Source of the DNA: a virus
DNA length: 46,489 bases
Reading direction: 5' to 3' (one strand)
IMG/VR virus record: IMGVR_UViG_3300046463_000534
Span: 1-46,489 of that record
Shown here: piece after piece, positions 1 to 46,489 of the stretch
How the letters are laid out: each line of letters starts with the position of its first letter
How positions within the stretch are numbered: the first letter of the stretch is position 1
The notes under the pieces: model-generated
The model's input: the letters and a program-made list of their open reading frames with translations, nothing else
What the model was told of the DNA's origin: nothing
The model's database searches: none
Position numbers and translations under genes: made by a program

Positions 1-127
1 GGCCGGCACCGATGCGCTGTATGTCGGCTCGACGCAGGACTTCCGCGGACTGTCGATCCGGCTGCTGGACAGCGTCTCGGCGGTGGCGAGCGTGCTCTCG
101 GTCGCCTACTGGAACGACGCCTGGACA
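1..127. repeat. Left copy of 127-bp terminal direct repeat
   Basis: Bases 1-127 are the same as 46363-46489 by direct reading. The reading frame of the neck gene continues across the join without interruption. A 127-base overlap equals a common largest k-mer size in short-read assembly, so this is most simply the overlap of a circular assembly graph rather than a biological terminal repeat. Confidence 0.95.
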
Positions 128-574
128 ACGCTCGCCATCGACGATGGCACAGCGAAGATTCCCGGGAAGACGTGCTCGGGCGGCGGCGCCGTGACATGGG
201 CGCTGCCAGACGACTGGGTCGGACGGATGGTCAACGGCATCGGGCCGTACGCCTGGGTCAAGCTGACAGTCTCCGCGACGCCGACGAACGCGAAGGCATC
301 GCAAATCGGCGTGCTCACGCATTCTGTGCTCTCGGCGCCGGCGACCCTGCGCACCTTGACGCTCATCATGCGGGAAGCGCCGACCGGCGGCCCTGGGCCG
401 TGGGCGGAGAAAGCCGCCTGGTACGAGAGCGAAGCCGATGCCGCGTTGGAGCGCGCACTCCCCCTCGTGGGCAGCGAATTTGACACGGACGCCAGCGACC
501 TCGTCAGCCCGACGGAGGCGGTCCAGACCGAAGCCGATGCGGGTGCGACGCCATTTCGATTGGAACGCGCATGA
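1..574 (+). CDS. Virion neck/head-tail region protein, 3' part of a gene split by the contig join
   Basis: This is the C-terminal part of a gene that starts at 46076; the first full codon here begins at base 2. Joined across the 127-bp overlap, the protein is about 286 residues. The second half has a compact beta-rich pattern (YWNDAWT, IDDGTAK, WALPDDW, YAWVKL) of the kind seen in phage structural proteins that carry a small carbohydrate-binding-like or jelly-roll domain. I know the pattern but not an exact family. Position between the capsid-side genes and the tail completion gene fits a neck or head-tail connector role. The next gene overlaps it by ATGA. Function is inferred from synteny. 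Confidence 0.7.
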   Translation, partial: AGTDALYVGSTQDFRGLSIRLLDSVSAVASVLSVAYWNDAWTTLAIDDGTAKIPGKTCSGGGAVTWALPDDWVGRMVNGIGPYAWVKLTVSATPTNAKASQIGVLTHSVLSAPATLRTLTLIMREAPTGGPGPWAEKAAWYESEADAALERALPLVGSEFDTDASDLVSPTEAVQTEADAGATPFRLERA

Positions 575-1005
575 GCGCGCTCACGGGCGATGTCGTGCTC
601 GATCGGGTGCGGTCGCTCTGCGTGAGTGCCCCGTTCAATTTCGTGGAAGCCACGAGTTGGTCGACGTTCGATCTGCAGCCCACGACGAACATCGACGCGG
701 TCTTTCGGATTCTGCCGCTGGCGTCGCAAGTGGTCATTGGGGGATTCGCGTATACCGAAGATCGCACCGACTCGATGCAGATCTGGCTGGCGCGCAAGCG
801 GAACGGCGATTACGACGCCGTGCGGCGCACGTTGCTGCGAGACGTGCATAGCCTCACGGCGGCCGTTGTGCGTGACGGCGCGACGACCAGCGGGGATTAC
901 CACGTGCCGGACGCCGGCCGCGGGCATGTCATCGCCGACGTCCCCACGGCGGAATATGTGACGCTTCGGCTCACGCTGCCGATCAACTACGAAACCCAAC
1001 TTTAA
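571..1005 (+). CDS. Putative tail completion/tail terminator protein
   Basis: The 144-residue product starts at an ATG overlapping the preceding stop (ATGA), so it is probably translationally coupled. No signal peptide or membrane segment is seen. Size and position, immediately before the tail tube gene and after the neck gene, match tail terminator or tail completion proteins, which cap the tail tube and join it to the head. The C-terminal stretch (VTLRLTLPINYETQL) looks like the closing beta strands of such folds. There is no catalytic motif. The call rests on gene order and size; a head-closure protein is the main alternative. Confidence 0.55.
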   Translation: MSALTGDVVLDRVRSLCVSAPFNFVEATSWSTFDLQPTTNIDAVFRILPLASQVVIGGFAYTEDRTDSMQIWLARKRNGDYDAVRRTLLRDVHSLTAAVVRDGATTSGDYHVPDAGRGHVIADVPTAEYVTLRLTLPINYETQL

Positions 1006-1020
1006 CCAGGAGAGACCGCT

Positions 1021-2085
1021 ATGCCCGGCATCAACGGAAAACAGGTCAAAGGCTGGGCCTTTGCAAAGTTCGGCACCAACTCGTGGGGTGTCGCCGCCTC
1101 GGTGACCAAGGGCGCCCGCTTCATGGGCGACGGCGGCATGAAGCTGCAGCCGGTCTTCGTCGAAGATCGGTCGTTCGGGGAAACCTTCCTCGGCGCGTCG
1201 GACTTTGGCGACGTGCAGGCGGTGGACGTCTCGCTCGGCGGTCAGATGCGCTATGAGGACAACAATTACGTGCTCGAAGCCCTCTCGATGGGCTCGCCGG
1301 CGACGCCGACCATCAGCACGTCGACTGCCGGGCAGAACACGAGCTGGCAGCATGTCTTCGATCTCGCCCCCGCGATCGATGGTCTCGGGGCGACCTTCGC
1401 GCTCGATCAGTTGCTCTATACCGAAGAACTGACGTCCGCGAAGATTTACGGCTTCTCGCTCGCGGTCGGGCAGGCGGGCATTCTCGAAGAGACCTTCAAG
1501 GTGCTCGGCATGAAGCCGACGAACATTTCGTCCGTCAACATCAATTCGACGGTCTACGGCGCGAGCTTCCCCGCGCTCGGAGGGAAGGTGGCGCGCAAGC
1601 AAGGCACCTTCCGCCTCAACAAACAGAGCGGGGGCGCGTTGGGCGCCACCGATGCGATGGTCGTCGAGACGATCGACCTCACCTTCGAGCGTCCCCAGGA
1701 TCGCGTCTTCGCGTTCGGGCAGGACTACATCGTGGAACCTGGCGACAACGACTTCCCGGTGTTCTCGCTGAAGGTGGGCTTCGCGCGCATGAACACCATC
1801 ACGGCGAACTCGCTCTATCAGGCGATTCGCACCGGGGACACGCACAAGGCGGACGTGACGTGGCTCGGCGCGTTCATCAACTCCACGGATACCTACAAAG
1901 TCCTGTATCAGTTCCCGTACATGGAACTCCAGGACTGGGATGCGCCGATGGCGGGCGCCGCGCAGGTCAAGCCGACCGGCACGTTCATGCTGAAGCAGGC
2001 GTCGGCGGCGCCGACCGGCATGGCGGGCGTCACGAAGCCGTTCCGGCTGACCAAAATCATGATGAATTCGGTCGTCGCCTTCTAG
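1021..2085 (+). CDS. Major tail tube protein
   Basis: The 354-residue protein is preceded by a good ribosome site (AGGAGA) about 8 bases before the ATG. It is rich in Thr, Ser and Gly and reads as alternating beta strands, with patterns typical of phage tail tube subunits (SLGGQMRYEDNN around residue 77; PATPTISTST and SWQHVFDLA around 98-123). It would polymerise into the hollow non-contractile tail tube. The gene lies directly upstream of the tail chaperone and tape measure genes, the standard order in siphoviruses. It is longer than a minimal tube protein of about 200 residues, so extra surface domains are likely. Family assignment rests on pattern and synteny. Confidence 0.75.
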   Translation: MPGINGKQVKGWAFAKFGTNSWGVAASVTKGARFMGDGGMKLQPVFVEDRSFGETFLGASDFGDVQAVDVSLGGQMRYEDNNYVLEALSMGSPATPTISTSTAGQNTSWQHVFDLAPAIDGLGATFALDQLLYTEELTSAKIYGFSLAVGQAGILEETFKVLGMKPTNISSVNINSTVYGASFPALGGKVARKQGTFRLNKQSGGALGATDAMVVETIDLTFERPQDRVFAFGQDYIVEPGDNDFPVFSLKVGFARMNTITANSLYQAIRTGDTHKADVTWLGAFINSTDTYKVLYQFPYMELQDWDAPMAGAAQVKPTGTFMLKQASAAPTGMAGVTKPFRLTKIMMNSVVAF

Positions 2086-2098
2086 CGACGGGAGACGT

Positions 2099-2491
2099 AT
2101 GGCACTGGAACTGAAAGACGATCACGGCACCCAAGTGGTGACAGACGCGGATCTGCTCAAAGGCGGCGATCCTACCGTGACGTACACGATTCGTCGCCTC
2201 ACGATCGACAAGCAGCGCGAGATTCACAAGCGGCACACGAAGCCGGCCACGTTCAAGCGGCCGGAACGCGCCGATCTCGAGGCGGTGCAGGACGACTTGT
2301 TCGACTGGTGTCTGGCGAATTGGACGAACGTCGTCGCCAACGGACAGCCGATCGAATGCGTGTGGGAGCACAAGAAGCTCCTGGATCTCGCGCGGCGAAC
2401 GGCCATTCTGGAAGTGGCAGGGATGAACGAGATCGCGGCGGCGGAGGACGCACGCGAGGAGTCGTTTCGGCCAACTGAGATCCTTCGCTGA
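2099..2491 (+). CDS. Tail assembly chaperone (G-like)
   Basis: This 130-residue, charged, mostly helical protein sits between the tail tube and tape measure genes, the position of lambda G-type chaperones that coat the tape measure during tail assembly. The ATG has GGGAG a few bases upstream. The C-terminus (REESFRPTEILR) is followed 40 bases after the stop by an ATG in the +1 frame, and that frame is open back to 2427, so it overlaps the end of this gene by about 65 bases. This is the layout expected when a minor product is made by ribosomal frameshifting into the second part. Confidence 0.7.
   Translation: MALELKDDHGTQVVTDADLLKGGDPTVTYTIRRLTIDKQREIHKRHTKPATFKRPERADLEAVQDDLFDWCLANWTNVVANGQPIECVWEHKKLLDLARRTAILEVAGMNEIAAAEDAREESFRPTEILR
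2465..2468 (+). other. Candidate +1 (or -2) translational frameshift site
   Basis: The upstream chaperone frame reads TTT at 2465-2467 followed by C. A Phe tRNA could re-pair with TTC one base downstream, which moves the ribosome into the frame that stays open to 2810. Net movement is +1 (equivalent in frame to -2). The site is a guess within the allowed overlap window 2427-2491; no classic -1 heptamer was seen. Confidence 0.3.
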
Positions 2492-2531
2492 CTTCTGGAG
2501 GCATGAGGCCGTCGGGCAGACCTGCTGCCTC

Positions 2532-2810
2532 ATGGTCGATGAGGAGACGCTAGACGCGGATCCAGATCTGTTTCTCTGCGATGAGTGTCCCATCATCGAG
2601 CAGTTACAGGCCCTCGATCCCTTCAACGCGCAAGTCTGGAATCTCTATCGGCAGATCGTGACACGGCTCGCGTCGGATCTGCATGCGGGCAGTGCGATCG
2701 TGGAACGGTTGACGCGCGACATGACCCGCGACGAGTTCGAGGAAACCTGGCGACGGCTGGTACTGCTCTACGACACGTTACAGCCGCCCCCGCCGATGAA
2801 AGGATCGTAA
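2532..2810 (+). CDS. Tail assembly chaperone, downstream (T-like) part
   Basis: From the first ATG this gives 92 residues, but the frame is open upstream to 2427, and no convincing ribosome site precedes the ATG at 2532. The product is acidic and helical (DEECTL-type composition, EETWRRLVLLYD near the end). Lying between the first chaperone part and the tape measure, it most likely is translated as a C-terminal extension of the upstream protein by frameshift, giving a fusion of about 236 residues. Independent initiation is the alternative. It ends in TAA directly next to the GTG of the tape measure gene. Confidence 0.6.
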   Translation: MVDEETLDADPDLFLCDECPIIEQLQALDPFNAQVWNLYRQIVTRLASDLHAGSAIVERLTRDMTRDEFEETWRRLVLLYDTLQPPPPMKGS

Positions 2811-5624
2811 GTGGCGCTCGACCTGACCCTTAAAGTGACCGCCGACGCCTCCCAGGCGAAGGGGGAGCTGCGGGCGGTTGAGGAGGCGACGCAGAAAGCC
2901 ACGGCCGCGGCGAAAGACATGGACGCCGCGCAGACCAAGCTCGGGAAGTCGATCACACAGACGACCCTGACGGCCGCGGAATTCCGGAAGCAACTCGCGG
3001 CGAGCGGGGGCGACCTCTCCAAAATCAAACTCAATCTGGATCAGGCGACCGCCTCGCATGGCTCGTTCGGCGCCGCGCAGAAGAAGACGATCGAATTCAG
3101 CGACCTCGTCTCGGGCAGTCTGAAACTGCAGACGCGGTCGATCGAGGGGCTGTTCGCGCGGATGGCGGACATGGGCTCGCGCAACGGCGTGCTCATTCGC
3201 GCGTTCGGGAGTCTCGGGGAGGCGATGGGCCTGTCGACCTCGGCGGCGATCGGGCTGACGGGCGGCCTGGCGGCGATCATCGGCGCGGCGACGATGGAAG
3301 GCAAGGTGCTGCTCGACGCGGCGGAATACCACTACGAGCACGCGAAGTCGATGCAGGGCCTGCGCGCGGAAGTCGAGCACACCACGTCGGTCTATCACGC
3401 CTGGGAAGGCGTCCTCGGCACGGCGATCTCTGGCAGCGGCGGGACGGCCATCACCGGCCTGCGGCTCCTCGATGCCGCCTTCGGCACGATCGCGATCTCG
3501 TTGACAAAGGACATTCTGCTCGCGAAGGAGTTCGCGAATTTTGCCGGCCAGAATTTCTTCGGCGTCAATATGGGCGCGACCGAGGGCGCCACCTCGCCGG
3601 ATGACAACTGGCGGAAGGCGCTCGAGCAGCGGGCCGCCGGACTGGCGCGCGGGCAGGGGCACTTCTCGCATTTCGACGACATCGACCAGATCCTGCGCGA
3701 TCAGGAGAAGGCGAAGCGCGAAGCCGCAGCTGCGGCGAAGCGGGAAGCGGACGCGATGAGTGTGCTGACGGGCCAGAACACGCTGGGCACCGCCAATGAT
3801 GATCTGCGACGCCTCTCTGGGCTCTCGATCGATGCGCTCCCGATCACGCAGCTCGACAAAGTCAACGACGACCTGCAGGCCGCGATTCAGCTCTACGCGC
3901 GTCGGGGCCAAGTCGCCCCGCAGGCGCTGCTCCAGGAAGCGGCCGCCGTCAGCGAGCTCGTCCGTGCGTACACGATGGGCAATGACGCGATGATGACCTA
4001 TCGGATGAACGCGGGTGCCGAGATGGCGGCCAACTTCGCGGCGTTCGGCGCCTTCGCCGCGCACGTCCCGACGGCGTACGCGGGCTTCACTCCAGGCGGC
4101 ACCCTCCCGGGGATTACGGCGTTATCCGGCATCGGGGGGATCCCGTTCCTCGCCACGCAGACCTCCGGCGGGACCGAAGGCGGCAACTTTTTGCTGCCGT
4201 CGCATGGGGTGATGACGACGGACGAGTACGGCAAGCAGAAACCGCTCGGCCCGCTCACGATGTCGCGGTCGGGCGCGAATTACGAGGGCAATCTCGCCGG
4301 CGGTCCGCCGTCCGCGAAGTCGTTTTTCGATCTCCTGTTCGGGTCCGTCGGGGGCGACATCGGCCACACGCTCGAGGGGCTCCTTATCCATCGCGGGCAA
4401 GCCGGAAGCGCCCTCGGCGGATCGCTCGGCGGCGACGTCATGAAATCCGTCATGGGCAGCGCCGGCGGGTTCGACATCACGAAGTTCCTCACGGGGAATC
4501 TCGGGAAATCGATCGGTGGCGCGGTCGGCTCGTTCATCCCCTTCGGCGGGCAACTCCTCGGCTCGGCGATCGGGAGTCTGTTCGGGAAACTCTTCGGGCA
4601 GACGCAGTACCAGAAAGACCAGCAGGCGGCCAACGCCAACATCTCCCAGATGTGGACGGGGGCGAATACGCAGTACAACGGCCAGGCCGACCAGGTGCTG
4701 TCGATGTTCGGACTGACCAATGGCAACACGCTGCATGGCGCGGGCTATCAGGGCGCGATGGGCCAGACGGCGCTGCAGGGCGTCTTCGACCAGCTCTCGC
4801 AGAAGACGGCGGACTTCAACAGCAACCTCGGCGGCACGCTGCAGAAAATTCAGGCGCTCGGCGGCGGCGTGCCCAAGGCGCTGCTGCCCTATATCGATGA
4901 ACTGACCAAGGCGAACGTCCTCACCAAACAGAACGCCGATCTCGTGAAAGCGATGACTGGGGATGGGACGGTCGGCCTTGATCAGATGAAACAGGCCGCC
5001 CAGAACCTCGGGATCTCGACGGACAAACTAGGCCAGAACTTCCAGGACATGCAAGCAAAGGCGAGCTGGCAGTCCATCATCGATGACCTCGATACGTTGC
5101 AGCGCGGGGGCGCGAATCTGAACGACCTGCTCGGCGATGCGGGACTCCAGAAGAAGCTCAACGACCTCGTGCTGTCGTCCAAGAAGTTCGGCACAGAGAT
5201 CCCGGCGAACATGAAGACGACGCTGGAAACCCTCGCCAGCATGGGCGATCTATTCGACGAGAACGGCAACAAGATGTCCGTAGCGGACGTCGATGGGATG
5301 AAGTGGGGCGCCGATCTCCAGACGACGCTCGACAGCCTGAACGACACCCTGAAGACGTTGATCGAGGCGTTGGGGATCAAGTTGCCCAGCGCGACGAAAG
5401 CCACGGCGGATGCGTGGCACAAGAACCTCGACGACCTCCAAGTGCCCGATCCCAATACCCCAGGCTATGGCGGCAAGATGCCCAAGGCCGGCGGGGGGGA
5501 TGCGACGACGCCGGGCGCGTCAGCGCTGCGCGTGAGTATCCCCGTCTATTTGGATGGCCTCAAGGTCGCGCAGGGCATGGCGCCGCACCTCGCCGATGTC
5601 CTGCAAGCGCACGGGGCGCGCTGA
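2811..5624 (+). CDS. Tail tape measure protein
   Basis: This is the longest tail gene, 937 residues, starting at GTG right after the preceding TAA. The N-terminus is a long Ala/Lys/Glu-rich helical region (residues 10-70). A hydrophobic Gly/Ala segment lies around residues 143-160. A second Gly-rich hydrophobic stretch in the middle (about 560-600, GGAVGSFIPFGGQ) is typical of tape measures, which sit inside the tail lumen, set tail length and may insert in the host membrane. Using the known rough relation of 1.5 angstroms per residue, the tail would be near 140 nm. It is followed closely by the tail tip gene. No peptidoglycan hydrolase motif was recognised. Confidence 0.9.
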   Translation: MALDLTLKVTADASQAKGELRAVEEATQKATAAAKDMDAAQTKLGKSITQTTLTAAEFRKQLAASGGDLSKIKLNLDQATASHGSFGAAQKKTIEFSDLVSGSLKLQTRSIEGLFARMADMGSRNGVLIRAFGSLGEAMGLSTSAAIGLTGGLAAIIGAATMEGKVLLDAAEYHYEHAKSMQGLRAEVEHTTSVYHAWEGVLGTAISGSGGTAITGLRLLDAAFGTIAISLTKDILLAKEFANFAGQNFFGVNMGATEGATSPDDNWRKALEQRAAGLARGQGHFSHFDDIDQILRDQEKAKREAAAAAKREADAMSVLTGQNTLGTANDDLRRLSGLSIDALPITQLDKVNDDLQAAIQLYARRGQVAPQALLQEAAAVSELVRAYTMGNDAMMTYRMNAGAEMAANFAAFGAFAAHVPTAYAGFTPGGTLPGITALSGIGGIPFLATQTSGGTEGGNFLLPSHGVMTTDEYGKQKPLGPLTMSRSGANYEGNLAGGPPSAKSFFDLLFGSVGGDIGHTLEGLLIHRGQAGSALGGSLGGDVMKSVMGSAGGFDITKFLTGNLGKSIGGAVGSFIPFGGQLLGSAIGSLFGKLFGQTQYQKDQQAANANISQMWTGANTQYNGQADQVLSMFGLTNGNTLHGAGYQGAMGQTALQGVFDQLSQKTADFNSNLGGTLQKIQALGGGVPKALLPYIDELTKANVLTKQNADLVKAMTGDGTVGLDQMKQAAQNLGISTDKLGQNFQDMQAKASWQSIIDDLDTLQRGGANLNDLLGDAGLQKKLNDLVLSSKKFGTEIPANMKTTLETLASMGDLFDENGNKMSVADVDGMKWGADLQTTLDSLNDTLKTLIEALGIKLPSATKATADAWHKNLDDLQVPDPNTPGYGGKMPKAGGGDATTPGASALRVSIPVYLDGLKVAQGMAPHLADVLQAHGAR

Positions 5625-5627
5625 GAC

Positions 5628-7769
5628 GTGGCCTTCACCATTACGATTGCCGGCTCCGACCGCACGAAATACTTCGCGCGGAACATGGATGATTTCCGCT
5701 ACACGCGGCAGTTCAATTCCGCCGGCACGCTGACCTTCACGATCAAGGACAAGAACGCCACGGGCACCTATCGCCCATCGGTGGGCGATGCCCTGACCGT
5801 CACCGATGGTGGGACGACGTATTTCACGGGGCGCATCACGGATGTCTCCGATCGTGCGTTTCGATCGGTGACGTGGGGCACCGTCACCACGGTGACGGCC
5901 ACGGATCAGATGTCCTATCCCGATCAGCGCGTGGTGCGGAGCCAGACGTTTGCTTCGGGCACGTCGCTGAAATCCTGTCTCACCTCGCTGAACACGACGT
6001 ATCTCGCCGCGTTCAGTGTCACGGTCGACGCGGGAATGGCGACCGGGCCAACGCTCGACGCGCAGACCTACGACAACGTGACGCTCTCCGACGTCTTCCG
6101 GCACTTGATGGACGTCACCGGCTGGCTGATCTACATCACGCCTGGCTTGGTGCTGAAGGCGGTGTCGCCCGGCAGTGTCGCCTGTCCGTATAACCTCTCG
6201 GACGCCGATGCGAACGGCCGCGGCGAACTCCTCTGGTCGAAGAGTCGCCAGCAGTTCGTCAACACGGTCTATCTCATGTACGGCCCGAATCAAACGATCG
6301 AGAAGACCGACATCTTTACCGGCACCGGGTCCGTGTCGTCGTGGACGTCGACCTATGCGCCGGTCGGCTCGAATGGGTTCATCCTCTCACGCGGTTATGT
6401 CGTGGAGAACGGGGCGTTCCTCACCCTGTCGGCACCCGGCGGTGGCGGCAGTTATACCTTCGACATCTCGACCAATATTCTGCACCGCGTCGCCGGGAAT
6501 CTGACCGCAGGACAGACGGTCACGTTCATCTACACGGTGCAGTTCCCGCAGACGACCAGCGCGACCGACAGTACGTCCGTCTCCGCGAACGGCGCCTGGG
6601 ATCAGGTCTTCACGGACGAAACCATTACCGAGAAGGCCGCGGCCGACTCGAAAGCGGCGGGAATTCTCTCGCTCTACAAACAGACGCCAAAGACGGTGAC
6701 GATCGAGACGATTCTCATCACGGCCGACTTGGCGCAGAGCATCACGCTCGCGTTCCCCTCGCGCGGCATCAGCAGCACGTCGTTTTTGATTACCCAGATC
6801 GAATTCTTCATCTTGCCTGGGACGCAAGTGCTGAAGCATCGGTTGACGTGTCAGGAGGGATCGTTCGGGGCGCAGAGTACGTGGATCGATTACTTCCGCA
6901 GCTTAGCAACCGGTGGCTCCACGTCGAGTGGCACCGCGACCGGCGGCGTGATTCCCGTCTCCAGCGGTGTCTTCGCCACCGACGTCTCCGCCAACAACGG
7001 CAGCCCGCTCCAGGTCACGCTGCGCAGCAATGTGGCTGGGAGCGCGGGCTACATCGTGAACTCCCAGTTCCTCGGTCCCATTGTCGGCATCGGCGCCGAA
7101 TGGTCGACGTGGGCGTGGGCGCTCGGGGCGAATTACATTCATCTCGCGAGCGGCGTGTCGGGTGGCGCGGGTCGACGCACGTTCAACCTGCTCGACACGA
7201 GCATGACGAACCCCGGCGGGGGCTATGCCGCGCCGTTCATCATCTCGCAGGACGACGCCCAGACGACGCGGGAGTATTACCTCGGGAGCGATCCCAACTC
7301 CAACCTGACGCTCGGGGTGCCTGGCGCGGGGGTGAGCACGCTCCTGTCGCCCAAGAAGCTCTACCTGCAAGGCTATGCCGGGGCGCAGGGTGAATGGACA
7401 ACGTTCACGCCGACATGGAGCAATCTCACGGTCGGCAACGGGACGTCAGTCGGGAAGTACACCGTCGTGGGGAAGACGGCCTTCGTCCACGTTTACGTCA
7501 CCTTCGGCACCACAACCAGCGTCGGTGGCGCGATCAGCCTGACCCTCCCGGTCAACAACACCAACGTGCTGACGGCGCAGGTGCTGGGGAACTTCGAGGC
7601 GTATAGCGGGACGCAGTTCTTTCGGGGCCGGGCGCTTGTGTTCAACGCCAGCATTGTCCAGTTCATCAACGATACCGGGGGCGCTGCGACGACGACCGAC
7701 GCGACGCATCCGTTTACGTGGGGTACGGGGTCGCAGTTCGACATCCAGTTAGCCTATGAGACGCCGTAA
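5628..7769 (+). CDS. Tail hub/tip protein with C-terminal appendage domain
   Basis: The 713-residue protein starts at GTG three bases after the tape measure stop. The N-terminal half (ITIAGSDRTKYF, FTIKDKNATGTYRPSVGD, YFTGRITDVS) has the barrel pattern of distal-tail and hub proteins of the gpD/Dit-Tal type, and the middle continues the hub fold. After a Ser/Thr/Gly-rich linker around residues 425-445 the C-terminus ends in a small beta domain (GEWTTFTPTWSNLTV, GKYTVVGKTAFVHVYV) that recurs at the ends of many phage fibres and spikes. It probably forms the tail tip and may contact the receptor. Order after the tape measure supports this. Confidence 0.75.
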   Translation: MAFTITIAGSDRTKYFARNMDDFRYTRQFNSAGTLTFTIKDKNATGTYRPSVGDALTVTDGGTTYFTGRITDVSDRAFRSVTWGTVTTVTATDQMSYPDQRVVRSQTFASGTSLKSCLTSLNTTYLAAFSVTVDAGMATGPTLDAQTYDNVTLSDVFRHLMDVTGWLIYITPGLVLKAVSPGSVACPYNLSDADANGRGELLWSKSRQQFVNTVYLMYGPNQTIEKTDIFTGTGSVSSWTSTYAPVGSNGFILSRGYVVENGAFLTLSAPGGGGSYTFDISTNILHRVAGNLTAGQTVTFIYTVQFPQTTSATDSTSVSANGAWDQVFTDETITEKAAADSKAAGILSLYKQTPKTVTIETILITADLAQSITLAFPSRGISSTSFLITQIEFFILPGTQVLKHRLTCQEGSFGAQSTWIDYFRSLATGGSTSSGTATGGVIPVSSGVFATDVSANNGSPLQVTLRSNVAGSAGYIVNSQFLGPIVGIGAEWSTWAWALGANYIHLASGVSGGAGRRTFNLLDTSMTNPGGGYAAPFIISQDDAQTTREYYLGSDPNSNLTLGVPGAGVSTLLSPKKLYLQGYAGAQGEWTTFTPTWSNLTVGNGTSVGKYTVVGKTAFVHVYVTFGTTTSVGGAISLTLPVNNTNVLTAQVLGNFEAYSGTQFFRGRALVFNASIVQFINDTGGAATTTDATHPFTWGTGSQFDIQLAYETP

Positions 7770-7977
7770 CCGCGCGAGTGGCATGTAAGGACATCGATCA
7801 GTTCGGGCGCGCCGTGTCGCTTGCTACGACACAGCTAAGGGTCTCGGCAGGGATCCCGCCCGACGTAAGCACACAGCCTGCCACGGATCGGGTCTGCCGC
7901 CCGTTTCTCCCGCCGCGTCGCTGGCGCGCGCGAGAGCGTGGCGGCATTGTTGTCGAACCAAGAGGGGGCGCAGGAGC
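7770..7977 (+). other. Intergenic stretch with hairpins between tail tip and lysis genes
   Basis: This is an unusually long gap for this genome. It holds a perfect 6-bp stem with a 7-base loop at 7814-7832 (GTGTCG/CGACAC) and, just after, a palindromic GGGATCCC inside a wider imperfect stem. No U-tract follows, so it is not a clear intrinsic terminator. An 80-codon frame starting at GTG 7778 runs through but looks non-coding. It could be an RNA structure or leader for the genes that follow. Confidence 0.35.
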
Positions 7978-8157
7978 ATGGGGAATCCGGAGCTCGTCAT
8001 CGCCGCGATCGCGAGCGTGACCTTTATCTGGCATGTCGGCATGTATGCCGGGATTATGCTCACGCGCCTGAAGCGGCTGGAAGATCGCTCGGATATTCAT
8101 GAGCAGCGGCTCGACGGCCACGACTCGATCTTGGAACGGCGGTCGGGGAGCCGATGA
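7978..8157 (+). CDS. Small single-span membrane protein, holin/spanin-like
   Basis: This encodes 59 residues beginning MGNPELVIAAIASVTFIW. One hydrophobic segment spans about residues 5-28, then a charged, probably coiled-coil tail follows (LKRLEDRSDIHEQRLDGHD). A purine-rich GAGGGGG lies about 10 bases before the ATG. The stop overlaps the next ATG (ATGA), and that next gene encodes a lysozyme-like protein. The topology and neighbour suggest a role in lysis, such as a holin or accessory membrane protein, but no specific family is recognised. Confidence 0.6.
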   Translation: MGNPELVIAAIASVTFIWHVGMYAGIMLTRLKRLEDRSDIHEQRLDGHDSILERRSGSR

Positions 8158-8486
8158 CCATCGACGCCGATGTGGTGATGACCGCGAAACACTGGGGCCT
8201 CGACCCGCGGCTGCTGCAAGCCGTCGTGATCGCCGAAGGCGACATCCTGCAGGCCGTGCGCTGTTCGCTGCCGAAGACGCAGACGCGGCAGGACGCGCTC
8301 GACATCACGGCGCGGTCCTGTGTGCATGCGATGCGGGACTTCATCACGAGCTACAACTTCGGGCCGACCTTCGTCGAGTACTGGGGCCACCGCTGGGCGC
8401 CGCCGAACGTGGCGAACGATCCGCGCGGGCTCAATGCAAACTGGGTCACGAACGTCGCGATGCTCTGGTTGGGAAAATCCGCATGA
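8154..8486 (+). CDS. Putative lysozyme/transglycosylase-like endolysin
   Basis: The 110-residue protein opens with a helix and then LLQAVVIAEGD, in which Glu28 lies in a position like the catalytic Glu of lysozyme/transglycosylase folds. The segments ALDITARSCVHAMRDFI and GPTFVEYWGHRWAP continue a compact helical fold. It has no signal peptide, so it would need a holin, and a small membrane protein gene overlaps its start. Likely role: cutting host peptidoglycan at lysis. The catalytic reading is an inference from one motif; it could instead be a tail-associated lysozyme or a degenerate fold of this family. Confidence 0.5.
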   Translation: MTIDADVVMTAKHWGLDPRLLQAVVIAEGDILQAVRCSLPKTQTRQDALDITARSCVHAMRDFITSYNFGPTFVEYWGHRWAPPNVANDPRGLNANWVTNVAMLWLGKSA

Positions 8487-10216
8487 ACCGCCAGTTCATT
8501 CCATCCTCGCTCGGCGAAGGCGATTATCTGCCGAGCGGGGCCTATGCCGTCAGCGTCCCTGGGACCGGCGTCGTGACGACGGATGGCCTCGTCCTGCCGT
8601 TGCCGCCAGGCGAGTCGGCGGTCCGCTATCCAGCGATCCGTCCGGACGGACAGATCGCCGGCCAGCCGCAGAACACCGTGCGCGGCGCGTGGGTCTGGAC
8701 CGGCACGAGTTGGACGACCGACCCGCGGATCCCCGTCAGCCCGAACTCACTCATCTACGACAACGCCGGCTTCCTCCACGTCAACGAGCTCGGACCGGCG
8801 TATGCCGGCGCAAACGGCTACCGCTACGTCACCCCGTCGAATCAGATCATCAGCGGCGATGCGACCTATGCCGCCCGCAACGGCGTGGACGAGTGGATCG
8901 ATCTCTCTCTCGAGCAGGATGGATCGCTGCTGGTCGGCTATGCGCCGTGGATGTATGCCTGCATCGTCTGGGAGGGCACGCACCACCGGTTGCTCGAGGA
9001 CGGCAACGCGAAGCGCCTCCGCGCGCATCGGTCCGGGGACACGGTGTCGATCGCCATCGAGAAAGACGGCGGGTGCGCGTTGCTCCTCGGGTCGGTCGCG
9101 GATCTGCTCGCGTTGCCGATCACGGAACCTGCACCGCCGATCGAGAAGCCGCCGGTCGAGAAACCGCCGCTGCCGCCTGCGGTCGGTCCCGTGTCCCAGC
9201 CACGAGCGGCCGATGGGCAACTCTATGACCTCGCCCGCTTCCTCGTGCCGAATGCCGCTCGACAGCCGCGCATCGGCCCGACGCACGCGATCAACCAGAT
9301 CGCTGGGCCGAACGGGATGCTCTACTTCGTGAAGTTCGGGAACGTCGCCACGCTGGAAACTGGGCGCGCCTACGAGATGTGGGCCTACGACGACAACTGG
9401 ATCTATCACCTGGAAGATGCTAGCGGCGCGCCACCGATGTCGTTCAGCGACCCCCGCATGTATCCGCGCTACATGCGTATTGGCGAACAGCACGCCTTCA
9501 AGACCGGTCCCCACAAGGGCATCTTCCGCCAACGCGACTCGCACTGTGAAGTCCTGCGGGAAGACGACTTCGATCGCAAGATGTGGCTGCATGCGGTCTG
9601 GGACGACTGGGACTGGGGGCCGGACCTCGGGCACCTCGAGACGGTCATGCTCGTGTACGACAACACCGACCAAGCCGAGCTCCCCGGCCGCTACGTCGAA
9701 ACCGGCTACTACGGTGACGATGGCGCCAGCGGGTGTCGGTGGGAGGCGTATCACGCCGAGGGGGTCTACCCGAACGGCCCGCAGCATGGCGCAGTCTTTC
9801 CCCCGTCGGCACTGTCGTCTCGCAGCGATTTCTATTTACTCGGAGGGCCGTCGCCGTCAGCCGATTTGACCGGCTGTGTCCCGGCCGTCTGTCCGCACTA
9901 TCCCCCGTTGCCGACACCTGAACCCGAACCACCGAAAGGACCCACTGTGTTGTACGTCTTCAGCTCGCCGAACAGCTTCGCCGTCGATGAGTGCAAAAAA
10001 CTCGACAACGGCGACGGGACTCTCTTCGCGCAGCGCACGAAGGATAATCTCTACCTCTCGCGCGACAGTGGCGGAAACATTCACTGGGTTGCCACCGCTG
10101 CGAGTGATGAAACCTTCATCCTCTCGACTGACGGCGGCGCACTCATCAGCCGGAATCTGTTTCCGGACGCCAAGCACGCGACGTTCGCCGCGATTCCCTG
10201 TAAGGAAACCCTGTGA
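8483..10216 (+). CDS. Multidomain tail-associated or host-surface protein with Pro-rich linkers
   Basis: I start this at ATG 8483, which overlaps the previous stop, giving 577 residues; the frame is open further upstream but that part is in the preceding genes. Residues 1-210 form a beta-rich domain with many Trp, Tyr and Gly. A Pro-rich linker at about 215-235 (PPIEKPPVEKPPLPPA) leads to a second domain rich in Trp and Asp (MWLHAVWDDWDWG). A second Pro-rich linker (PPLPTPEPEPP) leads to a short C-terminal beta domain of about 85 residues. That last domain has its own in-frame GTG preceded by AAAGGA, so a separate product is possible. No enzyme motif was recognised. A receptor-binding or appendage role is inferred. 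Confidence 0.6.
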   Translation: MNRQFIPSSLGEGDYLPSGAYAVSVPGTGVVTTDGLVLPLPPGESAVRYPAIRPDGQIAGQPQNTVRGAWVWTGTSWTTDPRIPVSPNSLIYDNAGFLHVNELGPAYAGANGYRYVTPSNQIISGDATYAARNGVDEWIDLSLEQDGSLLVGYAPWMYACIVWEGTHHRLLEDGNAKRLRAHRSGDTVSIAIEKDGGCALLLGSVADLLALPITEPAPPIEKPPVEKPPLPPAVGPVSQPRAADGQLYDLARFLVPNAARQPRIGPTHAINQIAGPNGMLYFVKFGNVATLETGRAYEMWAYDDNWIYHLEDASGAPPMSFSDPRMYPRYMRIGEQHAFKTGPHKGIFRQRDSHCEVLREDDFDRKMWLHAVWDDWDWGPDLGHLETVMLVYDNTDQAELPGRYVETGYYGDDGASGCRWEAYHAEGVYPNGPQHGAVFPPSALSSRSDFYLLGGPSPSADLTGCVPAVCPHYPPLPTPEPEPPKGPTVLYVFSSPNSFAVDECKKLDNGDGTLFAQRTKDNLYLSRDSGGNIHWVATAASDETFILSTDGGALISRNLFPDAKHATFAAIPCKETL

Positions 10217-11157
10217 GCCTGATCGTGCAGCTCGGCGGCGGACGAGCCGCCACGCGCGTGCCGATACGCGCCGAGCTCTGCGCCGTGCAGACGAGTGGCA
10301 TGCAGGGACTCACCGTCACGACTACGCAGCATGGCGTCTTGCCGTGGTGGGATGCCGCGCTCGCGTGGTTGACGCCGGAAGATCGCCGCGCCGTGTACGC
10401 AGCGAAACGTACGGCGGCCGACACGCACTGTCTGATGCAGCTCCCAAGTGGACCGCCGCTGTACGACGAACCCGGCCAAGCCTACTCACCCGATAAGTTC
10501 GGCCCGCTGGATTGGACGCACAGCAACACCGCGATCGATCCGCAGCTCCCCGCGCTCGTGCGCGAAGTCCTCGACGCGGGCCTCCTTCCGGTGCTGTTTC
10601 TCGGCGGGGATGACGGCGAGCGCGGCTACCCGATCGCGGTGCAACAGCTGCCGCTCGTCGTGGACGCCCTCGGCGATCTCATGGCGTCCACGCTCATCGT
10701 GCCGGGGTGGGACGGCGTGTTCTACGGCTGGACGCCGGAGCACATCGTCACGTTCGGGGCGCAGTTCCGCGCGCTCTGTCCGGACGGGTATCTCGGGATC
10801 GAAATGTCCGAAGGGCACATCCCGCTCGGCGAAGGCCCAAGCGACTGGACGAAAACGGGCCGGATGAAGGACTACGACGTGTTGCTCGTGGAGTTTAGTC
10901 CGGACAATCTGCATCAGGATTCGACGTGGCAGATTGCTGGACGGCTCTTGGGGCCGCGCTACGTGCGTCCCGCCGACCAACCGGCCGGAGACGATCCGCA
11001 TCCGCCGTGGTACCTCGGAGACGGTTCGCCGCGCGGACCGTACTACCCGATCGGATTCGAATACGACACCTATTATTTCGTCCGAGGCTTGTCTGCGGAG
11101 GCCGTGCGCGAGCATCGGGCCTATCTCGCGGCGATGGGATGGCACCCACTCGGATGA
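10213..11157 (+). CDS. TIM-barrel-like glycoside-hydrolase-type protein
   Basis: The 314-residue protein starts at a GTG overlapping the previous stop (GTGA). Alternating strands and helices (LPALVREVLDAGLLPVLFLG, LIVPGWDGVFYGWTP, GYLGIEMSEGHIPLG, YDVLLVEFSP) fit an eight-fold beta/alpha barrel as in glycoside hydrolases. Acidic residues at strand ends (EMSEG, LLVEF) are plausible catalytic positions but I cannot name a family. There is no signal peptide. Its place among putative appendage proteins suggests a virion-borne enzyme acting on host surface glycan, or a dead enzyme used for binding. The next gene follows after 13 bases. Confidence 0.5.
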   Translation: MSLIVQLGGGRAATRVPIRAELCAVQTSGMQGLTVTTTQHGVLPWWDAALAWLTPEDRRAVYAAKRTAADTHCLMQLPSGPPLYDEPGQAYSPDKFGPLDWTHSNTAIDPQLPALVREVLDAGLLPVLFLGGDDGERGYPIAVQQLPLVVDALGDLMASTLIVPGWDGVFYGWTPEHIVTFGAQFRALCPDGYLGIEMSEGHIPLGEGPSDWTKTGRMKDYDVLLVEFSPDNLHQDSTWQIAGRLLGPRYVRPADQPAGDDPHPPWYLGDGSPRGPYYPIGFEYDTYYFVRGLSAEAVREHRAYLAAMGWHPLG

Positions 11158-11170
11158 CAGGGGGACCCCT

Positions 11171-12658
11171 ATGACCACTCGCGTTTTGACCGCGCCGTAT
11201 TTTGCGGTGACCGACCGCGCCGTCTATCCGAAACCCGCCCTGCCGACGCTCGGCCCGGCAGGCAGCGTGATCGCCGATCCAGTCTTCGGCTCCTCGATTC
11301 GTCGCGTGACGGACGGGGCTACGCGAAGCGACAAGGCGAACGTCTCGTATCGCACCCCGTCGAGTCCGCACAGCAACGCCTGGAGCAGCGACGGGAAATA
11401 CTTCTGGGTGACGAGCACGGACGGGACGATCGTCTTGTTCGCCTTCGATCCGGTGACGGGCGTTTGCGCGAAAGCGCCGCATCAGCCGGCGTCCTACATC
11501 GAGCCGCAGTTCAGCTTCGTCGCACCGGGCGCCCTCATCGTCGCGCGGAATGCGGACGCACACACGCTGGAGACGTTCGACTGCACGACTGGCCTCTATG
11601 CGCCGCTGGTGGATCTGACCGCGGTCGGCACCGGCGTCGGATCACTCACGGGCACGTATATCGGCGTGGTCGCCTCGAGTGCCGCGCCGGAGCGCGTGGC
11701 CGTCCTCTTTGGTGGCCCGCAGCAGGACGAGCATCCGCTCGTGGCCCTCTACGGCACGAGTCCGCTGGCGCTGTTCGTCCTCGACGTGCGCGCGAACACG
11801 ATCAACGGCGCGCCGACGAGTCTGCCGCTCACTCTCACCGGGCTGCATCACGTCGCGATCGATCGCAGTGGCCGGTACGTGATGCTCTACACGTCCGCCG
11901 CGGACCAGAGCAGCGCGCGGAAGGCGCCACAGTCGTTCCTGTGGGATCTCTCTACGGGCCAAATGACCGCGCTCGACGGCGCGACGTTCCCCTACGGCCA
12001 TGACAGCTTCGGCTACGGCGTCTCGGTCAATCAGGACAACTCCGGCCGCGTGCCGTACGACTACCTCCAGTGGCAGTTCCGGACGCTCTCGGCGCCGACC
12101 GTCACGCGCGACGTCGTCGCCGTGCCGCTGACGCCGAAGGAAGTGAACGCGGAAGACCACTCGACCTGGAACAACGCCAGCCCTTCGGCGCTGCTCCCGT
12201 TCGTCAGCGCGGTGTTCCGCTACGGCGCGACCCTGCCGGCGTGGCGGCCGCTCGATGACGAAATCCTCGCCATCGAGACGGACGCGCCGGGGAAAGACCC
12301 GACCATCTGGCGGTTCGCGCACCATCGCAGCGACGTCTCCTACGACGGCACACCCGCGAACGTGTCGTTCTGGTACGAGCCGCGGCCGAACATCTCGCAC
12401 GATGGCGGCTGGGTGCTCTTCACGTCGAACTGGGAAAAGACGCTCGGCACGGATGCCGGCGGCGATTCGGGCGCGAAAGCGCGGCAGGACGTGTTTCTGG
12501 TGCAGCTCGCGACGGCGCCCGTGGGTGATCCGACGCCGGTGCCGGCGCCGGTGCCCACGCCGACGCCTGTTCCGCTTCCGACCTTGGCGAGCGTCATCAC
12601 CCTGCTGCAGCAGGCGTTAAAGGATGTGCAGGCGATTCACAAGAGCGGGGTGAAGTGA
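11171..12658 (+). CDS. Beta-propeller-like appendage protein
   Basis: ATG 11171 gives 495 residues; the open frame extends upstream into the previous gene but GGGGGACCC just before this ATG is the better ribosome site. Repeated blade-like motifs are visible: HSNAWSSDGKYFWVTSTDG, LHHVAIDRSGRYVMLYTS and ISHDGGWVLFTSNW, the pattern of TolB-like or seven-bladed propellers, which also occur in some polysaccharide lyases. A Pro/Thr/Val linker near residue 455-475 leads to a short C-terminal helix (VITLLQQALKDVQAIH) that could trimerise or attach. It is likely a virion or secreted surface-binding protein or depolymerase. No signal peptide is seen. Confidence 0.55.
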   Translation: MTTRVLTAPYFAVTDRAVYPKPALPTLGPAGSVIADPVFGSSIRRVTDGATRSDKANVSYRTPSSPHSNAWSSDGKYFWVTSTDGTIVLFAFDPVTGVCAKAPHQPASYIEPQFSFVAPGALIVARNADAHTLETFDCTTGLYAPLVDLTAVGTGVGSLTGTYIGVVASSAAPERVAVLFGGPQQDEHPLVALYGTSPLALFVLDVRANTINGAPTSLPLTLTGLHHVAIDRSGRYVMLYTSAADQSSARKAPQSFLWDLSTGQMTALDGATFPYGHDSFGYGVSVNQDNSGRVPYDYLQWQFRTLSAPTVTRDVVAVPLTPKEVNAEDHSTWNNASPSALLPFVSAVFRYGATLPAWRPLDDEILAIETDAPGKDPTIWRFAHHRSDVSYDGTPANVSFWYEPRPNISHDGGWVLFTSNWEKTLGTDAGGDSGAKARQDVFLVQLATAPVGDPTPVPAPVPTPTPVPLPTLASVITLLQQALKDVQAIHKSGVK

Positions 12659-12660
12659 AC

Positions 12661-12858
12661 ATGACACCACTTGAACGCGCGATGGCGATTGCCGATCGCA
12701 TCGTCGCGAAGCACTATCGCAGTCCGCAGGCGTCGCAGGGCTTCGTGGATCTCGGGCCGGAGTTGCGGGCCGGGATCGTCGAAGAGATTCTGCCGCTGCT
12801 CGACCACTACAAACCGGCCGGCGCGTTGGGTGTCTATACCGGCAGCACAGGGGAGTGA
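12661..12858 (+). CDS. Small hypothetical protein
   Basis: This 65-residue product starts at ATG (an in-frame GTG two codons earlier overlaps the preceding stop and is an alternative). It is helical, with LERAMAIADRIVAKHY and LGPELRAGIVEEILPLLDHY. No known domain. It lies in a run of small, tightly spaced genes after the appendage proteins. Confidence 0.55.
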   Translation: MTPLERAMAIADRIVAKHYRSPQASQGFVDLGPELRAGIVEEILPLLDHYKPAGALGVYTGSTGE

Positions 12859-12860
12859 CC

Positions 12861-13139
12861 ATGTTCGCACACTGGCTCACCTCGCTCGGCTTTACCCGTG
12901 ATTGGGCGGGCTGGCTCTGGCTCCGCATCGTCTCCGGCGCCGGACTGGTGGCCGAACTCTCGAACGATCAAATTCACACGTTCCTGGTCTACGTCGGTAT
13001 CCCGCTGTCCGATGCGACCGTGCATCGGCTGTTCATCCTGGCCGTCGGGATTCTCTGGATCGCCGGCAAGCAAGCGCAAAGCACCCTGCCCAGTTCGACC
13101 GAGCTGGCGTCGGTCAAAACCCCCGTTCAAGGAGTCTAA
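12861..13139 (+). CDS. Putative small membrane protein, possible holin
   Basis: Of 92 residues, two hydrophobic stretches stand out: about 16-34 (AGWLWLRIVSGAGLVAEL) and 57-73 (HRLFILAVGILWIAGKQ). GGGGAG lies 5 bases before the ATG. Two membrane spans in a small protein located in the lysis/appendage region would fit a class II holin. An alternative is a membrane protein unrelated to lysis. It competes for this role with the single-span protein at 7978. Confidence 0.5.
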   Translation: MFAHWLTSLGFTRDWAGWLWLRIVSGAGLVAELSNDQIHTFLVYVGIPLSDATVHRLFILAVGILWIAGKQAQSTLPSSTELASVKTPVQGV

Positions 13140-13143
13140 GACT

Positions 13144-13398
13144 ATGGCCCTCAAAGGTACCGCGTCCGTTGCCCTCATCGCGTCCGATGTCATCGCGTCG
13201 CTGAAGACCAACGGCTACATCGATGGGTCCGAAAACTTCGATGAGACGAAATTCGCATCCGCGTCCACGGATGGCGCCCTCGCCACGGCCGTCGTGGCCT
13301 CGCTCGAGGCGCACGGCATCACGTTGCCGCCGAATGCGCAGAAGGTGATCAACGCGCTCCCTTTGATCTTGTCGCTGGCGGACGCGCTGACGAAGTGA
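13144..13398 (+). CDS. Hypothetical small protein
   Basis: The product is 84 residues from ATG 13144, with AAGGAG about 11 bases upstream. It is Ala/Ser-rich with two helical parts (TASVALIASDVIASLKTNG and LATAVVASLEAHG) and a hydrophobic C-terminus (INALPLILSLADALTK). There is no convincing membrane span and no known domain. The stop overlaps the next GTG. Confidence 0.55.
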   Translation: MALKGTASVALIASDVIASLKTNGYIDGSENFDETKFASASTDGALATAVVASLEAHGITLPPNAQKVINALPLILSLADALTK

Positions 13399-13664
13399 GC
13401 GAGCCGATCGTCATGCCGGCGACCATCGACCCGGCCGTCATCGCGAAGTCTGTCCATGCGTCGTTAGACGCGGCGCTCGCGGCGATTCCGGTCGGGCACA
13501 CGCACGCGCTGCTGTTCGACGGGCGATATACAGACGATACCGGGCCAGTGGTGCAGGCGGTCTATGTCGAGAAAGCGCCGCACGGCTGGCAGATTGCCCT
13601 CTCGGGCGGCTACAGCGGGACACATGGCGTTCTCGGGCAGGTCGAGATTGCGAAGTCCTGGTGA
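13395..13664 (+). CDS. Hypothetical small protein
   Basis: The product is 89 residues if started at the GTG that overlaps the preceding stop; ATG 13413 is an alternative. The N-terminal half is helical (AVIAKSVHASLDAALAAIP) and the second half forms likely beta strands (HALLFDGRYTDDTGPVVQAVYV, WQIALSGGYSG). No family is recognised. It belongs to the run of small genes that ends the rightward tail operon. Confidence 0.5.
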   Translation: MSEPIVMPATIDPAVIAKSVHASLDAALAAIPVGHTHALLFDGRYTDDTGPVVQAVYVEKAPHGWQIALSGGYSGTHGVLGQVEIAKSW

Positions 13665-13699
13665 CGCGGAGTGAGCCGCGTCAGTCATCGGAGGATGCG

Positions 13700-13909
13700 A
13701 TGGCCCAGCCGATCCGCGATGCGCTCGTGTATCGCGAGGTGTCGGCCGACGGATCGGTCTGGGACATCAAGCGGATCGCCCAGCGCCACGTCGCGGCGCA
13801 TCTGGAGGGCGGGTGGACGGTCCTGATCACCGCATCGGCGCTTCGCGCGATCGACATCGAGGCGGTCTACGAGTCGGATCGGGATCGGCCGTTCAACCCC
13901 CTGCGATGA
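13700..13909 (+). CDS. Hypothetical small protein
   Basis: I place the start at ATG 13700 because GGAGG lies 5 bases upstream; a GTG at 13661 would add 13 residues. The 69-residue product is mixed alpha/beta with no known domain. Its stop overlaps the ATG of the next gene. Confidence 0.5.
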   Translation: MAQPIRDALVYREVSADGSVWDIKRIAQRHVAAHLEGGWTVLITASALRAIDIEAVYESDRDRPFNPLR

Positions 13910-14046
13910 CGGTCCGGTGTCCCGGCTGTGGAGAGGAACGCCTCATGGAGAAAATCGGCGTCGTGTGGTTCTGCCAAGTCTGCGCGAAGACATGGGCCGA
14001 GTCGCACCAGGTTCAGGTCGGAGCAGGCGCGCCTCCTGGGAAATGA
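13906..14046 (+). CDS. Small zinc-ribbon protein
   Basis: The 46-residue protein MTVRCPGCGEER... carries two CxxC knuckles (CPGC at residues 5-8 and CQVC near 23-26) about 15 residues apart, the arrangement of a zinc ribbon. It begins by ATGA overlap with the previous gene and is the last gene of the rightward block before the oppositely oriented lysogeny block. Function is unknown; such ribbons often bind nucleic acid or partner proteins. Confidence 0.55.
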   Translation: MTVRCPGCGEERLMEKIGVVWFCQVCAKTWAESHQVQVGAGAPPGK

Positions 14047-14067
14047 AGTCGCCCCAACTTCATGGGG
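14043..14067. terminator. Possible hairpin at convergent gene ends
   Basis: Two overlapping, mutually exclusive stems occur here: ATGAAGT (14043-14049) with ACTTCAT (14057-14063), and CCCCA (14052-14056) with TGGGG (14063-14067). The site is between convergent genes, where a terminator is expected, but there is no U-tract on either strand. Confidence 0.3.
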
Positions 14068-14088
14068 TGCGGCCTGCTCCGCCTGATG

Positions 14089-14727
14089 TTACTGGATTCT
14101 CACGACTGACGACGCCGAGCCGGCGTGCCCTTGCGAGGACCACGTCATGAGAATCGTAAAGGTGTGCGCGCCGAGTTCGGTAATCGGGCTCCGGAGCTGC
14201 ACGGACCAGCCGAACGCCGCATTCCCGCCCAGCGACGTGCCGAAGCTGTCTGGCGCCGCGTAGACGGCTGGACAGGCCGCGCCGATCTGCGCCTGTACAT
14301 CGGGGCGGGGAAGGCTGGTGACGTAGAAGAAATCCAGGGGAATGTTGCGCGTCGAACCGTCCGGTTTCGTTTCGGTCACGGTGACGACCGGAGGAAAACT
14401 GCCCAGCGCGCAATCGACGCCCCAGCCCTGCAAGGTTCGCAGCCCGAGGACGGACGACACCACGGCTGGTAATTCCAGCGCCGTGTAAATCGACTGTCCG
14501 GCGAGCGCCGCCGGCGGCATCAGGCCGGAGGGCGGCGGAAGATTCGGCATCGCTGGATCATCTGGCATCGCCAGCGGATGATTGCGCGGCACCCAGCCCT
14601 GACAGTTCGTCGTCGGCACGAAGGCGGGACCGGGCCAGGGTGCAGCCGGCTGTCCGGCTGGACACGCCGCGAGCGCCACACTGCGGAAGGCGAACAGAAG
14701 GACGACGCCGATCCAGATCCGTTTCAT
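14089..14727 (-). CDS. Exported protein of unknown function
   Basis: The 212-residue leftward protein begins MKRIWIGVVLLFAFRSVALA followed by ACPAG, a clear Sec signal peptide with an A-L-A cleavage site. The mature part is Pro-rich at first, then probably beta-rich with three or four Cys that could form disulfides. No family is recognised. It lies on the lysogeny strand, beyond the integrase, a typical place for genes expressed from the prophage that change the host (lysogenic conversion). That role is an inference from place and export signal only. Confidence 0.65.
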   Translation of the reverse strand: MKRIWIGVVLLFAFRSVALAACPAGQPAAPWPGPAFVPTTNCQGWVPRNHPLAMPDDPAMPNLPPPSGLMPPAALAGQSIYTALELPAVVSSVLGLRTLQGWGVDCALGSFPPVVTVTETKPDGSTRNIPLDFFYVTSLPRPDVQAQIGAACPAVYAAPDSFGTSLGGNAAFGWSVQLRSPITELGAHTFTILMTWSSQGHAGSASSVVRIQ

Positions 14728-15005
14728 GTCCCTAAGCCTCCACTCGATACCCCGTGCTTGGTAGACCGCCCCACGGCTGAGGGTTTCGCGTTCGCCGTGG
14801 TGCCTATCGTGGCACGTCCTGTGTGCTGAGGCAGTTAGTCGGATCGAGTTTGGATACGGAAACTAACCGCTTTCGCCGACGTAGACAGTCGCACGCCCGG
14901 CGTTTTCGTGCAATACCTGAGAATGACAGCGAAAGTTCCGCGCGCGGTTTTTCCAAGGGTTTCCACGTGGTTCCAGCGCTCCGCGTGGTAATCACCGTGG
15001 CACCG
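14728..15005. other. Non-coding region next to integrase; candidate attP region
   Basis: No convincing gene is present in these 278 bases. An interrupted inverted repeat (GTTAGT at about 14833 and ACTAAC about 22 bases on) surrounds a short AT-richer segment. Near 14948-14976, TTTCCA occurs twice and TTCCA once more, spaced about 10 bases, which could be integrase arm sites. Its place downstream of the integrase is usual for attP, but the core cannot be fixed without the host sequence. Confidence 0.3.
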
Positions 15006-16028
15006 TCACCAGCCAAACCGCTTATCGATACGTTCGCTGGCCTGCTGGAGACGGGAGTGCAACACCGGGACGTAGTGCCGCCGGGTCGTTTCCAGGCGCT
15101 TGTGGCCCAAATGGGGGCCGACGTCGGCCAAATCCACGCCCGCCTCGCTCATCGTGATCCCGACGGTGTGTCGGAGGTTGTAGGGGCGCACGTCGTCGGG
15201 CCAGCCGGCCTTCCGGAGGATCGGCGTGAAGTTCCGGAACCGCCCCCAGGCGTTCGCGCCCGCGAAGAGACTCCACGCCGCCAGCATGTCCGCGTTCAAA
15301 TAGATGCCCGGGGAGAAGCCGCCCTTGCCGTCGCGGGGGTACCAGATCCCCCGTTGAAAGTCGACGTCGGTAAACTGCGCGCGCGCGATCTCAGACGGCC
15401 GGCGCCCGGTGCTGGCGTAGACCATGAACCGCGCCCGTGTCTTGGAATCGTGGAGCCCGCGACGTCCCTCACGGCGCCACGTGGTGAGGACGGCATAGAC
15501 GCGCAGCACCAGCGCCGGCGGGATGACCACGATCGGCGTCCGATGCGACGCGATCGCGGACAGATCATCGAACGGCGTCGACGCCTTGCGGCCATCGAGC
15601 TGATGCCAGAGCCGCCGGAGGGCTGATTCGCGATTGACGATCGTGAGCGGCGCAACGCCGTCAGACAGCCACTGGTGCCGCGCGGCGAGAATATCCGTCG
15701 GCTCGAGCGACCGCCGCCGGCGCGGGCCGTACACGCGGACCCACGCCCGGAGTTCGGACCGGAGCGACTTCCACCCGGCGAGATGGCCGACGCGCGCGAG
15801 GAGCAGATCGACGTCCGCCGCGAGCGTGCCGCGCGTGGCGTGTGTAACACCTGAATGCCGGAGACGGGCGCGGGTATCCTCTTGCCACGTCTTCATCTCC
15901 TTCAGTGTGGCGTTCGGCGGGAAGCGATGCGCCTTCGACCAGTCCCCGACGATGGCCCGCACTTCAAAGCCTGAGGCATCGGCATAGATGCCCGTGGCGA
16001 TCGTCGTACGCTTACTTGTTCTTGGCAT
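15006..16028 (-). CDS. int: Tyrosine-family site-specific integrase
   Basis: The 340-residue protein has a core-binding domain (about 65-145) and a C-terminal catalytic domain. Box I is STGRRPSEIA with Arg at 210; Lys235 sits in the beta-hairpin (RDGKGG); Box II reads YNLRHT with Arg286, where the usual first His is Tyr283; LGHK gives His309; and RHYVP gives the nucleophile Tyr319. All catalytic residues are therefore present, with a tolerated His-to-Tyr change. It would integrate the phage into the host chromosome. The start overlaps a small upstream frame, and there is no strong ribosome site, so coupling is likely. Confidence 0.93.
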   Translation of the reverse strand: MPRTSKRTTIATGIYADASGFEVRAIVGDWSKAHRFPPNATLKEMKTWQEDTRARLRHSGVTHATRGTLAADVDLLLARVGHLAGWKSLRSELRAWVRVYGPRRRRSLEPTDILAARHQWLSDGVAPLTIVNRESALRRLWHQLDGRKASTPFDDLSAIASHRTPIVVIPPALVLRVYAVLTTWRREGRRGLHDSKTRARFMVYASTGRRPSEIARAQFTDVDFQRGIWYPRDGKGGFSPGIYLNADMLAAWSLFAGANAWGRFRNFTPILRKAGWPDDVRPYNLRHTVGITMSEAGVDLADVGPHLGHKRLETTRRHYVPVLHSRLQQASERIDKRFGW

Positions 16029-16131
16029 CGGGCCGTGAGACCGTGACCGTGATGCGCAGGCCGCCGGGCGGCCGGGGCATCGGGGGCTTCTTCGGCATCG
16101 GGTGCTGCCGAAAGGGGAGCACGCGCGTCAT
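16012..16131 (-). CDS. Possible 39-residue coupled ORF between lipoprotein and integrase
   Basis: The ATG overlaps the stop of the lipoprotein gene (ATGA) and the stop lies inside the start of the integrase, so it would bridge the two genes by translational coupling. The product is basic and Pro-rich (MPKKPPMPRPPGG). No domain. It may serve only to carry ribosomes to the integrase start. Confidence 0.4.
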   Translation of the reverse strand: MTRVLPFRQHPMPKKPPMPRPPGGLRITVTVSRPDAKNK

Positions 16132-16760
16132 CGCTGCTCGGTGACCGTCCATGAAACGCCCGTCGAGATCGTCGTTTGCAGCGTCTCGCCGCCCTTCACG
16201 AGATAGGTCCCGCTGAACGGGCTGCGCGTGTCGGCGATCGAACATGTGCCGATGATGATGTTGATGAGCAGTCCGCTCACAGTGCCCTTCACGACGAAGT
16301 TCTGGCAGGAGCCTGGATACGTCGCATCGACGCGCACCTTCGAGACAAATGCTGGCAGCGCGAACACGTTATCACCTACACCGCTCTGTATGAAGAGAGG
16401 GGGGTCCATGAGAATCTGTACCGACGTGTCGCCGTTGCCCACCGTGACCGATTGCGAGCCGTCGATGTATCCGGCGGCGTGTGAGACGACGGTGAAGGTA
16501 CTCGGCGTCAGGCTGGACAAGGTGTAGTTACCGGCGCTGTCTGAGGCGGTTGTCTTTCCGTCGTTCGCGCCGCCCTGAATCGTCAGCGTCGCGTTGGGGA
16601 TCCGAATGGTGGTGAGACGCGCATTCGCGACGTTGCCGGTGAGATTGAACGTGGTGCGTGCGGGCGGCGTCGGCGTCGGCGTCGTGGGGGAGGATCCGCC
16701 GCCGCACGATGTAACGAGCACGAGCACTATCCAGCCGATTGCGAATCTTGTTCTTCGCAT
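16128..16760 (-). CDS. Lipoprotein with carboxypeptidase-regulatory-like domain
   Basis: The 210-residue protein begins with a lipoprotein signal: MRRTRF, a hydrophobic core (WIVLVLV), then TSCGGGSS, where Cys19 is the probable lipidated residue. A Thr/Pro linker (PTTPTPTPPA) follows. Residues 36-115 (FNLTGNVANAR, LTIQGGANDGKTTASDSAGNY, LTPSTFTVVSHAAGY) match the beta-sandwich pattern of carboxypeptidase-regulatory-like domains common in lipoproteins of acidobacteria and relatives. A second beta domain ends the protein. It sits between repressor and integrase on the same strand, so it should be expressed from the prophage. Superinfection exclusion or host surface change is a reasonable inference. 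Confidence 0.75.
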   Translation of the reverse strand: MRRTRFAIGWIVLVLVTSCGGGSSPTTPTPTPPARTTFNLTGNVANARLTTIRIPNATLTIQGGANDGKTTASDSAGNYTLSSLTPSTFTVVSHAAGYIDGSQSVTVGNGDTSVQILMDPPLFIQSGVGDNVFALPAFVSKVRVDATYPGSCQNFVVKGTVSGLLINIIIGTCSIADTRSPFSGTYLVKGGETLQTTISTGVSWTVTEQR

Positions 16761-16766
16761 AGCAGA

Positions 16767-17258
16767 TCAACCCACCTTTCGATGATGGCCAGCGCGACCG
16801 GCTTTTCCTGTGCCAGTCTTTCCATCTGTGATGTGAGCCGGCGCATCCTCCACGAGTCGAGTGAGGTCACGGGCAACATCCGACACGGCACGGTGGAAAG
16901 CGTCGTACGTTGAGGAGAATTCTGCGAGAAGACGAGCTGTAGCGACCGTCGCGGCATCTAAAGGTCCCCCAAGCTGCGCCTGGGAACGCGCAGCGGAGGA
17001 GGATCCGCGATCCGCCTGACAGAGAAGGTCATGCTTCGGATCGAGGCCGAGAATCAGCGTATTCACGTCGGTCTCAAGTAGCACAGCTAAACGAATCAGC
17101 GTCTCGGTCTCCGGCAAACTGCGTCCCGTTTCCCAGCGAGAGACAGCCGACTGCTCGACACCGAGCTTCGCGGCAACGTCTTCTTGCCTCAGCTTCACCC
17201 GCTTCCGCGCTTCTGTCAGCGCGAGCCATTTCCGCACGGCCCGAAGCATACCCAACAT
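16767..17258 (-). CDS. XRE-family repressor (CI-like)
   Basis: The 163-residue leftward protein has an N-terminal XRE helix-turn-helix at about residues 20-72 (RQEDVAAKLGVEQSAVSRWE, TGRSLPETETLIRLAVLL). The C-terminal part is helical and charged; no S24 peptidase motif is seen, so RecA-triggered self-cleavage is not expected. It is divergent from the Cro-like gene across the control region, the classic layout of a lysogeny switch. CAGGGA lies about 6 bases before its ATG and overlaps a palindrome, so binding there could shut off its own translation or transcription. Confidence 0.8.
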   Translation of the reverse strand: MLGMLRAVRKWLALTEARKRVKLRQEDVAAKLGVEQSAVSRWETGRSLPETETLIRLAVLLETDVNTLILGLDPKHDLLCQADRGSSSAARSQAQLGGPLDAATVATARLLAEFSSTYDAFHRAVSDVARDLTRLVEDAPAHITDGKTGTGKAGRAGHHRKVG

Positions 17259-17266
17259 AAATATCC

Positions 17267-17303
17267 CTGTAAATCATTACAGAATATAGTGTTACAGAAT
17301 ATA
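17267..17303. promoter_or_regulatory. Operator-like repeats in the lysogeny switch region
   Basis: A 16-bp perfect palindrome CTGTAA-ATCA-TTACAG lies at 17267-17282. The 12-mer TTACAGAATATA is present twice, at 17277-17288 and 17292-17303, a 15-base step. The shared TTACAG half-site between divergent repressor and Cro-like genes suggests binding sites for one or both proteins. Confidence 0.65.
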
Positions 17304-17324
17304 TGATTCTCGCACGTAAAAGTG

Positions 17325-17353
17325 TTGACACGCATATGAGTTGAGCGTATATT
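17325..17353 (+). promoter_or_regulatory. Rightward early promoter
   Basis: A perfect -35 box TTGACA (17325-17330) is followed after 17 bases by TATATT (17348-17353). The predicted first base is about 17360, and the next gene starts with GTG at 17361, so the transcript would be leaderless or nearly so. It lies 22 bases right of the operator-like repeats. Confidence 0.75.
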
Positions 17354-17360
17354 CCTGCTC

Positions 17361-17564
17361 GTGAGTCTGAACGTTGTTCTCAAGGTCGCGTGCATCGAGA
17401 GCGGCAAAGACCAGCTGGAGATCGCCGCGCTCGCGAAGATTCACCACACGCGTCTCAGCCAAATCATTCGCAACCGCGTCACGCCCTCCGAATCGGAAAA
17501 GCTGCGCCTCGCTGGGGTCCTTCAACGGTCAGTCTCTGACCTGTTTCCCGAGGTGGCCGCATGA
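17361..17564 (+). CDS. Cro-like helix-turn-helix protein
   Basis: The 67-residue protein is almost all one HTH domain (LEIAALAKIHHTRLSQIIRN, followed by TPSESEKLRLAGVL), the right size for a Cro-type repressor. It is the first gene of the rightward early operon and divergent from the CI-like gene. The GTG start coincides with the predicted transcription start, with no ribosome site upstream, so initiation is probably leaderless. Its stop overlaps the next ATG. Confidence 0.75.
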   Translation: MSLNVVLKVACIESGKDQLEIAALAKIHHTRLSQIIRNRVTPSESEKLRLAGVLQRSVSDLFPEVAA

Positions 17565-17878
17565 ACCGCCCGCTCCAGTCGGCGACGCCGGAGACGGAGC
17601 CGACGCAGCGCGATGCGCACGGCCCGCAGGTGCTTACGCAAAGCCGCGTCTGTCGGCGCCTCGGGATTTCCGATGAGACGTGGCGCACCTGGCGGAAGCG
17701 TGGCATCACGCCGCCGCGTGTCGAGCTGCCGGGCCATCCCCGCTGGCGCCTCGACGACATCATCGCGTTTGAGCACGGCCGCCGCTGGCGGAACAGTGAA
17801 GGACGCCCGACTCCCTGTCTCTCGCATGGTGAACACTCTGCGCCGCTCCGAGCCCTCGGGAAACGCCCGATCGGATGA
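17561..17878 (+). CDS. Excisionase/MerR-like DNA-binding protein
   Basis: The 105-residue protein contains LTQSRVCRRLGISDETWRTW followed by RKRGITPPRVELPGHPRWR, the helix-turn-helix and wing pattern of excisionase-type MerR-fold proteins (residues 25-70). It sits second in the early operon, starting by ATGA overlap. It may assist excision or act as an early regulator. The C-terminal 30 residues are unstructured. Confidence 0.6.
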   Translation: MNRPLQSATPETEPTQRDAHGPQVLTQSRVCRRLGISDETWRTWRKRGITPPRVELPGHPRWRLDDIIAFEHGRRWRNSEGRPTPCLSHGEHSAPLRALGKRPIG

Positions 17879-18243
17879 CCGTCATGCTGATTGGCCTGAT
17901 CGTCCTCGGCGGCGTGCTCCTCAGCGATGCCGAGTTCCGCGCATCGGTGATTCGAGCCCTCGCCCGCGCGGGGTGGGGCCTTGAAGCCGCGGCCGTGCAG
18001 ATTGGCCTTTCGGTGTCGCGGTTCAGCAAACAGATCAACGGCCACGATCCGCTGACGTTCCTTGCCCGGGCACATCAGCTTGATGGCTTTCTCTCGGCGC
18101 TCATTGAGGAAACCGCCTCGCCGCTCGGGCTGATTTTGCTGCGCGACGTAGACCTTCAGCGCCTCATCGCCGGACTCGATCGTCTGGAACGCCGGATGGT
18201 GAAGATGGATCTGGCCGTTGGAGAACACGAGCAAGCGTCATGA
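17875..18243 (+). CDS. Membrane-anchored or HTH-containing early protein
   Basis: This 122-residue protein starts by ATGA overlap. Residues 1-18 are hydrophobic (MTVMLIGLIVLGGVLLSD), which could be a membrane anchor. The middle (LEAAAVQIGLSVSRFSKQIN) resembles a helix-turn-helix. The C-terminus is helical with a possible coiled coil (DLQRLIAGLDRLERRMVKMD). No named family. The combination of an anchor with an HTH-like segment is unusual. Confidence 0.5.
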   Translation: MTVMLIGLIVLGGVLLSDAEFRASVIRALARAGWGLEAAAVQIGLSVSRFSKQINGHDPLTFLARAHQLDGFLSALIEETASPLGLILLRDVDLQRLIAGLDRLERRMVKMDLAVGEHEQAS

Positions 18244-18419
18244 GGAAGTGGATCGTTGTGACGGTCCTCGCGCTCGTGCTTGTCGCGGTTGCGCGCCGAG
18301 CGGCCATCGTCGGCCCCGACTTCTGTAACGGCTGCGACCCGACCACGAGTTGGACGTGTTGGCTGCTCGGGTGTCCCGATCCGAAAGCCGCCGGCGGTGG
18401 CAGTTCAGGAGCGTCCTAG
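18240..18419 (+). CDS. Small exported or membrane Cys-rich protein
   Basis: The 59-residue product has an N-terminal hydrophobic helix (WIVVTVLALVLVAVA, residues 4-18) that could be a signal peptide or anchor, then four Cys within about 16 residues (FCNGC, TCWLLGC) and a Gly/Ser tail. It starts by ATGA overlap and is followed immediately by the next ATG. Function is unknown. Confidence 0.5.
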   Translation: MRKWIVVTVLALVLVAVARRAAIVGPDFCNGCDPTTSWTCWLLGCPDPKAAGGGSSGAS

Positions 18420-18572
18420 ATGCGCCGCTGGCTGGAGTTCGCGTGGCTCGAACTGCGGCAACGGTGCTGCCGGCATCGGGATCTCGTGCTCGCGTGGCAG
18501 GGGCGGTTTGTCTTTACGCGATGCGTGCGCTGCGGGCTGGAGTCAGAGGGATTTCACGAGGAGAAGCGATGA
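18420..18572 (+). CDS. Small Cys-containing early protein
   Basis: The product is 50 basic residues, starting one base after the previous stop. It has CC-x-H and CVRC clusters (RQRCCRHRD, TRCVRCGLE) that may form a zinc knuckle. Ends by ATGA overlap with the next frame. No family known. Confidence 0.45.
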   Translation: MRRWLEFAWLELRQRCCRHRDLVLAWQGRFVFTRCVRCGLESEGFHEEKR

Positions 18573-18673
18573 ACGGATGGCAAATCGCCGGGGTGTTGCT
18601 CCTCGCGTGGAGCCTGCTGCAACTGCTGGTGCTGTGGGTGATTGGACAGGGGCCGAATCGCTGGTTCGAGTAA
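18569..18673 (+). CDS. Very small single-span membrane protein
   Basis: The 34-residue product is mostly one membrane helix (WQIAGVLLLAWSLLQLLVLW, residues 4-23) with a short polar tail. GAGGAG lies about 10 bases before its ATG, and it overlaps the previous stop. It ends the first early cluster, just before a strong hairpin. Confidence 0.45.
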   Translation: MNGWQIAGVLLLAWSLLQLLVLWVIGQGPNRWFE

Positions 18674-18677
18674 CAAC

Positions 18678-18706
18678 AAAAAAGGCCGACGCTGAAGACG
18701 TCGGCC
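18678..18706 (-). terminator. Perfect GC hairpin with A-run: leftward intrinsic terminator
   Basis: GGCCGACG (18684-18691) and CGTCGGCC (18699-18706) pair perfectly around a 7-base loop. Six A bases (18678-18683) lie on the left, which read as a U-tract on the leftward transcript. On the right there is no T-run. So it fits an intrinsic terminator for leftward transcription, although the neighbouring genes run rightward. Confidence 0.7.
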
Positions 18707-18728
18707 CACCCAAGAAAGGAAACGAAAC

Positions 18729-19292
18729 GTGTCTGGCACACATCTTAGTCTGGCAGCGAAACGAGCGCAACCCGTGACCTTTAATCCCTTCGATCTGCCC
18801 TCGCAGGCTGACATTCGCGAGGCCAGCGCCAAGACCTTGGAGGAACGCGCCAAGGCCGTCGAGGCGTGCGGCGATCCCATCGTCCAGAGTTTCGACCGGC
18901 CGTCCTTCCGGGAGTTGCTGGCCGAAGAGAAGCAGCAGGCCGATGCGATCGCGGAGTACGCCGCCGCGGTCCTGTTCGGCGTCAACTCCCGCGATCGATT
19001 GACGAACGATCGGGCGCTCGATCTGGAAGGCGCGGCGATGTATCTCCTGCGCCGGATCCATCCCGACTGGGTGAAGGCCGCACACGAGCAGGCGGTGGAA
19101 ACACTCCTGCTGTCGGATGAGTACCGCGCGTTGATGCGGGACCGAGGGTTGGCCGAAGCGCGCGTGCTGGCGCATCGGCTCGTGGCGAGTGTACGGGCGG
19201 CGCTCATCGGGACGCTGGAGAACGAGACATCTGTCACGCCGGCCGTGTATCTCAAGTTGGCGGCTGCGCGTACGCGGGCGGGAGCGAGGTAA
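18729..19292 (+). CDS. Early protein of unknown function next to recombination genes
   Basis: The 187-residue product starts at GTG 18729 with AAGGA 8 bases upstream. It is helical and Ala-rich without membrane spans (LEERAKAVEACG, LLAEEKQQADAIAEYAAAVL, VRAALIGTLENE). Its stop overlaps the ATG of the ERF annealase gene, which suggests joint expression and perhaps a role with the recombination proteins. No family is recognised. Confidence 0.6.
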   Translation: MSGTHLSLAAKRAQPVTFNPFDLPSQADIREASAKTLEERAKAVEACGDPIVQSFDRPSFRELLAEEKQQADAIAEYAAAVLFGVNSRDRLTNDRALDLEGAAMYLLRRIHPDWVKAAHEQAVETLLLSDEYRALMRDRGLAEARVLAHRLVASVRAALIGTLENETSVTPAVYLKLAAARTRAGAR

Positions 19293-20095
19293 TGGCGACC
19301 GTCACGAAACAGCCGCCGCTCGTGCGTGACCTTGAGACGGTGGAACCAGCTAAGGCGGAACTGGTGCCCGTCTCGTCCACCGCCCAGGCGATCAGCAGCT
19401 TCGAGCGGCTGGCGCGCGATCCCTCCATCGACGTGGACAAGCTCGATCGGTTGATGCAGCTCCAAGAACGGCTGCTCGCGCGGTCGGCGGAGGAGTTGTT
19501 CAACGCCGCGATGACGGACGCGCAACAGAAGATGCGGCCGATCGCCGCAGACGCGAGCAATCCGCAGACGAGAAGCCGGTACGCGTCCTATGCGCAGATC
19601 GATCGCGCGTTGCGGCCGATCTACACCGAGTACGGCTTCGGGATGTCCTTCGACACCGCCGACGCCTCAATAGCCGACCACGTCCGGGTGCTGGCGTACG
19701 TCACCCATCGCGGCGGCCACTCGCGCACCTACAAGGTAGACATGCCGAACGACGGCAAGGGCGCGAAGGGCGGCGACGTCATGACGAAGACGCACGCCAC
19801 CGGCGCAGCGATGTCCTACGGGATGCGCTACCTCCTGAAGATGATTTTCAACGTCGCCGTCGGGGAAGACGACCGCGACGGGAACGAGGTCAAGCCGAAA
19901 GCGCAGGCGCCAGCAAAGCCTGCCGGGTACGAGGATTGGGCGGACGACATGCGAGCTGCGGCCGAAGACGGCGGCTGGCCGGCGCTCTCGGACGCCTGGA
20001 AGAAGTCGAAAGAGGAATACCGGAAGTACGCCACCGCGCACGATAAGGACCGCTGGAGCGCCTTGCGCGAGAAAGCCACGAAGGTGCGCGCATGA
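19292..20095 (+). CDS. erf: ERF-family single-strand annealing protein
   Basis: The 267-residue protein contains the ERF signature: LFNAAMTDAQQKMRPIAAD near residues 70-88, then RYASYAQIDRALRPIYTEYG around 95-115, HRGGHSRTY, and the conserved KTHATGAAMSYGMRYLLK near 171-188. These proteins anneal complementary single strands during phage recombination. It is directly followed, by overlap, by a YqaJ-type exonuclease gene, so the pair forms a Red-like system. The C-terminal third is a charged linker and helical tail, as is usual. Confidence 0.85.
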   Translation: MATVTKQPPLVRDLETVEPAKAELVPVSSTAQAISSFERLARDPSIDVDKLDRLMQLQERLLARSAEELFNAAMTDAQQKMRPIAADASNPQTRSRYASYAQIDRALRPIYTEYGFGMSFDTADASIADHVRVLAYVTHRGGHSRTYKVDMPNDGKGAKGGDVMTKTHATGAAMSYGMRYLLKMIFNVAVGEDDRDGNEVKPKAQAPAKPAGYEDWADDMRAAAEDGGWPALSDAWKKSKEEYRKYATAHDKDRWSALREKATKVRA

Positions 20096-20745
20096 CCCGT
20101 CCATTCGTTATCGTCGAGCACGAGCAACGCTCGCCCGAATGGTTCCAATCGCGACTCGGACGGCTCACTGGCTCCGCTGCGGGCGACATGCTCGATGTCC
20201 TCAAGGACGGGAAGTCTCCAGGCTACAAACGGCGCGATCTGCTCGCTCGGCTCGTCTGCGAGCGGTTGACTGGCATGGCGCAGGACGACACCTACGTCAA
20301 CGCGGTCATGCAGTGGGGGATCGATCACGAGTCGGACGCCTTATTGGCCTACGAATGGCGCAGCGGCAATCTCGTCCGGGGCACCGGCTTTCTCTCGCAC
20401 ACGACACTCATGGTCGGCTGCTCGCTCGACGGTGACGTGAACGACTTCAAGGGCATCGTGGAACTGAAGTGCCCGAAGTCCTCCACGCATCTGTCCTACT
20501 GGAAAGCGGGCGGCGTGCCGCAGACGCACATGCCGCAGATCCTGCACAACCTCTGGATCTCCGGCGCGCAGTGGTGCGATTTCGTCAGCTTCGATCCGCG
20601 CTTCCCGGAGTCCAAGCAGTTGTTCATTGCTCGCGTGCCGCGCGTCGAGATCGACGTGCTCGCGTACGGCAAAGCGGCGCAACGGTTCCTGGACGAGATT
20701 GACGCAGAGATCGAGACGTTGATGGGCGCCGGAGCCGTGGCGTGA
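20092..20745 (+). CDS. YqaJ-type recombination exonuclease
   Basis: The 217-residue protein has the lambda-exonuclease/YqaJ fold motifs: RSPEWFQSRLGRLTGSAAG at the N-terminus, QWGIDHESDALLAYEW, then VGCSLDG and IVELKCPKS giving the Asp and Glu-x-Lys metal-site residues. QTHMPQILHNLWI follows, the usual conserved Gln-helix. It degrades one strand from double-stranded ends to make substrate for the ERF annealase encoded just upstream. The start overlaps the ERF stop (ATGA). Confidence 0.88.
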   Translation: MTRPFVIVEHEQRSPEWFQSRLGRLTGSAAGDMLDVLKDGKSPGYKRRDLLARLVCERLTGMAQDDTYVNAVMQWGIDHESDALLAYEWRSGNLVRGTGFLSHTTLMVGCSLDGDVNDFKGIVELKCPKSSTHLSYWKAGGVPQTHMPQILHNLWISGAQWCDFVSFDPRFPESKQLFIARVPRVEIDVLAYGKAAQRFLDEIDAEIETLMGAGAVA

Positions 20746-21218
20746 GCAAGGTCTGGTCGGTCTCGATCGGCGGCTGGCTGCGCTACGGCGGCGTCCTCGA
20801 CGTGGACATCCACGAAGTGCGCGCGGCGCTCAAAGAGCATTCGGCGTGCGAAATCACCATCACGATCGAACCGGCGCAAGCGAAGCGATCGAACGCATCG
20901 AATCGGTATCTCTTCGGCGTCGTTTATCCCGCAATCGCGGAGTACACCGGCCAAGACAAGCAGGACATCCACGACGAGATGTGCGCACGGTTCACGACCG
21001 AAACGATCTCGTATGTGAACCCCAAGAGCGGCGAGATGCTGGAGTTTGAAGTGGTCCGCCGCACCTCCGGCATGACCGTCGCGCAGTTCCATCGGTTCGT
21101 GGAAAAAGTCCAACTCTTTAGTCAGGAGTTCTTCGGGCTGACGTTCGAGGATCCAGGCGAGGACTACCGCAAGGAATACGAGCGCGCGGAGAAGCGCGAG
21201 AAGGGAGCTGCCGCATGA
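20742..21218 (+). CDS. NinB-like recombination protein
   Basis: The 158-residue product starts at a GTG overlapping the exonuclease stop. The segment KRSNASNRYLFGVVYPAIAE followed by DIHDEMCARF resembles NinB/Orf-type proteins, which help load recombination functions on single-strand DNA. Its coupling to ERF and YqaJ genes supports a recombination role. The C-terminus (YRKEYERAEKREKG) is a charged tail. Distinction from other small proteins with a similar motif is not possible by eye. Confidence 0.6.
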   Translation: MSKVWSVSIGGWLRYGGVLDVDIHEVRAALKEHSACEITITIEPAQAKRSNASNRYLFGVVYPAIAEYTGQDKQDIHDEMCARFTTETISYVNPKSGEMLEFEVVRRTSGMTVAQFHRFVEKVQLFSQEFFGLTFEDPGEDYRKEYERAEKREKGAAA

Positions 21219-21454
21219 AGCCAGGACGAATGAAAGCCGAGACGGTACCGACGCAGGACGACAGCCGCCCGAACTACGAGCCGTCCTTTAGGGGTAGTTT
21301 CATGCGCAACTTTTGCCGCGAGTGCGGGCAATACAAATGGGTCTGCTGCGCGATCGATCTCGGTGACGGCAAAGGACCGGGCTACGTGTGTGGACGCTGC
21401 CGGAGCGAGTCGATGCAGCGGCAGACGAGCGCGGGCGATCCGAGGCGCATCTGA
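21215..21454 (+). CDS. Zinc-ribbon-containing early protein
   Basis: The product is 79 residues, starting by ATGA overlap with AAGGGAG about 9 bases upstream. Two Cys pairs (FCRECG at about 33-37 and VCGRC at about 58-62) flank a 20-residue loop, as in zinc ribbons. The rest is polar. Function is unknown. Confidence 0.55.
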   Translation: MKPGRMKAETVPTQDDSRPNYEPSFRGSFMRNFCRECGQYKWVCCAIDLGDGKGPGYVCGRCRSESMQRQTSAGDPRRI

Positions 21455-21651
21455 TGCAGCCGCGGAGCGAATCGATTCGGCGCTTACTCACGATCCTGCG
21501 GCGCGTGGATGGCCTACGGTACGCGCCATCTCTCTATGAACTGGCGCAGGAGTTCGATGTCAGCACTCGCACCATTCGGCGCGATCTGATTCTCCTGGAA
21601 GAAGTCGGCTACAGCGTGCCGCGCTGGCGATTCAACGAGAGGACGATGTAG
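21454..21651 (+). CDS. Small winged-helix DNA-binding protein (DeoR-type)
   Basis: I use ATG 21454, which shares a base with the previous stop; the frame opens earlier inside that gene. The 65-residue product is one winged helix-turn-helix: SIRRLLTILRRVDG, then LYELAQEFDVSTRTIRRDL and a wing (LEEVGYSVPRWRF). The match to DeoR/HTH_11 recognition helices is clear. It probably regulates phage or host transcription. Confidence 0.65.
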   Translation: MQPRSESIRRLLTILRRVDGLRYAPSLYELAQEFDVSTRTIRRDLILLEEVGYSVPRWRFNERTM

Positions 21652-22089
21652 ATGCCGAACTACGTCCCTCCCGTCTTCGATCCTGACGTGGCGAAGCAAC
21701 TCCAGAAGCCCGCACGAGGATCACGCGTCCTAGCGAAAGAGGACGCCGACGCCGAGCGCGCGAAACGCGAAGCCGCCGTCCGCAAAGACGTCCATCGATT
21801 CCAACCGCGCTGCCGCTGGCCGATGGCGCACAAGTGCCGCGGCGGCTTGGAGTGCGCGCACATGCTCGACGCGTCCTTGGGTGGGGCATACACCGCGGAA
21901 AACCTGATTCGGATCTGTGCGTGGATCCACCGCCGCGGGCCGGAGAGCATCCACGGCAAGCAGCTCGCGATCGAACCACAGACGCCGCGTGGCGCGCGAG
22001 ACGGGCTGCTGTTCTATCGCAAAGGTGACGACGGGATCTTCTATCTCGTGGCGCGCGAGACGGCGCCGTACGTGTTGGAGCGCGATTGA
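21652..22089 (+). CDS. HNH-like endonuclease
   Basis: The 145-residue protein has CRWPMAHKCRGGLECAHMLD, in which Cys, Cys and His form a likely HNH beta-beta-alpha site, then GAYTAENLIRICAWIHRRG, the usual helix and second His. It begins immediately after the previous stop. Small HNH proteins of this type occur in the early regions of many siphoviruses and cut or nick DNA during recombination or packaging. The role is inferred. Confidence 0.6.
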   Translation: MPNYVPPVFDPDVAKQLQKPARGSRVLAKEDADAERAKREAAVRKDVHRFQPRCRWPMAHKCRGGLECAHMLDASLGGAYTAENLIRICAWIHRRGPESIHGKQLAIEPQTPRGARDGLLFYRKGDDGIFYLVARETAPYVLERD

Positions 22090-22427
22090 TGGCTGGACAC
22101 CAGACCGCACAGGGATCCTTCTTCGCGGACGGCTCGCACACCAGCTGGCGAGGCGCGGTGAAAGCCGACCAGAGCCGTCTGTTAAAGACCCGTCGCTATC
22201 TCCAGCTCTTGGCGACCAAGGGGCCGTTAACAGATTGGGAGGCCAAGTTCCTGCTCGTCTGTGAACGCACGAGCGTGAACAGCATCCGGGCCGCGCTGAT
22301 GAAGGCGGGCTTGGTGACGCGGGGCTTTACAACTAGGCCAGGACCGGACGGCGTGACGCCTAACAGTACGTGGTGCCTTTCGCGCGAGGGGCAGGACGCT
22401 GTGCGCGCGATGCAGGAGCGGACCTAA
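22089..22427 (+). CDS. Winged-helix-like early protein
   Basis: The 112-residue product from ATG 22089 (a TTG one codon earlier is possible) has LLKTRRYLQLLATKGPLTDW and RTSVNSIRAALMKAGLVTRG, the pattern of a winged helix that reads as a phage or transposon regulator. A C-terminal beta wing (NSTWCLSREGQDAV) follows. No enzyme motif. It ends the first early operon; a 137-base gap follows. Confidence 0.5.
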   Translation: MAGHQTAQGSFFADGSHTSWRGAVKADQSRLLKTRRYLQLLATKGPLTDWEAKFLLVCERTSVNSIRAALMKAGLVTRGFTTRPGPDGVTPNSTWCLSREGQDAVRAMQERT

Positions 22428-22564
22428 ATTGCTTTCGCTTTACGTGATAAATCGTGCATAAATCTGTTGAAAATCAGCCAGTCATAGGCGAAGATAGGCG
22501 GAGCGCACACGGTGCGGAAACACCGGCTGCGCCCCTAACCACTCCGCGCGAAGAGGGCGCAGAC

Positions 22565-23389
22565 ATGGCTGATGCGGATTCTATCGGAAAGTCGCCCGCC
22601 TTTCAGTTCTACCCCAACGAGTTCACAGCCGACGAGCACGTCAAGCTGATGTCGCTTCAGGAGCGTGGGTTGTACATCACACTCCTATGTCACTGCTGGT
22701 CCGAGGGCACGATCCCGTCTGATGCCTATCTCTTAGGCCGCGTTGTTGGTGTGCCAACAGCGACGGTCAAGCGGCTCTGGCCCGCCGTTGCGCCGTGCTT
22801 CCAACCAGCCGCGCAAGAGGGTGGGCGGCTCATTAATCGACGCCTAGAGAGAGAGCGCAAGAAGCAACGCGCCTTCCGTCGCCGGCAGGTCGACAACGGG
22901 AAGAAAGGCGGCAGGCCACCGAAACCAGAAAAGCCACCAGATAACCCAAGCCTTTCGCAGCCTGGTAAGCCAGCCGCACCTATCTGGCAAAGCTCTGATC
23001 TTATCTCTTCTGATCTTATCTCTTCTCATCTTAGCTCTGCGGAGAAGACAGCGGCTGAGGAACCCACGAACGCGCGGAGTAAGCGACCGATCTTCACCTC
23101 GTCGCGGTTCGTCGTCTTCGAATGGCAGTTTGACGATCTTCGAAGATTACTCGGCCCGTCGTTCGATGCGTTCGACATCCACGAGTGGTTCTTTGAACTT
23201 TCCAAAAAGGCCGACGCGGCCGCGCTTGTGATTCCCCAACGGGACGGCGGGAAGTGGTTACAGGAACAGACGATGGCGGAAGCCGTGCGCCGGGGATTAC
23301 CCGTGGCGATCAGCGCGGCCGCGCCTGTTGGTAAGACGGCTGGCAACGCGGCCGCGAAAGCGTTGTTTGTAGCACGGGGGCAGCGATGA
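22565..23389 (+). CDS. DUF1376-type phage replication protein
   Basis: I start at ATG 22565, with AGAGGG upstream, giving 274 residues; a GTG at 22454 would add 37 residues. The N-terminus (FQFYPNEFTADEHVKLMSLQ, then RGLYITLLCHCWSEG) is typical of DUF1376/YdaU proteins, which often act like lambda O in origin recognition. A basic region (RERKKQRAFRRRQVDNGKKG) is followed by a linker carrying a tandem repeat (SDLIS twice, then SHLSS). The next gene looks like a helicase loader, which fits a replication pair. Confidence 0.65.
   Translation: MADADSIGKSPAFQFYPNEFTADEHVKLMSLQERGLYITLLCHCWSEGTIPSDAYLLGRVVGVPTATVKRLWPAVAPCFQPAAQEGGRLINRRLERERKKQRAFRRRQVDNGKKGGRPPKPEKPPDNPSLSQPGKPAAPIWQSSDLISSDLISSHLSSAEKTAAEEPTNARSKRPIFTSSRFVVFEWQFDDLRRLLGPSFDAFDIHEWFFELSKKADAAALVIPQRDGGKWLQEQTMAEAVRRGLPVAISAAAPVGKTAGNAAAKALFVARGQR
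22994..23038 (+). repeat. Three 15-bp tandem units inside the replication gene
   Basis: TCTGATCTTATCTCT occurs twice in a row, followed by a third unit with two changes (TCTCATCTTAGCTCT). It encodes SDLIS-SDLIS-SHLSS in the linker of the DUF1376-type protein. Confidence 0.9.
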
Positions 23390-23940
23390 CCGACCAGGAT
23401 CGCGATGACTTCGGGACGCTGATGCTCGGACTCGGGGAGACGTACAGCGAGCCCGTCTCGCTCGCGCGGATGGAGATTTACTTCGCGGCGCTCGCGGATC
23501 TCGAGCTGGCGGAGATTCGCGCGGCCGCGACGGTTCACGTTCAGACGTCGAAGTGGTTCCCGAAGCCGGCCGAGATTCGGGAAGCCATCGAAGGCTCAGC
23601 CGACGATCGCGCGGATCTGGCGTGGGGGGAAGTCGTGCGGCTCGTGCGGCAGTACGGCTATTGGAACGCGCCGGCGCTCGACGCGTGGCCGGATGACGCG
23701 ACCCGCGCGGCCGCGTTCGCGCTGTATGGCGGTGGCTGGCGGAATCTCTGCGAGAAGTTGCCTGGGGAAGGCCCGGAATTTCTCGGGGCGGCCAAGTTGT
23801 TCAAGGCCAGTTACCGCGCGCAGTATCGGCTGGCCCAACGACACGAGCTGCCGCCATCGCGCGAAGAAGCGCACGCCGTGCTGAGTGGGCTGAAAGACGA
23901 ACTCGCCAAGCGAGGGCTGCCCGATCATGGCGCTCTGTGA
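23386..23940 (+). CDS. Putative helicase-loader-like replication protein
   Basis: The 184-residue protein starts by ATGA overlap with the DUF1376-type gene. Its N-terminal half (FGTLMLGLGETYSEPVSLAR, IYFAALADLELAEIRAAAT, then SKWFPKPAEIREAI) resembles phage helicase-loader proteins of the G39P type, which bring the host replicative helicase to phage DNA. The C-terminal part is helical with no motif I know. No phage helicase is present, which supports use of the host enzyme. Confidence 0.55.
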   Translation: MTDQDRDDFGTLMLGLGETYSEPVSLARMEIYFAALADLELAEIRAAATVHVQTSKWFPKPAEIREAIEGSADDRADLAWGEVVRLVRQYGYWNAPALDAWPDDATRAAAFALYGGGWRNLCEKLPGEGPEFLGAAKLFKASYRAQYRLAQRHELPPSREEAHAVLSGLKDELAKRGLPDHGAL

Positions 23941-24148
23941 TCGCGTGCGTCGGTCGCTCGCACCGCCGCCCACGCCGTATGTCACGGAGTGTCAGCGGCT
24001 GATGACGGCTCGACTCGCGGCCACATCAAAAAGCGAGAAGGACGACGCCGAGTGGGCACTGCAATACGCGATGCAGATGCACCGCGCGGGCAGGTTCGAA
24101 GAGTATTTGGCGCAGCGGGTTGAACAGCTCGCACGGCACTCTGCATGA
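23927..24148 (+). CDS. Small helical early protein
   Basis: The 73-residue product overlaps the previous gene by 14 bases in another frame. It is helical (SEKDDAEWALQYAMQMHRAG) with no known domain, and ends by ATGA overlap with the next gene. Confidence 0.5.
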   Translation: MALCDRVRRSLAPPPTPYVTECQRLMTARLAATSKSEKDDAEWALQYAMQMHRAGRFEEYLAQRVEQLARHSA

Positions 24149-24330
24149 AACCCCATACCCATACCTGCCCCTCGTGTGGCACCTGGAGCTGTACGCGGAC
24201 GCAGTGCGTGAAACCGCTGAAGGCGATTTGTCAGCAACATGATCCCTTTTGGGTGACGGAGACCAAACGGGGGCTCCCGTCGAAAGGGAATCGAGGCTGG
24301 CAGTTATCGGTTCGCAGTGGAGACAAGTGA
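24145..24330 (+). CDS. Small Cys/His-rich early protein
   Basis: The 61-residue product begins MKPHTHTCPSCGTWSC and has further Cys at about 21 and 29, so a small zinc-binding knuckle is likely. It starts by ATGA overlap. There is no enzyme motif. Confidence 0.5.
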   Translation: MKPHTHTCPSCGTWSCTRTQCVKPLKAICQQHDPFWVTETKRGLPSKGNRGWQLSVRSGDK

Positions 24331-24333
24331 GCC

Positions 24334-25113
24334 ATGAGAACAGTCGACCGCGCCGCTCTTTCAACGCTGGCGATGGACTTTGTGCCGGAAGGCACACCGC
24401 CCCAGCCGTGGCTCGTGACCGTAGACGGCGCGGCATGGGCGATCTCCACGGACGGCCACGTGCTCGTGGCGTTCCGGCACGGGTGTATGGATTATGAACC
24501 CATCAGCCCCGCGCCGGAGAAATACGCGACTGCTATTCAAAAATGGCTCACGAAAGAGCGGCACCACGTCACCATTGGGCCCGCATCGGCGCTTATGGAT
24601 TTTGTCGATGTTAATGAGACACGTCCCGTCTGCGAGGAGTGCCACGGCACGGGCACCATTGAGTGCGACGAATGCGACGGAACCGGGACAATCGATTGTA
24701 CGTGTAGGGCGTGCGGGGATGAGCACACGGCGGACTGTGAGCATTGCACGGACGGGAAGGCGGACTGTGAGGCGTGCGCCGCTCAGCGACGTCAGAAGCC
24801 GACGCTGATTCTTGGGTCGCGCATGGACGCCCGACGTGTGCGGACCGCGCTTCGCGTGGCGCATCCCGACCGCGCGGAGACGATACAGGTCTCGTTCACG
24901 GGTAGCGGCGAGATAATGCTGATCGATCCGGTTGCGGATTCGGCGTGGCGTGTCGTGGTGATGGGTCTGAATAACACGGTGACGCCCATCGCGTCGTTCG
25001 AATGGCCCGTGTCCGACAACGCGGTAGATCCAGCCGTCGCAACGGGTCACGAACCGTCCACGCGCGAGGAAGAGACTTTATTTCTCTCTCTGCGTCGGCC
25101 AGGAGGATCGTAA
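24334..25113 (+). CDS. Possible sliding-clamp-like protein with a DnaJ-type zinc domain inserted
   Basis: The 259-residue protein has three parts. Residues 1-95 include AWAISTDGHVLVAF, like the TDGHRL segment of the bacterial beta clamp. Residues 100-148 carry five close Cys groups, two of them CxxCxGxG (CEECHGTG, CDECDGTG), the pattern of the DnaJ cysteine-rich zinc domain. Residues 158-215 (LILGSRMDARRVRTAL, IQVSFTGSGEIMLIDPVA, WRVVVMGLN) resemble a clamp C-terminal domain. Its place among replication genes fits. It may bind polymerase or be a chaperone-like adaptor. The clamp reading is an inference from short motifs. Confidence 0.45.
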   Translation: MRTVDRAALSTLAMDFVPEGTPPQPWLVTVDGAAWAISTDGHVLVAFRHGCMDYEPISPAPEKYATAIQKWLTKERHHVTIGPASALMDFVDVNETRPVCEECHGTGTIECDECDGTGTIDCTCRACGDEHTADCEHCTDGKADCEACAAQRRQKPTLILGSRMDARRVRTALRVAHPDRAETIQVSFTGSGEIMLIDPVADSAWRVVVMGLNNTVTPIASFEWPVSDNAVDPAVATGHEPSTREEETLFLSLRRPGGS

Positions 25114-25404
25114 ATGTCGCTGAGACGGCTGAATCCGCGCCGCGATCAGAACGAGGCCGACATCATCGATGCGCTCGAGCGGTGCGGCTTCACGGTGGCC
25201 CGGCTGAGTGCGCGCGGGGTGCCGGATCTCGTGATTGGGAAGCAGCGAGTGACGAAGCTGGCTGAGGTCAAGCGCGGGAAGGCGCAACTCAACGAGGCGC
25301 AACAGGCGTGGTGGGATATTTGGAACGGGAACGATCTGATTATTTTACGGCTCGTGGAAGACGTGACGCAGTTGGCGAAACACTGGCCCCGTCACGTGCG
25401 GTGA
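25114..25404 (+). CDS. VRR-NUC domain nuclease
   Basis: The 96-residue protein is one VRR-NUC domain: DQNEADIIDALERCGFTVAR, then ARGVPDLVIGKQ with the metal-binding Asp and TKLAEVKRGKAQL with the Glu-x-Lys pair. GGAGG lies about 8 bases before the ATG. Stand-alone VRR-NUC proteins in phages are thought to cut structured DNA such as Holliday junctions. All key residues are present. Confidence 0.8.
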   Translation: MSLRRLNPRRDQNEADIIDALERCGFTVARLSARGVPDLVIGKQRVTKLAEVKRGKAQLNEAQQAWWDIWNGNDLIILRLVEDVTQLAKHWPRHVR

Positions 25405-25440
25405 GGGGACGGATCACACACGGAGACAGAGAGACGACGA

Positions 25441-26391
25441 ATGACAAGGCGCGTTAGTGACCGGCGACCCCCATCCGAGGGACACATCCACGCGCAGTCC
25501 GCGTCGGAGACGGCTCCCCGCGTCTTTTACGAAGACGAGAGCGTGCGGCTATATCACGGGGATTGCTTGGCGATCTTGCCGACGCTGGAGCCAGTGGATC
25601 ACGTCATCACAGATCCGCCGTTCAGCAATGCGACCCATACGCGAGCGCGCAGCAATCGAGGGCATGGACGCGATCCTGTCACCGCCATCGATTTCACCGC
25701 CATCGATTTCACCGCCATCGATTTCACCGCCATCGATTTTTTATTGCGGGGTTTAGCTGAGAAATGCGGGCGATGGTTTATTGCCACCCTCGATTGGCGA
25801 CACGTCGCGGCGCTGGAATCTGCCACGCCAGAGCCGTGGGAGTTTGTGCGCTTCGGCGTGTGGGTGAAAACGAATCCAATGCCGCAATTAACCGCTGATC
25901 GGCCCGGCAACGGATGGGACGGCATTTGTTATTTGCACAATACGCGGGCTGGTCGAAAACAATGGAACGGCGGTGGTGAACACGGAAACTGGATCGGGCC
26001 AGTCGTGACGGATGGCCTGCATCCTACGGGGAAGCCGTTGCCGATGGTGATCGATTGGGTGCGGCTGTTCACCGACGAAGGCGAAACCATCCTGGATCCC
26101 TTCGCGGGATCTGGCACGACGCTCGTCGCGGCGAAGTTGAACGGGCGAAAGGCCATCGGGATCGAGATCAGCGAACAGTACTGCGAAGTCGCTGCAAAAC
26201 GCTTGCGCGAGACCGAACCGGGGCGACTCTTCGACACGATCCCGAAAGCGAAGCAAGTATCGTTCTTGAAGACGATGGGATCGCCCGTGTCCGACCCTGC
26301 GGTACGACGGACGGTGGGAGATCCCGGCACGTCCACGCGCGTCGACGCGTCTTCGTCGTCTGCTGCGCCTGATCTTCTGGAGGACCGATGA
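25441..26391 (+). CDS. DNA methyltransferase (amino-group, DPPF type)
   Basis: The 316-residue protein has motif IV DPPF at residues 58-61, HPTGKP at 194-199 and motif I DPFAGSGTT at 219-227, followed by GIEISEQYCEVAAKRL. This order (IV before I) is that of beta-class N6-adenine or N4-cytosine methyltransferases. It would mark phage DNA against host restriction or alter expression. Between motif IV and the next helix lies TAIDF repeated four times (81-100), an unusual insertion. No restriction partner is adjacent. The C-terminal 55 residues are a Ser/Arg/Asp tail. Confidence 0.85.
   Translation: MTRRVSDRRPPSEGHIHAQSASETAPRVFYEDESVRLYHGDCLAILPTLEPVDHVITDPPFSNATHTRARSNRGHGRDPVTAIDFTAIDFTAIDFTAIDFLLRGLAEKCGRWFIATLDWRHVAALESATPEPWEFVRFGVWVKTNPMPQLTADRPGNGWDGICYLHNTRAGRKQWNGGGEHGNWIGPVVTDGLHPTGKPLPMVIDWVRLFTDEGETILDPFAGSGTTLVAAKLNGRKAIGIEISEQYCEVAAKRLRETEPGRLFDTIPKAKQVSFLKTMGSPVSDPAVRRTVGDPGTSTRVDASSSSAAPDLLEDR
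25681..25740 (+). repeat. Four 15-bp tandem repeats inside the methyltransferase gene
   Basis: ACCGCCATCGATTTC occurs four times in a row (the last unit ends in T instead of C). Each unit encodes Thr-Ala-Ile-Asp-Phe and contains ATCGAT. Copy-number change would keep the frame. Confidence 0.95.
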
Positions 26392-26753
26392 CCGATCTCG
26401 GTGACGCCTCTCGGCTCATCCTTGTGTTCGAGGATGGTACGAACGCCGTGTACACCTATGGTGCCGGCACCTCGTTCGAGTGGAATAATCCGACGCAGCT
26501 GCCCGTGCGGAGTCTCCTCGTGGCTCCAATCACGTGGCACGGGACCGATCTCGGTGACGCGCTCCGCGCCCTCGTGGCGACATGGCGAAAGCGCCAAACG
26601 GTGCTCGAACAGCTCTACGAAGCCAATCGCGAAGATCATCGAGCATTCGCATTCGGCTGCGCTTCCGAAGCGAAAATATTCGAGGAACACGCCGACGATC
26701 TCGACGCGATCCTCGCCACCGTGGGCGATCCCCCGCAGGAGACAAACACATGA
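26388..26753 (+). CDS. Hypothetical early protein
   Basis: The 121-residue product starts by ATGA overlap with the methyltransferase. The N-terminal half is beta-rich (LILVFEDGTNAVYTYG) and the second half helical and acidic (LEQLYEANREDHRAFAFG, EEHADDLDAIL). No domain recognised. It may be co-expressed with the methyltransferase. Confidence 0.55.
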   Translation: MTDLGDASRLILVFEDGTNAVYTYGAGTSFEWNNPTQLPVRSLLVAPITWHGTDLGDALRALVATWRKRQTVLEQLYEANREDHRAFAFGCASEAKIFEEHADDLDAILATVGDPPQETNT

Positions 26754-26998
26754 CACCGATTGAGTTTCCAGAGCAAACGATTGTGTGGGCGAAGAATCAG
26801 CCGCCCTATCTTCCCTTGCCCGCCTACACCGATAACAGAGAGACGATCAGCTGTTGGTCGCTGACGTGGCGCGAGCGCCTCACGGTGCTATTGAAAGGGC
26901 GATTGTGGCTGCGGCAGATGAACTTCGGCGAGAAACTCCAGCCGCAAGCGCCGACCATCGACAGCCCGTTTTTGCCCCCGCAGGAGACGACGCGATGA
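26750..26998 (+). CDS. Small conserved phage-type protein
   Basis: The product is 82 residues, starting by ATGA overlap. The pattern IEFPEQTIVWAKNQPPYLPL followed by SCWSLTWRERLTVLLKGRLW and NFGEKLQPQ is one I associate with small proteins found widely in phages and prophages, of unknown function. No catalytic motif. Confidence 0.6.
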   Translation: MTPIEFPEQTIVWAKNQPPYLPLPAYTDNRETISCWSLTWRERLTVLLKGRLWLRQMNFGEKLQPQAPTIDSPFLPPQETTR

Positions 26999-27801
26999 TG
27001 CAACACGCCATGCTGACAATTTCCTATCCGTGCGGGTGTACGGCCACGGCGCCGCTGAGGACTTGGGACGGCGGCGATGCTGGGCATCTGCCGCTCTACT
27101 GCCCTGACCATGGAACCGCCTCTACCGCGCCACAGGAGATCCCGATGACGCACCCGCCGAAGGCCGAGACCCGCCTAGCGTTACGCCTCTTAGAAGAACG
27201 GCGCGCACAGCATCAAGCGAATCTCGACGGCTGGACTGAGCCGAACGGCTATCTGGTCCCGACCGAACCAGACGCAGACGAACGCGTGAAGATTCGCGCG
27301 CTTCTCACAGGCGCCATCCACGAATTGTCCTACTTGCTCTCGGCCGATCCCGCTCCCCCGGTGCCCGCGTCCGCAGGCCCGCCCTGCTGGTCGTTCGCCA
27401 TTGCCGACCTCGCCACAACCCTCCATGACGCTGTGACGGACGCGACCGATGTGCTTGGAGACGCGCTCTCCGCCTTGGCGGGGGCCTCCCCGTCCACGTC
27501 TCCCGTGCGGTCCGCAGAGATGGAATCCAGCCTGCCCGCCCCGGCGTGGCAGCCGATCGAGACGTTTCCCGATGACTTTAAGCGCGATGGAACGGTGGCG
27601 TTGCGGCCACATTTCGCGTTCGGTCCGATGGATGTTCGATGGAAGCCCGGAATGTACGACACCCCAAACGGCAAGAAACACATGAATTGGATCAACGGTG
27701 ACTACACGACCGCGTGGCCGGAGGAAGCGTTTTTACCGTTTTGGATGTCGCTCTCGGCGCTTCCCTCACCCCCTGCGTCCCCGCCAGAGGAGCCACGATG
27801 A
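26995..27801 (+). CDS. Hypothetical protein with N-terminal Cys motif and C-terminal DUF551-like part
   Basis: From ATG 26995 the product is 268 residues, overlapping the previous stop. It starts with YPCGCTATAP and YCPDHG, a likely zinc-binding head, then a helical part beginning at an internal ATG (27145) that has its own AGGAG site, so a second shorter product is plausible. A Pro/Ser linker leads to WQPIETFPDDFKRDG near residue 182, similar to the small DUF551 domain with its closing Trp motif. Function is unknown. Confidence 0.5.
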   Translation: MMQHAMLTISYPCGCTATAPLRTWDGGDAGHLPLYCPDHGTASTAPQEIPMTHPPKAETRLALRLLEERRAQHQANLDGWTEPNGYLVPTEPDADERVKIRALLTGAIHELSYLLSADPAPPVPASAGPPCWSFAIADLATTLHDAVTDATDVLGDALSALAGASPSTSPVRSAEMESSLPAPAWQPIETFPDDFKRDGTVALRPHFAFGPMDVRWKPGMYDTPNGKKHMNWINGDYTTAWPEEAFLPFWMSLSALPSPPASPPEEPR

Positions 27802-28211
27802 GTAGAAGCGGCTATTCGGATGATTGCGAGTGCATCGAACTCTATCGGCAAGCCGTGGACGCCGCAATTCTCGGCCGTCGCGGACAAGCCCTCTTAAAGC
27901 GGCTCCGTGATGCGCTGGACGCCATGCCAGTCAAGCGGCTCATCTCCGGCCAGATTAAGGATGCGGCAGGGGAGGTCTGCGCCTTCGGGGCACTCGATCC
28001 GGCCGCACCGAACGGCGACGACGAGGACGAGTCAGCGGACCTGCTCGCGCGGCACTTCGGCATCGCGCGGGCGCTCGCGGCAGAAGTCGTCTACATCAAC
28101 GACGAATACTGGACAGCGCGGCGCGAGACGCCCGAAGACAAATGGGTGCGGATGCGCGCGTGGGTTGAGAAGAACATCGGCCCGGACCTGGATGCGTCAG
28201 AGGAGCCGTAG
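27798..28211 (+). CDS. Conserved phage protein of unknown function
   Basis: The 137-residue product starts by ATGA overlap with AGAGGAG just upstream. Its pattern (MSRSGYSDD, LGRRGQALLKRLRDALDAMP, KRLISGQ, GEVCAFGALD, FGIARALAAEVVYINDE, ETPEDKWVRMRAW) is that of a protein widely present in phages of proteobacteria, with no known function. It ends the early operon. Confidence 0.65.
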   Translation: MSRSGYSDDCECIELYRQAVDAAILGRRGQALLKRLRDALDAMPVKRLISGQIKDAAGEVCAFGALDPAAPNGDDEDESADLLARHFGIARALAAEVVYINDEYWTARRETPEDKWVRMRAWVEKNIGPDLDASEEP

Positions 28212-28407
28212 ACGATGCCCCCGCGTTGGATGGACGCGCTGACCAATGCCATTCTCGGCATCGGTCAGGCGAAGGGGTGAGGTCGCTGGGGCGTCGATGA
28301 GCCGTCGTGAATTCCATCGCGGCGCGCATGTGCCGTGAACACGAGACGCGGGCGAGGTTCCCAGAACTCACGAGGCATGATGCGAGAAAGCAAAGCGAGG
28401 GCCACGA
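28212..28407 (+). other. Mostly non-coding gap with a possible 21-residue frame
   Basis: A very short frame from ATG 28215 to 28280 (MPPRWMDALTNAILGIGQ...) is possible but cannot be supported further. The rest holds no clear gene, promoter or hairpin. Confidence 0.3.
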
Positions 28408-28602
28408 ATGGGCGGTGAGTCTCAGAGCGATCGGATGGTGCGGACGGACGTGGCTGCGAAGCGGCTCGGCGTCCACATCGAGACCCTGTATCGCTGGATG
28501 CGTGCGGGCCATGTCGCGTACGTGCGGCCAGGCCGACGACGGAAACTCATTCGCGAGTCAGAGCTGCAACGCCTGCTTGAGCAACGTCGCGCAACGGCCT
28601 GA
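28408..28602 (+). CDS. Excisionase-type HTH protein
   Basis: The 64-residue protein has VRTDVAAKRLGVHIETLYRW followed by MRAGHVAYVRPGRRRKLIRE, a textbook excisionase/HTH_17 DNA-binding domain. It stands alone between the early operon and the late genes, which is a good place for a late-gene activator or a Xis. An inverted repeat overlaps its stop region. Two excisionase-type proteins exist in this genome (the other at 17561), so which one serves excision is open. Confidence 0.65.
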   Translation: MGGESQSDRMVRTDVAAKRLGVHIETLYRWMRAGHVAYVRPGRRRKLIRESELQRLLEQRRATA

Positions 28603-28723
28603 ATGTTCCACGTACAACATTAGGTAAGCGTTGAACGGCATAAGACAACACGCGCGGCCATTCTGCCGCTGACATCTTCGTAACTCACGCGCATACTTCA
28701 ACCTGAGCCGAATTAGATTCGGC
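28602..28723. promoter_or_regulatory. Inverted repeat and hairpin upstream of the late region
   Basis: AATGTT (28602-28607) and AACATT (28616-28621) form an inverted repeat at the end of the HTH gene. Further on, GCCGAAT-TAG-ATTCGGC (28707-28723) is a perfect 7-bp stem with a 3-base loop, just before the exported beta-helix gene. No consensus promoter was found in the interval. They may be regulator sites or RNA structures. Confidence 0.35.
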
Positions 28724-28737
28724 CTCCCTCAACACCC

Positions 28738-30585
28738 TTGAGTCTCGACCGCGTGCGCAGCGTCGTGGTTCTGATCGCGGCCCTGCTGCTGCCGGGGCAG
28801 TTCATCGTGCCTCGGGCGCCGGTGACCGTCGTCGGAACAGCGCAGACTTGTCTTGGCGCGACCTATTACGTCCGCACGGACGGCAACAACACGCACACCG
28901 GGCTGACCAATACCGCCGGGGGCGCGTGGTTAACGATTACGAAAGGGCTACAAACAGCGGTCGCGGGAGATTGTGTTCGCGTGCAGCCGGGTACCTATGT
29001 CGAACGGGCCACGCTCACGAATAGCGGCACTTCTGGAAACGTGATCACGGCCGTCGCCGATGGCCTGGTTAATACCTGCGGGTTTACCGTGAGCGGGAAG
29101 AATTATGTTCGTTTGATCGGCTTTACGATGGACATGTCGGTCGGGGGATGTTCGGGCGCCGTGATTGTCAGTAGCGGCACGAGCACTGGGCTGGAATTCT
29201 GGAACGACACGATCGAGAACACGGGCGCAAACAAAGCCTACAATTTCGACATTGGCCTCGGCAGCACGAATCGCTGCGACAAGTGTATTTGGCTCGGCGG
29301 GGTGCTGACGAACATTAACCAGAGCGGGACGAGCGGGATCGTGGGGACGTTGCTCGCAGGCGATGATGAATTTTTTGGCTATGTGGATATTTCCGCCGTC
29401 TGTTATGTGGGTATTGGCCCCGTCGGGACGCGAGACCGGTTCTATAACGACAACTTCAGCGCACTCGTTCAGTGTGGCGGGACGCATCCGGATAATTTTT
29501 ACATCGCCACGAATGCCACTGAGGGGTATACGTTCAGCGTTGTCGAAGCGACGTTCGGGCAGGGCACACCGACGGGCAATAACAACAAGTTCATGCACGC
29601 ACAGAACCAGGACACGCCGGACTGGTCCGATAACATCCAGCGGTTCAACGTGGGCACCAACATCGGGTCTGGCGTCTACAGTCAGTACTCGACGGGATCC
29701 GGCAGCAACATGCGCGAACGGTTCTATAACAACACGTGGGTGCTTGACGATCGGGCGGTGAACGGATCGCAGGCATGCGGCGCGGGATTCGCGTCAAGCG
29801 GTGGCGCGACCCTCTCGCTCGCGTTCTGGAACGAACTCTATCAGCAGTGCGTGAGCGACGATACGACCTCGGCCATTGATACGTTTGCGTTCTCTGGCGG
29901 TGCGGGCACGATGACGAAAACGCAGGATTACAACCTGACGTTCCGACAAGGCACGACGTATTCCTTCTCGGCGGCGTGGAACGCGCAATCGCACAAGCAA
30001 TCGAATATCGATCCGAAACTGACCAACGTTGCCGGGTTGGACTTCACCCTCGACGCCACGTCTGGGGCGAGAGGCACAGGTGGCCCCCTGACCACGGCGG
30101 TGAGTTGTAGCGGTACGACACTGACCGTCGCGGCTGGGACCGGCAGTTTCTTTGTGCCCGATGATTCGGCCAATTTGCCGGCCTATGGCGGGAAGTTGAT
30201 GCCCGGCGATACTGTGACGATCGGGGCGTCCACGACGCGCACCGTGCTGGCGCTGTCAGGCGATGCCTTGACGGTCGATTCGGCGCTGACCTGCGCTGGA
30301 GGCGATCCGGTCTATTACGGGAGCAGCAGCACGGTGGACATCGGCGCGTATCCCTACAAAGCCGGCGGGTATACGCTCACAGCCGGGAATGTCTGCGCGG
30401 GGAGCCTCTGCACGATCACGCCGAACGATGCGACCTTGGTGCGGATGGTTGTCTGCTACGAAGCGACGGTGCCCTATGCCGTGGTGAATGCCAGTCCGTA
30501 TACCTGTGCGGCGCCGAGTGGGGTATTTACGGCGCGCGTCTATCCGCGGTATGCGAGTCTAACCCACTATGTCGAGGTGCAATAG
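28738..30585 (+). CDS. Exported right-handed beta-helix (pectate-lyase-like) protein
   Basis: The 615-residue product begins at TTG 28738 or, more like a signal peptide, GTG 28753 (MRSVVVLIAALLLPG). The hydrophobic stretch and following Gly/Ala region look like a Sec signal. The segment ATYYVRTDGNNTHTGLTNT followed by WLTITKGLQTAVAGD and VRVQPGTYVERATL is the usual opening of beta-helix proteins that bind or cut polysaccharide. Many Asn/Thr/Gly turns support a long solenoid up to about residue 420. No ribosome site precedes either start. It could be a tail spike or a host-exported enzyme. Confidence 0.6.
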   Translation: MSLDRVRSVVVLIAALLLPGQFIVPRAPVTVVGTAQTCLGATYYVRTDGNNTHTGLTNTAGGAWLTITKGLQTAVAGDCVRVQPGTYVERATLTNSGTSGNVITAVADGLVNTCGFTVSGKNYVRLIGFTMDMSVGGCSGAVIVSSGTSTGLEFWNDTIENTGANKAYNFDIGLGSTNRCDKCIWLGGVLTNINQSGTSGIVGTLLAGDDEFFGYVDISAVCYVGIGPVGTRDRFYNDNFSALVQCGGTHPDNFYIATNATEGYTFSVVEATFGQGTPTGNNNKFMHAQNQDTPDWSDNIQRFNVGTNIGSGVYSQYSTGSGSNMRERFYNNTWVLDDRAVNGSQACGAGFASSGGATLSLAFWNELYQQCVSDDTTSAIDTFAFSGGAGTMTKTQDYNLTFRQGTTYSFSAAWNAQSHKQSNIDPKLTNVAGLDFTLDATSGARGTGGPLTTAVSCSGTTLTVAAGTGSFFVPDDSANLPAYGGKLMPGDTVTIGASTTRTVLALSGDALTVDSALTCAGGDPVYYGSSSTVDIGAYPYKAGGYTLTAGNVCAGSLCTITPNDATLVRMVVCYEATVPYAVVNASPYTCAAPSGVFTARVYPRYASLTHYVEVQ

Positions 30586-31299
30586 ATGTCGGCGTTTGTC
30601 CAATGTCAAACGGTGCAAAGCGGGGGCGTCGGGAGCCTTAGTAAATCGATCACGACGACGGCAGGCAATTCGATTGTCGTCTTCGTGGTGAACACCGCAC
30701 CCAAGGCGGGGTTTACCATTACGCAAACGTCCGGGGACGCTACCACGGCGACCGCCGCCGAGAACGATGATTCAGGACAGGCCTGGTATGTAACTTGTCG
30801 AGTGGCGCGCAACGTCGCTGGGGGCGCCACGACGTTCACGTTTACGATCAGTGATGTCAACGCGATGATGTTCCTCGTCGAAACGACGCCACTGAATGCC
30901 ACGTCGCTTGACGTGTTTGCGATCGAGGCGTCGTCGGCGGCGACGACGCATGCGGTCGGTCCCACATCGGCGATCGCAGACGCGACAGAATTGGCCTTGG
31001 CTGTCTGGGAGGCCGGCGGGAGCACGGCCAGTACGCCGTCCGTGAATAATTCGTTCACGATTCCGACAAACGGAAATGTGATGGGGGCTGGAGTGACTGA
31101 CTGCCGAGCCTGCTTGGCCTATCTGGATTGTACGAGTGCGCCGTCGGTGACGCTCACGACGACAGCGAGTGTCACGGCGCTCGGCCTCTTAGCGACGTTT
31201 CGCTTGGCGGGTGGTGGTGGCCCCACCACCGATCAACTGGCTGGTATTTGGGCCGAGTCAACGAACAGCAGCATCATCATCGGGAGAGTGGACGCATGA
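30586..31299 (+). CDS. Beta-rich virion-type protein
   Basis: The 237-residue product starts directly after the beta-helix gene stop. It is Thr/Ala/Ser/Val-rich with beta strands (LSKSITTTAGNSIVVFVVNT, TTFTFTISDVNAMMFLVETT) and a Cys pair near its end; the pattern is that of jelly-roll or Ig-like domains of structural proteins. The end overlaps the next ATG. It likely belongs with the beta-helix protein, but no function can be named. Confidence 0.5.
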   Translation: MSAFVQCQTVQSGGVGSLSKSITTTAGNSIVVFVVNTAPKAGFTITQTSGDATTATAAENDDSGQAWYVTCRVARNVAGGATTFTFTISDVNAMMFLVETTPLNATSLDVFAIEASSAATTHAVGPTSAIADATELALAVWEAGGSTASTPSVNNSFTIPTNGNVMGAGVTDCRACLAYLDCTSAPSVTLTTTASVTALGLLATFRLAGGGGPTTDQLAGIWAESTNSSIIIGRVDA

Positions 31300-31523
31300 A
31301 AGTCCGCGTGATCGGGACAGGCGAGCGAAAAACGTTTGAGGTTGTAAACGTCCTATTTAAGAGCACGTTGGGTGAGTTATGGCTACTCTGTAGCGATAAC
31401 AAGCACGCAGTGCTAGATGTGCAAAACGTAGAAATAGAGATTACAGACTCATTGCTACCACCGATGGCTTCCTACGAAATCCGCACGATGGTAGATACAG
31501 CTCCCCTAGTCTCAGTTAACTAA
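31296..31523 (+). CDS. Small AT-rich-coded protein
   Basis: The 75-residue product begins by ATGA overlap. It is a small beta-type fold (VRVIGTGERKTFEVVNVLFK, ELWLLCSDNKHAVLDVQNVE). The coding sequence has about 45% G+C, unlike the neighbours, and uses AT-ending codons, which indicates recent transfer. No domain known. Confidence 0.5.
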   Translation: MKVRVIGTGERKTFEVVNVLFKSTLGELWLLCSDNKHAVLDVQNVEIEITDSLLPPMASYEIRTMVDTAPLVSVN

Positions 31524-31945
31524 CATGGCGAATATTAACACATTTCCAGAACGGTTTAGATTAGGTAAGTCCAGTGCATCACCTTTTACTGCTCTGCAAC
31601 CTCAAACCGGAATCCCATCAGGAAAACTAGAATGGTGTTCCACCTGTAAAGACGAAGTGGACACAGACACACAAGCGCATCATCAGGGCACAACATATTC
31701 GTATAGGCGCAATTGTCTACGCTGTGGACAAGTGCTCGCGCGAGGCATCTATCATAATGTGCCAATTCTTAGTGCAGTCCCTCTACCGGCTGGGACTGTC
31801 GAATGGACAACCACGCCGGGACCGGATCGCAGATAATTCACAATAACAAGGAGAAAGAAACATGGCAAAGTTTGGCGTTAGTTGGGGCGATTTCGCCACT
31901 ACTACATCAGTAATCACAATGCTAAAGTTAGTGAGTGTTACTAAG
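31320..31945. other. AT-rich island (mosaic insert)
   Basis: By hand count, 60-base lines here have about 40-52% G+C (24 of 60 in 31501-31560), while 31981-32100 is 75-80%. The left edge is near codon 10 of the small gene at 31296 and the right edge is within the first 30 codons of the gene at 31862. Confidence 0.75.
31525..31836 (+). CDS. Small zinc-knuckle protein in AT-rich island
   Basis: The 103-residue product starts two bases after the preceding stop. It has LEWCSTCKDEVD and RRNCLRCGQVLARG, two CxxC pairs about 26 residues apart with His residues between them, so a zinc-binding knuckle is likely. It is coded with low G+C. No known family. Confidence 0.5.
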   Translation: MANINTFPERFRLGKSSASPFTALQPQTGIPSGKLEWCSTCKDEVDTDTQAHHQGTTYSYRRNCLRCGQVLARGIYHNVPILSAVPLPAGTVEWTTTPGPDRR

Positions 31946-32329
31946 GCGCCAGTAGAGATCGTGGAGGCTGCCATGTATGGCGGCGGTGTCACGGCTCCCG
32001 CGGATGTCCAGCACCAGGCGACCCTGTCGCGCGTCAGCGCGGCCGGCGCGGGCACCGGCACGGCCTCGCCGCCCGCGGGTGAGCCGTTCGGCAACTCGCT
32101 CGTCACGGCAACATCGACCATTCTCTGGAAGATGACGGCCGAGCCGACGACCTACGCGACCGTCTTCCCGGTCCTGTCCGCGTTCAACCAGCGCGGCGGG
32201 ATGCGGTGGGGCGTGCCGCGCGGAGAGGGCGTGTTCAACCAGTTCGAGAACACGAACATGCACACCGGCTGGCGCTGCCAGTCCTCGGTGGCTGGGGCTG
32301 TCGCAGGCCATCTCCACTGGTGGGAATAG
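31862..32329 (+). CDS. Virion-type protein with composition switch near its 5' end
   Basis: The 155-residue product has AAGGAG about 9 bases upstream of the ATG. KAPVEIVEAAMYGGG and AFNQRGGMRWGVPRGEGVFN look like the beta fold of small phage coat or decoration proteins. Codons 1-28 are AT-rich, the rest very GC-rich, which places a recombination joint inside the gene. Frame is intact across the joint. Confidence 0.5.
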   Translation: MAKFGVSWGDFATTTSVITMLKLVSVTKAPVEIVEAAMYGGGVTAPADVQHQATLSRVSAAGAGTGTASPPAGEPFGNSLVTATSTILWKMTAEPTTYATVFPVLSAFNQRGGMRWGVPRGEGVFNQFENTNMHTGWRCQSSVAGAVAGHLHWWE

Positions 32330-32339
32330 AAAGCTGCCC

Positions 32340-32774
32340 GTGACGTTGGCGGTGTTTCAATCCCAGGTCGATGCCGCGTTGACCGCGTACGAGTGGGCGA
32401 CCGCTCGTGCGCGGTGGCGCGCCGAACTCGAGAGCCAGCAGCAATCGTTGCAGGCCGCGCTCTTAATGGCCGGCATGTATGGCATCGAGCGCGAACCGCT
32501 CGAGGCGCGGCTCCTCCAGATCGCGGATGAACTTCAGGGAGATGTCACGGCCGACCAGGTGTCCGTCCACCCGCTGCGCAGCGTGCCGATGGATCTCATT
32601 ACGGATGCGGTGGTGCGGCGCCTGCTCCGCATCCCTGCGGGGATTCCGGTGCTGAGCGTCAAGGTGGCGCCGAATCCACAGGACGTGCTTGATGCCATCG
32701 CGGTGATCGCGCAACGGTGGTCGACCCCGAACGGCGCGCAGCCGGAGGAACAGACACGGACGGTGTCCGCGTAA
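32340..32774 (+). CDS. Hypothetical helical protein
   Basis: The 144-residue product starts at GTG 32340. A helical N-terminus with coiled-coil potential (WATARARWRAELESQQQSLQ) is followed by a short beta part and a helix (VLDAIAVIAQRWSTPNG). No domain known. It precedes the large repeat protein and may be co-expressed with it. Confidence 0.5.
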   Translation: MTLAVFQSQVDAALTAYEWATARARWRAELESQQQSLQAALLMAGMYGIEREPLEARLLQIADELQGDVTADQVSVHPLRSVPMDLITDAVVRRLLRIPAGIPVLSVKVAPNPQDVLDAIAVIAQRWSTPNGAQPEEQTRTVSA

Positions 32775-32777
32775 GCC

Positions 32778-34757
32778 ATGTATAACCGGATCGACAAACG
32801 CATCGTCGCGCGCACCGAGGGGCCGACCTATCCGCCCCGTGCGGCGCAGACTGTCGATCTGCTCGTCGCGAAGTGGATTCCCGTCACGGCCGCGCTGCTG
32901 GGGTGCTTTGTCACGCCGTCCCGCGCGAAACTCGACGTCCGGTATTACGACTGGCACGTTGCCGCCCCGATTTCGCGAGACGTCACCCTTAACGACGCGA
33001 ACGTTCAGAAGCAGCTCCCGGCGAGTACGGCGGAGCAGAGTCTCAGTCATGCGGTCACGCCCGCGCGCCAGAAGCTCGACGTTCGGACCTACGACTGGTA
33101 TCTCTCGGCGCCGATCTCGAGCGACGTCAGTCTGAACGACGCGACCGTCCGGACCTGGCTGCCGGTCTTCATCGGGCACGGCGAGCGGACACCAGACGGT
33201 CCACGGCTCGACGTTCGATCCCAGACGTGGTACGCGGATCCTTCGACGTGGTGGCCGAGCGTCGTGGACCCGGTTACCGCGGCACGGCAGCCGGTCATCA
33301 GCGATCACGGAGATCGCACCAGATCCGCGCCGACGCTCGATGTGCGCGCGCACGAGTGGTACCGGGACGCGTCGCCGTGGTGGCCGCAGACGGTCGATCC
33401 GGTCACGGCGCAGTTCTCTCCGGCGACGCGCGCGGCCGGCGATCGCACGGCCAACGCCCGCACACTCGATGTCCGCAGCTATGAGATCGGGTTCACGCCG
33501 CAACCGCCGCCGCCGGCCAGCGGCAGCAGCGGGCCATCCGGGGCGCTCGCCGGCTCGTCCGGCTGGTATCTGCGGCGGGTCTACGAGCGCACGACTGGTC
33601 CGCAACTGGTCTTCACCGCCACGCTGCCGGCCAGCGGACCCACCGTCGCGCAGACCGCGCCGGCCTGGGCCGACACCGGCGGTCTCACGCGTGCGGCTGC
33701 TCGACTGGACGTCCGCGCCTCCGACTGGTACGCGAACGCCTCCTCGTGGTGGCCACGGACGGTTGATCCGCTCACGGCGAGTCGGGCATCAGTCTTCAGC
33801 GATCATGGCGATCGGACACGCGCGCGTGGCCCGCTCGAGGTGCGCGGGTACGAGTGGAGTGCGCCGGCGTGGATCACGGCGACGCTCCCCGCGACTGGCC
33901 CGACGGTCGCGCAGACGGTCCCCGCCTTTATCGACACGGGAACGCGCACGGCGGATCGATCCCGCAGCGATCGGTTCCTCGCGCAGTCGATTCCGGACAT
34001 CTTCGGTGTCCCGGATGACTGGATTACGTGGGTGCCGTTCCAGTCCACCGGTGGACGCACCAGCGACCGAGCCAAGCTCGATGTCCGCGCCTACGAGTGG
34101 ACCTCCGGCACGTTCACGGCGACCCTGCCCGCGCCCGCGACGGTCGCGCAGACCGCGCCCGCGTTCCTCGACACGGGCGGAAGGATCCGCGATCCCTACC
34201 GACTGGATGTCCGCCGGTACGAGTGGAGCACGGGCACCTTCACCGCCACGCTGCCGGTGGTGGCGACCGTTGCACAAACGGCGCCCGCGTTCGTGGATAC
34301 GGGGGGACGGACGCGTGATCGTGATCGCCTGGATGTCCGGCGGTATGACTGGGCCTCAGACGGCTGGCTGCCCCTCAGTCGGTTGCCGACGGTGGCCCAG
34401 ACGATCTCGACCTTCGTGGACACGGGCGGCCTGACGCGCGATCGCGCACGGCTGGATGTGCGCGCCTACGAATGGAGCGCGCCGGCGGGACGCTCCTCGC
34501 TCGTCTTCCTGCCGACGGTGGCGCAGACGCTCCCGGCCTTCCAGAACCAGAGCCATCGCACGGCGGACCGGGCAAAGCTGGACGTGCGTGCGTACGAGTG
34601 GGCCGCACGCTACAGCACGGTCCCTGGCGCGACGATTTTCACCGTGGTGCCGCAACCCAACCAGACATGGCGGCTCGCGCGTCGCCATAACTGGACGTCA
34701 ACCGCCCGACAGACGACGTGGCGCGCTCCGCGTCGCGGGTCATGGGAGGACGTGTGA
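32778..34757 (+). CDS. Large 42-residue-repeat protein (LDVR repeats)
   Basis: The 659-residue protein is made of about 42-residue units whose most constant part is LDVRxYxW. I count eleven LDVR and one LEVR, at residues 52, 100, 144, 187, 230, 310, 353, 434, 476, 518, 559 and 601. Steps are 41-48, or about 80 where one unit is degenerate (near 395) or replaced by a Pro/Gly/Ser linker (240-262). Many units also carry TATLP, TVAQTAPAF and DTGGRT. There is no signal peptide or membrane span. It lies before the small fibre-like and terminase genes, so a fibre or decoration role is likely. No family is recognised. Confidence 0.7.
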   Translation: MYNRIDKRIVARTEGPTYPPRAAQTVDLLVAKWIPVTAALLGCFVTPSRAKLDVRYYDWHVAAPISRDVTLNDANVQKQLPASTAEQSLSHAVTPARQKLDVRTYDWYLSAPISSDVSLNDATVRTWLPVFIGHGERTPDGPRLDVRSQTWYADPSTWWPSVVDPVTAARQPVISDHGDRTRSAPTLDVRAHEWYRDASPWWPQTVDPVTAQFSPATRAAGDRTANARTLDVRSYEIGFTPQPPPPASGSSGPSGALAGSSGWYLRRVYERTTGPQLVFTATLPASGPTVAQTAPAWADTGGLTRAAARLDVRASDWYANASSWWPRTVDPLTASRASVFSDHGDRTRARGPLEVRGYEWSAPAWITATLPATGPTVAQTVPAFIDTGTRTADRSRSDRFLAQSIPDIFGVPDDWITWVPFQSTGGRTSDRAKLDVRAYEWTSGTFTATLPAPATVAQTAPAFLDTGGRIRDPYRLDVRRYEWSTGTFTATLPVVATVAQTAPAFVDTGGRTRDRDRLDVRRYDWASDGWLPLSRLPTVAQTISTFVDTGGLTRDRARLDVRAYEWSAPAGRSSLVFLPTVAQTLPAFQNQSHRTADRAKLDVRAYEWAARYSTVPGATIFTVVPQPNQTWRLARRHNWTSTARQTTWRAPRRGSWEDV

Positions 34758-35050
34758 GCCGCCTGAACGCCGTCGACACCAAAGACCCCAGCGAGTCCAA
34801 AACCTACTCAATGGACTGGAGCCCGCAACTCAACAGCGGCGCCACCATCAGCACCAGCACCTGGACGCTGCCGAGCGCGCTCACCGCGATCGCGACCGCG
34901 ACCTCCGGAGCTGTGACGTCGGTGCTCCTCTCCGGCGGGAACGACGGCCAGGACTACGAGTGCCTGAACACGATTACCACCAGTGACAGCGAGACGCTGA
35001 CGAAAGCTGGCACGCTGCGTGTCCGTCGCGCTGACCGGCTCTCACGGTAA
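34754..35050 (+). CDS. Small virion beta-domain protein (head fibre/decoration type)
   Basis: I use GTG 34754, overlapping the previous stop, with GGGAGG just upstream; this gives 98 residues. KDPSESKTYSMDWSPQLNSG, ATISTSTWTLP and LLSGGNDGQDYECLNTITT match a small beta domain seen in many phage virion-associated proteins encoded near terminase and portal. No catalytic motif. Its exact place in the particle is not known. Confidence 0.6.
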   Translation: MSRLNAVDTKDPSESKTYSMDWSPQLNSGATISTSTWTLPSALTAIATATSGAVTSVLLSGGNDGQDYECLNTITTSDSETLTKAGTLRVRRADRLSR

Positions 35051-35080
35051 GCGTCATCAAAAGTAGACAGTTCTAGAACC

Positions 35081-35383
35081 ATGAAGGGCAAGAAGACCGG
35101 CGGTCGGACAAAGGGCACCCCGAACAAGGTGACGCGGGAAATGAAAGTCATCGCCTACGAGATGACGATCGGCAATCAGGCGTACATGGCGGCGTTACAG
35201 AAGCGCCTCAAGAGCGGGAAGGCGCATCCGTCGGTCGAGACCTTCGTGCTCGCGCATGCGGTGGGGAAACCGGCCGAAACGGTCAATCTGAACGCGCGCG
35301 AGCTGCCGCCGCTGATGGTGATTGACGAACTCTCGGACGCGGACATCGCGGCCATTCATGACGCGCACGCCGACGACGCGTGA
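35081..35383 (+). CDS. Terminase small subunit-like protein
   Basis: The 100-residue product starts with a basic KGKKTGGRTKGTPNKVTREM, the pattern seen at the start of many small terminase-type proteins, then helices and an acidic C-terminus (ELSDADIAAIHDAHADD). It overlaps the start of the large terminase gene, the standard arrangement. It would recognise phage DNA for packaging. Short relative to classic small subunits (140-180). Confidence 0.65.
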   Translation: MKGKKTGGRTKGTPNKVTREMKVIAYEMTIGNQAYMAALQKRLKSGKAHPSVETFVLAHAVGKPAETVNLNARELPPLMVIDELSDADIAAIHDAHADDA

Positions 35384-36653
35384 GCGGAGTCGATTCGGGC
35401 TGCATCGCGGGGGCCAGATTGAGGTCTGGCAGGACCGGCGGCGGTTCAAGGTGGTGGCGGCGGGACGACGCTGGGGGAAGACACAGATCGGGCGTGCGTG
35501 GTTGTTGGCGCAGGCCCAGCGACGCGGAGCGGGCCGGTACTGGTATGTCGCGCCGACGCGGGAAGACGCGAAGGACATTATGTGGGCGGATCTCAAGGCG
35601 GCCTGCCATCCGCAATGGCTGCGAGAGGCACCTCGAGAAAGCGACCTCGCCTTGATTCTGATCAACGGCGCCGAAGTCCGACTCTGGTCCGCCGAGAAAG
35701 CCGACAGCCTGCGCGGACGCGCGTTGCGGGCGATGGTGATGGACGAATACGCTGACATGGATCCGAGCATCTATCACGAAATTCTGCGACCGGCGCTGGC
35801 CGATTACCGGGCGCCGGCTTTGTTCATTGGCACGCCCAAGAGCTTCAACCATTTCTACGATCTGTACGAGCGGGGGCAGAATCCGGAGTTCCCATCGTGG
35901 GGATCGTGGCAGTTCAAGAGTCTCGACAATCCCTGTCTCGATCGCGAGGAAATCGAGGAAGCGCGACGCGAGTCCGATCCGCGCACGTTTCGACAGGAGT
36001 GGGAAGCCAGTTTCGAGGCGTTGGCAGGACGCGCGTACTATGCGTTCGCACGCCAGGCGCACGTGGCGCCCGTCACGCTTGCCGCGGGCCGGCCCGTGTG
36101 CGTGTCCTTCGATTTCAACGTGAATCCTGCGACGGCGATCATCGGCCAACCGCATGGGGACGAGCCGTGGTTCTGGCGCGAAGTCTTCCTGACGCATCTG
36201 GGCGGAGAGGCGACTCGAGCCTGTGCGCTGAAAGCGCAGGCGCTGCTCCGCGAAGCCGGGTGGGACGGGGCACTCCGCATCTACGGAGATCCGGCCGGCA
36301 AATCCGCGAAAACGACTGGCCCGTCCGACCATGCGGTCTTGCGGGAGGTCTTTCCGACCGCCGCGTGGTGCATTGGCCATGCCGCGCCGCACGTCCGCGA
36401 TCGGGTGGCGGCCATGAACGCCCGGTTCGTCACGATGGACGGGCAGACTCATTGCCGGATCGACCCGTCGTGTGCGCATCTCATTAGCGATTGCGAACAG
36501 GTGGTCTTTCTCGACAACGGGGATCTCGACAAGAAGTCGAATCCCATGCTCACGCACGTCTCGGACGCGGCCGGCTACTGGGTCCATGCCGAGTTCCCGG
36601 TGCAGCATCCGCACATCAGCGTCGGTCGCATCCGGGTCGAACGCTTTCTCTAG
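35358..36653 (+). CDS. terL: Terminase large subunit
   Basis: I choose ATG 35358 (431 residues), overlapping the small subunit by 26 bases; ATG 35322 would add 12. Walker A is AGRRWGKT at residues 35-42; Walker B is AMVMDEYADM at 125-134; SAEKADSLRG precedes it as usual. The nuclease domain has SFDFNVNP with Asp252, IYGDPAGKS, and a last Asp in HVSDAAGY. It is the ATP-driven packaging motor and cutter. All key residues are visible. Confidence 0.92.
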   Translation: MTRTPTTRERSRFGLHRGGQIEVWQDRRRFKVVAAGRRWGKTQIGRAWLLAQAQRRGAGRYWYVAPTREDAKDIMWADLKAACHPQWLREAPRESDLALILINGAEVRLWSAEKADSLRGRALRAMVMDEYADMDPSIYHEILRPALADYRAPALFIGTPKSFNHFYDLYERGQNPEFPSWGSWQFKSLDNPCLDREEIEEARRESDPRTFRQEWEASFEALAGRAYYAFARQAHVAPVTLAAGRPVCVSFDFNVNPATAIIGQPHGDEPWFWREVFLTHLGGEATRACALKAQALLREAGWDGALRIYGDPAGKSAKTTGPSDHAVLREVFPTAAWCIGHAAPHVRDRVAAMNARFVTMDGQTHCRIDPSCAHLISDCEQVVFLDNGDLDKKSNPMLTHVSDAAGYWVHAEFPVQHPHISVGRIRVERFL

Positions 36654-36662
36654 GAGGACAGC

Positions 36663-36878
36663 ATGCCAGGCGGACACAAAGGCTCTCGGCTCGACAGTCT
36701 CCAAGCGCAACGCCTCGTGGCAGGGTTGGACATTTCCGGCTTGGCGAGAAAGGCCAACGTCTCGGACTATTTGATCGTCGAGATGGAGCGGGGCGGCAAC
36801 TGCGAGGTCTACGAAGCGCAGCGGATCGCGGATGCGCTGGGCGTCTCGCTGGTGACGTTGGGCGAAAAGAAGCTCTAA
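36663..36878 (+). CDS. Small XRE-like HTH protein in the head operon
   Basis: The 71-residue protein follows the terminase gene, with AGGAGGA before the ATG. Its core, LDISGLARKANVSDYLIVEM and then ERGGNCEVYEAQRIADAL, is a helix-turn-helix. A regulator between terminase and portal is uncommon. By my hand alignment, 26 of 52 positions are identical to the N-terminus of the protein at 40122, so they are paralogues. Confidence 0.65.
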   Translation: MPGGHKGSRLDSLQAQRLVAGLDISGLARKANVSDYLIVEMERGGNCEVYEAQRIADALGVSLVTLGEKKL

Positions 36879-36880
36879 CG

Positions 36881-37066
36881 GTGGCGCGGCCCACGCTCGC
36901 CCGCGGTGAATCGTCGACGCCCGTGACGGTCAAGATGCCCGACAGTGTCTACGACCGCGCGTATGCGGTGGCCTGCGAGCGGCGCATGAGCGTGCCCGAA
37001 CTGATGCGGCGTGCCCTCGCGCGCCTGTTGAAGGATTTAGACATTCAAACTTCCGCCTCCAAGTAA
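36881..37066 (+). CDS. Ribbon-helix-helix DNA-binding protein
   Basis: The 61-residue product starts at GTG two bases after the previous stop. VTVKMPDSVYDRAYAVACER followed by MSVPELMRRALARLLKD is the ribbon-helix-helix fold (CopG/Arc type). It follows the HTH gene and precedes the portal gene, so the head operon holds at least two small DNA-binding proteins. They may regulate late expression. Confidence 0.65.
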   Translation: MARPTLARGESSTPVTVKMPDSVYDRAYAVACERRMSVPELMRRALARLLKDLDIQTSASK

Positions 37067-37102
37067 CTCAGCCGCACCATATACGCGGCACTTTCCCCCT
37101 TC

Positions 37103-38722
37103 ATGTCCATTACTTCGATTCGCCTGTCTGGCCAGCAGCCAGCGGTGACCTCGACCCACCCGCAGTACGCGATCTTTGCGCCCGTATGGCAAAAACTGGA
37201 AGACGCCTACGAGGGGGCGGGTGGTTTTCTCGATGGCACCTATCTCGTGGCGCATCCGCGGGAGTGGGACGACTACACCGCCGCGACTCCGAAGAAGCCG
37301 AGCAAGAAGCTGAAAGCGCGTCGGGCGATTGCGCGGTACGAGAACCTGGCCGCCCAGATTCTGAACCAGCTGAAATCCGCCCTGTTTCGTGGCGCCGTCA
37401 TCCGGACGATTGGTTCGGGGACTGACACGCAGGATCATCCGCTCGCCACCTGGTGGGAAAACGTCGACGGCCGCCGGAACACCATCGACGATTACATGTC
37501 GTACACGTGGACGGCGTGCGGCCTCTACGGCCACATCGCGCATTTGATGGAGCGACCGGAAGAGTCCGAGCCACCCGCGACCCAGGCTGAAGCGGGCCAG
37601 CCGTTTCTCTGCACGTATACCCCGCTCGACATCGGCGATTGGATCGTCGACGACTACGGCACGCTGACGGCGGTCAAGCTGTTCGAGGTGATTCCTCGGA
37701 CGGACATTACGCTGCCGGCGCGCGGCGATGTCCTGCGCGTGCGCTACGTCACGGAAGACAAGTGGATGCTCGCCACGGCGCAAGGCACGGCGACGGGGCA
37801 GGCGGCATCGGCCATCATGGACAAAGAAGGTGATCACGGCTTTGGTCGGCTGCCGGTCATCTTCCAGTATGCGAAACGGCGCGCGATGTCGACGGTCATG
37901 GGGCAGTCGATTCTCGGCGATCCCCAGCTCTACATCGACCTGTACAACCTGACGAGCGAGCTGCGAGAACTGCTGCGCAATCAGACGTTCTCCATCCTGA
38001 ACGTGGTGCTGGGCACCGGACCCGACGCGATGTCGGTGGAAAAAGCCGTGGCGCTCTTGACCGCTGGTGGGGGTACGGGAACGGAGAACGTGCTGTTCTC
38101 CGCGGCGGCGTCAGCGTACGTGACCGCCGACGCCGCCAATGTCACCGCGTACCAGAACGAGCGCGCGCAACTCATGCGCACGATCTACCGGCTCGCGGGT
38201 GTGCCCTGGGAAGCCGACTCCAAGGATGCCGAAGCGTCCGGCTCACTGAAGCTGAAGCGCGAGGACATGAACCAGGTGCTCGCCTCGTACGCGGACGAGT
38301 GCGAAAAGGCCGAGTATCAGTTCGTGGAGCTCTGGTTCCGGTTTCACTATCCGGATACATGGCAGCAGGAACTCGAGGATGCCGAGGTCGTGATTCGGTA
38401 TCCGGATTCGTTCGATACGACGCCGTTCGTCGAACTGCTCGAGCAAGCACAGGCCGCGCTGACGTTGAACATGGACGAGATGAGTCCGACGTTCGCCGTG
38501 GAGTTGCGCCGTCGGCTCGTGGCAAAGTTCATGCCGGATGCCAGCGAGGAGACGACGAACGCGATCACGGCGGAGCTTGAGAAGTCCTCCCAGCAACTCC
38601 AGGCACCCGGACTCGCGCAGAAGATGGCGCAGTTGCAAAAGATGTACTCCATGCCGCCGCCGCCGCCCAACACGCGCTCGCTCGGCACGCAATCGGGTGA
38701 TACCGGAGACGTCGCCGCATGA
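37103..38722 (+). CDS. Portal protein
   Basis: The 539-residue protein has the portal pattern of the DUF4055 type: YEGAGGFLDGTYL near the start, RYENLAAQILNQLKSALFRG, a middle beta region (YTPLDIGDWIVDDYG), the helical LYNLTSELRELLRNQTFS, and a long C-terminal helical part ending in a Pro-rich tail. It forms the dodecameric ring through which DNA enters. It lies between terminase and minor head protein genes. The start is ATG 37103 without a strong ribosome site. Confidence 0.85.
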   Translation: MSITSIRLSGQQPAVTSTHPQYAIFAPVWQKLEDAYEGAGGFLDGTYLVAHPREWDDYTAATPKKPSKKLKARRAIARYENLAAQILNQLKSALFRGAVIRTIGSGTDTQDHPLATWWENVDGRRNTIDDYMSYTWTACGLYGHIAHLMERPEESEPPATQAEAGQPFLCTYTPLDIGDWIVDDYGTLTAVKLFEVIPRTDITLPARGDVLRVRYVTEDKWMLATAQGTATGQAASAIMDKEGDHGFGRLPVIFQYAKRRAMSTVMGQSILGDPQLYIDLYNLTSELRELLRNQTFSILNVVLGTGPDAMSVEKAVALLTAGGGTGTENVLFSAAASAYVTADAANVTAYQNERAQLMRTIYRLAGVPWEADSKDAEASGSLKLKREDMNQVLASYADECEKAEYQFVELWFRFHYPDTWQQELEDAEVVIRYPDSFDTTPFVELLEQAQAALTLNMDEMSPTFAVELRRRLVAKFMPDASEETTNAITAELEKSSQQLQAPGLAQKMAQLQKMYSMPPPPPNTRSLGTQSGDTGDVAA

Positions 38723-39582
38723 GCGATCAAGTGCAGGCGCTGTTGACGGAAGCCGACAAGCTCGCCGCCGTGGCGGAGGCCATCGGCCGCGCCTACGCCA
38801 CGGAACTGGCGCGCGTGCTGCGCGATCTCGAGCGGCAGCTCCGGCAGCTCGCCGCAGCCGCCCTGGAGGGGTCCCAGACGGCGCTGGCCCGTGCCGTGCG
38901 CGCGGCCAAGCTACGGAAAGAACTCCAGCGGGCGCTGAATGCGGCCGGCTACGCCCATCTGACCGAAACGGCCACGACGGGATCGTTGGACGCGCTGTTG
39001 GTGCAGATGGCCGCCGTGCGCGGCGCGGCGAAGCTCGCGGCCTTTACCGCGTCAGATCAGACGCGCATCGTGGCGCTCAAGAAGCTGGCGGAGATCGACC
39101 TCCTTGGGGCGGGCGATGAACTGGCGCACGCGCTCTGGCGCACGCTCGCGCAAGGCTTGTATTCCCAGCGGACCATCAGCGACCTCATGGCCGATCTCGC
39201 CGATGCGGTGGACGTCGAGGAGTCTCGGCTCCGGACGCTGTACGACACCACGGTGTCAATCTTCACGCGCCAGGTCGAAGCGTTGAAGTCGACGAACACG
39301 CCCGAGGAAGTGTTTGCCTATATCGGCCCGGTCGATGCGAAGCTGCGGCCGTTCTGCCGCGCGCATGTCGGCAAGGTCTATGACCGCCGCGCCATCGACG
39401 CGATGGACAACGGCCAGCTCCCGAACGTGTTCCTGACGGGTGGCGGCTACAACTGTCGACACACCTGGCAGGCCGTCAGCAAGTTCTCGGAACTGCGTGA
39501 TCTGCTCGGCACGGGCGCGCGCATTCCCGAAGTCGCCACCGCCGTCGGCCGAGTGCCGGTCGGCGGAACGAGGGCCGCGTAA
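38719..39582 (+). CDS. Minor head protein (SPP1 gp7/Mu F-like)
   Basis: The 287-residue product starts by ATGA overlap with the portal gene. The N-terminal 190 residues are helical and Ala/Leu-rich. The C-terminal part has YIGPVDAKLRPFCRAHVGKV and GGYNCRHTW, the Cys/His-containing motif of phage minor head proteins. These bind the portal and take part in head assembly and DNA entry. Confidence 0.8.
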   Translation: MSDQVQALLTEADKLAAVAEAIGRAYATELARVLRDLERQLRQLAAAALEGSQTALARAVRAAKLRKELQRALNAAGYAHLTETATTGSLDALLVQMAAVRGAAKLAAFTASDQTRIVALKKLAEIDLLGAGDELAHALWRTLAQGLYSQRTISDLMADLADAVDVEESRLRTLYDTTVSIFTRQVEALKSTNTPEEVFAYIGPVDAKLRPFCRAHVGKVYDRRAIDAMDNGQLPNVFLTGGGYNCRHTWQAVSKFSELRDLLGTGARIPEVATAVGRVPVGGTRAA

Positions 39583-39887
39583 TGGCGGTCGAAGTGACGC
39601 GCACGTTCCCGGCGCTCGACGAGTTGACGCTCGTCACGGTCGACGACATGCGGCAGATCGGGCTGCTGATCCGCGAGCGGATCGTCCGGCGCACCGTGAG
39701 CGGGGTCGACGCCCTCGGCGCGCCGTTCGCGGCGTACTCGCCTGCCTATGCCAAGGCCAAGGCCAAGGCGATCGGCGGGAGTGGCGTCAACCTGCAGGTC
39801 TCGGGCGCGATGCTGAACGACCTCACGATCGTCGACGTGCAGGCCGACGCCGAGACGGCGCAGGTCACGCTCGGGTGGACGCGATGA
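39582..39887 (+). CDS. Virion morphogenesis/neck-type protein
   Basis: The 101-residue protein overlaps the previous stop (TAATG). RIVRRTVSGVDALGAPFAAY, SPAYAKAKAKAIGG, VNLQVSGAMLNDLTI is the motif set of phage virion morphogenesis/neck proteins. No membrane span. It ends by ATGA overlap with the next gene. Confidence 0.65.
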   Translation: MAVEVTRTFPALDELTLVTVDDMRQIGLLIRERIVRRTVSGVDALGAPFAAYSPAYAKAKAKAIGGSGVNLQVSGAMLNDLTIVDVQADAETAQVTLGWTR

Positions 39888-40132
39888 GGAAGACGAAGAC
39901 GCCGAAGGCGCCCAAGACACCCACGCGGGCGCACATCTTCAACCGCGTCACGTTTATCCAGCGCAGCCGCGGGGTGAGCAGTGAAGAAAAGGCGATGTAT
40001 CACAACGTGACCGGCGCCGGGACGTCGCATGTGCGGCGGGTGTTCTTCGACCTCAGTCCCGAAGACGCCGCGCTGTGCCAGACGACGCTCCATGACGCGT
40101 TGGTGACACGGATGACCCCTTATGCCCAATAG
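39884..40132 (+). CDS. Hypothetical small protein in head operon
   Basis: From ATG 39884 (overlap with the previous stop) the product is 82 residues. It begins with a Lys/Pro/Thr-rich basic tail (RKTKTPKAPKTPTRAH) and continues as a compact fold (HVRRVFFDLSPEDAALCQTT). No domain is recognised. It overlaps the next gene by 11 bases. Confidence 0.5.
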   Translation: MRKTKTPKAPKTPTRAHIFNRVTFIQRSRGVSSEEKAMYHNVTGAGTSHVRRVFFDLSPEDAALCQTTLHDALVTRMTPYAQ

Positions 40133-40556
40133 CACCGGCCATCGCCACGACACCCTCGCCACCCGACGTGTGCTCGGCGGCCTCTCGGTCGGCGAACTCG
40201 CCCGACGGGCGAACGTGACCGACGTCCTCATCAATCGGCTGGAAGCGGGCGGCAGTTGTACGCCGGTCGAGAGCCAGCGGATTCTCGATGCCTTGGCCTC
40301 GCCGGCCACGATTACGTCGAATTCGCAGGCGAACCCGACGTCCGTGCTCACGGCCGCCGTGCATGCGTTTCAGACCGGGGACACGGTCGTCCTGGCCGGC
40401 ATCACCGGCGCGAATGCGGACCCCAACGGGACCCGCGTGGCGACACGCGTCGACACGACGCACTTCACGGTGCCCATCAACTGCACGACGGCTGGCGGGA
40501 CCAACGGCACGGCGACGATTGACAAAGCAAGTACCAGCGTAGCGGCGCTCAACTAA
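40122..40556 (+). CDS. HTH fused to a virion-type beta domain
   Basis: The 144-residue product has an N-terminal helix-turn-helix (residues 14-62: LSVGELARRANVTDVLINRL, EAGGSCTPVESQRILDAL) that is half identical to the small HTH protein at 36663. Residues 64-135 form a beta domain (NPTSVLTAAVHAFQTGDTVV, TRVDTTHFTVPINCTTAGG) like those in phage structural proteins and the FCCH-like fold. A DNA-binding domain joined to a structural domain is unusual. It could bind packaged DNA inside the head or regulate head genes. Confidence 0.6.
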   Translation: MPNSTGHRHDTLATRRVLGGLSVGELARRANVTDVLINRLEAGGSCTPVESQRILDALASPATITSNSQANPTSVLTAAVHAFQTGDTVVLAGITGANADPNGTRVATRVDTTHFTVPINCTTAGGTNGTATIDKASTSVAALN

Positions 40557-40557
40557 T

Positions 40558-40603
40558 CGACCAGTATCGGGAAGGCCAGTATCGGCGACCAGTATCGGGA
40601 AGG
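40558..40603. repeat. 18-bp direct repeat upstream of the scaffold gene
   Basis: CGACCAGTATCGGGAAGG occurs at 40558-40575 and 40586-40603, with a third shorter copy (CCAGTATCGG) between them. GGGAAGG in the second copy also acts as the ribosome site for the scaffold gene. The three-fold repeat could bind a regulator or reflect slippage. Confidence 0.85.
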
Positions 40604-40613
40604 ACACAGACAC

Positions 40614-41384
40614 ATGCCGAAATTTGAAATCGAACTCGACGAGAAGGGCGAATTCCTCGGGACGTTGCCGACGGAGTTCACCGCGGTGCTGGACAAACTC
40701 AAGTCCACCGCACACGGGGAAGGCTTCGGGAAGGGCAATCAGAAGGCGGCCGAAGAGGCGAAGAAGCAAATCGAGATGCAACTCGCCACCGAGAAAGCCA
40801 AATGGGACGCCGGCCTGCCTGGCGAGCGTGCCAAGTGGGGCGCCATTGAGGACGAGAACAAGCACCTCAAGACGCAGCTCGACACGACGCTTGGCGAACA
40901 GCGCAAGCGGATGAACGAGCGCGAAGAAGCCCATGCCCAGGAAGTCACCCGACGCGCCGAGCGCGAGGCCAAACGCGACACCAAGATCCGCGATCTCGTG
41001 AACCAGAACCTCAAATCGCTCGCGGCGAGAGCCGGCGCGCGGGACGAGTCGCTGGCCGAGCTCGAAGTGATTCTGCAGCATCGCATCGGCTACACCGACG
41101 ACATGGAGTGGTTCGTCAAGGACGAGGCCGGACAGCCGGCCAAGACCACGGCGGGCAATCCGTTGCCGTTGGATGTGTTCGTGAAGCAGTACCTCGACAA
41201 TCACCCGCATCACCGCAAAGCCGCAGTCGGTCAGGGCGGCGGCGCTCGCGGCGGCGCGTCCTTCGGTGGGGGTCACGCACCACCCGCGTTGGACACCGCG
41301 CGCGCGCGTGTGGAAGCGGGGGATCGGTCGCCGGACGCCATCAACGATCTATTCAACGCGACCCGCAAGAAGGGTGCTGCGTAA
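40614..41384 (+). CDS. Capsid scaffold protein
   Basis: The 256-residue protein is highly charged and almost all helix between residues 45 and 145 (KAAEEAKKQIEMQLATEKAK, EREEAHAQEVTRRAEREAKR), with a Gly/His-rich linker and a short basic C-terminal helix (FNATRKKGAA), the classic design of a scaffold that binds the capsid protein by its tail. It lies directly before the major capsid gene. The second 18-bp repeat supplies its ribosome site. Confidence 0.85.
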   Translation: MPKFEIELDEKGEFLGTLPTEFTAVLDKLKSTAHGEGFGKGNQKAAEEAKKQIEMQLATEKAKWDAGLPGERAKWGAIEDENKHLKTQLDTTLGEQRKRMNEREEAHAQEVTRRAEREAKRDTKIRDLVNQNLKSLAARAGARDESLAELEVILQHRIGYTDDMEWFVKDEAGQPAKTTAGNPLPLDVFVKQYLDNHPHHRKAAVGQGGGARGGASFGGGHAPPALDTARARVEAGDRSPDAINDLFNATRKKGAA

Positions 41385-41393
41385 GGAGCCATC

Positions 41394-42569
41394 ATGTCGT
41401 TCTCTGGCATTTCCACCAACAAGTACTTCACGCCGAACCTCGTCGGCGAGGACGTGTCGGAGGTCTTCAAGACCCTCGCCCCGTACGAGGCGCCGTTTCT
41501 CGACTGGGTCGGGGACGCGGACGGGTTTGCGACGAACACGCGGCACGAATTCATCGAAGACTTCCTGCGTCCGCGTACCATCGTCAACTCGACGGCGATC
41601 AACTCGGCCACCGCGGCGACGGGCATTCAGGTCAACGGGCTCGCCGAGGCACTGACGCTCGGGACGATCCTCGAGATCACGGGTCCGAACCCGGAACGCC
41701 TGCAGGTTTCCTCGATCGTCTCGGGCGGCAACTCCATCCAGGTGACCCGCAACTACGACGGGTCGGGCATCGGCTCGCTCGCACCTGGCAGCACCTTGGT
41801 GGTGCGTGGGCCGGCCGGCATCGAAGGTGACGAACACCAGGGGCTGCACACGGCACGGCTCGGCAACCGGCGCGCGAACACGGTCGCGTACTACAAGATC
41901 GAGATCGGTGCGACGCGCACCGGGATGGCCGTCAATCTGTATGGCGGCGACTCGTACGAGCGGGCACGGGCGAAGCTGCTCCGCGAAGTGCCCGCCGTGC
42001 TCGAAGCCGACGTGCTGACGAGCACGCTGAATGGCACGAACTCGCTGGGGGCCTCGTCCACCACGCGCACGATGGTCGGGCTGCGGTCGATGATTCAGTC
42101 GCCGTCGGGCGGCGCGCCCGTCAATTCGACGGTCACGGACTCGTCGTTCTCGGCGAACCCGCACCTGTATCTCGGGGACGCGCTGCAGAACGCCTTCAAC
42201 GCGGGCGCGGCGACGACCGAGACCTGGGGCATTCTGGCCGGGTCGCAGTACTTCCGCGACATCTCGAACCTGAACGACACGAAGGTGCTCGACAGCAACC
42301 AGAGCGAACTCTTCAAGCGCGTGATTCGCAACTACGCGGGTCCGTTCGGGCAATGCACGGTGTTTCTGAGCCGCGCGCTGGCCGCTCGGGAACTGCTCAT
42401 CGTGCCGCGTGAGCGCATCCGCATTCTGCCGCTCCAGTCCCGCAACTTCGTCTATCAAGAGATGGGACTCACGGGCGACAACCTGAAGGGGATCATCGTC
42501 GGGGAATACACGTGCGAGGCGTACCACACGTACGCAATGGCTCGCATCCGCACCACGTCGCCGGCGTAA
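41394..42569 (+). CDS. Major capsid protein (HK97 fold, SU10/DUF5309-like)
   Basis: The 391-residue protein begins close after the scaffold. Its pattern (APYEAPFLDWVGDAD, FIEDFLRPRTIVNSTAI, ITGPNPERLQVSSIV, EGDEHQGLHTARLG, GPFGQCTVFLSRALAARELL, then RNFVYQEMGLTGDNLKG) is that of SU10-type major capsid proteins of the DUF5309 group, with the HK97 fold. It forms the icosahedral shell. No N-terminal protease signature is present, as expected with a separate scaffold. Confidence 0.88.
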   Translation: MSFSGISTNKYFTPNLVGEDVSEVFKTLAPYEAPFLDWVGDADGFATNTRHEFIEDFLRPRTIVNSTAINSATAATGIQVNGLAEALTLGTILEITGPNPERLQVSSIVSGGNSIQVTRNYDGSGIGSLAPGSTLVVRGPAGIEGDEHQGLHTARLGNRRANTVAYYKIEIGATRTGMAVNLYGGDSYERARAKLLREVPAVLEADVLTSTLNGTNSLGASSTTRTMVGLRSMIQSPSGGAPVNSTVTDSSFSANPHLYLGDALQNAFNAGAATTETWGILAGSQYFRDISNLNDTKVLDSNQSELFKRVIRNYAGPFGQCTVFLSRALAARELLIVPRERIRILPLQSRNFVYQEMGLTGDNLKGIIVGEYTCEAYHTYAMARIRTTSPA

Positions 42570-42624
42570 CACTGGACGGCCGGGGCGCGTGTGCGCTCCG
42601 GCCGAGTTCTTGGAAGGGGCACTC

Positions 42625-42867
42625 ATGGCCGGGTCTTCACTCGTCGACGAATTCTGCCGAGCGGGCGAACTACAGCACCACTTCTTCCGTCGCTGCCAGC
42701 GGGAATTCCGAGACACCGTCATGCCGTCGCTGGATTTTCTGGAAGCGGAAGGCGACGTCGCAGGGGTGCGGGCGAAGCTCGCAGAACTCGACACGCTCCG
42801 CGCGGAGAACGCGGACCTCAAGAAACAACTCAAACGGCAGAAGCCAGATCCTGTAGGGGTGCGATGA
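42625..42867 (+). CDS. Small coiled-coil protein after the capsid gene
   Basis: ATG 42625 has GGAAGGGG about 7 bases upstream, so I prefer it to GTG 42589. The product is 80 residues; the C-terminal half is a likely coiled coil (LAELDTLRAENADLKKQLKR). It overlaps the next ATG. A decoration or assembly role is possible; no family known. Confidence 0.5.
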   Translation: MAGSSLVDEFCRAGELQHHFFRRCQREFRDTVMPSLDFLEAEGDVAGVRAKLAELDTLRAENADLKKQLKRQKPDPVGVR

Positions 42868-43106
42868 AGAAACCACCACTCGGTACCGGGGCGCGCTTCA
42901 GCGCGCTCGAGAGTAAACTCGCCGCGCGGCCTGGCGTCACGAATCCCGGCGCGCTTGCCGCCGCCATCGGGCAAGCGAAATACGGCGCGTCGAAAATGGC
43001 GTCGATGGCCGACCACGGGGATGCCCACGCGGCGACGGTCAGCCACGTCAAGGGACGACAGGCGACCCACGCCAAGACGACCCCGGGCGGGGGCGAGGGC
43101 TGCTAA
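42864..43106 (+). CDS. Small conserved phage protein
   Basis: The 80-residue product starts by ATGA overlap. LGTGARFSALESKLAARPGV, NPGALAAAIGQAKYGASKMA is a pattern I associate with small conserved phage proteins of unknown function. The C-terminus is His/Thr/Gly-rich. It ends one base before the large glycosyltransferase fusion. Confidence 0.6.
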   Translation: MKKPPLGTGARFSALESKLAARPGVTNPGALAAAIGQAKYGASKMASMADHGDAHAATVSHVKGRQATHAKTTPGGGEGC

Positions 43107-46079
43107 ATGGCGCGTCTCTCGTTGGCGTTTCTCGTCGACTCGGTGCCCTTCACGAAAGCCGTCTGTGACGGCGAGACGTCGCTCGGCGGCTCGGAGTCGG
43201 CCTGTCTTGGCCTGGCGCGGGCACTGAAAGCCAAGGGCCACGACGTGCATGTCTTCGCCACGAATCTGGCAGAGGACGCCGTCGGGGTCGATCCGTGGGA
43301 CGTGATCTGGCACCCGCTGGACACGTTCCGGCAGTTGAACCAGTTCTGGGAATGGGACGTTGTCATCGGGCTTCGACAGCCCGGCTTCTTCACGACGCCT
43401 CTGGCGGCGCGCCTGCGCGTGCTCTGGAACCAGGATCTCCTCACGCCCGCGGCCGGCAACGGCGTCATGTCGATCGCGTGGGCGCTCGACAAGAGCGTGT
43501 ATGTCTCGGAATATCACCGACGTCAGTGGGAAGACATCCAGCCGGAACTCGCCCCGCTCGGGGTGGTGACGAAGAACGGCTTCGATCCGGCGCTGGTGCC
43601 GACGGACGCGGTCAAAGACCCGCATCGGATCATTCACGTCTCTCGACCGGAGCGCGGGCTCGGGCCGCTCCTCGCGATGTGGCCGGAGTTTCGGAAGCGC
43701 CATCCGCAGGCGACACTCCAGGTGTGTCGCTATCAGTCGATGTACGACGGGGAAGGCTCGAACGTGCGGGCGTCGTGTCTCGCGTTCGATGCGCGCGTCG
43801 AGGCCGTGAATGCGGCCGTCGGCGGCATCACCTATCTCGGCTCGCTGAACAAAGCGCAACTCTCCCGCGCGATCGCCGACGCGGCGGTGATGTGGTACCC
43901 CGGCATCGCGAGTTTCGCCGAAACGTCGTGTATCGCCGCGATCGAAGCGCAGGCGTGCGGCACCCCGTTCGTGGGCTCGCTCCGTGGTGCGTTGCCGGAG
44001 ACGGCGTACCCGTCGTTTGAGGCAGGGCTGCTCATCGGCGGGGATGCGGACGCGCCGGAGTATCAGCAGGCCAGTATGGCGGCCGTGGAACGGCTGCTGG
44101 ACGGCTGCGCTCGGCAGTCCTTCGAGTACCGCACACTCCAACAGGCCGGACGGACGCACGTCGAGTCCTACACGTACGCGGCCCTCGCGGACGAGTGGGA
44201 GCAGATGATCGAGGGCTGGTTCGCGGAACGCTACCAGGCGAACACGCCGCGCATCCTGCGGCAGCTGCTGCACGAGGACGACCATACCGCCGCGCAGATC
44301 GTAGCTGAGGAGCTGGGCGACCAGACCGCGCTCGCGTTCTGTCAGCATGTCATCCAGGGCCATGACCAGGTCGCGGAGGACTACGCCGCGTACGCCATTC
44401 AGGACGTGCTGTACGAAGTCGACCAGTCGGGCCGCTTCAAGGCCGTCTCACGGTACTTCGACGCCTGCACCAGCCTGCTTGACGTGGCGTGCGGCAACGG
44501 CGCCGCGGCGATCCGGTTTGCGCTCGATCATCCGACGCTCCGCGTTGTCGGGTTCGACTACGCCGAGCCGAACATTCTGCGCGCGCGCGAAGCCGCCGAG
44601 AAAGCGGGCGTGGCGGATCGCTGCACGTTCCAGCATCTCGCGGTGTGGGATCTCGAAGGCGAACGCCCGGCCGAGACGACAGACACCATCGCCGCCCTCG
44701 GGCCGTATGACGGCCTGTTCGTCGGGGAATTCCTCGAGCACGTCGCGGACTGCACGCGCCTCGTGGATTACTTGGACGCCTTCCTGACGGAGGGTGCGGC
44801 GGTCGTCTACACGTGCCCGATGGGGCCGTTCATGGAACTCGCCACGCGCGGCACGCCGATCAAGCGTGGGCACGTTCACTGCTTCATGCACGATGACGTC
44901 CGAGCCGTGTTCGGTCAGAAGCGGGCCTTCGGGGCGGACTTCTTCGACATTGGCGTGACGCCGCGCGGGAATCCGGTCGGCCATTGGCTGATTCACTACA
45001 CCAGCGCGCCCGATCGGCCGGCTGGTCGACGCGACTATGCCACGCGCATCCAGCGCACACGGCCGCAGCAGAAGGTGTCGGTCGGCATCATCGCGAAGGA
45101 CGCGGAGAACGACCTCGGGCGCTGTCTCGCCTCGATCTGGCCGATTGTGGATGAGATCGTCGTCGGCGACACCGGTTCGAGTGACGACACGGTGCGCATC
45201 GCGGAGAGTTACGGGGCGCGGGTACTCACGCTGCCGCCCATCGAGGAGACGCGCGAGGGCTTCGCCGGCGCGCGCAATGCCGTGCTGGACGCCTGCACGG
45301 GCGACTGGTTCCTGTGGATTGACACCGACGAAACGCTCATCGAGCCGTGGAAGCTGCGCGGCTTCCTGCAGGGATCGACCTACAACGGGTATGTCCTCCA
45401 CCAGAACCATCTGTATCTCGACGGGCCGCCGACCTACGACAAACCGATCCGGCTGTTCCGTCGCACGCCAGACATCCGGTTCTATGGCTGCATCCACGAG
45501 CAACCGCAGGCGGGGGACGCGAATACGGACATCCTGCCCAGCCTGGATCTCTCGGAACCGTCCATCGCGCACACCGGGTATCTGACGCAGGAAGGCCGCG
45601 AAGACAAGCGCGTCCATCGCAACCGTCCGCTCCTGAAGCGCGATCAGCAGGTCTTTCCGGAGCGGCTGCTCGGGAAGGTGTTGCTGATTCGGGAAGCAGT
45701 CATCGAAGCCGATGCGCGGCGCGTACGTGCGGGCGGCCTCACGACCAACGCGGCGCAGGGCTATCAGCATGCGATCGCGATGTTCGAGCGGTATTTCAGC
45801 GATCCGTCACACAAGATGGCAATCATCGCGCGGCCGTGGTACGAAGCCGCCCTCCGGCACCTCGGGGCCGGGTGGGAATTTGAGTGGGCGTTCGCCGGCT
45901 CGCCGGGGGGGATGGATCCCAACCGGCACGCGAAGCCTGAGCGCGTCCACGTCAAGGATGCCGACGACCTCAAGCGTCTCGTGGCGCATCGATTGACGTC
46001 GGCCGCCGAGAAGATGGCGCCGATCACGTTCAAGACGGACCCCGTGCTCTCGACGTCGAGAGAACAGGTCGCCTCGTGA
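43107..46079 (+). CDS. Glycosyltransferase-methyltransferase-glycosyltransferase fusion
   Basis: The 990-residue protein has three enzyme parts. Residues 1-375 form a GT-B (GT4-like) transferase: LGGSESACLGLARALKAKGH near the N-terminus and the EX7E pair Glu272/Glu280 in FAETSCIAAIEAQACGTPF. Residues 430-640 form a SAM methyltransferase with motif I LLDVACGNG at 457-465, followed by VVGFDYAEPN. Residues 656-900 form a GT-A (GT2-like) transferase with VVGDTGSSDDT and the metal-binding DTD at 739-741. It starts right after a small head gene and its stop overlaps the neck gene. It most likely builds and methylates glycans on the virion or alters host glycans. Confidence 0.85.
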   Translation: MARLSLAFLVDSVPFTKAVCDGETSLGGSESACLGLARALKAKGHDVHVFATNLAEDAVGVDPWDVIWHPLDTFRQLNQFWEWDVVIGLRQPGFFTTPLAARLRVLWNQDLLTPAAGNGVMSIAWALDKSVYVSEYHRRQWEDIQPELAPLGVVTKNGFDPALVPTDAVKDPHRIIHVSRPERGLGPLLAMWPEFRKRHPQATLQVCRYQSMYDGEGSNVRASCLAFDARVEAVNAAVGGITYLGSLNKAQLSRAIADAAVMWYPGIASFAETSCIAAIEAQACGTPFVGSLRGALPETAYPSFEAGLLIGGDADAPEYQQASMAAVERLLDGCARQSFEYRTLQQAGRTHVESYTYAALADEWEQMIEGWFAERYQANTPRILRQLLHEDDHTAAQIVAEELGDQTALAFCQHVIQGHDQVAEDYAAYAIQDVLYEVDQSGRFKAVSRYFDACTSLLDVACGNGAAAIRFALDHPTLRVVGFDYAEPNILRAREAAEKAGVADRCTFQHLAVWDLEGERPAETTDTIAALGPYDGLFVGEFLEHVADCTRLVDYLDAFLTEGAAVVYTCPMGPFMELATRGTPIKRGHVHCFMHDDVRAVFGQKRAFGADFFDIGVTPRGNPVGHWLIHYTSAPDRPAGRRDYATRIQRTRPQQKVSVGIIAKDAENDLGRCLASIWPIVDEIVVGDTGSSDDTVRIAESYGARVLTLPPIEETREGFAGARNAVLDACTGDWFLWIDTDETLIEPWKLRGFLQGSTYNGYVLHQNHLYLDGPPTYDKPIRLFRRTPDIRFYGCIHEQPQAGDANTDILPSLDLSEPSIAHTGYLTQEGREDKRVHRNRPLLKRDQQVFPERLLGKVLLIREAVIEADARRVRAGGLTTNAAQGYQHAIAMFERYFSDPSHKMAIIARPWYEAALRHLGAGWEFEWAFAGSPGGMDPNRHAKPERVHVKDADDLKRLVAHRLTSAAEKMAPITFKTDPVLSTSREQVAS

Positions 46080-46489
46080 GCTTTGCGCCGAACGATCTCG
46101 TCTCGGACGACGACTTGATCGCCTACGAGTCGAGTCTGCTGACGGCGTTCAATGCGGTCGACTGGCAGGAAAAGCGCCGGCGCGCGCTGAATGACTGGCT
46201 CGCGCCGATTCTGCGCAGCCGTGGCTTCGATCTGACGAGGCTCCGCACACGGCTGGAAGCCGATGCGGTGCTCGGATACACGGCCTCGGTCTACACCGAC
46301 AAAACAGGGGCGTCGAGCGACACCACGACGGACGATCTCAGCCTTGGGACAATTTTCGCGACGGCCGGCACCGATGCGCTGTATGTCGGCTCGACGCAGG
46401 ACTTCCGCGGACTGTCGATCCGGCTGCTGGACAGCGTCTCGGCGGTGGCGAGCGTGCTCTCGGTCGCCTACTGGAACGACGCCTGGACA
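46076..46489 (+). CDS. Virion neck/head-tail region protein, 5' part
   Basis: A GTG at 46076 overlaps the stop of the fusion enzyme (GTGA). The first 95 codons (MSFAPNDLVSDDDLIAYESS, then LNDWLAPILRSRGFDLTRL) are helical and acidic, then pass into the beta domain at the repeat. The frame continues at base 2 of the window and ends at 574, giving a 286-residue product. The two-domain layout, helical first and beta second, suits a connector. The function is inferred from place. Confidence 0.7.
   Translation, partial: MSFAPNDLVSDDDLIAYESSLLTAFNAVDWQEKRRRALNDWLAPILRSRGFDLTRLRTRLEADAVLGYTASVYTDKTGASSDTTTDDLSLGTIFATAGTDALYVGSTQDFRGLSIRLLDSVSAVASVLSVAYWNDAWT
46363..46489. repeat. Right copy of 127-bp terminal direct repeat
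   Basis: Matches bases 1-127 by direct reading; see the left copy. Removing one copy gives a circle of 46,362 bp. Confidence 0.95.

Follow-up and report, generated by a model that had tools for sequence, protein, structure and literature searches.

A three-domain glycosyltransferase–methyltransferase–glycosyltransferase fusion in the head operon of a tailed-phage lineage without a close isolate

Introduction

Viral systems in which glycosyltransferases (GTs) and methyltransferases (MTs) work together on a glycan are already known, and two of them resemble the locus described here. Mycobacteriophage Corndog (Cluster O) carries an O-methyltransferase gene and three GT genes (gp35-gp38) between its portal and protease genes, and the encoded enzymes were seen in infected cells and not assigned to the virion (PMC4351075). 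Mycobacteriophage enzymes of this kind were later reported to modify the capsid and the tail tube, according to the passages of PMC11600133 that cite Freeman 2023, and these two structures are the mycobacteriophage glycosylation targets named in PMC11600133 and PMC12619734. In the chlorovirus PBCV-1, the A064R protein unites two GTs and an MT (GT-GT-MT) and makes the methylated end portion of the glycan on the major capsid protein, and A061L adds a second methyl group after A064R has acted (PMC9614988). In the literature that we found, virion glycosylation in tailed phages has so far been shown for few isolates, all mycobacteriophages, in which the enzyme genes are separate.

The DNA analyzed here is the 46,489-nucleotide IMG/VR virus record IMGVR_UViG_3300046463_000534, the whole of which is called the window below. 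An earlier note, made from its letters alone, had described one 990-residue frame that joins a GT-B glycosyltransferase, a SAM methyltransferase and a GT-A glycosyltransferase, had proposed that it is made with the phage particle, and had suggested that it decorates the capsid or tail with methylated sugars. Our literature search, which left most subscription papers outside its reach, found no report of a GT-B/MT/GT-A fusion in a tailed phage. What is new is the GT-B - MT - GT-A order in one phage polypeptide and the fixed presence of this three-in-one fusion across a broad lineage that has no close isolate in INPHARED.

Results

The genome and its head operon

The two ends of the window are identical over 127 bp (1–127 and 46363–46489), and an independent 13.5-kb contig of identical sequence, which comes from the same phage (L001 in Table 1), spans the end junction; the record is thus a complete circular genome of about 46.36 kb, and the neck gene that reaches its last base runs on at base 1. 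The phage encodes an integrase, an ERF recombinase and a YqaJ nuclease and is therefore taken to be temperate. Upstream of the major capsid protein (MCP) gene lie genes for the terminase, the portal, a Mu-F-like head protein and a 256-aa protein that matches no family and is in the scaffold position, which is the only basis for that label. Downstream of the MCP come two small genes, the fusion gene and the neck gene, and then genes for a 144-aa protein and a 354-aa tube-like protein, chaperone-like ORFs and a tape-measure-like gene (Table 1); neither the neck protein nor the 354-aa protein gave a family match. The 80-aa ORF next to the fusion gene is probably coding, since the genes here are so tightly packed. 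The fusion and neck genes overlap by 4 bp (neck GTG at 46076, fusion TGA ending at 46079), and the location between small capsid-side genes and an overlapping neck gene is as the earlier note had it. A 1004-aa antisense ORF (41349–44363, minus strand) that covers the MCP gene and the start of the fusion gene is interrupted in most relatives checked and is not a gene but the usual codon-aligned shadow frame of GC-rich coding DNA.

Elsewhere in the genome, a putative lipoprotein with a carboxypeptidase-regulatory-like domain (16128–17258, minus strand) is encoded beside a helix-turn-helix (HTH) regulator near the integrase and is a possible lysogenic conversion gene, and an N6/N4 DNA methylase gene (25441–26391) has a 31-bp tandem duplication inside it (25679–25739).

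Table 1. Features of the fusion locus and its neighbors in the window
Feature	Coordinates	Strand	Basis and remarks
Major capsid protein, SU10_MCP type	41394..42569	+	Pfam PF17236, E=1.1e-32; candidate acceptor and syntenic partner
Small coiled-coil-like protein, 92 aa	42589..42867	+	Between MCP and fusion; found in some relatives by tblastn
80-aa ORF (MKKPPLGTG...)	42864..43106	+	4-bp overlap with preceding ORF; stops directly before fusion ATG
Three-domain fusion gene	43107..46079	+	GT-B - methyltransferase - GT-A, 990 aa; ORF, Pfam, AlphaFold2 model
GT-B domain (GT4-type, retaining class)	43107..44246	+	Residues 1-380; invariant motifs, Foldseek
GT-B motifs	43920-43922 (E272); 43944-43946 (E280)	+	GGSES 27-31; RPER 180-183; EX7E = E272 + E280
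Helical linker, GT-B to methyltransferase	44247..44441	+	Residues 381-445; AlphaFold2 secondary structure, high pLDDT
Class I SAM methyltransferase domain	44442..45041	+	About residues 446-645; Pfam, invariant residues, Foldseek and profile matches to AtmM and RebM
Methyltransferase motifs	44475-44501 (motif I)	+	LLDVACGNG; acidic D484
GT-A domain (GT2, SunS/GmaR-like)	45054..45641	+	About residues 650-845; profile and Foldseek
GT-A motifs	45321-45332 (DTD-E); 45570-45581 (H-x-G-Y)	+	HEQP 797-800; H-x-G-Y 822-825
C-terminal helical hairpins and small alpha/beta cap	45642..46076	+	Residues 846-990; AlphaFold2 secondary structure
Neck (head-tail connector) gene, first part	46076..46489	+	Named by position
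Neck gene, remainder	1..574	+	286 aa whole; ORF 7881-8741 in L001
Major tail-tube-like protein, 354 aa	1021..2085	+	Lies ahead of tail chaperone-like ORFs and tape measure; second candidate acceptor

Three transferase domains in one chain

The ORF list and its translation give the fusion gene as a single unbroken frame from an ATG, and Pfam matches above or near the cut-off mark its three parts: Glyco_trans_1_4 (residues 175-315), a class I methyltransferase (455-564) and Glycos_transf_2 (658-762). The frame and its three domains agree with the earlier description, as do the positions of the EX7E glutamates, of motif I (457-465) and of D739-T-D741. An AlphaFold2 model from a 43-row alignment, which replaced one from a 5-sequence alignment with a pLDDT of 58, has a mean pLDDT of 91.0 and a pTM of 0.87; all three domains are modeled with confidence and each has Foldseek matches in the PDB, allotted to the domains by alignment length and sequence matches. 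The earlier note had offered structure prediction as a check on its idea and catalytic residues that fail to line up as grounds for dropping it; the EX7E motif aligns with that of 7qsg, and the third-domain motifs align with those of SunS and GmaR.

The first domain has the GT-B double Rossmann fold together with EX7E, both of whose glutamates are invariant in the 43 aligned homologues (43/43). Its structural matches include the methylmannose mannosyltransferase 7qsg, tll1591, AviGT4 and PimA, with GT4 structures at a probability of 1.00, and from its sequence and model it is predicted to be of the GT4 type and the retaining class. In the second domain the G-x-G of motif I and the acidic residue of motif II lie on a Rossmann fold, as in class I SAM methyltransferases, and D459, G463, G465 and D484 are likewise invariant in 43/43. 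Foldseek matches it to AtmM and RebM, as do profile searches (the D-glucose O-methyltransferase AtmM at 5e-12; also RebM), and these closest structures suggest that it would methylate a sugar hydroxyl.

The third domain has a GT-A fold with a DxD motif and a downstream His region (H-x-G-Y), the features of SunS/GmaR-like GT2 enzymes. D739, D741 and E742 are invariant in all 36 homologues that extend this far, and H797, E798, Q799, P800, H822, G824 and Y825 are also unvarying in the sequences that reach the third domain. The glycocin S-glycosyltransferases SunS and ThuS are its top Foldseek matches, and its profile matches are GmaR (E=1.7e-32) and SunS (1e-22). It scores 42.6 bits (E=3.6e-11) against the curated NCBIfam SunS equivalog, whose cut-off is 350 bits, so its sequence makes it a relative of SunS and not SunS itself, and a protein rather than another sugar as its acceptor is less than certain. 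Enzymes of the GT4 GT-B type are retaining and those of the GT2 GT-A type inverting, and the donors of both are nucleotide sugars.

In the model the GT-A domain runs on into helical hairpins (828-919), which stand at the position of the TPR region of GmaR, whose GT-A domain likewise continues into helical repeats, and which could hold the acceptor. The C-terminal part as a whole (846-990) has conserved residues in the homologue alignment and is a possible acceptor-recognition part. No membrane segment was found in the fusion, in which the highest 19-residue hydropathy is 1.16.

Sequence conservation and the model together strongly support three intact and structurally confident transferase domains in one protein, and the chemistry assigned to them is well supported. 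Most of the fusion can be aligned, at 13% identity, with long phage proteins in BFVD such as A0A6J5T3W3 (1119 aa), which points to further putative multi-domain glycan enzymes in uncultured phages.

Relatives and gene order

IMG/VR was scanned with the fusion, capsid and neck proteins as queries, which returned 39, 43 and 28 loci, respectively; some contigs were common to several scans and one is this same phage. With duplicates removed, the fusion is represented by 35 distinct full-length copies (this phage and 34 relatives), each one unbroken frame of 970-1072 aa, and the domain order GT-B, MT, GT-A is the same in 35/35. Among the capsid loci, 34 of the 43 have the GT-B domain next after the MCP gene, and the other nine contigs stop no more than about 0.6 kb from the MCP match. 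Upstream of the neck gene, all 28 neck loci carry the fusion or whatever portion of it the contig retains, and the 4-bp stop/start overlap of fusion and neck genes is present in 14 of the 20 loci tabulated. A homologous MCP lies upstream of the fusion in the relatives, and within the fusion-bearing set its identity to that of this phage falls as low as 34%. The earlier note's suggestion that such a fusion be sought beside the capsid genes of other phages is thereby answered, and its view that the protein is made with the particle gains support from gene order that is universal in the lineage and from the 4-bp neck overlaps in many relatives. The universality applies to this lineage, since the queries came from fusion-bearing members; in Sporosarcina phage Lietuvens, a more distant relative by its capsid protein (28%), the stretch from MCP to tail genes lacks such a gene. 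INPHARED has no close cultured relative (the best fusion match is about 28% over parts, and the MCP has one match, at 28%). In this lineage of temperate tailed phages the fusion appears to belong to the core head genes.

Three relatives have an extra Methyltransf_24 gene between the MCP gene and the fusion (L011 7202-7816, L090 1098-1700 and L082 182-778), possibly for a second methylation step, and this variation among the neighboring genes supports a role in glycan synthesis. One of these relatives, L082 (SPAX01000244.1), is a 9.8-kb fusion-bearing contig binned as Nitrospira; its recognizable genes are all phage-like and the binning may be an error, so it is a weak lead to a host and we assign none from it.

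Selection and co-divergence with virion genes

All three domains are under purifying selection; dN/dS in pairs of close relatives is about 0.01-0.32 in each. Divergence of the two GT domains follows that of the MCP (Spearman 0.76 and 0.75) and of the neck protein (0.71 and 0.72), and it is the tail-tube-like protein that tracks GT-B best (0.80, against 0.66 for GT-A), whereas the MT domain follows the tube poorly (0.31). When the other structural genes are controlled for, the values are 0.61 for GT-B and the tube, 0.41 for GT-A and the tube, and 0.31 for GT-A and the MCP. TerL, with 12 genomes only, gave 0.50 with GT-B, 0.70 with MT and 0.23 with GT-A. Because distance pairs are not independent and the MT domain behaves differently, we use this co-divergence only as a lead to the acceptor, and part of the linkage with the structural genes could come from inheritance as a block.

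Comparison with described systems

Like Corndog gp35-gp38, this locus has GT and O-methyltransferase domains, with activities predicted from their families, encoded within the operon of virion structural genes. The Corndog genes, however, are four separate ones in a phage of mycobacterial hosts, and tblastn against INPHARED found no detectable similarity between that module and the fusion. The architecture resembles that of PBCV-1 A064R, with two GT domains and an MT in one viral polypeptide, and the separate methyltransferase A061L has its parallel in the extra MT gene of the three relatives above. A064R differs in its order (GT-GT-MT) and length (638 aa), in having a retaining GT-A first and an inverting GT second, and in extending an N-glycan that has already been started in an algal virus. 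Given the different domain order, we do not count the fusion as a member of the A064R family, although by analogy it may work in a similar way, and it would be the phage counterpart of that algal-virus enzyme, apparently reached independently. The resemblance to SunS, ThuS and the Listeria flagellin GlcNAc-transferase GmaR (GT-A fold, with DxD, HE-P and H-x-G-Y aligned) concerns the third domain only, as these enzymes have one catalytic domain and the fusion has three.

Both GT domains find matches in only three INPHARED records, among them the podovirus MW202524 (ctKR88, Manatee Spring; L084). Its SU10-type MCP gene is followed (MW202524.1 3147-11978) by a gene for a GT-A + GT-B protein, another GT gene and two methyltransferase genes. 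This is a different type of phage, in which GT-A precedes GT-B and the methyltransferases are separate genes, and the whole cluster after its MCP gene is an unfused counterpart of the fusion.

Discussion

We consider it probable, at about 0.7, that the fusion is a soluble, late-expressed enzyme with three activities that assembles a short, O-methylated glycan on a protein of the virion, probably that of the capsid and/or the tail tube. The enzymatic part of the earlier interpretation stands on the conserved motifs and the model, and manufacture with the particle on synteny and gene overlaps; the virion target, which that interpretation also proposed, we still infer, from gene position and evolutionary association, from the type of the GT-A domain, from the absence of a membrane segment, and from that of a modified-base synthesis enzyme among the ORFs scanned.

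SunS glycosylates a peptide cysteine directly. Since GmaR likewise glycosylates its flagellin substrate directly (PMC9638930), the grouping of the GT-A domain with these two places it first in the proposed pathway: it would most likely transfer the first sugar, with inversion, straight onto a virion protein's side chains in the cytoplasm of the host, a location of the acceptor that fits the lack of a membrane segment. The retaining GT-B domain would add the second sugar, and O-methylation by the methyltransferase would probably cap the chain, a terminal role for the methyl group that the A064R precedent makes plausible. The separate second methyltransferase of three relatives would add another methyl group, and the host would supply the nucleotide sugars and SAM. 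In the expected product, a short methylated glycan is present in many copies on the capsid and/or tail tube of the virion and may alter the surface chemistry, stability or recognition of the particle. This scheme is conditional in its sequence of steps, its sugars, its acceptor and the advantage that it would bring. Ser/Thr tails at the C-terminus of the MCP were considered as acceptor sites and are unsupported, as that C-terminus is short and not conserved.

The glycan could instead be on the host surface, where a change of polysaccharide or lipid glycans like that in serotype conversion would block superinfection or change a receptor, the place in the head operon being incidental. The phage is temperate, temperate phages are known to change the O-antigen with GT systems such as GtrABS (PMC11990801), and the GT-B structural matches include PimA and other enzymes of glycolipid or polysaccharide synthesis. 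Nonetheless we think this unlikely: the gene is part of the late head operon, overlaps its neighbor at start/stop codons in most relatives and is away from the integrase region, which is unlike the placement of typical lysogenic conversion genes, and a Gtr-type system is not recognizable here, in that the fusion has no hydrophobic membrane segment and neither a flippase nor a bactoprenol transferase nor any other partner gene was present among the genes scanned. Clearly less probable still is a soluble target with no stable virion product, either a small molecule or a glycoconjugate of host or phage (for example, in depletion of nucleotide sugars or tagging of a host protein); the MT matches are indeed natural-product sugar methyltransferases, but such a target leaves unexplained the fixed position between MCP and neck genes, kept while the MCP diverged so far. 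Decoration of modified bases in the packaged genome, which late expression would suit and which recalls the many phage GTs that act on DNA (Pyle 2024, as summarized in PMC12619734), is the least likely, as Pfam found no base-hydroxymethylating or thymidylate-synthase-like gene among the 40 window ORFs, the domains match protein, natural-product and polysaccharide enzymes rather than DNA-specific GTs, and the fusion stays with the MCP and neck genes and not with replication genes.

If the virion is the target, as we favor, some phage particles carry glycosylated proteins as a regular feature, and the fusion is a compact, self-contained enzyme for putting defined methylated glycans on proteins in the bacterial cytoplasm. 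More tentatively, and with the odds rather against it, this lineage may have made virion glycosylation obligatory for assembly through the single polypeptide, possibly acting at the capsid-neck step, so that the virion needs its methyl-capped coat.

Other genes of the head operon

Small HTH proteins recur in the head operon of these phages (window 36663-36878 and 40122-40556; L100:5511-6041; L102:5272-5802). The two in the window have a common N-terminal domain (50% identity), which in one of them is fused to a domain with weak similarity to a major tail protein (phrog_584), and the L100 protein comparably combines a repeat-like domain with a weak HTH match.
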